Assembly (NCBI RefSeq): GCF_040448685.1
Contig: NZ_CP159290.1
Coordinates: 2,108,001-2,172,000, forward strand
Origin: Cellulosimicrobium sp. ES-005
GTDB lineage: Bacteria > Actinomycetota > Actinomycetes > Actinomycetales > Cellulomonadaceae
DNA length: 64,000 bases
Reading direction: 5' to 3'
Within the stretch, counting starts at the first letter, position 1; each line of letters opens with the position of its first letter. Both the position numbers and the translations under genes were made by a program. Positions 1 through 64,000 of the stretch are shown piece by piece. Below the pieces are notes generated by a model. That model saw only the letters and a list, made by a program, of their open reading frames with translations, had not been told where the DNA came from and did no database searches.

Positions 1-310
1 GATCGCGACGACGTCCGGGACGTCGTCGTTGAAGAGGATCTCCCAGCCGCCGATGCGCAGCAGGGCCCGGTCGACCGCCGGCATTCGCTCGAGCGTCCAC
101 CCGTGGGAGTACGTCTCGATCAGCTCGTCGATGCGGTCGCGGTGCGCGAGCACGCCCTCGACGATGTCGACCGCGTACTGCGGCAGGGCGGTCTGCGCGG
201 TGCCGGGGTCGGCGACGCGCTCCGCGAGGAGGGTCGCCGGGTCCACCTGGCGCTGCTCCGCCTCGAAGAGGACGTCGAGCGCGCGCTTGCGCGCCTTGGT
301 GCGTGCGGCC
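1..310 (-). CDS. nusB: Transcription antitermination factor NusB (3' end cut by window edge)
   Basis: About 103 residues are visible, starting MAARTKARKRALDVLFEAE and running off the left edge. The opening basic stretch followed by the ALDVLFE helix, then VDRALLRIGGWEIL in the second half, is the NusB fold that binds boxA RNA together with NusE (S10) during rRNA antitermination. The ATG is at 308-310. It lies 30 bases downstream of efp on the same strand, the usual actinobacterial efp-nusB order. The missing C-terminal third lies outside the window. Identity is secure from sequence and context. Confidence 0.93.
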
Positions 311-340
311 ATGTGTGTCGTCAGCCCGTCGTGCCGGCGG

Positions 341-904
341 TCAGTCGTTCACGCGGCCGAGGTACGAGCCGTCGCGCGTGTCGACCTTGACCTTGGTGCC
401 CTGCTCGAGGAAGAGCGGGACCTGGATCTGCGCGCCCGTCTCGAGCGTGGCCGGCTTGGTGCCACCCGTGGAGCGGTCGCCCTGGAGGCCCGGCTCCGTG
501 TACGTGATCTCGAGGACGACCGAGGCGGGCAGCTCGATGTAGAGCGGCTGGCCGTCGTTCGACGCGATGAGGACGTTCTGGTTCTCGAGCATGTAGTCCT
601 TGGCGTCGCCCACGATCTCGGCACCCACCGTGATCTGGTCGTACGTCGAGGTGTCCATGAACACGTAGTCCGCGCCGTCCTGGTACAGGTACTGGAAGTC
701 ACGGCGGTCGACGTTGGCCGTCTCGATCTTGAGGCCGGCGTTGAACGTCTTGTCGATCGTCTTGCCCGTCATGACGTTCTTGATCTTGGTGCGGACGAAC
801 GCGCCACCCTTGCCGGGCTTGACGTGCTGGAACTCGATCACGGTCCACAGCTGGCCGTCGAGTCGCAGCACGGTGCCGTTCTTGATGTCGTTGGTGGTCG
901 CCAC
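341..904 (-). CDS. efp: Translation elongation factor P
   Basis: Predicted 187 residues from a GTG at 902-904, the family's usual length. EF-P enters the ribosomal E site and helps peptide-bond formation at polyproline stretches. Domain I carries the tip loop KPGKGGAF with Lys32 at the apex. The C-terminal OB domain ends GSYLGRVND. No lysine-modifying genes are in view. Actinobacterial EF-Ps are generally described as having a PGKGP tip with an unmodified lysine, so the second Pro replaced by Gly here is a small oddity. The frame stays open far upstream, but similarity begins at this GTG. It is followed by nusB. Confidence 0.97.
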
Positions 905-1014
905 GTTCGTCTTCCTGTCGGAGGGTCTGCGGTCTCCGCCCCACGCGGAGCCGCGTGCCGGGACGGCACGACAGGGTCCTCGAGGACGGGATGCGGAAAT
1001 GGGCCTTGACGATC

Positions 1015-1506
1015 TTACCGGAGCGCGACGAGGACCGCGTTCGCGACCACGCCCACGGTCGCCGCCCAGCACATCGAGGCGAGCGTGCCGATGACGAACC
1101 GCTCGGACGCGACCGGGTGCTCCCGCAGCTCCGGGTAGCGCCCGAGGCCCTTGATCGCCACGACGAAGGCGATCCCGCCGGGCTCCCCGGCGAGGAGGCA
1201 GCCGGTGATGGCGAACCGTTCGAGGATCCCGATCCACGTGCCACCGCGCAGCGCCTTCACGGCCTCGGTCCCGATGGGTCCCGTCGTGGGAGGCGGCGGC
1301 GGGGGGACGGGGACGGAGGCCGGGTCCGCCGCGGCGGCCCGCGACCTCACGCGCCCCGCCCGCCGGGAGCCCGCCCGGGCCGGGTCGCCGGAGCGGGCAG
1401 CGGCGCGCAGCACCCACTGCGTCACGGTCCCTCCGCCGAGGACGCTCACCGCGAGCGCCACGACCCACACCAGCACGACCAGCACGACCGACACCGGGTC
1501 CGTCAT
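1015..1506 (-). CDS. Small membrane protein with DUF3307-like C-terminal segment, partner of SatD-like gene
   Basis: 163 residues. A transmembrane helix lies at about residues 6-26, followed by a basic linker and a run of seven prolines near residue 70. Two further hydrophobic segments follow ([19 protein letters not shown] and the last 25 residues). The motif with GILERF, then [11 protein letters not shown] and FVIGTLASM, resembles the C-terminal membrane part of DUF3307 proteins, which often sit beside SatD genes. The function is unknown. Its ATG overlaps the stop of the SatD-like gene by 4 bases (ATGA), so the two are surely cotranscribed and translationally coupled. The DUF assignment is from memory and tentative. 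Confidence 0.7.
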
Positions 1507-2153
1507 CTCCCGCCCTCCCGCAGATCCTCCGACGGCTCACCCCGTCGGCTCGCCCCGAGCTCGCCCAGCAGCCTCGCCACCACGGGCCGCACCGCCGCCT
1601 CCTCGGGCCACAGCGCGACGCGCAGCCGCTGGCTCACGGCCTGCTCGGAGACCCCGAGCACGCGGGCCACATCCTTCTGGGTGCCACCCACGCGCGCGAG
1701 CGTGTCGACGGCCTCCCACCCCGGCGCGGTACGCCGGTCCACGACCGCCGCGAGGAGGCGCAGGAGCGCCTCGACCTCGGCGGCGCGCGCCGGCGGCTCG
1801 CCCCGGACGGCGACGGGCGCCGTCGCCGCGCGCGACTTGGCCTGCTCGACCGCCTCGCGCGCCCGCACGAACGCCTCCCCCGACGCCTCGCGCGAGACCG
1901 CGGGCAGCGGCTCGTCGACGCTCCCGGCGCCGACGCCGACGCTCCAGCCGCCGTCGCGCAGCAGGTCCAGCACGACCTCGACCACGGTGTCGGCGTCGTC
2001 GAGCACGCCCTGCACCTCGTCGCCCACGGTGCGGTCGAACGGCACCACGACGCCGGGGCGTGCGTCGAGGAGCTCGCCCAGGCGCGCGAGCACCTCGGGC
2101 ACCCGGTCCGGGTGCCCCGTGCTCCCGCGCTGGTCGACGGTGAGGACGAACAT
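1503..2153 (-). CDS. SatD-family protein with C-terminal helix-turn-helix
   Basis: 216 residues from the ATG at 2151-2153 ([13 protein letters not shown]). The N-terminal two thirds follow the SatD pattern (VDQRGS, then a conserved VGDEVQGVL, then [11 protein letters not shown]). The last third has a clear helix-turn-helix with [19 protein letters not shown] at about residues 165-183, so it probably binds DNA. SatD was named in streptococci for an acid-tolerance locus, and its biochemical role is not settled. The start is supported by TTGATT, 17 bases, TAGCCT and then 7 bases before the ATG, a leaderless arrangement. Repeated TCAAG half-sites flank that promoter and suggest autoregulation. 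Confidence 0.75.
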
Positions 2154-2160
2154 GCGATCC

Positions 2161-2219
2161 AGGCTAGGCCCTTGAGGGGATCGAATCAAGCATGGGGGCT
2201 TGATGGAGAGGGATCAAGG
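2161..2219 (-). promoter_or_regulatory. Promoter and candidate operator of the SatD-like gene
   Basis: On the minus strand there is a -35 TTGATT (2184-2189), a 17-base spacer and a -10 TAGCCT (2161-2166), ending 7 bases before the ATG. A 7-bp perfect inverted repeat, ATCAAGC-N6-GCTTGAT, spans 2185-2204 and covers the -35. Further CTTGA/TCAAG half-sites lie at 2171-2175 and 2214-2218. Four half-sites around one promoter, next to a gene that encodes an HTH, point to repression by its own product. That last step is inference. Confidence 0.55.
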
Positions 2220-2247
2220 CCGACGGTCGGCACGGGAGGGCGCCGCG

Positions 2248-2694
2248 TCAGCCCCGCAGCCGGGCCGCGAGCGCCTCGAGCGCGAGCCGGTACGAGTCGA
2301 ACCCGAACCCCGCGATCGTCCCCGTGGCGACCGCGCCGACGACGGAGTGGCTGCGGAACGCCTCGCGCGCCGCGGGGTTGCTCAGGTGCACCTCGACGAG
2401 CAGGAGGCCGGAGGTCGTGACCTGCGCCGCCGCGTCGCGCACCGCGTAGGAGTAGTGGGTGAACGCGGCCGGGTTGAGCACGACGTGGGCGCGGGCGTCG
2501 ACGGCCTCGTGGAGCCAGCCCACCAGCTCGGACTCGTCGTCGGTCTGCCGCACGTCGACCGTGAGGTCGAGCGCGCTCCCCCACGCGAGGGCGGACTCCT
2601 GGAGGTCGGACATCGACGCCGAGCCGTAGATCTCCGGCTCGCGCACTCCGAGCCGGCCGAGGTTGGGTCCGTTGAGGACCAGCACGCGTTCCAT
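2248..2694 (-). CDS. aroQ: Type II 3-dehydroquinate dehydratase
   Basis: 148 residues, the normal length. It catalyses trans-dehydration of 3-dehydroquinate to 3-dehydroshikimate, step 3 of the shikimate pathway, as a dodecamer in the cytoplasm. Visible signatures are LVLNGPNLGRLGVREPEIYG at the N terminus with the catalytic Tyr, NPAAFTHYS around residues 74-82, and HLSNPAAREAFRSHS with the catalytic His. A TAGGCT sits 8 bases before the ATG, so the message may be leaderless. It is separated from aroB, its usual neighbour, by two plus-strand genes. Confidence 0.96.
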   Translation of the reverse strand: MERVLVLNGPNLGRLGVREPEIYGSASMSDLQESALAWGSALDLTVDVRQTDDESELVGWLHEAVDARAHVVLNPAAFTHYSYAVRDAAAQVTTSGLLLVEVHLSNPAAREAFRSHSVVGAVATGTIAGFGFDSYRLALEALAARLRG

Positions 2695-2816
2695 GGCGCC
2701 CGAGCCTAGCGGCGCCGCGGGGCGCGGCGCGTGGGTGCTCGTGCCGTGGTCGGGCCCACGGCACGCGACGGGCTTCTCGACGCGCGGCGGCCGGCGCCGT
2801 CGGGCACGCTGGCGGG

Positions 2817-3839
2817 GTGAGCCTCGTCGCCGTCCCCCGTGCCCGCTGGGAGCCCGACGCGCTGGTCGAGGGGTGGGAGTCGCTCGGGCTCCCGGCCCCG
2901 CGGCTGCCGGGCGTCGCCACCCCGGGCAGCGCGCGCGAGGCGGTCCCGCCGGTCCTGACGCTCGTGCGGCGCGCGCACCGGCCGGTACGCGCTGTCGGGA
3001 CGGTCGTCCTCGTCCACGGCTACAACGACTACGTCTTCCAGGACCACGTCGTCGGGGCGCTCGCCGAGGCGGGGTGGGACGCGCTGGGCGTCGACCTGCG
3101 GCGTGCGGGCCGGTCGCTGCGTCCCGGGCAGGTGCCGCACTACGTGGACGACCTGCGCGAGACGGCGGCGGACCTCGGCGTGGCGGTCGCGGCCGCGCGG
3201 CGGACGCCGGGCCCGGTGGTCGTGCACGCGCACTCGACGGGCGGCCTGGTCGCGGCGCTGTGGGCCCACGCCCACCGGGGTGGGGGCGGGTGCGACGCGC
3301 TCGTGCTCGACAGCCCGTTCCTCGACCTGCGCGCGTCGTGGGTCGAGCGGACCGTGGGGACGCGGGTGCTGGACGCCGTCGGGCCGTGGAGCCCGCTGAC
3401 GGTCGTCAGCGCGGGGCCTTCCGCGTACACCGGGCACCTGCTCGCGGACCGGGGCGGCCGGTGGACCTTCGACACCACGCTCAAGCGCCCCGAGGGCGTG
3501 CCGGTGCGGGCCGGCTGGCTGCGGGCGGTGCGGCAGGGGCACGCGCGCGTGGCGCGCGGCCTGGAGGTCGCGTGCCCGGTGCTCGTCGCCCGGGCCGAGC
3601 GGTCCGGGACGGACGACCCGACGAGCCCGGACCGCGAGCGGGACCTCGACGCGAGCGACACCGTGCTCGACGTCGCCCACATCGCCCGGCTCGCCCCGCG
3701 GCTCGGGCGCGACGTGACGGAGCTCGTCGTCCCCTGCGCGGTGCACGACCTCACGCTCTCCGCCGACGGACCGCGCGCGAGCTACCTGGGGGCCCTCGCC
3801 GGCTGGCTCGACGAGCGCGTCGTGCGGGTGGCGGCGTGA
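2817..3839 (+). CDS. Alpha/beta hydrolase (serine aminopeptidase S33 / monoacylglycerol lipase type)
   Basis: 340 residues from a GTG. An alpha/beta hydrolase core begins near residue 60: VVLVHGYNDY supplies the oxyanion-hole HG, VVHAHSTGG at about 135-143 is the nucleophile elbow with Ser in an H-S-T-G context, an acid lies in the region ARAERSGTDDPT, and the C-terminal VHDLTLS supplies the His. It probably cleaves carboxylic esters such as monoacylglycerols or lysophospholipids. Its stop overlaps the start of a glycerophosphodiesterase gene by 4 bases, which suggests joint turnover of membrane lipids. No signal peptide is seen. The exact substrate is unknown. Confidence 0.82.
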   Translation: MSLVAVPRARWEPDALVEGWESLGLPAPRLPGVATPGSAREAVPPVLTLVRRAHRPVRAVGTVVLVHGYNDYVFQDHVVGALAEAGWDALGVDLRRAGRSLRPGQVPHYVDDLRETAADLGVAVAAARRTPGPVVVHAHSTGGLVAALWAHAHRGGGGCDALVLDSPFLDLRASWVERTVGTRVLDAVGPWSPLTVVSAGPSAYTGHLLADRGGRWTFDTTLKRPEGVPVRAGWLRAVRQGHARVARGLEVACPVLVARAERSGTDDPTSPDRERDLDASDTVLDVAHIARLAPRLGRDVTELVVPCAVHDLTLSADGPRASYLGALAGWLDERVVRVAA

Positions 3840-4618
3840 GCGTCGCCGCGGGCCGCACCGGCGGCTACCTGGAGGCGCCGTTCGTCGCGCTCGCGCACCG
3901 CGGCTTCTCGCGCGCGGGCCTGGAGAACTCCATGGCGGCCTTCGCCGCCGCCCGCGACCTCGGGCTGCGGTACGTCGAGACGGACGCCCACGCGACGTCG
4001 GACGGCGTGGCGGTCGCGCTCCACGACGCGTCGCTGGACCGCACGACGGACGCGCGCGGGCTCGTCGCCGACCTCCCGTGGCGGACCGTGCGCGCGGCCC
4101 GGATCGGCGGGACCGAGCCCGTGCCGTCGCTCGAGGACGTGCTGGGCACGTGGCCGGACCTGCGCGTGAACGTCGATGTGAAGTCGGCGGCGGCCGCCGA
4201 GCCGGTCGCGCGGGCGATCGAGCGCACGCGCGCGCACGACCGCGTGTGCGTCGCGTCGTTCGCGGCGTCGCGCCGGGAGGCGACGGTGGCACGGCTCTCG
4301 CGCCCCGTCACCGTGTCGGGGGCGCGGGGCGCGGTCCTGGGCATGTTCCTCGCCGGGCGGGCGCGGACCGACGCCCTGGCCCGGCTCGCGGCGCGCTCGG
4401 TCGACTGCCTCCAGGTCCCCGTGCGCGGGGGCTGGGTGCGCGTCGTCGACTCGGGGTTCGTCCGGGCCGCGCACCGGGCGGGCGTCGCGGTGCACGCGTG
4501 GACCGTGAACGACCGCGCGACGATGCACCGACTGCTGGACCTCGGGGTCGATGGGATCGTCACCGACCGCGCGGACCTGCTGCGCGACGTGCTCCGCGCA
4601 CGCGGCCTGTGGGCGTGA
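3836..4618 (+). CDS. Glycerophosphodiester phosphodiesterase
   Basis: 260 residues from a GTG that overlaps the upstream stop (GTGA). It hydrolyses glycerophosphodiesters to glycerol-3-phosphate and an alcohol. The GDPD TIM barrel is complete. AHRGFSRAGLENSMAAF carries the catalytic His-Arg and the metal-binding Glu, YVETDAHATSDG the E-x-D metal ligands, and VALHD the second catalytic His. NVDVKS follows mid-barrel, and HAWTVND with GVDGIVTDRAD lies near the C terminus. There is no signal peptide, so it acts in the cytoplasm. Coupled to a lipase-like hydrolase, it probably works in phospholipid recycling. Confidence 0.93.
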   Translation: MSVAAGRTGGYLEAPFVALAHRGFSRAGLENSMAAFAAARDLGLRYVETDAHATSDGVAVALHDASLDRTTDARGLVADLPWRTVRAARIGGTEPVPSLEDVLGTWPDLRVNVDVKSAAAAEPVARAIERTRAHDRVCVASFAASRREATVARLSRPVTVSGARGAVLGMFLAGRARTDALARLAARSVDCLQVPVRGGWVRVVDSGFVRAAHRAGVAVHAWTVNDRATMHRLLDLGVDGIVTDRADLLRDVLRARGLWA

Positions 4619-4644
4619 GCGGCTCCGGGCTCCCCGGGCGCCGC
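4619..4644. terminator. Bidirectional hairpin between glycerophosphodiesterase and aroB
   Basis: Nested inverted repeats GCGGC-t-CCGGG-ctc-CCCGG-gc-GCCGC fill the space between two convergent genes, one base after the plus-strand stop and just before the minus-strand aroB stop. There is no U-tract, as is common for actinobacterial hairpins. Confidence 0.6.
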
Positions 4645-4645
4645 G

Positions 4646-7688
<3,043 letters not shown>

Positions 7689-7865
7689 GATCGCCATCCT
7701 CCCACGTCGGCACCCACGTCCCGGCGGGCGCCCGCAGTGCGGACCGGCGGTCGCCGACGAGGTCCCGGACGGCCGACACCCGGGGATCGGGGAGGCGGAG
7801 ACACCGTCCGGCCCGCTGTGGACGACGGCGGCGCGCGCGGTGGCGGGCACGCTACGGTGCCGCGC

Positions 7866-8558
7866 ATGGTCCAGCAGGGGGACGGGACGACGACGGACGG
7901 CACGCCGGCGCGGGTCGCCGCACCGGAGGCGGTCGAGCGTGTGACGGCCGACGACGAGCCGCCCTGGGTGCGACTCCGGGGCGACGACCTCGTCCGCGAG
8001 CTCCGGATCGCCGGGCGGCTCGGGGCCGTCCTCGCGGGGCTCGCCGCGGCCGGCGCGGCGTGGTGGTCGGGTCCGTCGTGGGCCCCGGCCCTCGTGCTCG
8101 TGGCCGCGGCCGGAGCGGTCGTCGCCGTGGTCGACGCGCGCACGCACCGGCTGCCCGACGTGATCGTCCTGCCGTCCTGGCTCGCGTCCGTGCTCCTGAT
8201 CGGCGCCGGCGCGGCCGGCACCGGTGACGGCGCCGCCCTCGGCCGTGCCGTCGCCGGCGGCGTCCTGGGCTTCGGGGCCTACGCCGCGCTCCGGATCGCC
8301 TACCCGCCGGGCCTCGGCTTCGGCGACGTGAAGCTCGCGGGGATGCTCGGCACGCCGCTCGCCTGGCTCGGGTGGGGCGAGCTCGTCGCCGGTCTCGTCC
8401 TGCCGTTCGTGCTCGGCGGCGTGTGGGCGCTCGCGCTCGTCGTCACGCAGCGCGCGCGCCGTGACACCGCGGTCCCCTTCGGCCCGTTCATGGTCGTCGG
8501 AGCGGGGGTCTCCGCCGTGCTCGGCGGCGCAGCGCTCCGGGCGTACGCGATCGCCTGA
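7866..8558 (+). CDS. Prepilin peptidase (A24 family)
   Basis: 230 residues with a 45-residue soluble N terminus and about six membrane segments. The two aspartate motifs of the A24 aspartyl proteases are present: [15 protein letters not shown] at about residue 85, and [14 protein letters not shown] at about residue 143. The N-terminal methylase domain of PilD is absent, as in most actinobacterial TadV/TppA-type enzymes. It probably cleaves leaders of type IV/Tad pilins made elsewhere. TACGGT then 7 bases precedes the ATG (leaderless). It lies opposite to and between aroC and aroE, a common actinobacterial position. Confidence 0.88.
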
Positions 8559-8607
8559 CAGCGGCGTCCGGCGCGCGCGACCCTGTCCGACGGTCTCCGA
8601 CCGGCCG

Positions 8608-9486
8608 TCAGGCCGCGACGCCGAGCGCGGCCTCGAGCGCCTGGTCCATCGCGGCGAGCGGGGCCACCTTTCCCGTCATGAGGCGCACCTGCTCGGCCGC
8701 CTGATGCAGGAGCATGCGCTCGCCGCCCACGACGATGCCTCCCGCCGCAGCCCAGGCGGCCGAGAGCGCCGTGGGACGGGGGTCGTAGACGACGTCGAGC
8801 AGCACTCCCGTCACGCGCGGGGCCGCCTGTGCCAGCGCCTCGGCCACCGGGTCGGCCGCACGCGATGGAAGGGTCGCGACGACCGCGTCGGCCTGCGCTA
8901 GGCGGGCGACGAGCGCGGGCGACGACGGGTCGAGGATCTCGAAACGCGGCTCGACGCCCATGCGGTGCGCGGCGCGCTGGAGGGTGCCCGTGCGCCCGAG
9001 CGAGCGCACCAGGACCGTCGGCGCGGTGCAGCCGAGCTCGGCGAGGGCCGCGAGCGTCGACGCGGCGGTCGCGCCGGCGCCGAGCACGACGGCAGTCCGG
9101 GCACCCCGCTCCCCCAGTCCCTCACGGAGCGCGGCGACGAGACCGTGCACGTCGGTGTTCGTCCCGACGAACGTCGGGCGCCGCCCGCCCGTGGGCTGCA
9201 CGACGAGCGTGTTCACCGCGCCGACGACGCTCGCGAGCGGGTCGACGTGGTCGAGCAGCGGGATCACGGCGTGCTTGAGCGGCATGGTCAGGCTCAGGCC
9301 CGCCCACGACGCGTCGAGCCCGTTGACCAGCGCCGGGAGCTGCTCCTCGGTCGTGTCGATCGCCTCGTACGACCAGCCGTCGAGGCCGAGCGCCTCGTAC
9401 GCGGCCCGGTGCAGCACCGGGGACAGCGAGTGGGCGACGGGGTGGCCGAGGACGGCCGCCCGTCGCGGAGCGCGCGCGGCGCTCAC
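8608..9486 (-). CDS. aroE: Shikimate dehydrogenase
   Basis: 292 residues from a GTG overlapping the mltG stop (GTGA). It reduces 3-dehydroshikimate to shikimate. The substrate domain begins [19 protein letters not shown] (the S-x-S motif) and includes LTMPLKHAV with the catalytic Lys, then NTDVHG with the catalytic Asp. The Rossmann domain carries [11 protein letters not shown], and [19 protein letters not shown] closes the active site. The nucleotide loop after the glycine motif reads VRSLGRTGT rather than the common NRT, so cofactor preference cannot be read with certainty. It is last in the alaS-ruvX-mltG-aroE chain. Confidence 0.93.
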
Positions 9487-10637
9487 CCGCCGTTCTCCGC
9501 GAGCCACTGCCGGTACTCCTGCTTGAACTGCTCGAACTCGGCGTACGTGTCGGTGAACTTCGTCTCGCCCGTGTCCAGGTTGACGGTCACGTACCAGAGC
9601 CAGGGGCCCTCGGGGGCGTTCATGACCGCCTCCACGCTCTCGCGGCTCGGGCTGCCGATCGGCGTCGGGGGCAGGCCCTGGTGGACGCGCGACGCGTAGG
9701 GCAGGTCGGGGTTCTGGAACTCCTCGGTCGTGATCTGGTCGGCCGGCTTGCCGAGCCCGTAGACGTCGATCGCGTCCATGCCGAGCGGCATGCCGTCCTC
9801 GATGCGGTTGTAGATCACGCGCGCGACCATCCCGCGCTGCTCCGCGTTCTTCCCCTCCCACTCGACGATCGACGCCATCGTGAGCACCTCCTGGAAGCGC
9901 TCCGGCGGGACCCCGAGATCGGCGAGCTCGCTCGTGGTCTGGCTGACCATGCCCTGGATGATGCCTGTCGCGTTGACGTCTCCCGGCTCGAGGACGTACG
10001 TCGTGGGGTAGAGCCAGCCCTCGTAGTTGCCGTTGGCCTCGGCCGGCAGGCCGGTGGCGGCGGTGTCGGCCATCGCCGCCTCGAAGTCCGCGACCGGGAT
10101 CCCGGTGACCGACGACGAGCGCTCGAGGATCTGCTTGACCGTGTAGCCCTCGGGGATCGTGATCTTGGTCTCGACGCGCGAGTCGTTCGCCACGAGGCGC
10201 GCGACGGCGTCCTTGGCCGACATGCCGAGGAGCAGCGTGTGGGTGCCCGGCTGGATCTTCCCCGCGTTCGGGTTCTCCTCGAACGCCTTCGCGAAGGCCG
10301 CCGAGCTGGCGACGACGCCGGCCTCGGTGAGCACCGCGCCCATGTCGCGGCCGGTCGAGCCGGGCTCGATGACGACGTCGACCGGGTCGGTGCCCGGGCC
10401 CTCGAAGTCCTTGGCCTCGAGCGGGTTGTCGAACCCGAAGAGGTCGGAAGCGTTGTCGAGCAGCAGGTACCCCGCGCCGCCCACCACGAGGAGGGAGACG
10501 AGCAGCACCACGAGGGCGCGGCGACGCCGGCGCTGGCGTCGCTTCTTCGCCGCACGGCGGGCGCGCTGCTCCGAGCGCGACGAGCGCGCGGGCTGCTGCT
10601 CGCCCTGGACGGCGGGCCGTTCGAACAGGTCGGTCAC
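9483..10637 (-). CDS. mltG: Endolytic murein transglycosylase MltG (YceG family)
   Basis: 384 residues from a GTG. A basic cytoplasmic stretch (residues 20-40) precedes a single membrane helix, ALVVLLVSLLVVGGAGYLLL, so the catalytic part faces outside. It cleaves nascent glycan strands and is thought to set strand release. A LysM-like region with VVIEPGSTGRDMGAVL is followed by the YceG catalytic domain with YEGWLYPTTYVLEPG, then MASIVEWEGKN with the catalytic Glu, and VIYNRI. GLPPTPIGSPS and ending signatures typical of the family follow. Four-base overlaps join it to ruvX upstream and aroE downstream. Confidence 0.95.
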   Translation of the reverse strand: MTDLFERPAVQGEQQPARSSRSEQRARRAAKKRRQRRRRRALVVLLVSLLVVGGAGYLLLDNASDLFGFDNPLEAKDFEGPGTDPVDVVIEPGSTGRDMGAVLTEAGVVASSAAFAKAFEENPNAGKIQPGTHTLLLGMSAKDAVARLVANDSRVETKITIPEGYTVKQILERSSSVTGIPVADFEAAMADTAATGLPAEANGNYEGWLYPTTYVLEPGDVNATGIIQGMVSQTTSELADLGVPPERFQEVLTMASIVEWEGKNAEQRGMVARVIYNRIEDGMPLGMDAIDVYGLGKPADQITTEEFQNPDLPYASRVHQGLPPTPIGSPSRESVEAVMNAPEGPWLWYVTVNLDTGETKFTDTYAEFEQFKQEYRQWLAENGG

Positions 10638-11170
10638 GGTCGGTGGTCTCCTGTCGGGTCTACAGGTTCTCCGGCGCGCGCCCCCGCGCCCCGCTCGGCG
10701 TCGAGAGCGGATTGCAGAATGATAACGGCGGCTGCCTGGTCGACGACGCTCCGGTGCTTGCGACCGGCGCGCCCCGACGCGTGCAGCGCCTGGTGCGCGC
10801 TGACCGTCGTCATCCGCTCGTCGACGAGGTGGACCGGCACCGGCGCGACGGCGCGTGCCACGAGTCCAGCGTACGCCCGCGCCCCCTGGGCGGCGGCACC
10901 CTCGCCACCGGAGAGGTGCCGTGGGAGGCCGACGTAGACCACCTGGGCGCCGCGCTCGTCGGCCTCGGCGGCGATCCGCGCGACGTCCGCCGGGACCGCA
11001 GCCCCGGCCTTCGTGTCGCGCGCGAGCGTCTCGACGGGCGTCGCGACGAGCCCGTCGGGGTCGCTCGCCGCGAGGCCGACGCGCACGCTGCCCACGTCGA
11101 CGCCGAGGCGCGCCCCCCGCGGGAGGGGGACGCGCCCGTCGTCACCGGGCGGTGGAGGGACGGCCGTCAC
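10634..11170 (-). CDS. ruvX: Holliday junction resolvase-like protein RuvX/YqgF
   Basis: 178 residues from a GTG that overlaps the alaS stop. RNase H fold: [15 protein letters not shown] holds the first catalytic Asp, [14 protein letters not shown] follows, and [13 protein letters not shown] plus [10 protein letters not shown] supply the Glu and the last Asp. The family has been linked to 16S rRNA 5'-end processing and to junction cleavage. The alaS-ruvX-mltG-aroE string is conserved in actinobacteria. There is a 20-residue N-terminal and a 15-residue C-terminal extension. Similarity does not resolve which start in the GTG cluster is used, but the overlap supports this one. Confidence 0.93.
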
Positions 11171-13854
11171 GCGGCCGCCGCGGCGCCGTCGCGCACGCCC
11201 TGGAGGGCGGCCGGCAGCGCCGACACGTCCGTGCCGCCGCCCTGGGCCATGTCGTCCTTGCCGCCGCCACCACCACCCAGGGTCTGGGCGGCCGCCTTGG
11301 CCAGCACGCCGGCGCGAAGGCCCGCGGCACGGGCCGACGCGTTGGTCACGACGACCACCTGCGGGCGGTCCTTCGCGACCCCCCCGACCGCCACGACGGC
11401 CGGCTCGGACTCGCCGAGGCGGCCGCGCACGTCGAGCGCGAGCGCACGGAGGTCGTCCGCGGAGGCGACCTCGCCGGCGTCGTGCACGACGACGCGCGTG
11501 CCGCCCGAGAGCTCCGCACCCGCGGCGAGCGTGCCCGCCACCGCGAGGAGCTGGGACTGCCGGAGCTGCGCCAGCTCCTTCTCCGCGTCGCGCAGGCGGG
11601 ACACGAGCGCGCCCACGCGGTCCGGGAGCTCCTCGGTCCGCACGTTGAGCAGACCGGTGAGCTGGCCGACGAGCGCGTGCTCCTTGGCCTGGAAGCCGTA
11701 CGCGCCGTCGCCGACGAGGGCGTCGACGCGACGCACGCCCGAGCCGATCGACGACTCGCCGAGCAGCGTGACGAGGCCGAGCTGGCCCGTCTGCCGCACG
11801 TGCGTGCCCGCGCACAGCTCGCGCGACCAGTCGCCGCCGATCGACACGACGCGCACGACGTCGCCGTACTTCTCGCCGAACAGCGCCATCGCGCCCAGCG
11901 CGCGCGCCTCGGTGATCGGCATGAGCTGGTCCGTGACCTCGAGGTTCTCCTGGAGCTGGGTGTTGACCCGCTCCTCGATCTCCGACAGCGCGCCCGCCGG
12001 AACGGCGGACGAGCGCCGGAAGTCGAACCGGATGCGGCTCGGCGCGTTCTCCGACCCGGCCTGGGTCGCGTCCTTGCCGAGCGACTCCTGGAGGGCCTTG
12101 TGGATCATGTGCGTCGCCGAGTGGGCGCGGCTGATCGCCTTGCGACGGTCACGGTCGATCGTCGCGGTGCCCGGGTCGCCGAGCGCCGCGGTCCCCTCGA
12201 CGAGGCGGCCGCGGTGCACCGACAGGCCCTTGATCGGGCGCTGGACGTCGTCGACCTCGATGGTCGCGCCGCCGTCGAGCACGATCGTGCCGTGGTCGGC
12301 GAGCTGGCCGCCGGCCTCCGCGTAGAACGGCGTGCGGTCGAGCACGACCTCGACGTCGGCGGGCGCGGTCGCGGCGGGCGCGGGCACGCCGTCGACGAGC
12401 AGCCCGGCCACGCGCACGGCGGCCGAGGACTCGGTGTAGCCGAGGAACTCCACCGGAGCGGACAGCTCCGACGCGAGCGACTCGTAGGCGGCCGTGTCGA
12501 CCCCGCCCGAGCGCTTGGCGAGCGCATCGGCCCGGGCGCGCTGGCGCTGCTCGGCCATGAGCGCGCGGAACGCCTTCTCGTCGACCTGGACGCCCTGCTC
12601 GGCGGCCATCTCGAGCGTGAGGTCGATCGGGAAGCCGTAGGTGTCGTGCAGCGCGAACGCCTGGTCGCCCCCGAGCACCGGCACCCCGCCGGTCCCCGCC
12701 GCGGACTTCGCCTTCGAGACGGCCGTGTCGAGGATCGTCGTCCCCGAGGTGAGGGTGCGGCGGAACGCGTCCTCCTCCGTGTAGGCGACGTTCGAGATGC
12801 GCTCGAAGTCGGTCGCGACCTCCGGGTACGACGGCGCCATCGCGTCGCGGCTCACGGGGAGCAGCGCGGGCATCGCGCGGTCTTCGACGCCGAGCAGGCG
12901 CATCGCGCGCACGGAGCGGCGGAGCAGGCGGCGCAGGACGTAGCCACGACCCTCGTTGGAGGGACGCACGCCGTCGCTCATGATCATGAGCGCCGAGCGG
13001 ACGTGGTCGGCCACGACGCGCATGCGCACGTCGTCCTCCTGGTTCGCGCCGTAGCGCCGGCCCGAGAGCGCCTCGGCGGCCGCGATGACGGGGAACACCT
13101 CGTCGATCTCGTAGAGGTTGTCCTTGCCCTGGAGCAGGTAGGCGACGCGCTCCAGGCCCATGCCCGTGTCGATGTTCTTGCGCGCGAGCTCCGAGACGAT
13201 CCGGAACTCCTCCTTGGACTTCACGTCGTCGATCGCGTACTGCATGAACACGAGGTTCCAGATCTCGAGGTAGCGGTCCTCGTCGACGACGGGGCCACCC
13301 TCCTGACCGAACTCCGGGCCGCGGTCGATGTAGATCTCCGAGCACGGGCCGGCGGGACCGGGCTGGCCCGTGGACCAGTAGTTGTCCTTCTTCCCGCGGG
13401 CCTGGATGCGCTCGTCCGGCAGGCCGGCGATGCGCTTCCAGAGCTGCCGCGCCTCGTCGTCGTCGTGGTAGACGGTCACCCAGACGCTCTCCGGGTCGAA
13501 CCCGTACTTGCCCTCCTCGCGCGAACCCGTGACGAGGTCCCACGCGTAGGTGATCGCGCCTTCCTTGAAGTAGTCACCGAAGGAGAAGTTGCCGTTCATC
13601 TGGAAGAACGTGCCGTGACGGGTCGTCTTGCCGACCTCGTCGATGTCGAGCGTGCGCACGCACTTCTGGACGCTCGTCGCGCGGTCCCAGGGCGGGGTCT
13701 GCTCGCCCGTCATGTACGGGATGAACGGGACCATGCCCGCGATCGTGAACAGCGTGGACGGGTCCGGGGAGACGAGCGACGCCGAGGGCACGACGGTGTG
13801 GTCGCGGTCGGCGAAGTAGTCGAGCCAGCGCTTGCGGATCTCGGCGGTGCGCAT
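11167..13854 (-). CDS. alaS: Alanyl-tRNA synthetase
   Basis: 895 residues, full length for a bacterial AlaRS. It begins [19 protein letters not shown]. The class II catalytic core includes the conserved FTIAGMVPF and [12 protein letters not shown]. The editing domain holds the [12 protein letters not shown] motif and [10 protein letters not shown], whose His/Cys residues bind zinc and clear mis-serylated tRNA. The C-terminal C-Ala domain includes [14 protein letters not shown], the usual glycine-rich segment. It charges tRNA-Ala. Two small membrane genes lie 72 bases upstream on the same strand. Confidence 0.98.
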
Positions 13855-13926
13855 GATGTCCTTCGGGCAGTCGGTGGGTCGTGCGGGGTGCTTGCTGTGG
13901 GTCGCGGCGGCCGGGCCGCGCGGGTC

Positions 13927-14286
13927 CTAGAAGGAGTAACCGAGGAGGTCCTCGACGTCGTCCGTGTCGTCGAACGGGCTGGGGTCTCCCGCGGCCGGGC
14001 GCGTGTGGCGGCCGGCCGCGCGCCGCGCTCGGACGACGTCCGGGTCCTCCTGGCCCTCCGCGAGGAGCGCCGCCATGAGCTCCTGCTCGCGCGCGTCGCG
14101 CGCGAGCGTGAACTCGGTGCGGAAGTCGCGGGCGATCTCGACGACCTTCTCGCCCAGACCGTTGACCTGCTCCGTCGCCTGGTCCACGAGCGACGCGGGT
14201 GCGTACCGCGCGAGGATCTTCTTCCCGCGGACGACGACCACGACCGTGATCGCGACCCCGACGCCGATCCAGAAGACGCGGCGCAT
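13927..14286 (-). CDS. Small membrane-anchored protein upstream of alaS (DUF6167-like)
   Basis: 119 residues. An N-terminal membrane helix (residues 4-20, rich in Val) is followed by a soluble, charged, mostly helical tail ending DTDDVEDLLGYSF. Proteins of this layout sit between the DUF948 gene and alaS in many actinobacteria and are listed as DUF6167; that name is from memory. The function is unknown. Its ATG overlaps the stop of the DUF948 gene by one base, so the two are cotranslated and may form a membrane complex. Confidence 0.72.
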   Translation of the reverse strand: MRRVFWIGVGVAITVVVVVRGKKILARYAPASLVDQATEQVNGLGEKVVEIARDFRTEFTLARDAREQELMAALLAEGQEDPDVVRARRAAGRHTRPAAGDPSPFDDTDDVEDLLGYSF

Positions 14287-14681
14287 CAGCGCGATCCCTC
14301 GGCACGTCCGGTGCCGTCCGACGAACGGCGTCGGCCGAACGAGCGGGCGGCCGCCTGGCGCACGCCGTAGGTGAACGCGGCGACCTTTACCAGCGGGGCG
14401 CCGAACGTCGCGGCGTACAGCCCCGTGAGCGCGGACACGTTCTCGCTCACCTGGGCGGCCGACGTCGTGATCGTGTCGACCTTGACGAGCTGGCTGTTGG
14501 TCGTGGCGACCGTGGTCGCGGCCTCGTCGAGGATCGGGACCGAATGGTCCGTCACCTCCTTGATGCTCGCGCGCGCCTCGTCGAGCACGCGGCCGAGCTT
14601 GAGGAGCGGCACGGCGAGCAGGCCGACGAGCAGCACGAACGCGATGGCTGCGATGAGGCCGGCCACGTCTCCCAGGGACAT
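14286..14681 (-). CDS. DUF948-domain membrane protein
   Basis: 131 residues from an ATG with a strong GGAGGA ribosome site 4 bases upstream; the frame is open further upstream but has no better start. One N-terminal membrane helix (residues 7-29) is followed by an amphipathic helix with LGRVLDEARASIKEVTDHS and a second weakly hydrophobic segment near residue 95, the DUF948 pattern. These are general-stress-like membrane proteins of unknown role. It is a conserved neighbour of rpsD and alaS in actinobacteria. Confidence 0.75.
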   Translation of the reverse strand: MSLGDVAGLIAAIAFVLLVGLLAVPLLKLGRVLDEARASIKEVTDHSVPILDEAATTVATTNSQLVKVDTITTSAAQVSENVSALTGLYAATFGAPLVKVAAFTYGVRQAAARSFGRRRSSDGTGRAEGSR

Positions 14682-14882
14682 TCTTCCTCCAGTGCCAGTC
14701 AGGGTGCGTCGTGCACGGACGTCGCGCGTCGTGCGCGGGACGGTCCTCCTCGTCGCGGGGTCCTCGCGGACGTGCCCACGACTCCGCGAAACACTACCCG
14801 CACCAGGGCGGGGACCGCCGTCGGGCACGACACGACGACGCCGTCGCCGCGGTGCGGCGCGCGTACCGGTCCGGACGCACGA

Positions 14883-14918
14883 ACGCCTCGCTCGCCGACG
14901 AAGCGGTGAGCGAGGCGT
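14883..14918 (-). terminator. Terminator hairpin of rpsD
   Basis: An 11-bp perfect inverted repeat (ACGCCTCGCTC / GAGCGAGGCGT) with a 14-base loop begins 13 bases past the rpsD stop on the minus strand. No U-tract is present. The spacing makes a terminator the simplest reading. Confidence 0.65.
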
Positions 14919-14930
14919 CCGGAGCGAGGG

Positions 14931-15557
14931 TCAGCGAGCGTAGTACTCGACGACGAGCTGGACCTCGCACTGCACGGGGACCTCGGCGCGCTTCGGGCGA
15001 CGCGTGAGGATCGCGCTCAGCTTCTCGAGCTGGACGTCCAGGTAGCCCGGGACGGCCGGGAGGACGTCGCGGTGCGCGCCCGCGGCCGCGACCTGGAACG
15101 GCGTGGTCGCCTGGCTCTTCGGCTTCACCTGGAGGGTCTGGCCGGGCTTCACGCGGAACGACGGGCGGTCCACGATCTTGCCGTCGACGAGGATGTGGCG
15201 GTGCGTGACCGCCTGGCGCGCCTGCAGGATGGTACGGGCGAAGCCGGCGCGCAGCACGAGCGCGTCGAGACGGGTCTCGAGGTTCTCGACGAGCGCCTCA
15301 CCGGTCAGACCCTTGTCCTTGCGGGCCTCCTCGTACGCACGCGCGAGCTGCTTCTCGCGGAGCATGTACTGGGCGCGCAGACGCTGCTTCTCGCGGAGAC
15401 GGACCGCGTAGTCCGACTCGGTGCGGCGGCGGGCGCGGCCGTGCTCACCCGGGGGGTACGGGCGCTTCTCGAAGTGCTTGACGGCCTTCGGGGTGAGGGC
15501 GATGCCCAGGGCGCGGCTCAGGCGGACCTGGCGGCGCGAACGCTTGACAGACGTCAC
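14931..15557 (-). CDS. rpsD: 30S ribosomal protein S4
   Basis: 208 residues from a GTG. It is a primary 16S rRNA binder that nucleates small-subunit assembly. The S4 N-terminal domain ([29 protein letters not shown]) is followed by the S4 RNA-binding domain around residues 97-160 ([32 protein letters not shown]). The N terminus has no cysteines, so this is the zinc-free form. The gene stands alone with its own promoter, about 150 bases of leader and a terminator, rather than in the alpha operon, as in other actinobacteria. Confidence 0.97.
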
Positions 15558-15598
15558 AGCGATATCTCATTCCTGTCGTGTGGGTACTGACGTCACAC

Positions 15599-15721
15599 CT
15601 GGTCCCGGGAGTCCGGGTCCGGGTGCGGGACCAGCCGATGGACCGCGCGCTTCTCCGAGGGAGAGTGCGGGTCGGGGCCGAGGTCCCAGGTGGTCACCGT
15701 GAAGGCAACCTGAGAAGTCTA
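15599..15721 (-). promoter_or_regulatory. rpsD leader hairpin and -10 element
   Basis: A minus-strand TAGACT (15716-15721) would start a leader of about 150 bases before the rpsD GTG; no good -35 is seen. Within the leader, 9-bp perfect arms CTGGTCCCG / CGGGACCAG (15599-15634) enclose an 18-base GC-rich loop, ending about 40 bases before the start codon. S4 often controls its own synthesis, so this is a candidate autoregulatory structure (inference). Confidence 0.4.
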
Positions 15722-15753
15722 CCGCACGCCCGGGGCGGCGATCCCCCGACGGG

Positions 15754-17220
15754 TCAGCGCGCCGGCTCGTCCTGCGCCAGGATGTCCCGGATCCGCCCGA
15801 GGCGGTCGGAGACCTGGCGCTCGTACCCGCGGTCGGTCGGCGTGTAGTACCGCGACCCGACGAGCGTGTCGGGCAGGTACTGCTGCGCCGCGACGCCGTG
15901 GGGCGCGTCGTGCGCGTACCGGTACCCGGTGCCGTGCCCGAGCTGCTTGGCACCGGGGTAGTGCGCGTCGCGCAGGTGCGGCGGGACGGACCCGGCCTTC
16001 CCGGCACGCACGTCCGCGAGCGCCGCGTCGATGCCGAGGTAGGCGGCGTTGGACTTGGGCGCGGTCGCGAGGTGCACCACGGCCTCGGCGAGGACGATCC
16101 GTCCCTCAGGCATGCCGATGAGCTGGACGGCCTGGGCCGCGGCGACGGCGGTCTGGAGCGCGGACGGGTCGGCCATGCCGACGTCCTCCGCGGCGGCGAT
16201 GACGATGCGTCGGGCGATGAAGCGCGGGTCCTCCCCCGCCGCGATCATGCGGGCGAGGTAGTGCAGGGCGGCGTCGACGTCGGAGCCGCGCATCGACTTG
16301 ATGAACGCGGACACGACGTCGTAGTGCTGGTCGCCGTCGCGGTCGTAGCGCACGGCGGCGACGTCCACGGCGCGCTCGACGGCCTCGAGGTCCACGCTCA
16401 CCGGCGAGCCGTCCGCCGGGCCGGGCTCGCCGTCCTCGTCGGTCGTCGCGTCCTCGGAGGCCGCCACGGGGACCGGGACCGGGGCGTCGGAGAGCGCGGC
16501 GCCGGCCGCCGCCTCGAGCACGGTGAGCGCCTTGCGCGCGTCGCCGCCCGCGAGGCGCACGAGGTGGTCCTCCGCCTCGTCGGTGAGCGCGACGAGACCA
16601 CCCAGCCCCCGGTCGTCGGCGACGGCGCGGCGCACGAGGGCGCGGACGTCGTCGTCCCCGAGGGGCTGGAGCGTGAGCAGGAGCGAGCGGGAGAGCAGGG
16701 GCGAGTTCACGGAGAAGCTCGGGTTCTCGGTGGTCGCCGCGACGAGCGTGACCCAGCGGTTCTCGACGCTCGGCAGGAGCGCGTCCTGCTGGGACTTGGA
16801 GAAGCGGTGCACCTCGTCGATGAACAGGACGGTCTCCTCGCCGCCGGTCGCGAGGCGGCGGCGGGCGTCCTCGACGACGGTGCGCACGTCCTTGACGCCC
16901 GCGGTGACGGCGGAGAGCTCGACGAAGCGGCGGCCGGACGCGGTCGCGATGAGGTAGGCGAGCGTCGTCTTGCCCGTGCCGGGCGGGCCCCAGAGGATGA
17001 CGGAGCCGGGCGCGGCCCGGCCGCCGGACGCGTCCGACTCGATGAGGCGCCGCAGGGGCGAGCCGGGGACGAGCAGGTGCGCCTGGCCCGCGACCTCGTC
17101 GAGGGCGGCGGGACGCATGCGCACGGCGAGCGGGGCCCCCGGTCCGGGTCGCGGCGTGCCCTGCGCGCCGGAGGTGGCGGCGCCGAAGAGGTCGCCGCCG
17201 AACAGATCACCGGTGGACAT
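15754..17220 (-). CDS. rarA: Replication-associated recombination protein A (MgsA/RarA AAA+ ATPase)
   Basis: 488 residues, longer than the usual 430-450. AAA+ core: [16 protein letters not shown] (Walker A near residue 75), [12 protein letters not shown] (Walker B near 133), [17 protein letters not shown] (sensor 1). The C-terminal tetramerisation and cap region includes [17 protein letters not shown] and [10 protein letters not shown]. It acts at stalled forks with SSB. An Ala/Val/Pro/Asp-rich insertion of about 40 residues (near 245-285) lies between the ATPase and the C-terminal region. TAGGCT sits 6 bases before the ATG, a leaderless arrangement. Confidence 0.95.
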
Positions 17221-17334
17221 GCCCCGAGCCTACGCACCGCCGCCCACGCGCCCGGACGCCGCCGGCGTGGGGAGGTCGGGTGAACGTCGTCCACAGCGCC
17301 GCGAGGGATCTGACACGCGGCGCGGACGGATGGG

Positions 17335-19593
17335 ATGCTGGCGCTCGTGTTCTCGAGCCTCGGTCGTCGTGTCGCCCGCCATCCCCGCCTCACGGTCGTC
17401 GTGTGGGTCGTCCTCACCGGGCTCGGGTTCGCGCTCGCGCTGTTCGGCGTGCACGGGGAGAGCGTGTTCGACCGGGTGACCACGGGGGCGCCCTCCATCC
17501 CCGGCTCGGACAGCGAGCGCGCGACCGAGATCCTCGCCGAGAACGACGAGGGCGGTCCCGAGATCACGCTGCTGGTGAGCGAGGTCGACCCGGGGGACGC
17601 GCAGGTCGTGGAGGCCATGACCGGGGTGAACGCGGACCTCGTGGCGATCGAGGGCGTGGACACGGTCATCAACCCGTACGTGATCCCCGGCGGGGTCGAG
17701 GACCCGGCCGCGCAGTCGCTCGTCGCGAGCGACGGGGACGGGTTCCTCACCGTGGTGACGCTGCGCACCGACCTCGACGCCGAGCGCACGGACGCCGTGG
17801 CCGAGCGCGTCGTCGAGCAGCTCGAGGCGGTGCCCGGCGTCCTCGCGGAGGCGGCTCCGGACGCGGCCGGGGACGCGACGGGCCTCGTGGGCTCGAACGC
17901 GCTCATCGTCGACGCCATCACGGGGCAGGTCGAGGAGGACCTGACGACGGGCGAGAAGGTCGCGCTGCCGGTCGCGCTGCTCATCATGGTGCTTGTCTTC
18001 GGCGGTTTCCTCGCCGCCGCGATGCCGATGGCGGGGGCCGTCGCGTCCATCGGGACGGGCCTGGGCGTGCTGCTGGGGCTCACGTACGTGCTCGACGTCG
18101 ACGCGTCCGTGGTCAACGTCGTCACCCTGCTCGGGCTCGGGCTCTCGATCGACTACGGGCTGCTCGTCGTGTCGCGGTTCCGGGAGGAGCTGCACCGGCT
18201 GGTCGCCGCCGGCGACGACCCGTCCCTGCGCCGACGTCGCGGGGACGGCGTGGTCCACGCCGCGCTGATCCGGACGATGGAGACGGCGGGCCGCACGGTC
18301 GCGTTCTCGGCGCTCACGGTCGCGATCTCGATCGCCGGGCTCATGGTGTTCCGCCCGGACATCCTGCGGTCGGTCGGCGCGGGCGGCCTCGGCGTCGTCC
18401 TCGTCGCGGTGGCGACGGCGCTCACGCTCGTCCCCGCGCTCCTCGCGTTCTCCGGCCGCCGCCTCGCGAAGCCGGGGATCCTCGGCCGGATCCCCGGTCT
18501 GCGCCGCGTCCTCGCCCGGACCGCGGACGTGCAGTCCGACGAGGGTGCCTTCTCCCGCCTCGCCGCGCGCGTGCAGCGCCACCCGGTGTGGGTGCTGCTG
18601 ACGACGGTCGTCGTGCTCGTCGTCCTCGCGCTGCCCGTGCTCGGCCTGCACATGCGCAACTCGGGCATCGAGCTGCTGCCCCAGGGGTCCCCGCAGAGGG
18701 AGTTCGTCGACGAGCTCGCCGCGCAGTACCCGTCGAGCGAGAGCGCCCAGGTCGTGGCCGTGGTCGACGCGAGCGTCGAGGACGCCCAGGCGTGGGCCGA
18801 CGAGGTCGCGGGGCTCGACGGCGTCGCGAGCGTCGACCCCGCGGCACCGCTCGGCGACTACGCCGTCGTCGGCGTGCACGTCGACGCGGACGACGCCGGC
18901 GGGCCTGAGGCGGTGTCGGTCGTGCGGGAGGTCCGTGCTACCGACCCGGGGTTCGAGGTGTGGGTCACCGGGCAGGCGGCCGGGCAGGTCGACTTCCTCG
19001 ACGCGCTCGGCGAGCGCGTGTGGTGGGCCGTCGGGATCGTCGTGGGCGCGACGCTCGTGCTGCTGTTCCTCATGACGGGATCGGTCGTCGTGCCGGTCAA
19101 GGCGCTGCTCACGAACGCGCTCTCGCTCGCGGCCTCGCTCGGCGTGCTCGTGTGGGTGTTCCAGGAGGGGCACCTCGAGGGCCTGCTCGACTTCTCCTCG
19201 GTCGGCGGGATCGAGACCTACGTGGTCGCGCTGGTCGTCGCGTTCGCGTTCGGCCTCGCGATGGACTACGAGGTGTTCCTGCTCGCGCGCGTCAAGGAGC
19301 TCTTCGACGCCGGCCACCCGAACGACGAGGCGGTGCGCCTCGGGCTCCAGCGCTCCGGGCGGATCATCACGTCCGCGGCGGCGATCATCATCGTCGTCTT
19401 CGCGGGCTTCGTCTTCGGCGACCTCCTCGTCATCAAGGAGGTCGGGTTCGCGCTCGCCGTCGCGGTGCTCATCGACGCGACGATCGTCCGCCTGCTCCTG
19501 GTCCCCGCGACGATGACGCTGCTCGGCCGGTTCAACTGGTGGGCGCCCCGCCCGCTGCGCTGGGTGCACCGCAGGCTCGCGATCACGCACTGA
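17335..19593 (+). CDS. MMPL-family membrane transporter
   Basis: 752 residues with the RND/MMPL architecture. One helix near residues 15-35 is followed by an outside domain to about residue 200, five helices (about 210-375), a second outside domain (about 430-560) and a further helix bundle to about 745. GLGLSIDYGLLVVSRFREEL and FAFGLAMDYEVFLLARVKEL are the paired conserved motifs with the proton-relay D-Y dyads. It probably exports a lipid or hydrophobic compound using the proton gradient; the substrate is unknown. It is a single gene with no nearby regulator or lipid biosynthesis gene. Confidence 0.88.
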   Translation: MLALVFSSLGRRVARHPRLTVVVWVVLTGLGFALALFGVHGESVFDRVTTGAPSIPGSDSERATEILAENDEGGPEITLLVSEVDPGDAQVVEAMTGVNADLVAIEGVDTVINPYVIPGGVEDPAAQSLVASDGDGFLTVVTLRTDLDAERTDAVAERVVEQLEAVPGVLAEAAPDAAGDATGLVGSNALIVDAITGQVEEDLTTGEKVALPVALLIMVLVFGGFLAAAMPMAGAVASIGTGLGVLLGLTYVLDVDASVVNVVTLLGLGLSIDYGLLVVSRFREELHRLVAAGDDPSLRRRRGDGVVHAALIRTMETAGRTVAFSALTVAISIAGLMVFRPDILRSVGAGGLGVVLVAVATALTLVPALLAFSGRRLAKPGILGRIPGLRRVLARTADVQSDEGAFSRLAARVQRHPVWVLLTTVVVLVVLALPVLGLHMRNSGIELLPQGSPQREFVDELAAQYPSSESAQVVAVVDASVEDAQAWADEVAGLDGVASVDPAAPLGDYAVVGVHVDADDAGGPEAVSVVREVRATDPGFEVWVTGQAAGQVDFLDALGERVWWAVGIVVGATLVLLFLMTGSVVVPVKALLTNALSLAASLGVLVWVFQEGHLEGLLDFSSVGGIETYVVALVVAFAFGLAMDYEVFLLARVKELFDAGHPNDEAVRLGLQRSGRIITSAAAIIIVVFAGFVFGDLLVIKEVGFALAVAVLIDATIVRLLLVPATMTLLGRFNWWAPRPLRWVHRRLAITH

Positions 19594-19627
19594 GCGTCCG
19601 CGCGGGCCGCACCGCCGGACGCCGCCC

Positions 19628-19814
19628 TCAGCGGCGCTCGAACTCCTCCGACGAGCGCGTCGTCGCGCGCCACGACGTCCAGGACGTCCCAGCCGTCCCG
19701 CTCCGCCCGGGCCGGGTGGTCCGCCCAGCGGCCGAGGCTCGGTACGACGCGCGAGGGCGCGCCGACCCGGTCGTCGCGGGTCGGCGCGCCCTCGCGCGCG
19801 GTGCGGGTCGTCAC
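19628..19814 (-). pseudogene. Possible small gene after aspS, broken by one extra base
   Basis: A GTG overlaps the aspS stop (GTGA). From it the frame gives about 55 residues containing VPSLGRWADHPA and DGWDVLDVVARDDALV, which look protein-like. The frame then runs on with no stop into the antisense of the MMPL gene. If one of the two G residues (C at 19648-19649 on the plus strand) is removed, the next codons read EEFERR and stop at 19628-19630. This may be a frameshifted small gene, a sequencing error, or chance. I do not recognise the protein. Confidence 0.3.
19748..19798. terminator. Very strong 22-bp inverted repeat between aspS and the MMPL gene
   Basis: Arms of 22 bases pair perfectly around a 7-base loop (GTCGTCG), centred at 19773, 13 bases past the aspS stop on the minus strand and 155 bases past the MMPL stop. 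No U-tract follows. It can serve as a terminator for aspS, and possibly for read-through from the MMPL gene. It also lies inside the possible broken small frame listed at 19628-19814. Confidence 0.65.
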
Positions 19815-21607
19815 GCCTCCGGCGTCGGCTCGCCCGGGTCGCTCTTCGGTACGGGCTTCGCGTCGACGCCCGCCTCCTTGCGCTGCTCGGGCGTGATCGG
19901 CGCGGGCGCCTGCGTCAGCGGGTCGAACCCGCCGCCCGACTTCGGGAAGGCGATCACGTCGCGGATCGAGTCCGACTTCGTCAGCAGCGCGACGATGCGG
20001 TCCCAGCCGAACGCGATCCCGCCGTGCGGCGGCGCGCCGAACTTGAACGCGTCGAGGAGGAAGCCGAACTTCTCCTGCGCCTCCTCGGGCCCGATGCCCA
20101 TGACGTCGAACACGCGCTCCTGCACGTCGCGGCGGTGGATACGGATGGAGCCGCCGCCGATCTCGTTGCCGTTGCAGACGATGTCGTACGCGTACGCGAG
20201 CGCCTCGCCCGGGTTCTGCTCGAACGTGTCGACCCAGTCGGGCGTGGGCGACGTGAACGCGTGGTGCACGGCGGTCCAGGCGGAGTTGCCGAGATCGACG
20301 TCGTCGTCCTCGCCCGTCGGCTTGAACAGCGGCGCGTCCACGATCCAGACGAACGCCCAGGCGTCCTCGTCGATGGCACCCGTGCGCTTCGCGATCTCCT
20401 GGCGCGCGGCGCCGAGCAGGGCGCGCGAGTCCGACGTCTTGCCCGCGGCGAAGAACACGGCGTCGCCCGGCTGCGCGCCGGTCGCGTCGCGCAGACCCTC
20501 GCGCTCGGCGTCGGACAGGTTCTTCGCGACGGGGCCGCCGAGCGTGCCGTCCTCGCCGAACGTCACGTACGCGAGGCCGCGAGCGCCGCGCTGCTTGGCC
20601 CACTCCTGCCACGCGTCGAACTGGCGACGCGGCTGCGACGCTCCGCCCGCCATGACGACCGCGCCGACGTACTCCGCCTGGAACACGCGGAACGGCGTGT
20701 CCTCGAAGTAGTCCGTGAGCTCGACGAGCGGGTTGCCGAACCGCAGGTCCGGCTTGTCCGACCCGTAGAGGCGCATGGCGTCGTGGAACGTCATGCGCGG
20801 GATCGGGGTCGGGATCGTGTATCCGATGAGCTCCCACAGCGCGACGAGGATCTTCTCGGCGAGCGCGATGACGTCGTCCTGCTCGACGAAGCTCATCTCG
20901 ACGTCGAGCTGCGTGAACTCGGGCTGCCGGTCGGCGCGGAAGTCCTCGTCGCGGTAGCAGCGCGCGATCTGGTAGTAGCGCTCCATGCCCGCGACCATGA
21001 GGAGCTGCTTGAACAGCTGCGGCGACTGCGGCAGCGCGTACCAGGAGCCGGGCGCGAGACGCGCGGGCACGAGGAAGTCGCGCGCACCCTCGGGCGTCGA
21101 GCGCGTGAGCGTGGGCGTCTCGATCTCGACGAACTCCTCCGCGTCGAGCACGCGGCGCGCGGCCTGGTTGACCTTGGCGCGCAGGCGCAGCGCGTGCGCG
21201 GGCGCGGGGCGGCGCAGGTCCAGGTAGCGGTGCTTGAGGCGCGCCTCCTCGCCGATCGTCTCGGTGTCCGCGAGCGCCGTGGAGACCTGGAACGGCAGCG
21301 CCTCGGACGTGTTGAGCACGACGACGTCGCTCGCGACGACCTCGATCTCGCCCGTGGGCAGGGCCGCGTTCTCGTTGCCGTCGGGCCGGCGCGAGACCTC
21401 GCCGGTGACCTGGAGGACGAACTCGTTGCGCAGCGGGTGCGCGACGGCCTCGTCGCGGATGACGACCTGGGCGATGCCGGACGCGTCCCGCAGGTCGATG
21501 AAGGCCACGCCTCCGTGATCGCGCCGACGGTCGACCCAGCCCGTGAGGGTGACGGTCTGACCGGTGTGCTCGGCCCGCAGTGAGCCGGCCGTTCGGGTGC
21601 GCAGCAC
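19811..21607 (-). CDS. aspS: Aspartyl-tRNA synthetase (probably the Asp/Asn-type single enzyme or discriminating form)
   Basis: 598 residues with a clear GGAAGGA ribosome site before the GTG start. The N-terminal OB anticodon-binding domain includes [15 protein letters not shown] and [15 protein letters not shown]. The class II core carries [20 protein letters not shown] (motif 1), [18 protein letters not shown] (motif 2) and [10 protein letters not shown] (motif 3), with the bacterial GAD insertion between. It charges tRNA-Asp. Whether it also serves tRNA-Asn through GatCAB cannot be decided from the sequence alone. Confidence 0.97.
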
Positions 21608-21812
21608 GGAGGGTTCCTTCCAGGTGGGCGGTGGGGGGTCGCGCTCCCGGGGCGGGCGCGCGTCCGGACGAGTCTAGTGCGGGCGGGCGCGCTGCTCGAC
21701 CGGATACCGTGGCGGTGCCGCCGCTCCACCAGCGTTCCGACCGTGTCGTGCGTCCGGGCCGGCGGCACCGGCGCGCGCCGACCGGCCCGCCGCCCGCACA
21801 GAAGGGGTGATC

Positions 21813-22280
21813 GTGGCACGCACCATCGCGACGAACCGGCGCGTCGAGCGCGACGAGCTCGAGCAGTTCCTGCGGTCCCGGCACGACGGCGTCCTCGTCA
21901 CGACGCGCGCCGACGGGCGGCCACAGCTCAGCCCCGTCACGTACGGGGTCGACGACGCGGGCCGGGTCGTCGTGTCGACCTACCCGGAGCGCGCGAAGGC
22001 GGCCAACGTGCGTCGCGACCCGCGCGCGTCGCTGCTCTCGCTGGGCGAGCGCTTCTCGGACCCGTGGGTGCAGGTCGACGGCGAGGCCGAGGTGATCGAC
22101 CTGCCCGAGTCCGTCGAGCCGCTCGTCGACTACTACCGCTCCGTCAGCGGCGAGCACCCGGACTGGGACGAGTACCGCGAGGCCATGGTGACGCAGGGCA
22201 AGTCGCTCGTGCGCCTGACGATCACGCGCTGGGGCCCGGTCGCGACGGGCGGGTTCCCGGCGCGCCTCGCGGACGGCTGA
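21813..22280 (+). CDS. PPOX-class F420-dependent oxidoreductase
   Basis: 155 residues. The GTG at 21813 is chosen because GAAGGGG ends 5 bases upstream; another GTG lies two codons earlier. The split beta-barrel flavin/deazaflavin fold is shown by ELEQFLRSRHDGVLVTTRADG, PQLSPVTYGVDDAGRVVVST and RAKAANVRRDPRASL, then PWVQVDGEAEVIDLP. Members of this actinobacterial family (TIGR03618-like) use reduced F420 to reduce small substrates. A short dimeric-barrel protein gene follows 35 bases later on the same strand. Confidence 0.85.
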   Translation: MARTIATNRRVERDELEQFLRSRHDGVLVTTRADGRPQLSPVTYGVDDAGRVVVSTYPERAKAANVRRDPRASLLSLGERFSDPWVQVDGEAEVIDLPESVEPLVDYYRSVSGEHPDWDEYREAMVTQGKSLVRLTITRWGPVATGGFPARLADG

Positions 22281-22315
22281 CGATCCCGCCGGCGCGGCGG
22301 CGTAGCGTGCCGACC

Positions 22316-22630
22316 ATGCCGATCACCCTGTGCGTGATGCTGTGGCCCACCGAGGGCAGCGCCGACCTGCTGAGCGAGTACGAGGACGACGTCCTCGCGC
22401 TCGTGCCCGCGCACGGCGGGCGCGTGCTGTCGCGCGTGCGCGCGCTGCCCGGTCAGGAGGCGTCGCTGCCGACCGAGGTGCAGGTCATCGAGCTGCCCGA
22501 TGACGACGCGCTCGCCGCGTACCTGGCCGACCCCGCCCGGGTGGCGCTGGCCGACCTCAGGGACCGGGCTGTGGCACGGACGGACATCGTCCGTGTCGGT
22601 GCCGTCCCGCACCGCGACCAGCCCTCCTGA
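22316..22630 (+). CDS. Small alpha/beta-barrel protein (DUF1330/ABM-like)
   Basis: 104 residues. The pattern ITLCVMLWPTEGSADLLSEYEDDVLALVPAHGGRVLSR followed by PTEVQVIELPDDDALAAYLADP matches the ferredoxin-like dimeric barrel seen in DUF1330 and antibiotic-biosynthesis-monooxygenase-like proteins. There are no catalytic residues I can assign. TAGCGT and 7 bases precede the ATG, so it may have its own leaderless transcript rather than share the upstream one. The function is unknown. Confidence 0.65.
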   Translation: MPITLCVMLWPTEGSADLLSEYEDDVLALVPAHGGRVLSRVRALPGQEASLPTEVQVIELPDDDALAAYLADPARVALADLRDRAVARTDIVRVGAVPHRDQPS

Positions 22631-22691
22631 TCCAGCCGCCGGACGCGCGCCGGCGTCGCGGTCGCGGTGTCGCCCGGACGGTGCCACCAGG

Positions 22692-24353
22692 TCAGAACAG
22701 GACCTGCTCCACTCCCCCGCCGACGACGTCCAGACCCCCGCCGTCGACCGGCATGCCCGCGAGCGCGCCGCCGTGGCCGCGCCCGTCCGATTCCTGAGGC
22801 GACCCGGCGAGGCTCCCCCTCGGGTAGGCGCCGTCCGTCGGCGGCCCCGGGTCGCGGTGACCGTCCCCGAGACCGCCGAGCTCGCCCCGGCGGTACCGCC
22901 CCTCGACGCCCGCGGGACCGCGGTGGCCGGACACCGAGAAGCCGCGCGCCTCGAGCATCGGGCGCACGCGGTCCCACAGCCACGAGCGGTACGCCTTCGA
23001 GGCGTACGCGCCACGGGCGTAGACCCGCTCGTAGCCGGGGACGAGCTGCGGGTGCTCCCGCGCGAGCCAACCGAGGTACCACTCGCGCGTCCCGGGCTTG
23101 AGGTGCAGCGGCAGCACGGTGACCCCCGTGGCCCCGGCGTCCTTCACGGCGTCGAGCAGGTCTGTCAGCGCGCGCGTGGAGTCGGTGAGCCACGGCAGCA
23201 CGGGCGCGACCATGACGCCGCACGGCAGGCCCGCCTCGCGGACGGCGCGGATCAGGTCGAGGCGGGCGCGCGGTGAGGGCGTGCCCGGCTCGACGCTCGC
23301 CTGGAGCGTCGGGTCCAGCAGCGCGAGCGAGACGCCGATCCCGACCTCGACGCGCGAGGCGGCGTCGGCGAGGAGCGGCAGGTCGCGGCGCAGGAGCGTG
23401 CCCTTGGTGAGGACCGACAGGGGCGTGCCGGAGCCCGCGAGCGCGTCGATGATGCCCGGCATGAGGCGGTAGCGCCCCTCGGCCCGCTGGTAGGGGTCCG
23501 TGTTCGTGCCGAGCGCGACGGGCTCGCGGCCCCACGACGCGCGGGCGAGCTCGGCGCGCAGCACCTCGTCGACGTTCACCTTGACCACGACCTCGCGGTC
23601 GAAGTCGTCGCCCGCGTCGAGGTCGAGGTACTGGTGGGTGGGCCGGGCGAAGCAGTTGTGGCTCACGACCCCGGCGGCGACGAAGTCCCGCGTCCCGGTG
23701 GTGATGTCGACGAGCTCGGTCTCCTCCCCCGGCCCGTCGAGCGCCTCGAGCGAGTCGACGCGCAGCGCCTCGTCGCCCGTGACGTCCCGGCCCTCGAGCG
23801 CGACCCGGCCGCCCGCGAGCGCGGCCGCCCCCGGGCCGACGAGGACGTCGCCCAGCGCCAGGTGGGCGCGGCGCCCGGCCCCGCCGACGACATGGCGCCA
23901 GCCCCGTTCGGTGAGGAACCGGTGGTCACCGCTCGCGACGAGGCGCGTGCCGTCCGCGAGGGTCACGCGGTACGCGCGCTTGCGGGTGGTCCAGCGGTCG
24001 AGCACGCGCGTGCGCACGTAGCGCCGGTAGGCGCCGTGCGGCGCGGTCCCCACGATCTCGTCGCCGACCCGCAGCTCGCCGATCGGTCGCTGCGTGCCGT
24101 CGGCGAGCAGCACCGGGGTGGACGGCGCGAGGCAGTAGGAGCAGGCGTGGCTGCACCCGCGGTACGGGTTGACCGTCCAGCGGAACGGCATGCGCGACAT
24201 CGCCGGGACCTTCGACAGCGCGCTCTTGGCCGTCACCTCGTGGAACGTGATGCCCGCGAAGTCGGGCGTGCGCACGCTGCGCACGAGGCCCGCCCGCTCC
24301 AGCCCCGGGAGAGCGCCGTCGTCCGCGCCGAGCGCTTGTCCGTCCCACCTCAC
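22692..24353 (-). CDS. Rv2578c-family radical SAM protein interrupted by an intein
   Basis: 553-residue precursor from the GTG at 24351-24353 (VRWDGQALGADDG). NPYRGCSHACSY (residues 62-73) supplies the first two Cys (67, 71) of the CX3CX2C motif that holds the SAM-binding 4Fe-4S cluster. A 160-residue intein (74-233) follows. The host then resumes CFARPTHQYLDL, with Cys234 the third ligand. After splicing the enzyme is 393 residues, with SplB-like segments such as ALGTNTDPYQ. The C terminus is Gly-rich and low-complexity. The family is related to spore photoproduct lyase; its reaction is unknown. A perfect SOS box covers the promoter. Further upstream starts are open but lie inside that box. 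Confidence 0.92.
   Translation of the reverse strand: MRWDGQALGADDGALPGLERAGLVRSVRTPDFAGITFHEVTAKSALSKVPAMSRMPFRWTVNPYRGCSHACSYCLAPSTPVLLADGTQRPIGELRVGDEIVGTAPHGAYRRYVRTRVLDRWTTRKRAYRVTLADGTRLVASGDHRFLTERGWRHVVGGAGRRAHLALGDVLVGPGAAALAGGRVALEGRDVTGDEALRVDSLEALDGPGEETELVDITTGTRDFVAAGVVSHNCFARPTHQYLDLDAGDDFDREVVVKVNVDEVLRAELARASWGREPVALGTNTDPYQRAEGRYRLMPGIIDALAGSGTPLSVLTKGTLLRRDLPLLADAASRVEVGIGVSLALLDPTLQASVEPGTPSPRARLDLIRAVREAGLPCGVMVAPVLPWLTDSTRALTDLLDAVKDAGATGVTVLPLHLKPGTREWYLGWLAREHPQLVPGYERVYARGAYASKAYRSWLWDRVRPMLEARGFSVSGHRGPAGVEGRYRRGELGGLGDGHRDPGPPTDGAYPRGSLAGSPQESDGRGHGGALAGMPVDGGGLDVVGGGVEQVLF
23655..24134 (-). other. Mini-intein inside the radical SAM gene
   Basis: This region codes for 160 residues with all the splicing blocks and no endonuclease. 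Block A starts with Cys1 (CLAPSTPVLLADGTQ). Block B has the His in LVASGDHRFL. Block F and G read DITTGTRDFVAAGVVSHN, with the penultimate His and terminal Asn. The next host residue is Cys, the +1 nucleophile. There is no LAGLIDADG or HNH motif, so it cannot home by itself. It sits directly at the third Cys of the radical SAM motif. Precursor without splicing should lack a normal cluster site. Confidence 0.95.
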
Positions 24354-24359
24354 CCGCAC

Positions 24360-24389
24360 ATTCGAACAGGTGTTCGATCTCCAGGTCAA
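24360..24389 (-). promoter_or_regulatory. SOS (LexA) box over the radical SAM promoter
   Basis: TCGAAC-AGGT-GTTCGA on the plus strand (24362-24377) is a perfect match to the actinobacterial LexA consensus TCGAAC-N4-GTTCGA. On the minus strand it overlaps a promoter made of TTGACC (24384-24389), 18 bases and TCGAAT (24360-24365), followed by 6 bases and the GTG start. LexA bound here would block transcription, giving damage-induced expression. Confidence 0.8.
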
Positions 24390-24544
24390 GCCCCGCGGTC
24401 CTCCCCGGGGGACGCCTGCTCCGCGTCAGCGGCGACCCGCACCCTGCGCAGGGCCGGTGCACGGGCGGCCCAGGGCCCGTCCCGCGGGCTGAGACGCCGG
24501 GATTGTCCGCGTGGCCCCGAGGGCCTAGGGTCGGGCCGAACGCC

Positions 24545-24643
24545 CCCGGGGAGCGCACGAGCGCTGAGAGTGCAGGCCGGACACCCGTCCCACCTGCAGA
24601 CCCGTGGAACCTGATCTGGTTCGTACCAGCGAAGGGAGCAGGG
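24545..24643 (+). promoter_or_regulatory. TPP (THI-box) riboswitch
   Basis: The aptamer core is recognisable. GCGCTGAGAG (24571-24580) matches the CUGAGA pyrimidine-binding segment. CCTGATCTGG (24610-24619) then ACCAGCGAAGGGAG (24625-24638) matches the ACCUGAU...CCAGCGNAGGGA pyrophosphate helix. It precedes ykoE by about 125 bases. In that gap GCAGGG (24637-24642) can pair with CCCTGC (24657-24662), competing with the aptamer's 3' side. CCCTC (24733-24737) can mask the GAGGG ribosome site (24755-24759). Translation control is therefore likely, but that step is inference. Confidence 0.93.
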
Positions 24644-24766
24644 CCGACGTCACCGTCCCCTGCGCGCTCGTGCCCGTGCGCCCCGCACGCGGCCGGGCGC
24701 GCCGGGCCCGGCGGTGGCGCGCCGTCGTGCACCCCTCGCCCCGGGGGCCCGACGGAGGGAACCCGC

Positions 24767-25492
24767 ATGGCCGAGCCCCGCACCACCCCGCAGCAGGCGA
24801 CCCCGACCGCCGCCGCACCCACCGACCAGCCGCCCACCGGATCGGCCGGCGTGCCGGCCGACCTGTCGGCCGGCGGGGTGCCCGGTCTCGCGGTCCGCCC
24901 GACCGGGCGCCCCGCACGGCGCCGCGGGCTGACGCTCCACGAGACGGTGCTCGTCGCCGTCCTCGGCGTCGTCTTCGGGTTCGTGTACTGGGCGTTCGTC
25001 CAGCTCTGGGCCCCGCTCCAGCTCGCGATGGGCCCCCTCGCGGACCTCGCCGCGAACGTCCTCGCGGGCGCGTGGATCGTCGTCGGCCCGCTCGCCACGT
25101 ACATCGTGCGCAAGCCGGGGGTCGGCATCCTTGCCGAGACCCTCGCCGCGCTCGTCGAGGTCGTCTTCCTCGCGTCCCCCGCGGGGCCGCTGCTGCTCGT
25201 CGTGGGCCTGGTCCAGGGCGTCGGCGCCGAGCTGCCGTTCGCGCTCACGCGCTACCGCCGGTTCGGATGGTGGGTCTTCGTCGCGTCGGGCGTGAGCGCG
25301 GCCCTCGTCACGTTCGCCTTCAACGCCGTGCGCTTCGGCTGGATCGGTCAGGACTACGCGATGCTCCGGCTCGGGATCCAGGTCGTGTCGTGCGTCGTGC
25401 TGTGCGGCCTCGCGGCCCGCCTCCTCGGCGACGCGCTCGCCCGCACGGGCACCCTCGACGCGTTCGCGATCGGCGCGGCCCGCCGTGGGTGA
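24767..25492 (+). CDS. ykoE: ECF transporter substrate-binding (S) component YkoE, thiamine precursor
   Basis: 241 residues from an ATG with GGAGGGA 7 bases upstream. The first 55 residues are a Thr/Ala/Pro-rich extension. About six membrane helices follow: TLHETVLVAVLGVVFGFVYW, then the ANVLAGAWIVVGPLATYI, AETLAALVEVVFLA and later segments typical of YkoE. It is the membrane S protein that picks up hydroxymethylpyrimidine or thiamine. It lies directly under a TPP riboswitch and overlaps ykoD by 8 bases. Confidence 0.92.
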   Translation: MAEPRTTPQQATPTAAAPTDQPPTGSAGVPADLSAGGVPGLAVRPTGRPARRRGLTLHETVLVAVLGVVFGFVYWAFVQLWAPLQLAMGPLADLAANVLAGAWIVVGPLATYIVRKPGVGILAETLAALVEVVFLASPAGPLLLVVGLVQGVGAELPFALTRYRRFGWWVFVASGVSAALVTFAFNAVRFGWIGQDYAMLRLGIQVVSCVVLCGLAARLLGDALARTGTLDAFAIGAARRG

Positions 25493-27320
25493 GGCGACCG
25501 CGCACGTGGCTGACGTGACCGCGCACGCGCGCGACGCTGTCACCGCCGCCGACGTGACCGTGCACCTCGGGCACCATGGCACCCGGGTGCTCGACGGCGT
25601 CGACGTCACCGTCCCGGCCGGGACGAGCCTGCTGGTCCTCGGCCCGTCCGGGTGCGGGAAGTCGACCCTCCTGCGCGCGCTGGTCGGTGTCGTCCCGCAC
25701 ACCCTCCCGGGCGTCGTCCTGGGCGGCCTCCGCGTGACCGGCGCCGACCCGCGCGAGGTGCCACCGCCCGTGCTCGCCGCCCGCGTGGGCCTCGTCCAGC
25801 AGCGGCCCGGCGACCAGCTCTGCCTGGCGCGCGTGGACGAGGAGCTGCGGTTCGCGCTCGAGAACCGTGGCGCCGACCCCCGCACCACGGACGCCCGCGC
25901 GACCGCGGCGCTCGCCGCCGTCGGCGCCGCGCACCTGCACGACCGCGCGACCCACGCGCTGTCGGGCGGCGAGGCGCAGCGCGTCGCGGTCGCCGCGGCG
26001 CTCGTCGCCGAGCCGGAGCTCCTCGTCCTCGACGAGCCCACCGCGCTGCTGGACCCCGCCGCCGCCCACGACGTCGGGGCCCTCGTCGCCGGCCTCGCGC
26101 GCCGCCCCGGACCCGACGGCGGCGACGACGCCGCGCCGCGGCACCGCTCGGTCGTGCTCGTCGAGCACCGCCTGGACGACCTGGGCGCGCTGCCGGACGC
26201 GACCCTGGTCCTCGGGCGCGACGGCAGGGTCGTCGCGCACGGCCCCACCGACCGCGTCCTGCGCGAGCACGCGCACGACCTCTCCGGGCTGGGGTGCTGG
26301 CTACCCCTCGCCGTCCGCCTCGAGCAGGCGGGCGCGCCCGGGGCGCTCGGCTCCCCCGAGACGGACGACTGGCTGGTCGACCTCGTGCGGTCCTCGCCGT
26401 CGCGCTCGACGACCACGGACCGGCCCCCGTCCGGCACGGCGCGACCGGTCGCGCTCCGGGCGCGCGGTCTCTCCGTCCGCCGCAGCGGACTCCGCGCCGG
26501 GCGGTCCCGGAGCGACGACCCGGCCGTCGTGCGCGGTGTGGACCTGGACGTCCGCGCGGGCGAGGTGCTCGCCGTCGTCGGTCCCAACGGGGGCGGCAAG
26601 TCAACGCTCCTGCGCGGCCTGGCCGGGCTCGAGCGCACCACGGGCGAGGTGGCGACCGCGACGGGCGAGCCCGTCGCGATGGTGTTCCAGGACCCCGAGC
26701 ACCAGCTCGTCGCCCGCACGGTGCGCGAGGAGGTCGCCTGGTCGGCCCGGCTCGCCCGCGTCGACGACGTCAAGGCGCGCGTGGCCCGGACCCTCGCCGC
26801 GTTCGGGCTCGCGCACCTCGCCGACGCGAACCCGTACCGGCTCTCGGGCGGCGAGCAGCGGCGCCTGTCCCTGGCGACCGCGACCGTCCTGGACCCGCCG
26901 GTCCTCCTCGCCGACGAGCCCACGTTCGGGCTGGACCGGGCCCAGGCCGCCACGGTCGCCCACGTGCTGCGGGGGCGCGCCGACGCGGGCGGCGCCGTGG
27001 TCGTCGTCTCGCACGACCTCTCGCTCGTCGCGGCGCTCGCCGACCAGGTCGCCGTGGTCGTGGACGGCACGCTCGCCACGGTCGCGGAGCCGTCGGCGGT
27101 CCTCGCCGACGACGCGCTGTGCGCGCTGGCGGGCCTGCGCCGACCCCCGCTGCTCGACTGGTGGGCGCGCGTAGGCCGCGGTCGCGGCGTCGACCCGGGG
27201 GCGCTCGTCCGCGCGCTCGACGCGGCGTTCGACGCCCGGCACGACGTCGTGCCGGGCGCCGATCCCGGGACGGCGAGACTCGCGCCCACGGCCGCGGTCG
27301 CCGCGGAGGTCGCCCCGTGA
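25485..27320 (+). CDS. ykoD: ECF transporter ATPase with two fused nucleotide-binding domains (YkoD)
   Basis: 611 residues from a GTG overlapping ykoE. The first ATPase (about residues 20-265) has GPSGCGKST, the Q-loop text VGLVQQRPGDQL, signature LSGGEAQR and Walker B LLVLDEPTALLD. A linker of about 55 residues leads to the second ATPase (about 325-560) with GPNGGGKST, MVFQDPEHQLV, LSGGEQRRLSLA and LLADEPTFGLD. It powers the YkoEDC complex. Both sites look catalytically intact. Its stop overlaps ykoC by 4 bases. Confidence 0.93.
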   Translation: MGEATAHVADVTAHARDAVTAADVTVHLGHHGTRVLDGVDVTVPAGTSLLVLGPSGCGKSTLLRALVGVVPHTLPGVVLGGLRVTGADPREVPPPVLAARVGLVQQRPGDQLCLARVDEELRFALENRGADPRTTDARATAALAAVGAAHLHDRATHALSGGEAQRVAVAAALVAEPELLVLDEPTALLDPAAAHDVGALVAGLARRPGPDGGDDAAPRHRSVVLVEHRLDDLGALPDATLVLGRDGRVVAHGPTDRVLREHAHDLSGLGCWLPLAVRLEQAGAPGALGSPETDDWLVDLVRSSPSRSTTTDRPPSGTARPVALRARGLSVRRSGLRAGRSRSDDPAVVRGVDLDVRAGEVLAVVGPNGGGKSTLLRGLAGLERTTGEVATATGEPVAMVFQDPEHQLVARTVREEVAWSARLARVDDVKARVARTLAAFGLAHLADANPYRLSGGEQRRLSLATATVLDPPVLLADEPTFGLDRAQAATVAHVLRGRADAGGAVVVVSHDLSLVAALADQVAVVVDGTLATVAEPSAVLADDALCALAGLRRPPLLDWWARVGRGRGVDPGALVRALDAAFDARHDVVPGADPGTARLAPTAAVAAEVAP

Positions 27321-28105
27321 CCGGCCCCCGCCCGACCGCGCTCGAACGCTGGAACCCGACGGTCAAGCTCGCGACGGTGCTCGTCGTCTCGACGGCCGCA
27401 CTCCTCGTCACCGACCCGGTGACCCCGACGATCGGCTGGGTGCTCACCGTCACCGCGCTGCTGACGCTCGGACGCGTCCCCGTGCGGACCCTCGCGCTCG
27501 CCCACGTCCCGTTCGCGGTGTTCGCGACGAGCCTCCTGGTCGTCAACGTCGCCACCCGGCCCGGGGGCGACGCCGTCCCGCTGGGTCCGCTCACCGTCGG
27601 CGCGGACGGGCTGACGATCGGCGCGGCGCTCGCGCTGCGCACCCTGCTCGTCGGCGCGCTGTCCCTCGCGCTCGTCCTCACGACCGACCCCGTCCGCCTC
27701 ATGACGAGCCTGCACCAGCACGCGCGCCTGCCCGCGACCTGGACGTTCGCGGTGCTCGCCGCGCACCGGCTCCTCGTCGAGCTCCCCGACGCGTGGCACA
27801 CGATCCGCTGCGCCCAGGCGGTCCGCGACCCCCGGCGGCGCCGGGGCACGCTCCCTCGGTCGCCGCGGTCGCTCGGTGCGGCCGCCTTCGCGCTCCTCGT
27901 CGGCGCGGTGCGCCGGTCCGAGCGGCTCACGGTCGCGCTCGAGTCGCGCGGGCTGGGTTCCGGACCCCGGACGTCCTCACGGCCCGTCCCGCTCGGCGTG
28001 CCCGACGTCGTCGCGGCAGGCGCCGTCCTGGCCGTCGCCGGCGCGGTGGTCGCGGCGGGCGTCCTCGGGGGGTGGGTGACCGGGATCGGCGCGCTCACTG
28101 CCTGA
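27317..28105 (+). CDS. ykoC: ECF transporter T component YkoC
   Basis: 262 residues from a GTG (GTGA overlap with ykoD). LERWNPTVKLATVLVVS is the EcfT opening, followed by four to six membrane helices. The two A-R-G-like coupling motifs that touch the ATPases are represented by CAQAVRDPRRRRG (near residue 170) and ALESRGLGSG (near 212). It couples the ATPase pair to YkoE. It is last in the riboswitch-controlled operon; a small CCGGG-cgaa-CCCGG hairpin lies about 20 bases downstream. Confidence 0.9.
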   Translation: MTGPRPTALERWNPTVKLATVLVVSTAALLVTDPVTPTIGWVLTVTALLTLGRVPVRTLALAHVPFAVFATSLLVVNVATRPGGDAVPLGPLTVGADGLTIGAALALRTLLVGALSLALVLTTDPVRLMTSLHQHARLPATWTFAVLAAHRLLVELPDAWHTIRCAQAVRDPRRRRGTLPRSPRSLGAAAFALLVGAVRRSERLTVALESRGLGSGPRTSSRPVPLGVPDVVAAGAVLAVAGAVVAAGVLGGWVTGIGALTA

Positions 28106-28174
28106 GGCGACACCGCCGCCGACGCTCCCGGGCGAACCCGGCCGACCGATCGACCGGCCAACGGGCGAGCAGCC

Positions 28175-28843
28175 TCACGCGGGCTCGACGACCGTCCCCT
28201 CGCCCGGGACCCCGAGCGCGACCGCACGGACGCCGCCGTCACGCCCGTGCTCGCGATAGGAGCGGAACGCGAGCGGCACGCCGCGCGCGACGTGCGCGTC
28301 GGGCCCGTCCATGGCCTGCACGTGCACGTGCGGCTGCGTCGAGTTCCCCGAGTTCCCGCACCGACCCACCACGTCGCCCGGCCCCACCCGCTGCCCGGGG
28401 CGCACCTCGACCGACCCGCGACGCAGGTGGGCCAGGACCACGAACACGCCCGGGACGTCGAGCGCGAGCACCACGTGGTTGCCCGCGAGCGCCGCGCCGC
28501 CGGCACGCGCCCGGGACGCCTGCGTGAGCGCGTACCCGAGCAGCGCGAGCGGCGAGCGCCGGGCCTCGTGGTCGCGCTCGCCGTCGTGCGCCGCGACGAC
28601 CGTGCCCGTGCCGGGCGCGAGGACGGGCAGGCCGAAGCCGAGGAACCGTTCAGGCGGCTCGGTGCCGAGCGCGGTGCGCCAGTCGCGCACGTCCGCGGTG
28701 CGGCGGCCGCGGACCGCGACGAAGTCGATCGCGTAGGTCGTGGCGAACAGGTGCGTCCCGTGGCTCGGGACGCGCCGCGCCGGGCTGTTCTGCACGAGCC
28801 ACGTGCCCGCGAACGGCAGGGCGAGCTCGACCGCGTCCGCCAC
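28175..28843 (-). CDS. M23-type metallopeptidase-like protein
   Basis: 222 residues. The start is the GTG at 28841-28843, preceded by GGGGAGG at suitable spacing. A LytM/M23 pattern is visible: the first zinc ligands come from THLFATTYAIDF (His...Asp) and the last from PHVHVQ (H-x-H), with GNHVVLAL and VRPGQRVGPGDVVGRCGNSGNS between, the usual M23 barrel. M23 enzymes cut peptidoglycan peptide bridges, but this protein has no signal peptide or membrane helix, so location and substrate are uncertain. It follows hisS by 44 bases. Confidence 0.78.
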   Translation of the reverse strand: MADAVELALPFAGTWLVQNSPARRVPSHGTHLFATTYAIDFVAVRGRRTADVRDWRTALGTEPPERFLGFGLPVLAPGTGTVVAAHDGERDHEARRSPLALLGYALTQASRARAGGAALAGNHVVLALDVPGVFVVLAHLRRGSVEVRPGQRVGPGDVVGRCGNSGNSTQPHVHVQAMDGPDAHVARGVPLAFRSYREHGRDGGVRAVALGVPGEGTVVEPA

Positions 28844-28887
28844 GTCGTCGCGCCTCCCCTCGCCCCGCACGCCGTCCGGTCGGTCCG

Positions 28888-30282
28888 TCAGCCGCCCGCC
28901 GGCACCACCCGCGGGTGCAGGTCCTCGGCGGGCGGCGCCCACGTCGCGGCGTCGGCGTCCACCTGCTCGCCCGAGCGGATGTCCTTGACCTGGTCGGGCG
29001 AGCGCGTCCCGTCCTCCTCGGCGCGCCCCGGGAACCAGACGAACGGGATCCCGCGCCGGTCGGCGTAGCGGATCTGCTTGCCGAACTTGGCGGCGGCGGG
29101 CGCGACCTCGACCGGGACGCCCCGCGACCGCAGCGCGGTCGCGATGGCGTCGGACGCGCCGCGCGTCTCCTCGCTCGTCACCGCGACGACGACGGCGCTC
29201 GGCACGGAGCGCGTCGCCCGGACCAGGCCCGCCGAGAGCAGGCGCGACACGAGGCGGGACACGCCGATCGACAGGCCGACCCCGGGGTAGGTGTTCGCGC
29301 CGTCGGACGCGAGCGTGTCGTACCGGCCGCCCGAGCAGATGGACCCGAGCTGCTCGTGCCCGACGAGCACGGTCTCGTAGACCGAGCCCGTGTAGTAGTC
29401 GAGCCCGCGCGCGATCTTGAGGTCGGCGACGACGACGCCCGGGGCGCGCACGCTCGCCGCCTCGACCAGCGCGCCGAGCTCGCCGAGACCCGTCTCGAGC
29501 AGATCGCTCACCACGCCGTGCTCGGCCGCGAGCGCCCGCACGCGGTCGACGACGCCCGTGTCGCTCCCGCTGATCGCCGCGAGCGCGAGGCACGCCTCGG
29601 CCTGCTCCGGGGTGGTGCCCGCCTCGGCGACGAGGAGCCCCGCGACCTTCTCCGGCCCGATCTTGTCGAGCTTGTCGATCTGGCGCAGGACCTCGTCCAC
29701 GGCGTCGATCCCGAGACCGCGGTAGAAGCCCTCGGCGACCCGGCGGTTGTTGACCAGGACGCGGACCTCGGGCACGCCGATGTCGCGCAGCGCGCCGAGC
29801 GCCTCCGCCATGACGAGCGGCAGCTCGACCTCGTAGTGGTACGGCAGCTCGCCCGCGCCGACGACGTCGATGTCGGCCTGGGTGAACTCGCGGAAGCGTC
29901 CGTCCTGGGGGCGCTCGCCGCGCCACACCTTCTGGATCTGGTAGCGCTTGAACGGGAAGGCGAGGTGCCCGGCGTTCTCCAGCACGTAGCGCGCGAAGGG
30001 GACCGTGAGGTCGAAGTGCAGGCCGAGCTGCTTGTCGCCCTTGTCCCGGCGGGTGTCGTCGGCGTCGCCGGCCTCCTCCTGCAGGCGCCGCAGGACGTAG
30101 ACCTCCTTGGACGTCTCGCCCTTGCGCAGGAGCTGGTCGAGCGGCTCGACCGCGCGCGTCTCGATCCCCCCGAACCCGTGCAGCTCGAACACGCGGCGCA
30201 GGGTGTCGAGGACGTGCTGCTCGACGATCCGACCGTCGGGGAGCCATTCGGGGAAACCGGAGAGGGGTGTGGGCCTGGCCAT
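28888..30282 (-). CDS. hisS: Histidyl-tRNA synthetase
   Basis: 464 residues. The class II core shows FPEWLPDGRIVEQHVLDTL near the start, the histidine-specific motif ARGLDYYTGSVYETV (near residue 300) and SICSGGRYDTLAS. QLGLHFDLTVPFARYV is motif 2 region text. The C-terminal anticodon-binding domain closes with DVKDIRSGEQ-like residues. It is a somewhat longer type than E. coli HisRS, as often in actinobacteria. GGGAAGA upstream of the ATG is the likely ribosome site. It lies downstream of a glyoxalase II-like gene on the same strand. Confidence 0.95.
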   Translation of the reverse strand: MARPTPLSGFPEWLPDGRIVEQHVLDTLRRVFELHGFGGIETRAVEPLDQLLRKGETSKEVYVLRRLQEEAGDADDTRRDKGDKQLGLHFDLTVPFARYVLENAGHLAFPFKRYQIQKVWRGERPQDGRFREFTQADIDVVGAGELPYHYEVELPLVMAEALGALRDIGVPEVRVLVNNRRVAEGFYRGLGIDAVDEVLRQIDKLDKIGPEKVAGLLVAEAGTTPEQAEACLALAAISGSDTGVVDRVRALAAEHGVVSDLLETGLGELGALVEAASVRAPGVVVADLKIARGLDYYTGSVYETVLVGHEQLGSICSGGRYDTLASDGANTYPGVGLSIGVSRLVSRLLSAGLVRATRSVPSAVVVAVTSEETRGASDAIATALRSRGVPVEVAPAAAKFGKQIRYADRRGIPFVWFPGRAEEDGTRSPDQVKDIRSGEQVDADAATWAPPAEDLHPRVVPAGG

Positions 30283-30355
30283 GGGTCAGATCTTCCCAGA
30301 CGCTGGCACGGTCGTCCGCATCGTCCCGGCCGACGGACGGGCCGGCCCGCGCACG

Positions 30356-31165
30356 TCAGGCCGCGAGGAACGGGTTGGTCGCGAGCTCGCGCGCGACCGC
30401 GGTCGCGGGCCCGTGGCCCGGCAGCACGTCCCACGCGGGGTCGAGGCGCCCGACGACGTCGCGCAGCGTGCGGGCCATCGTCGCGCCGTCCCCGCCGGGC
30501 AGGTCCGTGCGGCCGACCGAGCCCGCGAAGAGCACGTCGCCGCTGAGCACGATCCCCGTCCCGGGCTCGCCCACGAGGTAGAGGGTCGACCCTTCGGTGT
30601 GCCCGGGGGCCCCGACGGCGCGCAGCACGAGGTCGCCCCAGCGCAGCACCCGCTCCTCACCCGCCGCGACGTCGAACGTCTCCACGCGGGTCGGCTCGCG
30701 GTAGTCCTCCGGCCGGGCCCCGGCCGCGGCGAGGGCCGCGCCGAGCGGACCGGAGACGAGCGAGCGCGCGCCCCGGTCGCCGGTGGGCGAGCCGTGCTCG
30801 AGGCTGCCGAACGGGTCGGCGAGCCGGTAGGCGTCGGCCGCGTGCAGGACGACGGGCACGTCGAACCGGTCCGCGAGCGCCGCGGCGTCCCACGTGTGGT
30901 CCACGTGCCCGTGCGTCGCGAGCACGGCGCGCGGGACGAGCCCCGCGGACTCGACCAGGGCGACGACCGCGTCCACCACCCCCGCGCCGGCGTCGACCAC
31001 GACGCAGTCGCCGCCCGGGGCGCTCAGCACCGTGCAGTTCGTCCCGAAGACGGGCGCCACGACGACGCGCACCGTCACGGCGGGCACGTCGCGGGGCTCG
31101 GCACCGGGCTCGTCGGAGGGGGCGTCGGACGGGGGCGTGGGCGGGTTGCCACGGGGTCGGTCCAC
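30356..31165 (-). CDS. MBL-fold metallo-hydrolase (glyoxalase II-like)
   Basis: 269 residues from the GTG at 31163-31165, chosen because TACCCT lies 7 bases upstream (leaderless); a GTG 29 codons later (VTVRVVVAP) is the other possible start. The metal motif THGHVDHTWD is near residue 95, followed by GAPGHTEGS, LSGDVLFAGSVGRTDLPGGD and LPGHGPATAV, the full set of His/Asp ligands of glyoxalase II-type hydrolases. It probably cleaves a thioester or related small metabolite. It is a conserved gene between the cyclophilin gene and hisS in actinobacteria. Confidence 0.85.
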   Translation of the reverse strand: MDRPRGNPPTPPSDAPSDEPGAEPRDVPAVTVRVVVAPVFGTNCTVLSAPGGDCVVVDAGAGVVDAVVALVESAGLVPRAVLATHGHVDHTWDAAALADRFDVPVVLHAADAYRLADPFGSLEHGSPTGDRGARSLVSGPLGAALAAAGARPEDYREPTRVETFDVAAGEERVLRWGDLVLRAVGAPGHTEGSTLYLVGEPGTGIVLSGDVLFAGSVGRTDLPGGDGATMARTLRDVVGRLDPAWDVLPGHGPATAVARELATNPFLAA

Positions 31166-31375
31166 GCGCCCGAGGGTAGCCCGCGCCGCCTCGCCCGGTC
31201 TCCGGCGACGGGCTCGCGCCCGGGCGGGGCCGGAGCGGTCGATACCGGACCGTGACCTGCGCGCGGCAAATCCACCCGCCACCAGGGCGCTCGGTGCCTA
31301 GACTGTCCCGTACCGACCGCGGCCGCACCGGGGTCGACCGTGCGCGCCACGACGGCGCCGGACGAAGGAGCTGGG

Positions 31376-32134
31376 GTGTCGACGAAGAGTCGCGAGCGCG
31401 AGCAGGCGCGCCGTCGTGAGGAGAAGTGGGACCGCCACGTGGCCCAGCTCCGCGCGAAGCGCCAGCGGACCTGGTCGATCGTCGGCGTCGTCGCGGCGCT
31501 CGTCGTGATCGGCGTCGCCGTGTGGTGGGCGCTGTCCGCCACCCAGGCACCCGGCACCGACGCCGGCGGCGACGGCGACGCGACCGCTCCGTCGGCGTCC
31601 GGCGAGCACACCCTGCCCCCGGCCTCCGCCGCCGAGGGGCGCGACTGGACGTCGACGCTCACCACGAGCGCGGGCGACATCACCCTCACCCTCGACGGAG
31701 CGGACGCGCCGCAGGCCGTCGCGAGCTTCGTGTCCCTCGCCGAGTCCGGGTACTTCGACGGCACGACGTGCCACCGCCTCACCACGTCCGGCATCTACGT
31801 GCTCCAGTGCGGCGACCCGACCGGCACCGGAACCGGCGGCCCGGGCTACTCGTTCGGCCCCATCGAGAACCCTCCGTCCGACGACGTGTACCCCGCGGGG
31901 ACCGTCGCCATGGCGCGCCAGGGCGGCAACGCCGAGTCGATGGGCTCCCAGTTCTTCCTCGTCTACGAGGACTCGACCATCCCGTCCGACGCGGCGGGTG
32001 GTTACACGGTGTTCGGCACCATCACGTCCGGCCTGGACGTCGTCCAGGCAGTCGCTGACGCGGGGACGCAGGACGGATCCGGCGACGGGTCCCCCGCCAC
32101 CCCGGTCACCATCGAAGGAGTTGAGACCCAGTGA
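31376..32134 (+). CDS. Membrane-anchored peptidyl-prolyl cis-trans isomerase (cyclophilin type)
   Basis: 252 residues from a GTG with AAGGAG 6 bases upstream. A very basic N terminus (residues 1-32) leads to one membrane helix, WSIVGVVAALVVIGVAVWWAL, a Gly/Asp/Thr-rich linker and an extracellular cyclophilin domain from about residue 95. Cyclophilin hallmarks are AVASFVSLAESGYFDGTTCHR, VAMARQGGNAESMGSQFF and YTVFGTITSGLDVV. Some residues of the classic active site (the FHR motif) are replaced by CHRL. It may help fold exported proteins. A -10 TAGACT is at 31299-31304. Confidence 0.9.
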   Translation: MSTKSREREQARRREEKWDRHVAQLRAKRQRTWSIVGVVAALVVIGVAVWWALSATQAPGTDAGGDGDATAPSASGEHTLPPASAAEGRDWTSTLTTSAGDITLTLDGADAPQAVASFVSLAESGYFDGTTCHRLTTSGIYVLQCGDPTGTGTGGPGYSFGPIENPPSDDVYPAGTVAMARQGGNAESMGSQFFLVYEDSTIPSDAAGGYTVFGTITSGLDVVQAVADAGTQDGSGDGSPATPVTIEGVETQ

Positions 32135-34044
32135 GCGATCCCGCCAAGGACCAGGCGAGCGCACCGGCACCGGAGCCCGCGGAGGCGAGCGAGACCGGAC
32201 GGGTCGACGCGACAGACGTGGAGACGACGGATTCCGCGGCCGTCACCGACGCTTCCGCCGGGAGCGCCGACGCGAGCGAGGTCTCGACGACCGAGACCCC
32301 GGTCCCCGCGGCCGAGCAGCCCGCGGCCGAGGAGCCCGCCGAGGCGCCGACGACCGAGCAACCCGCCGAGGAGCCTGTCGTCACCGAGCAGCGGCCGGAC
32401 GCTGCCTCGGAGGCAGCCGACGCGCCGGGTTCCGCGCCGAGCGGCGAGGAGACCGCGCCGGCCGTCGCCGAGACCGCCGCCGGCGCCGAGCCGACGGACG
32501 AGGCCGCCGTCGAGACCGAGCCCGGCGACGCGTCGACCACCGTCGCGCAGGACGCCGAGACAGCCGAGGACCCGGCACCCGCCGAGGCCGAGACCGAGAC
32601 CGCGCCTTCCGCCGAGGCTCCGGCTGCGGCGAAGCCCGCCGCCCCGCGGCCGGGCCCGCGCCCCAAGCCCTCGGCCGTACCCCGCCCGCCGCGCAAGCCC
32701 GCTCCCGCGGCCGGGGGCGCCCCGGCCGCGCCGGCCGCCGTGCCCGAGGTGCCCGCCGTCCCGGCGCTCGCCGACGACTCCGCGGCGGCGAAGGCCGCGG
32801 CCGAGTTCGGCCGAGTCGACGAGGACGGCACCGTCTACGTCCGCGAGAGCGCCGGCGAGCGTTCCGTGGGTCAGTTCCCCGGCGTCGACACCGACGAGGC
32901 GCTCGCGCTGTACGTGCGGCGCTACCTCGACCTCCAGGCGAAGGTCGCGCTCTTCGAGGCGCGGCTGACGAGCACGGACCTGTCGGTCAAGGAGATCGAC
33001 CAGACGATCGCCCGCCTGACGGAGGAGACCGCCGAGCCGTCCGCCGTCGGCGACCTCGACGGCCTGCGCGCGCAGGTCGAGTCGCTGCGCGGTGCCGCGG
33101 CCGAGCGCCGCGGCCAGCTCGAGGCGGAGCGGGCCGCCGCGAAGGCCGCGGCCCTCGAGGCGCGGACCGAGATCATCGAGGCGGCCGAGAAGATCGCCGC
33201 GACCGACCCGAGCCGCATGCAGTGGCGTCCCGCCGGCGAGGAGCTGCGCGGCCTGCTCGACCGCTGGAAGGAGGCGCAGCGCTCCGGCCCGCGCATCGAC
33301 CGGGCGAGCGAGGAGGCCCTCTGGAAGCGGTTCAGCCACGCGCGGACCGCGTTCGACCGGGAGCGCCGGCACTACTTCGCCGAGCTCGAGCAGCGCAACG
33401 CCTCCGCCAAGGCCGCCAAGGAGAAGCTGGTCGCCGAGGCCGAGGCGCTCTCGTCGAGCACCGACTGGGGCCCGACCGCCGGCGCGTACCGCGACCTCAT
33501 GGCGCGCTGGAAGGCCGCGGGACGTGCGAGCCGCAAGGACGACGACGCGCTGTGGGCCCGGTTCCGCGCCGCGCAGGACACGTTCTTCCAGGCCCGCGAC
33601 GCGGTGAACTCGGCCACGGACGCGGAGTACGCCGCCAACCTCGAGGTCAAGGAGGCGCTCCTGACCGAGGCGGAGAAGCTCGTCCCGGTCAAGGACCTCG
33701 GGGCGGCGAAGGCCGCGCTGCGCGACCTCCAGGAGCGGTGGGAGGAGGCCGGCCGCGTGCCCCGCGGCGACCTGCAGCGCGTCGAGGGTCGCCTGCGCGC
33801 CGTCGAGAACGCCGTCCGCGACGCCGAGCAGGCGCAGTGGACGCGGACCAACCCCGAGACGCGTGCGCGCGCCGAGGGTGCCGCGGCGCAGCTGGAGGCG
33901 GCGATCGAGGGCCTCGAGGCGGACCTCGCGGCCGCGCAGTCCCGTGGCGACGCCCGCGCGGTCAAGGATCTCGAGACCGCGCTGACCGCGCGCCGCGCCT
34001 GGCTCGAGCAGGTCGTGCGCGCGGCGGAGGACTCGCGCGGCTGA
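32131..34044 (+). CDS. DUF349-repeat protein with long acidic Ala/Glu/Pro N terminus
   Basis: 637 residues from a GTG overlapping the cyclophilin stop. Residues 1 to about 215 are low-complexity (Ala, Glu, Thr, Pro), probably disordered, with a proline/lysine-rich hinge APRPGPRPKPSAVPRPPRKP. The rest is a string of helical DUF349 repeats of about 70 residues with the recurrent W-K-x-A / F-R-x-A pattern (RWKAAGRASRKDDDALWARF is one). Coiled coil is likely throughout. The function is unknown; the family is widespread beside rel in actinobacteria. A strong terminator follows. Confidence 0.88.
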   Translation: MSDPAKDQASAPAPEPAEASETGRVDATDVETTDSAAVTDASAGSADASEVSTTETPVPAAEQPAAEEPAEAPTTEQPAEEPVVTEQRPDAASEAADAPGSAPSGEETAPAVAETAAGAEPTDEAAVETEPGDASTTVAQDAETAEDPAPAEAETETAPSAEAPAAAKPAAPRPGPRPKPSAVPRPPRKPAPAAGGAPAAPAAVPEVPAVPALADDSAAAKAAAEFGRVDEDGTVYVRESAGERSVGQFPGVDTDEALALYVRRYLDLQAKVALFEARLTSTDLSVKEIDQTIARLTEETAEPSAVGDLDGLRAQVESLRGAAAERRGQLEAERAAAKAAALEARTEIIEAAEKIAATDPSRMQWRPAGEELRGLLDRWKEAQRSGPRIDRASEEALWKRFSHARTAFDRERRHYFAELEQRNASAKAAKEKLVAEAEALSSSTDWGPTAGAYRDLMARWKAAGRASRKDDDALWARFRAAQDTFFQARDAVNSATDAEYAANLEVKEALLTEAEKLVPVKDLGAAKAALRDLQERWEEAGRVPRGDLQRVEGRLRAVENAVRDAEQAQWTRTNPETRARAEGAAAQLEAAIEGLEADLAAAQSRGDARAVKDLETALTARRAWLEQVVRAAEDSRG

Positions 34045-34071
34045 CGCGCCGTCCTTCTGCTCTCGGTCCGG

Positions 34072-34110
34072 AGGGGCCGGCACTCGTCCACAGGCGAGCG
34101 CCGGCCCCTT
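34072..34110 (+). terminator. Terminator after the DUF349 gene
   Basis: AGGGGCCGGC pairs with GCCGGCCCCT, with four further pairs (CTCG/CGAG) after one mismatch, then an 8-base loop and TTCC on the 3' side. It starts 28 bases past the stop. It is one of the clearest intrinsic-terminator-like hairpins in the window. Confidence 0.75.
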
Positions 34111-34144
34111 CCGCGTGCCCGGGCCGATGGTGCACGGTGTGCGC

Positions 34145-34777
34145 ATGCCTCCCGCCCCTCCCACCGCCGCACCCGCTGCCGGAGCCGCCGCGACCCTGGC
34201 GCGCCTCCTCGCGCCCCGCACCACGGATGTGGGGCTCCTGGTCGTCCCGGCCGACGTCGGGGGGCGCGCGGCCTTCCAGGACCTCGTGCGGTCCGGCGCG
34301 CTCCGCCGCCTCTGGGGCGAGGTCGGCGCGCCCGCGCGGGTGCCGGACACGCCGACCCTCCGCGCGCTCGCCGTCCGCGACCTCGTCCCGCCGGGGACCG
34401 TCCTCGCCGGGAGCGCCGCGGCCTGGGTGCTGTGCGGGTCGACCGCGCCGCGCGTGCTCGACGTCGTGTACCCGCCCGGTCGGCACCGTCCCGCGCCGCT
34501 CGCGGGACGCGCTCCGCGCCAGTCCCACGTGCTGCGCGACGACCGCACCCTGGTCGCGGGGGTGCTGGTGACGTCGGTCGTGCGGACCGCCCTGGACGTC
34601 GCCACGCGCTGCGAGCCCGCCGAGGCGCTCACGACCCTCCGCCGGCTACGCGACGTGTGCGGGCTGGAGCCGCGGGTCGCGACCCGGTCGCTCGAGCTGC
34701 GCCACCGGTGGGCCGGACGGCCGCAGGCACGGCGCACCCTCGCGCTCCTGCTCGCCGGGGAGGAGGACCCGGTCTAG
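34145..34777 (+). CDS. AbiEi antitoxin-like protein (no toxin partner)
   Basis: 210 residues from the ATG at 34145 (earlier in-frame starts exist). The order of features fits the actinobacterial AbiEi-like group: a short N-terminal recognition segment (residues 40-70), AGSAAAWVLCGSTAPRVLDVVYPPG, then GVLVTSVVRTALDVATRCEPAEALTTLRRL, the conserved V-T-S/P-x-R-T-x-x-D pattern. A C-terminal nuclease domain often found in relatives (DUF559) is missing. No AbiEii nucleotidyltransferase gene is nearby. It is probably an orphan regulator or remnant; the function is unknown. Confidence 0.5.
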   Translation: MPPAPPTAAPAAGAAATLARLLAPRTTDVGLLVVPADVGGRAAFQDLVRSGALRRLWGEVGAPARVPDTPTLRALAVRDLVPPGTVLAGSAAAWVLCGSTAPRVLDVVYPPGRHRPAPLAGRAPRQSHVLRDDRTLVAGVLVTSVVRTALDVATRCEPAEALTTLRRLRDVCGLEPRVATRSLELRHRWAGRPQARRTLALLLAGEEDPV

Positions 34778-34787
34778 GTTGGTCGGC

Positions 34788-35864
34788 ATGGCCGCAGCCA
34801 CGACCCCTCCCGTCGAGCTCGACGTCCGCGGCCGGACCGTGCGCGTCACGAGCCCGGACCGCGTCGTCTTCCCTGCCCGCGGGGTGACCAAGCTCGACGT
34901 CGTGCAGTACTTCCTCAGCGTCGGGGACGGGATCCTCGGCGCCCTGGTCGACCGTCCGACGACGCTCGAACGCTGGCCCAAGGGCGTGTTCGAGGGTGCA
35001 CGGATGAGCACGCGCACCGACAACACCGGCGACGCGTTCTACCAGAAGCGCGTCCCCAAGGGCGCGCCGGACTACGTGCGCACCGCCCGCATCGCCTTCC
35101 CGAGCGGGCGGACCGCCGACGAGGTGTGCCCGACCGAGCTGGCCGTCGTCGCCTGGGCCGCGAACCTGGGGACCCTGACCTTCCACCCGTGGCCCGTGCG
35201 GGGCGAGGACGTCGAGGCCGTGGACCAGCTCCGCATCGACCTCGACCCCCAGCCCGGGACCGACTTCGACGACGCCGTGCGCGTCGCGCCGCACCTGCGC
35301 GAGCTGCTCGACGAGCTGGGCCTGCCCGGCTACCCGAAGACGTCCGGCGGCCGCGGCATCCACGTCTTCGTGCCGATCGCGCCCGAGTGGGACTTCGTCG
35401 CCGCGCGGCGCGCGACGATCGCGATCGGGCGCGAGCTCGAGCGTCGCCTCCCCGACCAGGTCACCACCAAGTGGTGGAAGGAGGAGCGCGGCGCCAAGAT
35501 CTTCGTCGACTACAACCAGATGGCGCGCGACCGCACCATCGCCTCGGCGTACTCGATCCGCTCCAACCAGCGCGCGACCGTCTCGGCGCCGCTGCGCTGG
35601 GAGGAGCTCGGCGACGTCCACCCGGACGACTTCGACGTGCTGTCGATGCCCGCGCGCTTCGCCGAGGTAGGCGACCTCTTCACGCCGCTGCGCGCCGACC
35701 GGGACGACGCGGGGGCGTCGCTCGAGGCAGCGCTCGAGCTGTCCCGGAGGGACGAGGCCGAGCACGGGCTCGGCGACCTCCCCTATCCCCCGGAGTACCC
35801 GAAGATGCCGGGCGAGCCCAAGCGCGTCCAACCGAGCAAGGATCGCGACCGGCCCCGCGCCTAG
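34788..35864 (+). CDS. LigD-type primase-polymerase (stand-alone PolDom)
   Basis: 358 residues; ATG at 34788 preceded by TAGGTT and 7 bases. Archaeo-eukaryotic-primase fold of the LigD polymerase domain: RWPKGVFEGARMSTRTDNTG near residue 60, the catalytic pair in QLRIDLDPQPGTDF, the nucleotide-binding GGRGIHVFVPI with His, and RTIASAYSIRSNQRATVSAP. There is no ligase or phosphoesterase domain attached. It can be expected to add (ribo)nucleotides at DNA ends or gaps. It faces a LigC-type ligase gene, so the two probably serve one repair process. Confidence 0.92.
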   Translation: MAAATTPPVELDVRGRTVRVTSPDRVVFPARGVTKLDVVQYFLSVGDGILGALVDRPTTLERWPKGVFEGARMSTRTDNTGDAFYQKRVPKGAPDYVRTARIAFPSGRTADEVCPTELAVVAWAANLGTLTFHPWPVRGEDVEAVDQLRIDLDPQPGTDFDDAVRVAPHLRELLDELGLPGYPKTSGGRGIHVFVPIAPEWDFVAARRATIAIGRELERRLPDQVTTKWWKEERGAKIFVDYNQMARDRTIASAYSIRSNQRATVSAPLRWEELGDVHPDDFDVLSMPARFAEVGDLFTPLRADRDDAGASLEAALELSRRDEAEHGLGDLPYPPEYPKMPGEPKRVQPSKDRDRPRA

Positions 35865-35905
35865 CCCCGAGCGTCCCGACGCCCGGCCGCGGCACGACCC
35901 ACCCG

Positions 35906-37012
35906 TCAGTCGACGCCGGGAGCGCCTGGCAGGATGTCGGTGAGGTCGTAGCTGACCGGCTCCTCGAGCTGGTCGTACGTGCACGACGACGGGTCGCGGT
36001 CGTCGCGCCAGCGCCGGAACTGGGCCGTGTGCCGGAACCGTGTGCCCTCCATGTGGTCGTACGCGACCTCGAGGACGCGCTCGACGCGCAGCGGCGTGAA
36101 CGACAGGTCCTTGCCGGAGCTCCACCGCGACACCGCGCCGGGCATCCGCTCGCCCGCGGGGTTCTCCCAGCCGGACCAGGGGTGCGCGTCGGCTTCCGGC
36201 GTGCCCGGCTCGACGACGAGCGGCGCGAGCTCGGCGACGAGCGCCGCCCGGCGCGCCGCCGGGAACGACGCGGCGACGCCCACGAACTGGAGCTGGCCGG
36301 CGTCGTCGTACAGGCCGAGCAGCAGCGACCCGAGCAGCGGCTTCGCGGGCGTCGACGTCTTGTGCAGCCGGTACCCGGCGAGCACGACGTCCGCCTCGCG
36401 CCCGTGCTTGATCTTGAGCATCGCGCGCTTGTTCGGCTGGTACGTCCCGTCGAGCGGCTTGGCGACCACGCCGTCCAGGCCCGCCCCCTCGAACGTGTCG
36501 AACCAGTCGCGCGCCACCGCGACGTCGCGGGTCCGCGGGGTGGCGTGCACGTCCGGGCCGTCGAGGCCGAGGGAGTCCAGCACCTCGTGGCGGCGCGCGA
36601 GCGGCTGACCCGTCAGGTCGTCGTCGCCGAGGGCCAGCACGTCGAAGACGACGAGCGCGGCCGGCGTCTGTTCGGCGAGGAGGCGCACGCGGGACGCCGC
36701 CGGGTGGATGCGCTGCTGCAGCACCTCGAACTCGAGGCGACCGCCGCGCGCGACGACGATCTCGCCGTCGACCACGCAGCGCGCCGGGAGCGCCGCAAGC
36801 ACCGCCTCGACGACCTCCGGGAAGTAGCGCTCCATCGGTCGCGCGTTGCGGCTGTCGAGCCGTACCTCGTCGCCGTCGCGGTACACGATCGCGCGGAACC
36901 CGTCCCACTTCGGCTCGTACACGTACCCGCCCTCGACCGCGTCGGGCTCGGGCACCGCCGGCACGGACTTCGCGAGCATGGGCAGCACGGGAGGCATCAC
37001 GGGCAGGTCCAT
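35906..37012 (-). CDS. ATP-dependent DNA ligase (LigC type)
   Basis: 368 residues. The adenylation domain has motif I YEPKWDGFRAIVY with the nucleophilic Lys at about 35, motif III LVVFDVLALGDDD, motif IV GLDGVVAKPLDGTY and motif V MLKIKHGREADVVLAGYR. The OB domain follows with LLLGLYDDAGQLQFVGVAA. It seals nicks using ATP. LigC enzymes in mycobacteria are tied to gap repair with stand-alone primase-polymerases rather than to Ku-based joining. No Ku gene lies in this window. Convergent with the PolDom gene, 41 bases apart. Confidence 0.93.
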   Translation of the reverse strand: MDLPVMPPVLPMLAKSVPAVPEPDAVEGGYVYEPKWDGFRAIVYRDGDEVRLDSRNARPMERYFPEVVEAVLAALPARCVVDGEIVVARGGRLEFEVLQQRIHPAASRVRLLAEQTPAALVVFDVLALGDDDLTGQPLARRHEVLDSLGLDGPDVHATPRTRDVAVARDWFDTFEGAGLDGVVAKPLDGTYQPNKRAMLKIKHGREADVVLAGYRLHKTSTPAKPLLGSLLLGLYDDAGQLQFVGVAASFPAARRAALVAELAPLVVEPGTPEADAHPWSGWENPAGERMPGAVSRWSSGKDLSFTPLRVERVLEVAYDHMEGTRFRHTAQFRRWRDDRDPSSCTYDQLEEPVSYDLTDILPGAPGVD

Positions 37013-37061
37013 GTGCCGATGCTGCCACCGGGCGCGCGGCGCGGCACGACGACGCGGCCGG

Positions 37062-37103
37062 GGCGCCGCTCCGGGATGCCGCGCTGCGCGGGCGGGCGGC
37101 GCC
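37062..37103 (-). terminator. Hairpin just past the rel stop
   Basis: GGCGCCGC pairs with GCGGCGCC (8 bp), and the loop holds a second perfect palindrome CCGCGC-t-GCGCGG. It ends 3 bases before the rel stop codon and separates rel from the ligase gene downstream. Without a U-tract, termination is only the likeliest role. Confidence 0.45.
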
Positions 37104-37106
37104 GGG

Positions 37107-39452
37107 TCAGGCCGGGAGCTGCGTCGCCTCGGCGGCCTTCGTCCCGGTGATGCGGTAGACGTCGAACACGCCGTCGACCTTGCGGACCGCGCTGAGCACC
37201 TGCGCGAGGTGCGCCGGCTCGGCCATCTCGAAGACGAAGCGCGACATCGCGACGCGGTCGTTCGAGGTCGACACGGTGGCCGAGAGGATGTTCACGTGGT
37301 TGTCGGACAGGACGCGCGTGACGTCGGAGAGCAGGCGCGCCCGGTCGAGCGCCTCGACCTGGATCTGGACCAGGAACATCGCGTTGCTGCCGGTGGTCCA
37401 CGAGACGTCCACGATGCGCTCCGGCTGGTTGCGCAGCCCGACGACGTTCCCGCAGTCCGCGCGGTGCACGCTCACGCCCTGGCCGCGCGTGATGAACCCG
37501 ATGATCTCGTCGCCCGGGACGGGGGTGCAGCACTTGGCGAGCTTGACCCAGATGTCGTCGACGCCCTTGACCATGACTCCCGGGTCGCCGGTCCGCACGC
37601 GGCGCGCGGTGTGCCCGGGGCGCGCGGTCTCCGCGACGTCCTCGACCGTGCCCTCCTCGCCGCCCATCGCCTGGACCAGCTTGGAGACGACGTTCGCCGC
37701 CGACACCTGCCCCTCGCCGATCGCGGCGTACAGCGCCGTGACGTCGGCGAAGCGGAGCTCGTTGGCGAGCGCGACGAGCGACTCGTGCGACAGCAGGCGC
37801 TGGATCGGCAGGTTCTGCTTGCGCATCGCCTTGGCGATCGCGTCCTTGCCGTGCTCGACGGCCTCCTCGCGGCGCTCCTTGGAGAACCACTGGCGGATCT
37901 TGTTGCGCGCGCGGGGGCTCTTGACGAACGCGAGCCAGTCCCGGCTCGGGCCCGCGTTCTCCGACTTCGAGGTGAGGACGTCGACCGAGTCGCCGTTCTC
38001 GAGCGTCGAGTCGAGCGGCACGAGGCGCCCGTTGACGCGCGCGCCCATGGTCCGGTGCCCGACCTCGGTGTGCACCGCGTACGCGAAGTCGACCGGGGTC
38101 GAGCCGGCGGGCAGCGCCATGACGTCGCCCTTGGGCGTGAAGACGTAGACCTCGGCGCCGCCGATCTCGAACCGCAGCGAGTCGAGGAACTCCGCGGGGT
38201 CCGCCGTCTCGCGCTGCCAGTCGACGAGCTGGCGCAGCCACCGCATGTCGTTCGCGGCGGTGTCGTCCTTCGCGGTCTTCCCGCCCGACTTGGCGGTCTC
38301 CTTGTACTTCCAGTGCGCCGCGACGCCGTACTCCGCGCGCCGGTGCATCTCGTGCGTGCGGATCTGGATCTCGACCGGCTTGCCGCCGGGGCCGATGACC
38401 GTCGTGTGCAGCGACTGGTACATGTTGAACTTCGGCATCGCGATGTAGTCCTTGAACCGCCCGGGCACGGGGTTCCACCGCGCGTGCAGCGCGCCGAGCG
38501 CCGCGTAGCAGTCCCGGACGCTGTCCACGAGGACGCGCGCACCGACGAGGTCGTAGATCTCCGCGAAGTCGTGCCCGCGCACGATCATCTTCTGGTAGAT
38601 CGAGTAGTAGTGCTTGGGCCGGCCGGTGACCGTCGCCTTGATCTTCGCGCTGCGCAGGTCCGCCGTGACCTGCTCCCGTACGACGGCCAGGTACTCCTCG
38701 CGCGCCGGCGCCCGCTCCGCCACGAGGTGCACGATCTCGTCGTAGACCTTGGGGTACAGGGCCTGGAAGGACAGGTCCTCGAGCTCCCACTTGATCGTGT
38801 TCATGCCGAGCCGGTGCGCGAGCGGCGCGTAGATCTCGAGCGTCTCGCGCGCCTTGCGGCCCGCCGACGACGACGACACGTACTTCCAGGTGCGCGCGTT
38901 GTGCAGGCGGTCGGCGAGCTTGATGACGAGCACGCGGATATCGCGCGCCATGGCGACGACCATCTTGCGCACCGTCTCGGCCTGCGCGGCGTCCCCGTAC
39001 GTCACCTTGTCGAGCTTGGTCACGCCGTCGACGAGCATGGCGATCTCCTCGCCGTACTCCTCGGTGAGCTGCGCGAGCGAGTAGTCGGTGTCCTCGACCG
39101 TGTCGTGCAGCAGCGCGGCGGCGAGCGTCGACCCGTCGAAGCCGAGCTCGGCGAGGATCGTCGCGACGGCGACCGGGTGCGTGATGTACGGGTCGCCGCT
39201 CTTGCGCAGCTGACCCCGGTGCGCACGCTCCGCGGTCTCGTAGGCGCGCTCGATGACCGTGAGGTCGGTCCGGGGGTGGTTGGTGCGGACGGCCTGGAGC
39301 ACGGGCTCGAGCGCGGGGCTGCCCGCGTTCGGTCGGGCACCGAAGCGGACGAGGCGCGACCGCACCCCGCGACCGCCGGAACCGCCCGCGCCGGGAGCGG
39401 GCTGCGCGCCCGCCTTCTCCGGGGCGCGCGACGTCCGGGTGTTCTCGCTCAT
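37107..39452 (-). CDS. rel: Bifunctional (p)ppGpp synthetase/hydrolase Rel
   Basis: 781 residues from the ATG at 39450-39452 with GGAAGGAGG upstream. Domains in order: HD hydrolase ([41 protein letters not shown]) with its metal ligands intact, synthetase ([30 protein letters not shown]), TGS ([20 protein letters not shown]), a zinc-finger/CC region ([15 protein letters not shown]) and ACT (residues about 700-775). The R-F-K-D motif is that of Mn-using bifunctional enzymes. It makes and destroys the stringent alarmone. It is preceded by apt, as in most actinobacteria. Confidence 0.96.
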
Positions 39453-39526
39453 GCGCGCCTCCTTCCGCAGGCCGGCGATCGCCGACACCGTGTCGGCGAC
39501 CAGCCGAGACGACCGGAGTGGCAATC

Positions 39527-40132
39527 CTACGACTCGACGTGGACCAGCGTGGCCACGTCGCGGCCCGCGAGCCGCTCCCGACCACCCAGTCCCTCGAGCT
39601 CCAGGAGGAACGCGAGGCCGACGACGACGCCTCCCCCGCGCTCGACGAGCTCGGCGCCTGCGGCCGCCGTGCCCCCGGTCGCGAGCACGTCGTCCACCAC
39701 CAGAACACGCGCACCGGGCGGCAGTGTTCCCGACCGGAGCTCGATCGTCGCGGTGCCGTACTCGAGGTCGTAGGTCACGGCGTCCGTCGGCGGCGGCAGC
39801 TTGCCGGCCTTGCGCAGCGGCACGAAGCCGACGCCCAGGTGCGTCGCGAGCGGGGCTCCGATCAGGAAGCCCCGCGCCTCCATGCCCGCGACGAGGTCGA
39901 TGCCGCCCGCCGCGCGGGCCACGTCCCCGAGCGCCTCGACGACGTGCCCGAAGGCGGCGCCGTCGGCGAGGAGCCCGGTGATGTCGCGGAACGTGATGCC
40001 GGGCCCGGGGTAGTCGGGCACGGCGCGGACGAGCTCGAGCACGCGGGAGGCCCGCTGTGCGCCGAGACCGGCGAGGCCGACGGCCCGCAGGCCGTCCACC
40101 TCGCCGGTCGGCGTGTGGTGCAGGTCCGTCAT
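39527..40132 (-). CDS. apt: Adenine phosphoribosyltransferase
   Basis: 201 residues; ATG overlaps the secF stop (ATGA). It salvages adenine to AMP with PRPP. The PRPP motif is [17 protein letters not shown] near residue 130. [35 protein letters not shown] and [11 protein letters not shown] are the standard upstream segments. An N-terminal extension of about 25 residues precedes the fold. It is the last gene of the yajC-secD-secF-apt unit and is followed by rel after 74 bases. Confidence 0.94.
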
Positions 40133-41244
40133 CGGGGACGACGGCGACGCGGCTGCGCCTTGTTGCCCAGGTGCTCGCCCGGCTGGAGCTGACGGTGACC
40201 CGCCACGCCCGCCGCGGCGAGCACGGCGTCGTCGTCCGACTCCTCGCCCGCGTCCGCGAGCCGCTCGGCGCGCAGCGCCTCGACCTTGCGCGTGTGCGCG
40301 GCGATCGCCGGCTCCCGCGTGCGGAGCCAGACCTCGAGCGGCGTCGCGAGGAAGATCGACGACGCGGTGCCCACGGCGATGCCGACGAAGAGCGAGAGCG
40401 AGATGTCCCGCAGCGTCCCCGCACCGAGGGCGAAGGCACCGATGAAGAGGATGCCCGCGACCGGGAGCAGCGCGACGACTCCGGTGTTGATCGACCGGAC
40501 GAGCGTCTGGTTCACACCGAGGTTGGCCCGCTCGGCGTAGGTGCTGCGGGTCTGGTCGAGGATGCCCGCCGTGTTCTCGCGGACCTTGTCGAAGACCACG
40601 ACCTTGTCGTACAGCGAGTAGCCCAGGATCGTGAGGAACCCGATGATCGTCGACGGCGTGACCTCCCACCCCACCGCGGCGTAGACGCCCGCCGAGATGA
40701 GCAGGTCGGCGAGCAGCGCGATGATCGCGGCGAGCGACATGCGCCAGGCGCGGAAGTAGATCGCCATGAAGACCGCGACCAGACCGATGAACACGACGAC
40801 GCCCCACAGCGCGCGCGACGACACGTCGGCGCCCCAGGTCGGGCCGACGAACGCGCTCGCGACCTCGTTCACGTCGACGCCGTAGGCGTCCGCCAGCGCC
40901 TGGCGCACCGCGTTGACCTGGTCCTCGTCGGCGAGCTCGGCGGTCTGGACGCGCAGCGCGCTCTCGCCGACGCTCGACACGCGCGGCTCGGCGTCGGGCG
41001 CGACCGAGTGCACGGCGTCGACGGCCGGCTCCTGTGACTTGTCCGTGATGCTCGTGACCGTGAACTCCGAGCCGCCGCGGAAGTCGAGACCCAGGTTGAG
41101 CCCCTGGACGGCGATCACGATGACGGACAGCAGGCTGAGGACGCCCACGACGATGAACCAGCGCTTGCGCTGCTGGACGATCGGGTAGGACTTGCGCCCC
41201 GTGTAGAGGTCGTTGCCCCACTGCGCGAAGCTACGGGCGGCCAT
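40129..41244 (-). CDS. secF: Protein translocase subunit SecF
   Basis: 371 residues. The SecD/F fold has the first helix near residues 32-52 ([20 protein letters not shown]), [12 protein letters not shown] just after it, an outside domain, and five further helices from about residue 140 (including the conserved [19 protein letters not shown] and the [13 protein letters not shown] segment). With SecD and YajC it uses proton flow to pull proteins through SecYEG. A charged cytoplasmic tail of about 70 residues follows. Its ATG overlaps the secD stop by one base. Confidence 0.96.
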
Positions 41245-43268
41245 CAGCGGTTCTCCTCGTTCTCACCGTCGATGGCGGACGGCGCGGCGTCCGCCGGCCC
41301 GTCCGTTCCACCGGGTGCCGGTTCCTGGGCGGCCGCGCGACGCTCGGCCGCGCGCCGCTCGGCGATCGTCAGTCGTCGTCCGTCCTCGGTGCGCGCCGGC
41401 GTCCGCGGGGCGGAGCCGGCGAGGACGAGCTCGTCCTCGCCCTTCGCACCGGTGGGCTCCTGCGCGGCCGTGGGGGTGCGACGGTCGGCGGGCTGACCCG
41501 GCCCGACCACCTTCCCCGCGCCCACGTAGCGCGGTCCGCGGGTCTGGAGCCGGTCCGGCGAGAGGCCCGACCACTTGTGCCCGTCCCGGAAGAACGGGAC
41601 GCGCGCGACGAGCTCCATCACCGGGTGCGTGAACCAGAAGACGACGGCGACGTCGATGATCGTCGTGAGACCGAGTGTGACGGCGAAGCCCTGGACGCCA
41701 CCCACCGCGAGGAAGTAGAGCACGATCGCGGAGATGAGGTTGACGGCCTTCGCGGCGAGGATCGTGCGGCGGGCACGCCCCCAGCCCTTGGAGACCGCCT
41801 GCTGGAGCGTGCGCCCGTCGCGCAGCTCGTCGCGGATACGTTCGAAGTACACGATGAACGAGTCCGCGGTGAAGCCGATCGCGACGATGAGGCCCGCGAC
41901 GCCCGCCAGGGAGAGCCGGTAGCCGATCCCCCATGACATGAGCGCGATGGTCAGGTAGGTGACCACGCCCGCCACGATGAGCGACGCGATGGTGAGGAAC
42001 CCGAGCATCCGGTACTGGAAGAGCGAGTAGATGAACACCAGCAGCAGACCGATGACTCCGGCGATGAGGCCCTTCTGGAGCTGCTCGCTGCCGAGCGTCG
42101 CCGAGATCTGCTCCTGGCTCTGCACCTCGAACGTCAGCGGGAGGGCGCCGAAGTTGAGCTGGTTGGCGAGCGTCGCGGCCGAGTCGCGCGTGAAGCTGCC
42201 GGAGATCTCCGCCTTGCCGTCGGGGATGACGGCCTGGGAGACCGGGGCGGAGATGACGAGCCCGTCGAGGACCATCGCGAACTGGTTCTGCGGGGCCGGC
42301 AGCGACGTGAGGCGCGTGGTGACCTCGCGGAACTCCTTGGTGCCCTCGGAGTCGAACTCGAGGTTGACGACCCACTCGTTCGTGACGACGCCGTTCTGCC
42401 CGACGCGCAGGCCGGAGTTCGCGTTCGAGATGTCGGTGCCCTCGATCTCGACTGGGCCGAGGATGTACTTGGCCGAGCCGTCGTCGGCGCACGAGACGAA
42501 CGCGGAGTCGGTCGGGCCGCTGTCGCCGCCGACCTGGTTCTCCGGCAGGGTGCAGTCGAGCGCGTCGAACTCCGCCTGCAGCTCCGGCGTGATCTGCGCC
42601 AGGTCGCTGGGGTTCTCCGGGCGGGTCGCCTCCGTGTCGGTCCCGGTCGTCGCGTCGTCGGCGGGGGCGTCCGTCGCCTCGTCCGCCGCGGGATCGGTGG
42701 CCTCGTCAGCAGCCGGGTCCGTGGCCTCGTCCGCCGCGGGGTCCGTCGCCTCGTCGGTCGCGGGGTCCGCGGACTCGGTCGCGGGGTCCGCGCTCTCCTC
42801 CGTCGCCGCCTCGTCGCCCGTCGCGTCCTCGGCGGGCGTCGCGGTCGGCATGCCGACCGCGAGGACCGGCCGGAACCGCATCTGCGCCGAGGCGCTGACG
42901 AGGTCGATCGTCTCCTGGGACGGCTGGCCCGGGATGCCGACGACGATCTTGTCGCGCCCCTGGCTCGTGATCTCCGTCTCGGAGACGCCCTGCGCGTCGA
43001 TGCGCTGGCGGATGACGTTGATCGCCTGGTTGATCGTCTCGGGGGTGACTGCGGACGCGTCCTCCGTCACGGGCTGCAGGACGATCTGCGTCCCGCCCTC
43101 GAGGTCGAGCGCGAGCGCAGGGGCGAAGGAGGCGCCTCCCGGGTTGTCCGCCGAGCGGCCGTCCGTCTTGGTCCCTGCGAAGAGCACGCCGAATAGGACG
43201 ACGCTCAGGAGCAGGAACAGGACGATCGTCCGGACGGGCCGGGAACGGCGCGTGCTGGAGTTGGCCAA
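41244..43268 (-). CDS. secD: Protein translocase subunit SecD with repeat-bearing insertion
   Basis: 674 residues. One N-terminal helix is followed by the P1 outside domain (APALALDLEGGTQIVLQPV at its start, GIPGQPSQETIDLVSASAQM), a long Asp/Ala/Thr/Glu insertion (about residues 140-215), then the second half of P1 (FAMVLDGLVISAPVSQAV). Five helices follow with AIGFTADSFIVYFERIRDELRDG, the SecD hallmark. The C-terminal tail of about 90 residues is charged. The insertion contains near-perfect 8-residue repeats. It works with SecF and YajC. No ribosome site is clear. Confidence 0.96.
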   Translation of the reverse strand: MANSSTRRSRPVRTIVLFLLLSVVLFGVLFAGTKTDGRSADNPGGASFAPALALDLEGGTQIVLQPVTEDASAVTPETINQAINVIRQRIDAQGVSETEITSQGRDKIVVGIPGQPSQETIDLVSASAQMRFRPVLAVGMPTATPAEDATGDEAATEESADPATESADPATDEATDPAADEATDPAADEATDPAADEATDAPADDATTGTDTEATRPENPSDLAQITPELQAEFDALDCTLPENQVGGDSGPTDSAFVSCADDGSAKYILGPVEIEGTDISNANSGLRVGQNGVVTNEWVVNLEFDSEGTKEFREVTTRLTSLPAPQNQFAMVLDGLVISAPVSQAVIPDGKAEISGSFTRDSAATLANQLNFGALPLTFEVQSQEQISATLGSEQLQKGLIAGVIGLLLVFIYSLFQYRMLGFLTIASLIVAGVVTYLTIALMSWGIGYRLSLAGVAGLIVAIGFTADSFIVYFERIRDELRDGRTLQQAVSKGWGRARRTILAAKAVNLISAIVLYFLAVGGVQGFAVTLGLTTIIDVAVVFWFTHPVMELVARVPFFRDGHKWSGLSPDRLQTRGPRYVGAGKVVGPGQPADRRTPTAAQEPTGAKGEDELVLAGSAPRTPARTEDGRRLTIAERRAAERRAAAQEPAPGGTDGPADAAPSAIDGENEENR
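42649..42796 (-). repeat. 24-bp tandem repeats inside secD
   Basis: About four to six copies of a 24-bp unit (minus-strand reading DEATDPAA or close variants ADPATESA, DEATDAPA) lie head to tail in the outside domain of SecD. The central copies differ at only a few third-codon positions, so the array is recent and can vary by slippage without breaking the frame. The peptide is acidic, probably disordered and extracytoplasmic. Confidence 0.85.
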
Positions 43269-43346
43269 CTGTCTGTCTCTTCTCGTGCGGTCGGCCGGGA
43301 GGCCGACCAGGTCAGGCGCCGGTCGCTCGGGGCGACCGGCGCACGG

Positions 43347-43796
43347 TCACTTGCTCTCGGTGCCTTCGTCGCGACGGTCACGGTCCTTGTCCGTGGGCCC
43401 GCCGGTCAGGCCGGACAGGTCGTCGGGGACGACGAGGTCGTCGACGTCCTCCTTGGACCCGGACGGCGCGCTGCCGTAGAGCGCGTCGCCGTCGGTCGCC
43501 TCGTCGGACGCCGACTCCTCCTCCTCGGGCTCGACCGGCGGGTCGACGAGCTTCGCGATGGCGGCCCGGAGCCACCGGGACTGGTTGCCCGGCGTCGACT
43601 CGATCGTGATGACGTCGGCGTCCTCGTCGACGTCGACGATCGTGCCGAACATGCCGGAACCCGTCATCACCTCCTGCCCGGGGGCGAGGTTCGCCCGGAA
43701 GTTCTGGGCCTCGCGCTGCTGCTTGCGGGTGCGGCTGGTCATGAGGAACATCGCGCCCGCCGCGAGGGCGAGGATGAGGATGAAGCTGATATCCAT
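43347..43796 (-). CDS. yajC: Preprotein translocase subunit YajC
   Basis: 149 residues. A single N-terminal helix (DISFILILALAAGAMFLM) is followed by TSRTRKQQREAQNFRANLAPGQ and MTGSGMFGTIVDVDEDAD, the YajC core. A 55-residue acidic tail, rich in Glu, Asp and Ser, is an actinobacterial addition. It heads the yajC-secD-secF-apt transcription unit and has a good promoter upstream. The ATG has only a weak ribosome site. Confidence 0.92.
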   Translation of the reverse strand: MDISFILILALAAGAMFLMTSRTRKQQREAQNFRANLAPGQEVMTGSGMFGTIVDVDEDADVITIESTPGNQSRWLRAAIAKLVDPPVEPEEEESASDEATDGDALYGSAPSGSKEDVDDLVVPDDLSGLTGGPTDKDRDRRDEGTESK

Positions 43797-43836
43797 GACG
43801 GAGTCTCGTGTCCTGTTCTGTGCGGGATCTGCGCGC

Positions 43837-43865
43837 AGTCTAGGCGTGCGCGCACGGTTCACCAA
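43837..43865 (-). promoter_or_regulatory. Promoter of the yajC-secD-secF-apt operon
   Basis: On the minus strand TTGGTG (43860-43865), a 17-base spacer and TAGACT (43837-43842) predict a start near 43830, about 35 bases before the yajC ATG. This separates the sec genes from ruvB transcription. Confidence 0.55.
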
Positions 43866-44005
43866 CGAGCCGTCCCGCCGGGGAGTTCCGCCCGCTCGGG
43901 CCCCACCCATTCTAGGACCACGTTCGGCGCACCTGTGACCGTCGTCACGGGACGCGCGCCGGACGCGCGGACGGGCTCGCCTCCGGGCTCCCGACGGGAC
44001 CGCCG

Positions 44006-45082
44006 TCAGGCGTCGAACAGGGTGCCGCCCTCGCGCGGCGGCGTGAGCCCCAGGTGCGCCCAGGCGGCGGGCGTCGCGACCCGGCCCCGGGGAGTCCGTC
44101 CGATCAGACCTTCGCGCACCAGGTACGGCTCGGCGACCGTCTCGACCGTCTCCGCCTCCTCGCCGACCGTCACGGCGAGCGTCGTCAGCCCGACCGGGCC
44201 GCCGTTGAAGCGCGTGCACAGGGCCGTCAGGACCGCCCGGTCGAGGCGGTCCAGGCCGATGGGGTCCACCTCGTAGACCTCGAGCGCTGCGCGCGCGGCC
44301 GCGAGGTCCATGCTCCCGTCGCCGCGGACCTGCGCCCAGTCGCGCACGCGCCGCAGCAGGCGGTTGGCGATGCGGGGCGTGCCCCGCGAGCGACCGGCGA
44401 TCTCGCGCGCGGCGTCCGGGTCGAGCACGACGCCGAGCAGCCCGGCGGACCGGGAGAGCACGCGCTCGAGCTCCTCGCTCGAGTAGAAGTCGAGGTGCCC
44501 GGTGAACCCGAACCGGTCGCGCAGCGGCGCCGGCAGCAGGCCCGCGCGCGTCGTGGCACCGACGGCGGTGAAGGGCGGCAGCGAGAGCGGGATCGCGCTC
44601 GCGCCCGCGCCCTTGCCCACGACGACGTCGACCCGGAAGTCCTCCATCGCCATGTAGAGGAGCTCCTCCGCGGGCCGCGCGAGGCGGTGGATCTCGTCGA
44701 TGAAGAGCACCTCGCCCTCCTCGAGCGAGGACAGGACGGCCGCGAGGTCCCCGGCGTGCTGGATCGCCGGCCCGGACGTGACGCGCAGCGACGTCCCGAG
44801 CTCCGCCGCGATGATCATGGCGAGCGTCGTCTTCCCGAGCCCGGGTGGCCCGGACAGCAGCACGTGGTCCGGCGAGCTCCCGCGGGCGAGCGCGGCCTGG
44901 AGCACGAGCGAGAGCTGGTCGCGCACGACGGCCTGCCCGACGAACTCCTCGAGCCTGCGGGGGCGCAGCGCCGCCTCGGCGGCGCGCTCGAGGTCGTCCG
45001 CTCCCGCCGCGACGATCCGCTCGGACGAGAACGTGCCGTCCCCGCCGAAGCCGTCCACGCCCACCTGGTCGAAGTTCGCCAC
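44006..45082 (-). CDS. ruvB: Holliday junction branch-migration helicase RuvB
   Basis: 358 residues. AAA+ helicase with [20 protein letters not shown] (Walker A), [20 protein letters not shown] (Walker B), [20 protein letters not shown] (sensor and arginine finger) and a winged-helix domain near the C terminus with [17 protein letters not shown]. It drives branch migration with RuvA. It starts 2 bases after the ruvA stop, so the two are translated together. It shares the SOS-like control proposed for ruvA. Confidence 0.97.
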
Positions 45083-45084
45083 GG

Positions 45085-45723
45085 TCAGCCCCTCGGTCCG
45101 CCGAGGACGCGCAGCGCGGCACGCAGCGCGCCGGCCACGTCGGGCGCCTCGACGACGTCGACACCGGCCTCGGCGAGGACGGTGGAGACGGCGTCGTCCG
45201 CGGCCTTGAGGTTCCAGCCGAGCCCGACGAGCGCCTCGACCACCTGGTCCCGACGGTCGTCGACCGGGCGCGGGCCGGTCCCGGTGGCCGGCGCGCCCGC
45301 CCCGGGGGCGTCGGCCCCGGTGGGCGGCCCGAGCTTGTCGCCCAGCTCGAGCGCGATCCGCTGCGCGCCCTTGGTGCCGATGCCGGGGACACGCACCAGG
45401 GCGGCGATGTCGCCACCTCCCACGGCGCGTCGCAGGGCGTCGGGCGTGTGCACCGCGAGCATCGCGAGCGCGAGCCGCGGCCCGACGCCGCTGACGGTCT
45501 GGACGGTCTCGAAGACGGTCCGCTCGTCGTCGTCGGCGAACCCGTAGAGGGTGAAGGAGTCCTCGCGGACCACGAGGCTCGTCGCGAGCCGAGCGTCCTC
45601 GCCCACGCGCAGGCCCGCGAGGGTCGCCGGCGTGGCGTGCACGAGGTAGCCCACTCCCCCGACCTCGAGCACGGCGCGGTCGAGCTGGACGCTCGCCACG
45701 ACTCCGCTCAGCGACGCGATCAC
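45085..45723 (-). CDS. ruvA: Holliday junction DNA-binding protein RuvA
   Basis: 212 residues. The N-terminal OB domain begins [26 protein letters not shown], followed by two helix-hairpin-helix motifs ([15 protein letters not shown] and [16 protein letters not shown]), a linker rich in Pro/Gly, and domain III ([18 protein letters not shown]), which contacts RuvB. It tetramerises on four-way junctions. It is separated from ruvC by 155 bases that hold an SOS-like box, so it may start its own transcript. Confidence 0.96.
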
Positions 45724-45807
45724 CCAGGCTCCTCTCCCGGTCGGCTCCGCCGACCTGGTCCGATGGTCCGCCGGCGCGACGACCGCGGACGGCGCCGAGA
45801 AGGTGTG

Positions 45808-45823
45808 TCGAACACCCGTACGA
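45808..45823. promoter_or_regulatory. SOS-like (LexA) box upstream of ruvA
   Basis: TCGAAC-ACCC-GTACGA differs from the TCGAAC-N4-GTTCGA consensus at one base. It lies 85 bases before the ruvA start. A TAGAGT on the minus strand at 45832-45837 could be a -10 just ahead of it. Together they suggest damage induction of ruvAB apart from ruvC. Confidence 0.6.
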
Positions 45824-45878
45824 CCGCGGTCACTCTAGCAAGGTGCGCCCACGCCCCGGCCGACCGACACGGGCGCCG

Positions 45879-46448
45879 TCAGCGCGGTGCCCGCCGGGCC
45901 TTCGCCGCGTGCTCGGCCGCGGCCCAGGCACGCTGCGCCGGCGTCAGCTCGTGCCGCTCGCCGCCCTGGAGCGCGCCCGAGGGTCGCCACAGGTGGCAGA
46001 TCGCGAGCGCGAGCGCGTCGGCGGCGTCCGCGGGCCTCGGCGGCTCCGCGAGCCCCAGGATGCTCGCGACCATGCGCTGGACCTGCTCCTTGCCCGCGCG
46101 CCCGCTCCCCGTGACCGCAGCCTTGACCTCGGACGGCGTGTGCAGCGCGACGGGGACGCCCCGCTTTGCCGCGCCGACCATCGCGAGACCCGCGGCCTGG
46201 GCCGTGCCCATCACGGTCCCGACGTTGTGCTGGGCGAACACGCGCTCGACCGCGACGACGTCCGGAACGTGCTCGTCGAACCACGCGTCGAGCCGCTCCG
46301 CGATCCGCAGCAGCCGCAGGTCCACGCTGAGGTCCGGGTCCGTCCGGATCACGCCGACGGCCACGAGCTCGGCCCGCCGCCCCCGCGCGGAGTCCACCAC
46401 CCCGACGCCGCACCGGGTCAGCCCAGGATCCACACCGAGAACGCGCAC
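45879..46448 (-). CDS. ruvC: Holliday junction endonuclease RuvC
   Basis: 189 residues from a GTG with GGGAGG about 8 bases upstream. RNase-H-like fold with the acidic active site visible: [12 protein letters not shown] (first Asp), [11 protein letters not shown] (Glu), and [16 protein letters not shown] (last Asp pair). It cuts four-way junctions symmetrically after RuvAB migration. A 97-bp inverted-repeat element separates it from yebC upstream. The reading frame is open further upstream, but family similarity starts at this codon. Confidence 0.95.
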
Positions 46449-46521
46449 CCCGCTAGCCTCCCACGAGCCGACGACGGAACCTCGGCGCCTCGCGGGCACG
46501 CACCGAGGTGAGCCGACACCG

Positions 46522-46618
46522 GCGGGGTGGGTGGGACGCGCGCGGTCGTGGCGGGCCTGGCGGGAGCCGCGAGGGACGAGCGGCGGATGGTAGACCGCGC
46601 GCGTCCCACCCACCCCGC
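46522..46618. repeat. 97-bp element with perfect 26-bp inverted repeats between yebC and ruvC
   Basis: The left arm 46522-46547 and right arm 46593-46618 are exact reverse complements over 26 bases, beginning GCGGGGTGGGTGGGACG. They enclose 45 bases with no further strong symmetry. Nothing else in the window matches the arms. The stem is longer than a normal terminator stem, and the loop is large. It could be a small non-autonomous repeat, or a terminator/attenuator that separates ruvC from yebC. Confidence 0.8.
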
Positions 46619-46658
46619 ACCCAGGGCGACCAGACCTCACCTCGGGCGAACCCAGCGG

Positions 46659-47420
46659 TCAGTCGTCGTTCTCGAGCTCCGCCATGACCTCGTCCGACGC
46701 GTCGAAGTTCGCGTAGACGTTCTGCACGTCGTCGCTGTCCTCGAGCGCGTCGATGAGGCGCAGGATCTTGCGCGCGCCGTCGGCGTCGACCTCGACCTCC
46801 ATGGACGGGTGCCAGATCGAGTCGGCGGAGTCGTACTCGAGCCCCGCCTCCTGGATCGCCGTGCGCACGGCGACGAGGTCGCTCGCCTCGCACAGGACCT
46901 CGATGACCTCGCCGGAGTCGGTGACCTCCTCGGCGCCCGCCTCGAGCGCGGCGAGCATGACGTCGTCCTCGGTCACGCCGTCCGCCTTCGGCACGACGAC
47001 GAGGCCCTTGCGCGAGAAGAGGTAGGACACGGAGCCCGGGTCGGCGAGGTTGCCGCCGTTGCGGCTGAACGCGAGGCGGACCTCGGAGGCCGCCCGGTTC
47101 TTGTTGTCGGTGAGGCACTCGACCAGGACGGCGATGCCGTTGGGGCCGTAGCCCTCGTACATGATCGTCTGGTAGTCGACGGCGTCGGCGCCCGTGCCGG
47201 ACCCGCGCTTGACGGCGCGGTCGATGTTGTCGTTGGGGACCGACGACTTCTTCGCCTTCTGGATGGCGTCGAACAGCGTCGGGTTGCCCGCGGGGTCACC
47301 GCCGCCGGTGCGCGCCGCGACCTCGATGTTCTTGATGAGCTTCGCGAAGAGCTTGCCGCGCTTGGCGTCGATGGCCGCCTTCTTGTGCTTGGTCGTGGCC
47401 CACTTGGAGTGCCCTGACAT
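46659..47420 (-). CDS. yebC: YebC/PmpR-family DNA-binding or translation factor (DUF28)
   Basis: 253 residues starting [23 protein letters not shown], the unmistakable YebC opening. [35 protein letters not shown] and [18 protein letters not shown] are the other conserved blocks. YebC proteins were annotated as transcription regulators; related members have more recently been linked to relief of ribosome stalling. It sits between pdxT and ruvC as in many actinobacteria. Ribosome site GGGGTAGGA is present. Confidence 0.95.
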
Positions 47421-47426
47421 GCGTTC

Positions 47427-48077
47427 CTACCCCTTCGCGATTCTGACGAACAGCTCGTGCACGCGCGCGTCCCCGGAGATCTCCGGGTGGAACGAGGTGG
47501 CGAGCAGCGATCCCTGCTGGACTGCGACGATCCTACCGGCGGCGGCCGCGGGGATGCCGGGCGCCTCGTGATCGGGGATGCGCGCGAGCACGTCGACGCC
47601 CGGGCCGACCTCCTCGACCCACGGCGCGCGGATGAACACCGCGTGCACGGTGCCCGCCCCCTCGGCCCCGGCGCGACCGCCGTCCTGGGGGGCGATGCCG
47701 GCGAACGCGAGGTCGGTCTCGAACGAGTCGACCTGCCGGCCAAAGGCGTTGCGCCGGACCGTCACGTCGAGCCCGCCGATGGTCCGCTGGTCGGCCGTGC
47801 CGCCGAGGATGCGGTCCGCGAGCAGGATCATGCCGGCGCACGAGCCGTAGACCGGCAGGCCCTCGGCGATGCGTGCGCGCAGCGGCTCGTCGAGCTCGAA
47901 GATCCGCAGGAGCTTCTCGATGGTGGTCGACTCGCCCCCGGGGAGCACGAGCCCGTCGACCGCGGCGAGCTCCTCGGGGCGCCGCACGCCGACCGTGCGC
48001 GCGCCGGCGGCCTCGAGCGCGGCGCGGTGCTCGCGCACGTCGCCCTGCAGCGCCAGGACTCCGATCGTGGTCGTCAC
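47427..48077 (-). CDS. pdxT: Pyridoxal 5'-phosphate synthase glutaminase subunit
   Basis: 216 residues from a GTG; TATCAT and 8 bases precede it, so the message may be leaderless. The class I glutaminase triad is visible: Cys in [12 protein letters not shown], and His and Glu in [21 protein letters not shown] and [11 protein letters not shown] are family marks. It releases ammonia for PdxS. About 20 residues of extra Gly/Ala sequence ([11 protein letters not shown]) form an insertion near residue 155. pdxS lies about 1.4 kb away with two genes between. Confidence 0.95.
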
Positions 48078-48140
48078 GAACGGGAATGATACGTCCGTCG
48101 CCGCCCGCACCCCGCCACACCGGTTGCTAGCCTCGCCGTC

Positions 48141-48830
48141 GTGACCACTCCGCCCGGCCCCGGACCGACACCGCCGTATCCTGCCCAGCCGCCGTCCGGG
48201 TATCCCGGTCCTTCGGTCCCGTACCCCGGTCTCCCGCCCCGTCCGCCGCGGAGCACGCGCGGCGCGACGGTCCTGATCGTGGTCGGCGCGGTCCTGCTGG
48301 CGGTCGCGCTCGTCGCCGGCGTCCTGGGCGCCACGACCTTCCTGCGGGCGCTGCCGACGGGCGTCGTCGACAGCACGGGCGCCCCCGGCTCGGCCGCGCT
48401 CGCCTCCGGCGACGTCCCGGGCGAGGCGGACGTCGCGCTCTCGGGCGGTCGACCGTTCAGCGTGTGGGCGGTCGTGCCGATCGGCGCCGAGGGATTCGAC
48501 GCCGACGACGTCACCGTGACCTGCCCCGACGGCGACCTCGACGTGCGGCACCCCTCCGTCTCCGGGAGCTCCGGCTTCGGCTCGCACGAGGCGACGACCG
48601 TCGCCGAGGTGACCTCGCCGTCGGCCCAGACGTGCACCGTGGCCGTCGCCCAGGGCGACGCGTCCCCCGGGGCGACGTTCGTCGTCACCGAGGGCTGGCG
48701 GTTCGGCGAGTTCTTCGCGACGGTCGGCGGCACGATCCTGCTGTGGTTCGTCGCGATCGGCGGGGCGGTCCTCGGTCTGGGGCTCCTCGTCGGCGGGATC
48801 GTGTGGCGGGTCGTCGCCCGTCGTCCGTAG
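48141..48830 (+). CDS. Proline-rich membrane protein of unknown function
   Basis: 229 residues; GTG start with TAGCCT 7 bases upstream (leaderless). The first 40 residues are Pro/Gly/Tyr-rich and cytoplasmic. One helix ([20 protein letters not shown]) follows, then an outside region of about 120 residues with two cysteines (CPDGD and QTCTVAV), which may pair, and a final hydrophobic stretch (residues 195-224). I do not recognise the outside domain. It is divergent from pdxT and shares a 63-base promoter region with it. Confidence 0.7.
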
Positions 48831-48882
48831 CACCGGGCAGGCACTCGCGCGCCGCGGCGGGACTGCCGCGTCGGCCCGGACC

Positions 48883-49446
48883 TCAGTCCTCGCGAGCTGT
48901 CCCGAGGTGGTGCGTGACGCCGTCCCACCCGCGCAGCAGCGGCGCGACGAGGTCGGCCAGGCCCTCGGGGAACACCTCGATCTCGACGCCGCGCAGGTCG
49001 TCGAGCGACCACCAGCGCATCTCGTCGACGACGTCGTGCTCGACGTCGGTCCACCCGTCCCGGCTCAGCTCGCCGCGGGCGGTGGTGCCGTCCGTGCGCG
49101 CGAGGTAGAGCACCTCGTCCTGGCGGCAGTGCCGGCGGTAGAAGTCGAAGATCGCGCTGCGCGTGTAGACCGGACCCACGAGCGCGTCCGGGTCGAGCCG
49201 GATCCCGGTCTCCTCGTGGACCTCGCGCAGCGCCGCGTCGCGGTCGCTCTCACCGGGGTCGACGCCCCCGCCGATGGTGAACCACCACGAGCGCTCGGGC
49301 TGGTCCACGTCGTGCCCGCGGGCCAGGAGGATCCGGTCGGCGTCGTCGAGGAGCAGGACGCGGGCGCCCCGACGGAAGTAGAGCCCGTCGTCCCCGAGAA
49401 CCCAGTCGGGTCCCAGGGACGACGGCGCTCCGGCGGCCTCGGCCAT
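48883..49446 (-). CDS. Nudix hydrolase
   Basis: 187 residues. The Nudix box is complete: [24 protein letters not shown] at about residues 59-82 (G-x5-E-x7-R-E-U-x-E-E-x-G). WWFTIGGG precedes it and [13 protein letters not shown] follows in the usual place. It hydrolyses a nucleoside diphosphate linked to another moiety; the substrate cannot be told. It stands between pdxS and the membrane gene, 62 bases from pdxS on the same strand, so the two may be cotranscribed. Confidence 0.85.
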
Positions 49447-49508
49447 GCGCGCGCGTCAGCCGTCCGTCGCCGGCACTGCGACGGACGGCAGGCCCGTGGC
49501 GCGCTCCG

Positions 49509-50459
49509 TCACCAGCCGCGCTCGGCGAACTGGATCGACCGCGCCGGCTCGTCGACGTTGAGGCCGACCATCGCCTCGCCCAGACCGCGCGAGACCTTCG
49601 CGACGACGTCCGGGTCGTCGTAGAACGTCGTCGCCTTGACGATCGCGGCGGCACGCTGCTCCGGGTTGCCGGACTTGAAGATGCCGGAGCCGACGAAGAC
49701 GCCCTCGGCGCCGAGCTGCATCATCATCGCGGCGTCCGCCGGCGTCGCGATGCCGCCCGCGGTGAACATGACGACGGGCAGCTTGCCCGTGGCGGCGACC
49801 TCCTGGACGAGGTCGTACGGCGCCTGGAGCTCCTTCGCCGCGACGAACAGCTCGTCCTCGGGGAGCGAGGCGAGGCGGCGGATCTCGGCGCGGATGGTGC
49901 GCATGTGCGTCGTCGCGTTGGAGACGTCGCCGGTGCCCGCCTCGCCCTTCGAGCGGATCATCGCCGCGCCCTCGGCGATGCGGCGCAGCGCCTCGCCGAG
50001 GTTCGTCGCCCCGCACACGAAGGGGACCGTGAACTGCCACTTGTCGATGTGGTGGGTGTAGTCGGCGGGCGTGAGCACCTCGGACTCGTCGACGTAGTCC
50101 ACGCCGAGCGACTGGAGGACCTGCGCCTCGACGAAGTGGCCGATGCGGGCCTTCGCCATGACCGGGATCGAGACGGCCTCGATGATGCCGTCGATCATGT
50201 CGGGGTCGGACATGCGCGAGACCCCGCCCTGCGCTCGGATGTCCGCGGGGACGCGCTCGAGGGCCATGACCGCGACCGCGCCGGCGTCCTCGGCGATCTT
50301 CGCCTGCTCGGGCGTGACGACGTCCATGATGACGCCGCCCTTGAGCATCTCGGCCATCCCGCGCTTGACCTTGGCGGTGCCGACGGCGCCGGCGCCCTCC
50401 GCGGTCGCGGCGCCCGGGGCGCTCTCGGCAGGGACGTTCTGGTCGGCCACGTTGGTCAC
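49509..50459 (-). CDS. pdxS: Pyridoxal 5'-phosphate synthase lyase subunit
   Basis: 316 residues; GTG start with GAGGT just upstream. TIM-barrel synthase with [53 protein letters not shown] (catalytic Lys region) and [14 protein letters not shown]. It builds PLP from ribose 5-phosphate, glyceraldehyde 3-phosphate and ammonia from PdxT. A 25-residue Ala-rich N-terminal extension is present. Normally it is adjacent to pdxT; here two genes come between. Confidence 0.97.
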
Positions 50460-50630
50460 CGGTACCTCACACCTTCAGGTCAGGGGAACGTCGCGCGCAC
50501 GCGCGCGGACGCCGTCGAACAGGCTCGACGGCACATGCTCCCACGCGCTCCCATCCTATCGCCGGGGCGTCCACCCGACCGGGCCGCCGGGGCTCGCGCG
50601 GAGCGCGCTGACACCCGCCGGCACGGGGGG

Positions 50631-51281
50631 TCAGTCCGGCGTCGTGGCGGACGCGGCCGGGCGCACGAGGGCGTCGGGTGCGGCGTCGTCGAGCTCGACG
50701 GTCGCCGGCATCGGGGCGTGCCCGGCGAGGTGGAACAGGCGCACCCACCACTTGCGCCGCACCCGCTCGGCCTGCGCGACGGCCTCGTTGTGGAACCGCC
50801 GGGCGAGCTGCGCGCGGTACCAGGCCGCGGAGAGCGTGCCGAGGAGCTCGTCGCCGACGGGACCCGACCGGAGCTCGGCGACGTCGTCGGCGTCCTCGAG
50901 GGCCGAGCGCAGCGTGGCCGTGAGGTCGCTCTCGGCGAGGGCGCGGGACTCGGCCATGCCGCCGAGGAGGCGTCGGGGCCGGGGTCCCTCGCCGCCCGCC
51001 AGGCCGGGCACCTGGTCCGCGAGCCGGCGCGTGTCGTCGTCGTCGTCCAGGACGGCGTGCGCGGCCTCGGCGACGAGCATCGAGCTGGCCGGGTCGAGCT
51101 CGCCGGAGGCCGCCAGGTCGACGGCGGCCGAGGCACGCCGCACGAGCTGCGCGTCGAGCGCCAGGCGCGAGGCCATCACCTTGCGGTGGAGCCGGTCGAG
51201 CCGAGACGCGGCGACCCACAGGACCCACGCCACGAGCGCGGCGACCACGAGGACGAGGACGGTGATCTCGGACCAGGTCAC
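50631..51281 (-). CDS. LemA-like membrane protein in the PIM operon
   Basis: 216 residues from a GTG overlapping the pimA stop. One N-terminal helix (ITVLVLVVAALVAWVLWVA) is followed by RLDRLHRKVMASRLALDAQLVRRASAA and, near residue 160, AWYRAQLARRFHNEAVAQAERVRRKWWVRL. This order resembles LemA proteins, which form helical bundles of unknown role on the membrane. The similarity is loose, and the middle is Asp-rich. It is the last gene of the thrS-HIT-pgsA-acyltransferase-pimA string, which suggests a link to PI-mannoside lipids. Confidence 0.6.
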   Translation of the reverse strand: MTWSEITVLVLVVAALVAWVLWVAASRLDRLHRKVMASRLALDAQLVRRASAAVDLAASGELDPASSMLVAEAAHAVLDDDDDTRRLADQVPGLAGGEGPRPRRLLGGMAESRALAESDLTATLRSALEDADDVAELRSGPVGDELLGTLSAAWYRAQLARRFHNEAVAQAERVRRKWWVRLFHLAGHAPMPATVELDDAAPDALVRPAASATTPD

Positions 51282-52489
51282 GGGCGAGCCCCTTCGTCGT
51301 CGCGCGCCCGGCCCAGGAGGCGACCGCCCCGGCGCGAACGCGGGTCCTCGTGGACCGGGATGACCGCCTCGGACGCCGCGAGCACCGTCTCGTAGACGGC
51401 GAGCACCTGCGCGGTCACGGCGGACCAGTCGAAGCGCCGGACGAACTCGCTCGCCCGAGCGCGGTAGGCGTCGCGCCGCGGCGGGTCGGCGAGCACGTCG
51501 AGCACCGCGGCGGCGAGCGCGTCCGGGTCGCCCACCGCGAACAGCGCGCCCGCGGCGCCGTCGTCGAGCACGCGGCGGAACGCGCCGAGGTCGCTCGCGA
51601 CGACGCACGCGCCGGCGCTCATCGCCTCGACGAGCACGATGCCGAAGCTCTCCCCGCCGGTCTGCGGCGCGATGTACAGGTCGACGGACGCGAGCATGCT
51701 CGCCTTGTCCTCGTCGCTCACGCCGCCGAGGAACTCGACGGACGCGGCGTGCGCCCCCAGCGCCTCGATCGCGGCCTCACGGCCGTCGTCGCCGCGTCCG
51801 GCGACGAGGAAGCGTGCGCCCGGGACCTTCTCGAGGATCGCCGGGATCGCCGCCGCGAGCACGGGCAGGCCCTTGCGCGGCTCGTCGAGGCGTCCGAGGA
51901 ACCCGATGGTGGGCGCGTCGGGCGTCCCCTGCCACGCGGGGTTCGCGGTCGCGGACGCGAACGTGTCGACGTACACCCCGTTGGGGATGACGACGGCGTC
52001 CCCGCCGAGGTGGTCGACGAGCGTACGGCGCGCGTCCTCCGAGACCGCGATGCGGGCGTCGATCTTCTCCAGGCTCTGCCGGACGAGCGGGTAGGCGACC
52101 TGGAGGGCGCGCGAACGCACGATGGAGGTGTGGAACGTCCCGACGATCGGGCCCTGCGCGATCCACAGCGCGACCATGCTCAGCGACGGGTTCACCGGCT
52201 CGTGGATGTGGAGCACGTCGAAGCGGCCCGCCTCGAGCCAGCGGCGGACCCGGCCGGCGGTGCGCGGCCCGAACGTCACGCGCGCGACCGAGCCGTTGTA
52301 CCGGACCGGGACCGCGCCTCCTGCGGGCGTCACGTACTCGGGGACCGGGGTGTCGTCGTCCGCGGGAGCGAGGACGGAGACCTCGTGACCCTGGGCCATG
52401 AGCGCCTCGGCGAGGTCGCGGACGTGGAACTGGACCCCGCCGGGCGCGTCGAAGGAGTAGGGGCACACGATCCCCACGCGCAGGCTCAT
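51278..52489 (-). CDS. pimA: Phosphatidylinositol alpha-mannosyltransferase
   Basis: 403 residues. A GT4-family glycosyltransferase of the GT-B fold: it starts LRVGIVCPYSFDAPGGVQFHV, has FDVLHIHEPVNPSLS, FHTSIVRSRALQ, VIPNGVYVDTFA, and the acid motif GESFGIVLVEAMSAGACVVAS. It puts the first mannose from GDP-mannose on phosphatidylinositol at the inner membrane face. Context (PI-phosphate synthase, acyltransferase) fixes the role. The start overlaps the acyltransferase stop (ATGA). The C-terminal 35 residues are a polar extension. Confidence 0.93.
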   Translation of the reverse strand: MSLRVGIVCPYSFDAPGGVQFHVRDLAEALMAQGHEVSVLAPADDDTPVPEYVTPAGGAVPVRYNGSVARVTFGPRTAGRVRRWLEAGRFDVLHIHEPVNPSLSMVALWIAQGPIVGTFHTSIVRSRALQVAYPLVRQSLEKIDARIAVSEDARRTLVDHLGGDAVVIPNGVYVDTFASATANPAWQGTPDAPTIGFLGRLDEPRKGLPVLAAAIPAILEKVPGARFLVAGRGDDGREAAIEALGAHAASVEFLGGVSDEDKASMLASVDLYIAPQTGGESFGIVLVEAMSAGACVVASDLGAFRRVLDDGAAGALFAVGDPDALAAAVLDVLADPPRRDAYRARASEFVRRFDWSAVTAQVLAVYETVLAASEAVIPVHEDPRSRRGGRLLGRARDDEGARP

Positions 52490-53460
52490 GCGGCGCGCTC
52501 CGCGTCCTGCTCGCCCGCCGCGACCCGGGTCCGGGCGTACCGCTCGGGGTCGAGGTCGTCGACGAACACCTTCTGGAGCATGTGCCAGTCCTCGGGGTGC
52601 TCGCGGATCGCGACGCTCAGCGCGTCGACCCAGCCCTGGGTCGCGGCGGCCACCCGCTCGGCGCGGGGGACGTCCTGCGCGACCTCGACCCTCGGGAAGA
52701 AGCGGATGACGAGGCCCCAGGGCGACCGCGCGGCGCGTCGGCGCGCACCGTGGAGGCGCTCGTAGTAGATGCCCGCGGGGACGAGCGGCGTGCCGGTCGT
52801 CACGGCGAGCGCCGCGGGGCCGGCGGCGACGCGCGCGCGGTGGCCGAACAGGTCGACCTCGACGCCACGGTGGGTGAGGTCGCGGTCCGCGAGCAGCGGG
52901 ATGATCCGTCCCGGCCTGCTCGCCCCGCGGACGAGGTCGCGGAAGACGTCGCCGTCGCCGAGGGCGAGGATCTCGAGGCCGATCGAGTTCCGGAACGCGA
53001 GGAACTCCTCGAACAGCTCCTCCGGCTCGAGCCGCTCCGCGACCGTGAGCACGGGCGCGATGTTCGGCGTCGCGTACGCACCCGCCAGGTCCCAGTTGCC
53101 CTGGTGGGACAGCGCGAGCACCGGGCTCCGGTCGCCGTCGAGGTGCGGCGCGAGGTTGTCGAGCCCGACCACCCGCACCCGGGCCCGGACGAGCTCGGGG
53201 CCCCAGGCGGGCAGCGTGAACGCCTCGCGGTAGTAGCGCATGTACGAGCGCATCCCGGCGCGCGAGAGCCGGCGCAGGGCCCGCGGCGCGAGCTCGGGGC
53301 GCACGCGCGCGAGGTTGCGCTCGAGCTGGCGCACTCCCCCGCCGCGCAGGAGCCACGTCACGTCGGCGATCGCGGTGAACAGCCCGCGCAGGACCGGTTC
53401 GGGGACCTTGCGCGCGTTGCGCCAGGCGAACGTGAACGCCTTGCCGGCGTCGAGGGCCAT
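52486..53460 (-). CDS. Phosphatidylinositol mannoside acyltransferase (HtrB/PatA family)
   Basis: 324 residues. The lysophospholipid-acyltransferase-type motif SHQGNWDLAGA (H-x4-D) lies near residue 120, GRIIPLLADRDLTHRGVEVDLFG near 195, and TGTPLVPAGIYYE near 230. It acylates the mannose of PIM1/PIM2 (PatA activity in mycobacteria). The protein is peripheral, with a weak N-terminal amphipathic segment. Overlaps of 4 and 1 bases join it to pimA and pgsA. Confidence 0.9.
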   Translation of the reverse strand: MALDAGKAFTFAWRNARKVPEPVLRGLFTAIADVTWLLRGGGVRQLERNLARVRPELAPRALRRLSRAGMRSYMRYYREAFTLPAWGPELVRARVRVVGLDNLAPHLDGDRSPVLALSHQGNWDLAGAYATPNIAPVLTVAERLEPEELFEEFLAFRNSIGLEILALGDGDVFRDLVRGASRPGRIIPLLADRDLTHRGVEVDLFGHRARVAAGPAALAVTTGTPLVPAGIYYERLHGARRRAARSPWGLVIRFFPRVEVAQDVPRAERVAAATQGWVDALSVAIREHPEDWHMLQKVFVDDLDPERYARTRVAAGEQDAERAA

Positions 53461-54122
53461 CAGCGACCGTCCTCCTTCTCCTCGGGGCGTGCGGCCACCA
53501 GCGCGAGGGCCTGGCGGCGCACGGTGGCGACCCGCTGCACGACGGTGACCGCGCTCGCGAGCGCGAGCAGCCCGAGGACGACGACGAGCACGACGGGCGG
53601 GACGCCCAGGCCCACGATGCCGGCGGCGACGAGCGCGGCGACGAGCCGGTCGGCACGCTCCGCGATCCCGACCTGTGCCGTCATGCCGACGCTCTCGGCC
53701 CGGGCACGGGCGTAGGGCACGACCGCGCCGAGCGCGAGGCACGCGAGCGCGACGCCGGTCCCCCAGGCAGCGAGGTCGGGGGTCAGGCGCGGGTCGTCCG
53801 CCCGGACGAACCACAGGGTGAGGCCGACGAACACGGCCGCGTCCGCGAGCCGGTCGAGCGTCGAGTCGAGGAACGCGCCCCACGGGCCGGACCGGCCCGC
53901 GCGGCGCGCCATGACGCCGTCGAGCACGTCGGCGAAGGCGCAGACCATGACGACCATCACCCCGGCGAAGAGGTGTCCGGTCGGGAAGAGCCAGAGGGCG
54001 CCGACGACGACGCCGAGGGTCCCGGCGACCGTCACCGCGTCCGGGCTCACGCCCAGGCGGAGCAGGAGCGCGGCGAGCGGCGTGAACAGACGGGTCGTGA
54101 GCGCGCGCAGGCGTCCGAACAT
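53460..54122 (-). CDS. pgsA: Phosphatidylinositol phosphate synthase (CDP-alcohol phosphatidyltransferase)
   Basis: 220 residues with about six helices. The CDP-alcohol motif is exact: DVLDGVMARRAGRSGPWGAFLDSTLDRLAD (D-x2-D-G-x2-A-R-x8-G-x3-D-x3-D) near residues 65-94. In actinobacteria enzymes of this operon join CDP-diacylglycerol and inositol-1-phosphate. Position next to the PIM acyltransferase and pimA supports this over phosphatidylglycerol phosphate synthesis. The C-terminal residues are charged. Confidence 0.92.
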   Translation of the reverse strand: MFGRLRALTTRLFTPLAALLLRLGVSPDAVTVAGTLGVVVGALWLFPTGHLFAGVMVVMVCAFADVLDGVMARRAGRSGPWGAFLDSTLDRLADAAVFVGLTLWFVRADDPRLTPDLAAWGTGVALACLALGAVVPYARARAESVGMTAQVGIAERADRLVAALVAAGIVGLGVPPVVLVVVLGLLALASAVTVVQRVATVRRQALALVAARPEEKEDGR

Positions 54123-54787
54123 CAGGCACCCTCCCCGTCCGCGGGGCCACCCGCTCCGCCCGGCCCCGCGAGGTCCGGCCAGGCGGCGGCGAGACGCGCC
54201 CGGGTGTCGCCGAGGAGCTCGGGCACGGCCTTGGTCTGCGCGACGATCGGCAGGAAGTTGGCGTCGCCCGCCCAGCGCGGCACCACGTGCTGGTGCAGGT
54301 GCGCGGCGATGCCGGCCCCGGCGACGGCGCCCTGGTTCATGCCCAGGTTGAACCCGTCCGGTCCCGACACCTCGCGCACGACGCGCATCGCGGTCTGCGT
54401 GAGGTGCGCGACCTCGACCGTCTCCGCCTCGGTGAGGTCCGTGTAGTCCGACACGTGGCGGTAGGGCACGACCATGAGGTGGCCGGGGTTGTACGGGTAG
54501 AGGTTGAGCACGACGTACGCGGTCTCGCCGCGCGCGACGATCAGCCCGTCCTCGTCGGAGCGGTCCGGGATGCGGCAGAACGGGCACTGCCCGCGAGAGT
54601 CGTCCGCCGGCTTGTCCTGCCCGCCGATGTACACCATGCGGTGCGGCGTCCAGAGCCGGTCCAGGCCGTCGTCGAACCGCGGGTGGGCGTCCGGCGTCTC
54701 GACCGTCGCGCCTGTGCCGGGGTCGGGGACGGCGCCCGGCGCGGCCTCCTCGGCCGCGCCGGGCGCCCCCGTGCGCTCGTCGCTCAC
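54122..54787 (-). CDS. HIT-domain protein (AP4A phosphorylase-like)
   Basis: 221 residues. The first 40 residues are an Ala/Pro/Glu-rich extension. CPFCRIP gives a possible metal-binding pair, RGETAYVVLNLYPYNPGHLMV is a core strand, and AHLHQHVVPRW is the His-triad. Relatives at this locus in mycobacteria act as AP4A phosphorylases. It overlaps the pgsA start by one base, and its GTG follows the thrS stop by 6 bases, so it belongs to the thrS-PI operon. Confidence 0.9.
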   Translation of the reverse strand: MSDERTGAPGAAEEAAPGAVPDPGTGATVETPDAHPRFDDGLDRLWTPHRMVYIGGQDKPADDSRGQCPFCRIPDRSDEDGLIVARGETAYVVLNLYPYNPGHLMVVPYRHVSDYTDLTEAETVEVAHLTQTAMRVVREVSGPDGFNLGMNQGAVAGAGIAAHLHQHVVPRWAGDANFLPIVAQTKAVPELLGDTRARLAAAWPDLAGPGGAGGPADGEGA

Positions 54788-54793
54788 GCGCCG

Positions 54794-56824
54794 TCAGACC
54801 TGGACGCGGTCGCGGACGGCGGCGACGATGCGCTCGACCGCCTCGGCGACGGGCACGCCGTTGTCCTGCCGGCCGTCGCGGTAGCGGAACGACACGGCGC
54901 CCGCCTCGGCGTCCTCGCCGCCCGCGATGAGGACGAACGGCACCTTGCGCGTGCTCGCGTTACGGATCTTCTTGCCGAAGCGGTCGTCGGAGTAGTCGAC
55001 CTCCGCGCGGATGCCCTGGGCCCGGAGCTGCGCGACGACGTCGGCCACGTAGTCGTTGAACGGCTCCGCGACCGGGACGGCGACGACCTGGACGGGCGCG
55101 AGCCACGCCGGGAACGCGCCCGCGTAGTGCTCGACGAGGATGCCGAAGAACCGCTCGATCGAGCCGAACAGCGCGCGGTGGATCATGACCGGGCGCTGGC
55201 GCGTGCCGTCGGACGCCGTGTACTCGAGCTCGAACAGCTCCGGCTCGAAGAAGTCGAGCTGGATCGTCGAGAGCTGCCACGTGCGGCCGATCGCGTCCTT
55301 CGCCTGGACCGAGATCTTCGGGCCGTAGAACGCCGCACCGCCCGGGTCCGCGACGAGCTCGAGGCCTGACTCCGTGGCGACCTGGCGTAGGACCTCGGTC
55401 GCCTCCTCCCACGTCGCGTCGTCGCCCACCGACTTCTCCGGGTCGCGCGTCGACAGCTCCAGGTAGAAGTCGTCGAGCCCGTAGTCGCGCAGCAGGTCGA
55501 GCACGAACGACAGGAGCGAGCTCAGCTCGTCGCGCATCTGCTCGCGCGTCGTGTAGATGTGCGCGTCGTCCTGCGTGAAGCCGCGGGCCCGCGTGAGGCC
55601 GTGCACGACGCCCGACTTCTCGTAGCGGTACACCGTGCCGAACTCGAACAGGCGCAGCGGCAGCTCGCGGTACGACCGCCCGCGCGAGCGGTACACGAGG
55701 TTGTGCATCGGGCAGTTCATGGGCTTGAGGTAGTAGTCCTGGCCGGCGCGCTTGACGTTGCCCTCGTCGTCCAGCTCCTCGTCGAGGTGCATCGGCGGGT
55801 ACATCCCGTCCGCGTACCAGTCGAGGTGGCGCGACGTCTGGAACAGGTTCGCCTTGGTGATGTGCGGCGTGCTGACGAACGAGTAGCCGGCCTCGACGTG
55901 CCGCTTGCGCGAGTACTCCTCCATCTCCATGCGGATCGTCGCGCCGTTGGGGTGGAACACCGGCAGGCCCGAGCCGATCTCCTCCGGGAAGGAGAACAGG
56001 TCGAGCTCGTTGCCGAGCCGGCGGTGGTCGCGCCGCTCCGCCTCCGCGAGTCGCTCGAGGTACGCCTTGAGCTCGTCCTTCGTCGGCCACGCCGTGCCGT
56101 AGATGCGCTGGAGCTGCGGGTTCTTCTCGCTGCCGCGCCAGTAGGCCGCGGCCGAGCGCATGAGCTGGTAGCCGTTGCCGATCAGGCGCGTGCTCGGCAG
56201 GTGCGGGCCGCGGCACAGGTCCTTCCAGACCACCGTCTCGCTCTCGCGCCCGGCGCCGCGCACGTTGTCGTAGATCGTCAGCTCGCCGCCACCGACCTCG
56301 ACGCTCGCGCCCTCGGTGTCGTCCGCGGTGCCGGAGCCCTTGAGCCCGATGAGCTCCAGCTTGTACGGCTCGTGCGCGAGCTCTGCCCGCGCCTCGTCCT
56401 CGGTCACGACCCGGCGGCGGAAGGTCTGGCCCTCCTTGACGATCCGCGACATCGCCTTGTCGAGGGCCTTGAGGTCCTCCGGCGTGAACGGCGTCTCGAC
56501 GTCGAAGTCGTAGTAGAAGCCGTCCGTGATCGGCGGGCCGATGCCCAGCTTCGCGTCCGGGTTGACCTGCTGGACCGCCTGGGCGAGCACGTGCGCCGCC
56601 GAGTGGCGCAGCACCGCGAGCCCGTCCGGCGAGTCGACGGTCACGCCCTCGACCACGTCGCCGTCGGCGACCGGCGTGTCGAGGTCCTTGAGGACGCCGT
56701 TGACGCGGATCACGACGACGTCGCGACGAGCGGCGAACAGGTCCGTCCCCGTCGTGCCCGTCGTCACCGTGGTCTCCTCGGCGTCGAGGGTGATGGTGAG
56801 GGGTGACGAGACGACGTCAGACAC
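54794..56824 (-). CDS. thrS: Threonyl-tRNA synthetase
   Basis: 676 residues from a GTG at 56822-56824. Domains are TGS (residues about 8-75), the editing/second-additional domain ([14 protein letters not shown] with the H-x3-H motif and [12 protein letters not shown]), the class II core ([20 protein letters not shown] with the zinc-binding Cys, [16 protein letters not shown]), and the anticodon domain from about residue 570. It charges tRNA-Thr. The frame is open upstream, but no earlier start has similarity. It leads the lipid operon. Confidence 0.96.
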
Positions 56825-56911
56825 GTCCGTGCTCCGATCTGCTGGCGGGAGGCGCGCGGCGCGCGCCCGGTCGAGGTCCTGCGGCCGGCGGGCCCTGCCC
56901 GACAGCACGAA

Positions 56912-56934
56912 GGGCGCCGTCGTGGACGGCGCCC
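56912..56934 (-). terminator. Terminator of the small antitoxin-like gene
   Basis: GGGCGCCGTC pairs perfectly with GACGGCGCCC around a 3-base loop (GTG). It lies 22 bases past the stop of the small gene and before the thrS start. This separates the two transcripts. Confidence 0.75.
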
Positions 56935-56956
56935 CTCGATCGTACCGACCTGCAGG

Positions 56957-57136
56957 TCAGTCGTTCGCCTCCTTGGCCTTCTCGGCCAGGGTGTCGACGT
57001 GCTGGTCGACCGAGTCCGGGGCGACGGACTTGATCTTCTCCGCCACGTCGTCGATCCGGTCGTCGGTGAGGAACTCCTTCGCCTTGCCGAGAAGGTCGCC
57101 GAGGCCCCCCTCGTCCTTCGGTGTCTGCTCGCTCAT
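56957..57136 (-). CDS. Small MT0933/Rv0909-like antitoxin-family protein
   Basis: 59 residues, acidic and helical: MSEQTPKDEGGLGDLLGKAKEFLTDD then RIDDVAEKIKSVAPDSVDQHVDTLAEKAKEAND. The layout recalls the MT0933-like antitoxin family (PF14013) and CsbD-type stress proteins. No toxin gene adjoins it. The ATG has GGGAGCC upstream. It is transcribed away from the repeat-fronted cassette, and its upstream region of about 240 bases is shared with it. Role unproven. Confidence 0.55.
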   Translation of the reverse strand: MSEQTPKDEGGLGDLLGKAKEFLTDDRIDDVAEKIKSVAPDSVDQHVDTLAEKAKEAND

Positions 57137-57281
57137 GTCGGCTCCCTCGAGGGTGGTGGTGCGCGCGTCCCGCGCCCGGGCGTCGGACCGTCCCGCGCCC
57201 GTCCGGAACGCTACCCGCGCCCGCGGCGCCCCGCGACGGGAGCCGCGACGTCGGCCGCCCGCACCGTGCACCCGCACCGCG

Positions 57282-57360
57282 CCCGTGCCGCCACGTGCCG
57301 CCACGTGCCGCCACGTGCCGCCACGTGCCGCCACGTGCCGCCACGTGCCGCCACGTGCCG
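57282..57360. repeat. 10-bp tandem repeats in a promoter region (CCACGTGCCG x 7)
   Basis: Seven perfect head-to-tail copies of CCACGTGCCG occupy 57291-57360, and the 9 bases before match a degenerate eighth. Each unit has the palindrome CACGTG. The 10-bp period is close to one DNA turn, so the sites lie on one face of the helix. The array ends 21 bases before the start of the HTH gene and covers the place where its -35 should be. Confidence 0.95.
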
Positions 57361-57381
57361 CAGCCTGTCACAATCGTCGCC

Positions 57382-57825
57382 ATGGACGACGACGTGGCAC
57401 CCGGCGAGCGGACGGCGCGGGTCTTCCGCCGGCGGCTCAACGAGCTCTTCGCCCGCGGGCGCGGCGGACGGCCCGTGACCAACCGCGAGGCCGCTCAGTG
57501 GATGACGGAGCGCGGGTACTCGATCAACGAGGCGTACCTCAGCGCGCTGCGCGGCGGGCACCGCACCTCGCCCAGCCTGCGCGTCGTCGAGGGCATCGCC
57601 GCGTTCTTCCACGTGAGCACGGGCAGCCTCGTCGACCCCGAGGAGAACCCCGACGACCGCCTCCGGGCCGCGCTCGCCGACGAGGGCGTCGAGCAGTTCG
57701 CGCTGCGCGCCCAGGGCCTGTCGCCCGAGAACGTCCGGGCGATCATCGAGATCGTCGACCGCGTGCGACGCCTGGAGCAGCTGCCTCCCGTGACACCGCC
57801 CGCGTCGGACGACGGCCGTGGATGA
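57382..57825 (+). CDS. XRE-type helix-turn-helix regulator
   Basis: 147 residues; ATG preceded by CACAAT and 7 bases, a leaderless layout. The HTH covers about residues 30-80: VTNREAAQWMTERGYSINEAYLSALRGG, then the long GIAAFFHVSTGSLVDPEENP with the XRE helix 4-5 text. The rest is an acidic helical tail. It is probably the repressor or activator of its own operon and the reader of the 10-bp repeats. Its last 8 bases overlap the peptidase gene. Confidence 0.82.
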   Translation: MDDDVAPGERTARVFRRRLNELFARGRGGRPVTNREAAQWMTERGYSINEAYLSALRGGHRTSPSLRVVEGIAAFFHVSTGSLVDPEENPDDRLRAALADEGVEQFALRAQGLSPENVRAIIEIVDRVRRLEQLPPVTPPASDDGRG

Positions 57826-58222
57826 CCTCCTGCGCGCCGCGGGACTCGACCGCGCACGCAGCCTCGAGGAGGCCTGCCGTCTGGTCGCGGCGGTACGCGG
57901 CCGGCCCCTCGAGGTCGTCGAGGGCGACCTCGGCCCCGGCGTGAGCGGGCTCTGGCTCGCCTTCCCCGAGCGCGACCTCGTGCTCGTCGACGCGCGCCAG
58001 ACCCTGCCCGGCCCGCACCGCGACCACGTCGTCGCGCACGAGCTCGTGCACGTCCTCGACGCGGCCGCCACGGCGGGCGCCCCCCGCGTCGGCGCGTGCC
58101 GCGACGGGTACGAGGACCCCGACGAGCTGCGCGTCGAGCGCCTCGCGAGCGAGCTCATGATCTCGATCGCGTCCCACGGCAGCTCGGGGACCCGGCTCAC
58201 GTCCCTGGAGCTGTACCGGTGA
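57818..58222 (+). CDS. ImmA/IrrE-type small metallopeptidase
   Basis: 134 residues from a GTG. VVAHELVHVLD (residues 71-81) holds the H-E-x-x-H zinc site, and VERLASELM near 106-114 fits the third acidic ligand of ImmA/IrrE peptidases, which normally cut a partner XRE regulator. LAFPERDLVLVDAR before it matches the family's strand. There is no membrane segment. It overlaps the HTH gene (8 bases) and the membrane gene (4 bases), so cleavage of the neighbouring HTH protein is a strong guess. Confidence 0.78.
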   Translation: MDDLLRAAGLDRARSLEEACRLVAAVRGRPLEVVEGDLGPGVSGLWLAFPERDLVLVDARQTLPGPHRDHVVAHELVHVLDAAATAGAPRVGACRDGYEDPDELRVERLASELMISIASHGSSGTRLTSLELYR

Positions 58223-59307
58223 ACCACGCCCTCGACGTCCTCGTCGTCGCGCTCTTCGCCACCGCGGCCGTGTGGACCGGCCTGCGCGCGCGCACGCGCG
58301 CCGACGCGGCCCTCCCCCTCGGCCTGGGCTTCGTCGCGGTCGCGAACGCGCTGCGGGCGCCGGTCGTGGCCGACCTCCTCAAGGAGCACGCCCCCGGAGG
58401 GACGCACGAGGTCGCCAAGCACGTCGCGCTCGTCATCGGCTGTCTCTTCGTCGGCGTGTGGGCCTACAGCGCGACCACCGGCCGGGCTCCGCGCACCCGG
58501 CACGTGGCGCTCGCGGCCGTCGCCGTGGGGACCGCCCTGGTCGCCCTCGCGGCGGCGAGCGGACCGTGGGCCACCCACGACCTCGACGCGCAGGTCCACG
58601 ACCGCCCCCTCATGTGGGGCTACTGGGCGCTCTACTACGGGACGTTCCTGACGGCGACCGCGACCTTCGCCGTCTCCTGCCTGCGCACGCGCTCGGACCG
58701 GCCGCTGCGGCTGCGCTGGGGCATGGACGTGGCGGGGGCGGGCGCGGTCGTCGCCGTCGTGTGGGCCGTCGTCAGCTTCGTGGCGATGGTGCAGCACGAG
58801 CCGGGCAGCACCGAGCCGTACCTGGTCCTCGGCCTGCGGACGCGGTACCTCGTGCTCGCCGCCACGATCCTGCTCACCGCCGGCATCGTGGGCCAGCTCG
58901 CGTCGTCCGCCGCGTTCGCGCGCGAGCGCCGACGCGACCTCGGCTACCTCCACACGTTCCTCCGCGCCGTCGTGGGCGACGGCGGCCTGCGCGGCTCGAG
59001 CGCCGCGGTGGACGAGTACCACCGGACCATCGAGATCTTCGACGGGCTCACCACGCTCGCGCTCCACTCGCGCCGCGACGACGTGGACCACGTACGGATC
59101 GCCGTGCCCGGGAGCCCGCGCGAGGTGATCCTCGCCTACCAGCTCCAGGTCGCCGCGATCCGCAAGACCCGGGGTGACGCCCCGAGCGACGACCCGGACG
59201 ACTGGTCCGGGCTCCTCGCCGACGACGACGCGCTCCGCCGGCTGGGTCGTGCGCTGCGCGACCGGACGAACCGGGAGGGGACGACCCGCGTCCTCGTGGG
59301 CGTCTGA
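58219..59307 (+). CDS. Seven-helix membrane protein (MAB_1171c-family-like) with C-terminal cytoplasmic domain
   Basis: 362 residues from a GTG. About seven helices fall between residues 5 and 240 (for example ALDVLVVALFATAAVW and VVAVVWAVVSFVAMV). A soluble domain of about 120 residues follows (DLGYLHTFLRAVVGDGG, EIFDGLTTLALHS, AYQLQVAAIRKTRG), resembling the C-terminal DUF6545 part of proteins called MAB_1171c family putative transporters. The names are from memory. It may sense a signal and act on the peptidase or HTH protein. Confidence 0.68.
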   Translation: MNHALDVLVVALFATAAVWTGLRARTRADAALPLGLGFVAVANALRAPVVADLLKEHAPGGTHEVAKHVALVIGCLFVGVWAYSATTGRAPRTRHVALAAVAVGTALVALAAASGPWATHDLDAQVHDRPLMWGYWALYYGTFLTATATFAVSCLRTRSDRPLRLRWGMDVAGAGAVVAVVWAVVSFVAMVQHEPGSTEPYLVLGLRTRYLVLAATILLTAGIVGQLASSAAFARERRRDLGYLHTFLRAVVGDGGLRGSSAAVDEYHRTIEIFDGLTTLALHSRRDDVDHVRIAVPGSPREVILAYQLQVAAIRKTRGDAPSDDPDDWSGLLADDDALRRLGRALRDRTNREGTTRVLVGV

Positions 59308-59320
59308 GACGGGCCGCCGT

Positions 59321-59366
59321 GGCTCGACGCCAAGCTCCCCCTGCGCGCTTGGCCCCGCGCCGAGCC
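59321..59366 (+). terminator. Two-tier hairpin after the HTH-peptidase-membrane cassette
   Basis: Outer arms GGCTCG/CGAGCC and inner arms CCAAGC/GCTTGG are both perfect and nested, starting 13 bases past the membrane gene stop. It also stops minus-strand transcription of the TetR gene 35 bases further on. No U-tract. Confidence 0.55.
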
Positions 59367-59400
59367 TCGGCCGGCGGGCCTCAACCTACAGACAGACCAC

Positions 59401-60059
59401 CTACGGCGCAACATGCCTCTCAGTTGAAATCTCAACGTTCCCGGTGCCACGAGCGGTCTCGGCGACGACGCCCGGGAGCGGACCGGTGAGGTAGCCCTGG
59501 ATCGTGGGCCCGACCGCCCGCACCACGGTCTCCGCGGGAGACCCCGCGAGCGGCTCGACCCGGAGCACGTACCGCGCGACGACGAGCCCTGCGAGCTGGC
59601 TCGCCATGAGCGCGCCGCGCCACGCGGCCCGGTGCGGGTCCGCCTCGCTCCGCGCGACGGTCGGCCGCACGACCCGGGCCAGCACGAACTCGCGCAGCAT
59701 CCGCGCCGCCCGCTCGGAGCTCGTGGCCGAGCGCAGGAGCGCGAGGGCGACCCGGCCGCGCGGGGAGTCCCAGGCGCGCAGCAGCGTGCGCACGACGTGC
59801 TCCCCCAGTCGCGCCATGTCCTCGGGCGCACCGTCGAGCAGGAGCTCCTGCGGGTCGAAGGGCACGTCGACGGCTGCCTGGAAGAGCTTCTCCTTCGTCC
59901 CGAACCAGTGGTGCACCATGGCGGCGTCCACGCCCGCCCGGGCCGCGATGTCGCGGACGGTCGCACGGTCGTAGCCGTGCTCCGCGAACGCGTCCCGCGC
60001 GGCGGACAGGACGTCGGACCGCGTGTCGGACCCGCCCGGGCGCCGCCCCCGCCGGCCCG

Positions 60060-60063
<4 letters not shown>
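59401..60063 (-). CDS. TetR-family transcriptional regulator
   Basis: 220 residues from a GTG. The HTH is at about residues 14-60: VLSAARDAFAEHGYDRATVRD, IAARAGVDAAMVHHWFGTKEKL. The ligand domain begins near 65. It is last in an operon with a dual-ATPase and an ABC-2 permease, overlapping the ATPase gene by 4 bases. It probably represses the operon in response to an exported compound. A GTTGA-N4-TCAAC inverted repeat lies inside its own last codons (59423-59436), and the same GTTGAAA text occurs in the operon promoter. Confidence 0.88.
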
Positions 60064-61867
<1,804 letters not shown>

Positions 61868-61871
<4 letters not shown>

Positions 61872-62971
61872 CGGACCGTCCCGCTCGTCGTGGGTGCGAC
61901 GGCCGCGAGCGCGTCCGCGCGGCGTCGGCGGTGCTCCCGTGCGGGCGAGAGCTCGCGCGAGAGCCGCAGGACGGCCATCCCGAACACGACCACGGCCATC
62001 ACCGCGAGCACGGCGAGCGGCAGCCACAGCGCGGACCACGACGCCCCGCGGACCATCACGCCCTGCGAGACCTCGGTGAACCACGTGAGGGGCAGGAGGT
62101 ACCCGATCCAGCGCACCCCTGCCGCCATCGCGTCGAGCGGGAAGATCATGCCCGAGAGCAGCACCTGCGGGAGCATCGTCATGAGCGCGACCTGCACCGC
62201 CTGCCCGGTGGTCTGCGACACGGTGGAGATGAGCGCGCCGATGCCGAGCACGACGAAGAGGAACAGCGCGGCTCCCACCACGAACGGGGCCACCGGTCCG
62301 GCGAACGGCACGTCGAAGATCCACATCCCGAGCAGCGTCACCGCGACCATGTCGAGGCAGGCGAGCAGGAAGTAGGGCGTGATCTTGCCGAGGATCACCG
62401 CGGCGGGGCCGAGCGGCATCACCGCGAGCTGCTCGAACGTCCCCGCCTCGCGCTCCTTGACGAGCCCGATCGACGTGATGATCGTCCCGATGAACGTGAG
62501 GATGAGGCCGATCAGCGCGGGCACCATCACCCACGACGTGTCGAGGTCGGGGTTGAAGAGGATCTCCGAGTCCACGGCGTCCCCGAGGGACGCGACGAGC
62601 ACCTTCGCCGACTGCGCGGCGAAGAGGTTGGACCCGTCGACGTAGACGGTCGGGCGGTCGTCCCCCGGTGCGGGCGCGACGACCGCGACGTCGCTGCGGT
62701 CGTCGCGCAGCGCCGCGCGGGCGTCGGCGTCCGTCCCCGCGGGGTCGACGCTCACGACGTCGAGCGCGTCGGCGGCGGCCGGGTTCGCCTCGATCGCGGC
62801 GACCGCCTGCTCGGCACCCGGGCCCACGGCCGTGACGGTCAGCGTCTCGACCGTGAAGTTCGCCGCGAACCCGAACACGACGAGCAGGAGCAACGGCATC
62901 CCGACGAGCATCGCGACCGTGCGCCGGTCCCGGCGCAGCTCGCGGAACTCCTTGACGACCATCGCGCGCAC
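61868..62971 (-). CDS. ABC-2 type permease
   Basis: 367 residues from the GTG at 62969-62971, chosen because GGGGAGG lies 4 bases upstream. N-terminal helix (AMLVGMPLLLLVVFGFAANF) followed by an outside domain of about 130 residues (residues 40-165), then five helices. GLVKEREAGTFEQLAVMPLG is the usual cytoplasmic E-R-x-x-G-T motif. It pairs with the dual-ATPase. The gene is the first of the operon. The substrate is unknown. Confidence 0.88.
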
Positions 62972-63013
62972 GATGCCTCCCCGGCCCTGACCGCGCCCCG
63001 GCACGCGGTCGAA

Positions 63014-63063
63014 TTCATCACCTGTTGAAAACAGACGATAGGACGCGGCGGTCGAGGGGTCAA
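63014..63063 (-). promoter_or_regulatory. Promoter and TetR-type operator of the export operon
   Basis: On the minus strand TTGACC (63058-63063), exactly 17 bases and TATCGT (63035-63040) form the promoter. A partly palindromic site TTCATCACCTGTTGAA (63014-63029, 12 of 16 positions symmetric) covers the start point, and CTGTT-N3-AACAG (63022-63034 region) overlaps it. It is a plausible binding site for the TetR protein encoded by the last gene of the operon. Confidence 0.6.
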
Positions 63064-63092
63064 GGGCGTGCGGACCTGGCTCGGGTCGCCGG

Positions 63093-63641
63093 TCAGCCGA
63101 GGAACACCTGGGCACAGACGAGACCGCCGGCGCCCTCGGTGGCGTCCGCGACGCACGCGATCCCGACGGACGTCAGCGTCGGGTCCAGGAGGTTCGCCCG
63201 GTGCCCGGGGGACCCCATCCACGCGTCGACGACCGCGGCCGGCGCGGCGCTGGCCCGGCTGAGGTTCTCCGCCGCGGTGCCGCTCGCAGGAGCGCAGTCC
63301 GTCACGACCTCGTCGAGGGGGGCGTGCTCGAGCGGGGCGCCGACGAGCGCCGTGGCACGGGACAGCGCCTGCTCGGTCGCGCAGCCGCTCTCCTCCAGCC
63401 GGGGGACCCCCGCCTCGTCGCGTTCCTCCTGCGTCTCCGCCAGCAGCCGGGCGGCGTACTCCGTCGGCTCCCAGGGCCGGGCCGCCGCGGGGTCGTCGGC
63501 GCTCGGAGCCCCGCGCCCACCGTCGTGGCCCGGCGCGCAGGCCCCGAGGGACAGGCTCGCGAGCGTCGTCACCAGCGCCGCGAGCCGACGCGCTCCGGCA
63601 CGGGGCCCGGAACCGGCGCGTGCCGCCGGGCCGCCGTTCAC
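63093..63641 (-). CDS. CAP-domain (SCP/PR1) lipoprotein
   Basis: 182 residues from a GTG overlapping the ugd stop. The N terminus is basic, then a hydrophobic stretch ending LASLSLGAC, a lipobox, so the protein is probably lipid-anchored outside. The CAP domain has LLAETQEERDEAGVPRLEES near its start, GTAAENLSRA (the active-site-like E), WMGSPGHRANLLDPTLTSVGIA, and LVCAQVFLG. Bacterial CAP proteins are extracellular and of mostly unknown role. Several cysteines could pair. Confidence 0.85.
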   Translation of the reverse strand: MNGGPAARAGSGPRAGARRLAALVTTLASLSLGACAPGHDGGRGAPSADDPAAARPWEPTEYAARLLAETQEERDEAGVPRLEESGCATEQALSRATALVGAPLEHAPLDEVVTDCAPASGTAAENLSRASAAPAAVVDAWMGSPGHRANLLDPTLTSVGIACVADATEGAGGLVCAQVFLG

Positions 63642-64000
63642 CGCCGGCCGAGCGCGCGGTACGTCCACCCCGCCTCGCGCCACACGGTCGCGTCGAGCGC
63701 GTTGCGGCCGTCGACCACGCGGGGGGCCGCCACGAGGCCGTACAGCTTGCCCGGGTCCAGGTCCCGGTACTCCTGCCACTCGGTGAGGACCAGCACGGCG
63801 TCCACACCGTCCACCGCCTCCTCGACGGTCTCGGCGAAGCCCAGCGAGGGGGCCTTGGCGCGCGCGTTGGCCAGCGCGCGCGGGTCGGTCACCACCACGC
63901 GCGCGCTCCGGTGGTGCAGCCGCTCCGCGACGTCGAGCGCTGGCGAGTCGCGGACGTCGTCGCTGTCCGGCTTGAACGCCGCACCGAGGACGGCGACGCG
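63638..64000 (-). CDS. UDP-glucose 6-dehydrogenase family protein (5' part outside window)
   Basis: About 120 C-terminal residues are present. VAVLGAAFKPDSDDVRDSPALDVA is the diagnostic F-K-x-x-x-D-D-x-R-x-S-P motif of the UDP-sugar dehydrogenases, followed by ADAVLVLTEWQEYRDLD and VVDGRNALDATVWREAGWTYRALGRR. It oxidises UDP-glucose (or a related UDP-sugar) to the uronate for cell-surface polysaccharide. Its stop overlaps the CAP gene (GTGA). The remainder lies beyond 64000. Confidence 0.93.
   Translation of the reverse strand, partial: RVAVLGAAFKPDSDDVRDSPALDVAERLHHRSARVVVTDPRALANARAKAPSLGFAETVEEAVDGVDAVLVLTEWQEYRDLDPGKLYGLVAAPRVVDGRNALDATVWREAGWTYRALGRR

Follow-up and report, generated by a model that had tools for sequence, protein, structure and literature searches.

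A LexA-type operator and a mini-intein in an Rv2578c-family radical SAM gene of Cellulosimicrobium sp. ES-005

The intein-bearing Rv2578c family of radical SAM proteins is already known and carries a curated name. Rv2578c of the tubercle bacillus is under LexA control, and mycobacterial RecA carries inteins. MoaA of P. abyssi is a radical SAM enzyme. Splicing of its intein is reported to be controlled by a native disulfide between Cys-3 and Cys1 (PMC3922620, PMC10663303). In M. smegmatis, a disulfide on the catalytic cysteine of the DnaB intein is reported to stop splicing (PMC6195587), and zinc is reported to bind the catalytic cysteine of DnaBi1 and inhibit splicing (PMC7360933). The radical SAM gene vnz_31145 of S. 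venezuelae has a LexA ChIP peak and is induced 20-fold by mitomycin C; its authors liken the product to enzymes repairing thymine cross-links (PMC9380542).

Here we describe an Rv2578c-family gene of Cellulosimicrobium sp. ES-005. It is located in a 64-kb stretch of DNA, which was analyzed as a whole and is referred to as the window. We propose that the gene encodes an SOS-induced radical SAM enzyme with a fold like that of the spore photoproduct lyases, and that it carries a canonical intein derived from a mobile element. Our rough probability for this explanation as a whole is 0.72.

The intein-bearing gene and its start

The coding region is divided as follows.

22692..24353, minus strand: Rv2578c-family radical SAM gene with an in-frame intein, encoding a precursor of 553 residues from a GTG start at 24353
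24135..24353, minus strand: N-extein, 73 residues, ending in ...C67-SHA-C71-SY
24141..24155, minus strand: stretch running from the codon of C67 (-7 relative to the intein) to that of C71 (-3); both cysteines are ligands of the cluster and invariant in a 29-row alignment
24132..24134, minus strand: codon of C74, which is Cys1 of the intein and occupies the position of the cluster's third ligand
23655..24134, minus strand: class-1 mini-intein, 160 residues (residues 74-233), from Cys1 to His-Asn and followed by Cys+1
23652..23654, minus strand: codon of C234 (+1), which takes the third ligand position once the intein is spliced out and is invariant in the same alignment
22692..23654, minus strand: C-extein, beginning with C234-FARPTHQYLD

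The precursor scores 786.2 bits with NCBIfam NF038136, named for the intein-containing Rv2578c family radical SAM protein (cut-off 700), and 520.8 bits with NF038135, the Rv2578c family radical SAM protein (cut-off 430). Its place in the radical SAM superfamily is indicated by a score of 50.9 bits with Pfam Radical_SAM (PF04055, cut-off 29.5) and by a CX3CX2C motif formed by C67, C71 and C234 after splicing.

Homologues were collected from 300 loci. Searches of the host genome and its GTDB family with the family model gave 31, a phylum search gave 29, and 160 were fetched as stretches; the other 80 are named loci. These are the best 80 of 584 and hence biased towards the query; they include loci of C. 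cellulans (L032, 93% identity) and C. composti (L033, 92%). The parser required the cluster cysteines (GC-X3-C-X-Y/F-C) and sought inteins only at the third of them. Start codons were accepted directly before Arg/Lys-Trp/Phe (MRW-type). We left out 26 unparsed loci, 22 parsed loci without an MRW-type start, one with short upstream DNA and eight duplicates. The remaining 243 unique loci start with ATG in 159 cases and GTG in 84.

The preliminary description had put its right end at 24389, where a mechanically called, in-frame TTG lies upstream of the LexA box. With this start the operator would fall within the coding sequence, and the homologues start at MRW. On this comparison we replaced it with the GTG at 24353 (MRWDGQAL...). 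Read from there, the numbering of C67, C71, C74 and C234 agrees with the one given before. The 160-residue, endonuclease-free intein that had been placed at the third cysteine of CX3CX2C is also located exactly, from 24134 down to 23655.

The intein has no endonuclease-sized insert, and Cys1 is its only internal cysteine. Among inteins shorter than 200 residues, 31 of 36 have no cysteine beyond Cys1. Assignment to class 1 is based on C74, SGDH in block B, the terminal HN, C234 and a TIGR01445 score of 26.3 bits (cut-off 24.5); the Pfam Intein_splicing score of 20.8 bits, under the cut-off of 35.8, counts against it. All 76 intein-bearing homologues have a His-Asn end, Cys+1 and Tyr at -1, although the parser would have allowed other residues at these positions. 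The presence of Cys-7, Cys-3 and Cys1 in 76/76 inteins, and of the cluster cysteines in 242/242 exteins, reflects selection by the parser and is not evidence. Once the intein is excised, the third cysteine is 49 residues from the next conserved motif in 243/243 loci, with or without an intein, a constancy that excludes other inteins only between these two points.

In the proposed splicing reaction, Cys74 would attack the Tyr73-Cys74 bond, Cys234 would take over the N-extein and Asn233 would cyclise. The exteins would then be joined as CSHACSYCFAR, in which C67, C71 and C234 could hold a [4Fe-4S] cluster.

The host genome contains a second intein-bearing gene (L318, C1:2784183-2784416, minus strand). 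It encodes a DnaB-like helicase in which two inteins were recognized by eye.

The operator and its conservation

Three elements were located upstream of the start codon.

24362..24377, minus strand: perfect LexA operator TCGAACACCTGTTCGA, ending 8 nt before the start codon, a distance kept in homologues
24384..24389, minus strand: -35-like TTGACC, found by eye; TTGAC is prominent in the aligned homologues
24360..24365, minus strand: -10-like TCGAAT, found by eye, overlapping the operator; the 6 nt that separate it from the GTG would suit a leaderless mRNA

The preliminary description had reported a perfect LexA consensus over the promoter, and the box TCGAAC-N4-GTTCGA at 24362-24377 is indeed the only zero-mismatch site in the window. 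Sites with up to two mismatches number 12 in the window, against 3.8 expected. Across the 4.86-Mb genome there are 10 perfect boxes, including this one, and 40 sites with at most one mismatch; the reversed pattern gives 4. Boxes with one mismatch lie upstream of the host lexA and recA genes, whose family matches begin 240 nt and 171 nt from them, respectively.

The box is conserved in homologues. We took the best site between -100 and +20 of each start, and estimated the chance level from mononucleotide shuffles of the upstream regions. A box with at most two mismatches is found in 230 of 243 genes, 74/76 with an intein and 156/167 without, compared to 0.2% of the shuffled regions. Its last base is at -7 to -11 in 214 of the 243 (70 with an intein, 144 without). 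The remaining 13 best boxes have three mismatches. They belong to L064, L080, L093 and L249 and to 9 of the 11 loci of one family, coded f6 and with large genomes (L112-L115, L118-L121 and L125). In these nine the site is GGGAAC-N4-GTTCTA, and its last base is at -31 to -34 relative to the MRW start. The operator layout is thus not universal, being shifted and altered in the f6 loci.

Outside the class we scanned 54 loci. For those without an MRW-type start, the position of the cysteine motif was used to place a stretch of 300 nt, or less where a contig end was close. A box with at most two mismatches is present in 40 of the 45 loci in or near the family, and in one of nine more distant relatives (154-244 bits). 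For one of the five misses (L290) the scanned region was wrongly placed. The operator looks like an old property of the enzyme family. The fixed-distance operator in 214/243 homologues, the box in 40/45 loci outside the class and the one-mismatch boxes at the host's own lexA and recA strongly support SOS control of the gene, as first suggested. With an operator so widely conserved, the Rv2578c family, on which little work has been done, probably belongs to the actinobacterial damage response.

The same region had been described as a leaderless promoter. By eye, the layout is TTGACC, 18 nt, TCGAAT, 6 nt and GTG. When homologues are aligned on the box, they show TTGAC, TCGAAT, about 6 nt and ATG or GTG. 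The final T of TCGAAT is invariant in the 173 homologues of the commonest spacing class, and a motif resembling a Shine-Dalgarno sequence is rare (1/173 in this class, 0/11 and 3/30 in the others). The spacing, the invariant T and the rarity of such motifs support, without proving, a leaderless mRNA under a LexA-covered promoter, and the claim is kept in this weaker form. In the undamaged cell, LexA bound to the operator over the promoter would block transcription. After damage, RecA would be activated and LexA cleaved, and a leaderless mRNA would be made from at or beside the GTG.

Several other elements were found near LexA boxes or the gene. A one-mismatch box at 45808-45823 of the window lies between genes named by eye as ruvC-like (45879-46640, minus strand) and ruvA-like (45085-45723, minus strand). 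Elsewhere in the genome, three perfect boxes (L303-L305) occur within 115 nt at C1:2088228-2088342; by a simple distance rule, no open reading frame starts within 300 nt of them. Ten open reading frames assigned to perfect genome boxes by the same rule, some of these frames being probably mechanical, were scanned with NCBIfam; only one gave matches, to a YbhB/YbcL-like protein. In the divergent region next to the radical SAM gene, a TPP riboswitch (Rfam RF00059, 62.5 bits; window 24537-24656, plus strand) is found upstream of genes that appear by eye to encode a thiamine-type transporter and start near 24768.

Intein history and the precursor

The operator and the intein had been described as two stacked gates on one gene. 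The homologues do not suggest a designed switch, since box and intein vary independently. A perfect box is found with 43/75 intein-bearing and 81/167 intein-free exteins (Fisher p = 0.21). We rejected a tie between the intein and SOS control for want of an association with perfect boxes. An independent-pairs test of the intein against the perfect box gave a median p of 0.63, from fewer than six informative pairs in most draws and hence with little power. Two distant relatives (L296 and L297) carry an intein at the same cluster cysteine, and the 300 nt scanned in each contain no LexA box. The comparison of start region and intein site across homologues shows a conserved operator near the start and an exact site of insertion. 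What this analysis adds is that the operator is conserved widely and at a fixed distance, and that it varies independently of the intein. In the literature searched, nothing among the matches listed joins an intein of the Rv2578c family with SOS control. Searches combining Rv2578c with intein, Rv2578c with LexA, and intein with spore photoproduct lyase found nothing.

The distribution of the intein suggests a mobile passenger. Intein lengths in homologues fall at 143-214 and 249-350 residues, and LAGLIDADG_3 was found in two of four large inteins scanned. Among 135 loci of the GTDB family, including the present one, 88 have no intein, 27 have one of less than 200 residues and 19 one of 200 residues or more; one was unparsed. 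In a FastTree phylogeny of 242 exteins, at least 35 changes of intein state are required, compared to a mean of 64 with shuffled labels. Within the genus, two of 16 distinct genes (L020 and L029) lack the intein and have a clean empty site; the intein-bearing L153 is the sister of L020, with support of 97/98. By their size the inteins of the genus have no endonuclease, which makes precise loss or replacement there probably likelier than new gain. We also looked for pairs whose inteins are more alike than their exteins predict. The top residuals are close relatives only, and beyond the sporadic pattern itself nothing here points to horizontal transfer.

The intein is under purifying selection, with slightly looser constraint than the extein. 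In 13 genus pairs with locus L001, dN/dS is 0-0.34 for the intein and 0.06-0.16 for the extein; in the four most distant pairs the intein value is 1.2 to 2.1 times that of the extein. Constraint of this kind suggests that the intein splices. A decaying or inactive intein in a gene dying as a pseudogene in this lineage is extremely improbable. Ser in place of Thr in the TxxH of block B and the low Pfam Intein_splicing score (20.8 against 35.8 bits) would fit decay, but SGDH is found in 48 of 76 family inteins, the frame is open, the junction residues are intact and dN/dS is well under 1 in both intein and exteins.

In the mobile-passenger reading, the intein would come from a homing element whose target was the conserved sequence encoding the cluster motif, and whose endonuclease has since been lost. 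The need to splice and the difficulty of a precise deletion would keep it in the genus, and regulation would not require it.

The insertion site is where redox or metal control would be chemically simplest, within the cluster motif. The preliminary description held that the precursor should not bind a normal cluster before splicing brings in Cys234. This goes too far, since the precursor keeps a complete CX3CX2C (C67-X3-C71-X2-C74) with Cys1 as the third ligand. A metal or cluster might therefore bind in the precursor and block splicing. The MoaA-type arrangement of Cys-3 near Cys1 in a radical SAM host is also present, in C71 and C74. By analogy with the characterized inteins, control of splicing by redox state or metals would be plausible on chemical grounds. 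Conservation of the candidate trap cysteines is silent on regulation, because the insertion site and cluster binding force them.

Two specific gates were weighed against an unregulated passenger. In the first, SOS induction would raise the precursor level, and a disulfide between Cys71 (-3) and Cys74 (1), or between Cys74 and Cys234, would delay splicing under oxidizing conditions. The oxygen-sensitive enzyme would then form only after the cytoplasm turns reducing. Cys-3, Cys1 and Cys+1 are all present, the native Cys-3/Cys1 disulfide of MoaA is a reported precedent (PMC3922620, PMC10663303), and a thiol switch would need just these residues in the 31 of 36 short inteins that have no other cysteine. 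We nevertheless consider this damage switch unlikely. These cysteines would be present in any case, given where the intein is inserted and what the cluster needs. The intein is sporadic and shows no association with the perfect operator, and L020 and L029 of the same genus manage without it. Accumulation of the precursor was not found in the literature searched.

In the second, C67, C71 and C74 would bind an Fe-S cluster or zinc, which would occupy Cys1 and block splicing, and splicing would sense the supply of metal or clusters. The complete CX3CX2C of the precursor and the reported zinc inhibition of M. smegmatis DnaBi1 through its catalytic cysteine (PMC7360933) agree with such a gate. Against it, the cluster geometry may be disrupted by the 160 residues inserted at the third ligand. 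The precursor as modeled with AlphaFold (pTM 0.62) has a pLDDT below 50 at 66-71 and 235-250, too low to speak for or against binding. We regard this gate as very doubtful. A broader version couples enzyme activation after transcription to the redox or Fe-S state: a disulfide or metal at C67/C71/C74 would hold the SOS-made precursor inactive till cluster assembly is possible. It appears rather improbable. A purpose-built double switch is no more than a possibility. The mobile-passenger reading remains the one we prefer. The same LexA-operator enzyme occurs with and without the intein in one genus, which offers a clean natural setting for asking if an intein can regulate its host.

Enzyme fold and comparison with known systems

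An intein-free homologue (L091) was modeled with a pLDDT of 81 and a pTM of 0.81; the cluster loop, residues 69-92, is below 50. Its top fold matches are spore photoproduct lyases, with Z scores of 15.5-16.1 and deviations of 3.6-4.2 Å over 250-271 residues. The next fold family is lipoyl synthase (Z 13.6). Foldseek also put spore photoproduct lyases at the top, and its following matches include lipoyl synthase and MiaB. They came first again, weakly, in a profile search against PDB sequences (best E 0.0093). In spore photoproduct lyase the fourth cysteine, C140, is the hydrogen donor. No invariant non-cluster cysteine was found in the 242 exteins; the best candidate is at spliced position 218, where 206 of them have Cys.

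A fold predicted to resemble spore photoproduct lyase does not show function. A possible role in DNA repair is suggested by SOS control together with the fold, and after cluster binding the radical chemistry would act on a lesion or another substrate. Alternatively, the SOS-induced enzyme may act on RNA, protein or a metabolite and not in DNA repair. The fold also fits the RNA-acting MiaB, RlmN and the lipoyl synthases, the family has no invariant non-cluster cysteine like the hydrogen donor of spore photoproduct lyase, and repair by a Streptomyces member is called speculative by the authors who describe it (PMC12924846). Spore photoproduct lyases are, however, the top structural matches, and conservation of the LexA operator extends beyond a single class. 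We regard a non-repair role as a serious possibility that is still the less probable one.

The gene lies above both curated cut-offs of NF038136 and NF038135. The intein is already part of the NF038136 name, and we see no difference in kind from these families; their NCBIfam listing is silent on LexA control and conditional splicing. vnz_31145 is also a radical SAM gene of a LexA regulon, and is compared as such and not as an established Rv2578c member. Its reported box is weaker and located at -61, and no intein is mentioned in the available part of the report (PMC9380542). The RecA inteins of mycobacteria are likewise found in an SOS-controlled gene, but the host protein and the insertion site differ.

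Spore photoproduct lyase (PDB 4fhc, 4fhe, 4fhf, 4fhg, 4k9r and 4rh0) is the closest solved fold, at 14% identity. Its conserved fourth cysteine is not kept invariant in the Rv2578c family, which differs further in its SOS operator. The P. abyssi MoaA intein likewise has Cys at -3 and Cys1, presumably in the same place of CX3CX2C. MoaA is an archaeal molybdenum-cofactor enzyme for which the disulfide itself has been reported, whereas the present gene combines an SOS operator with candidate trap residues.
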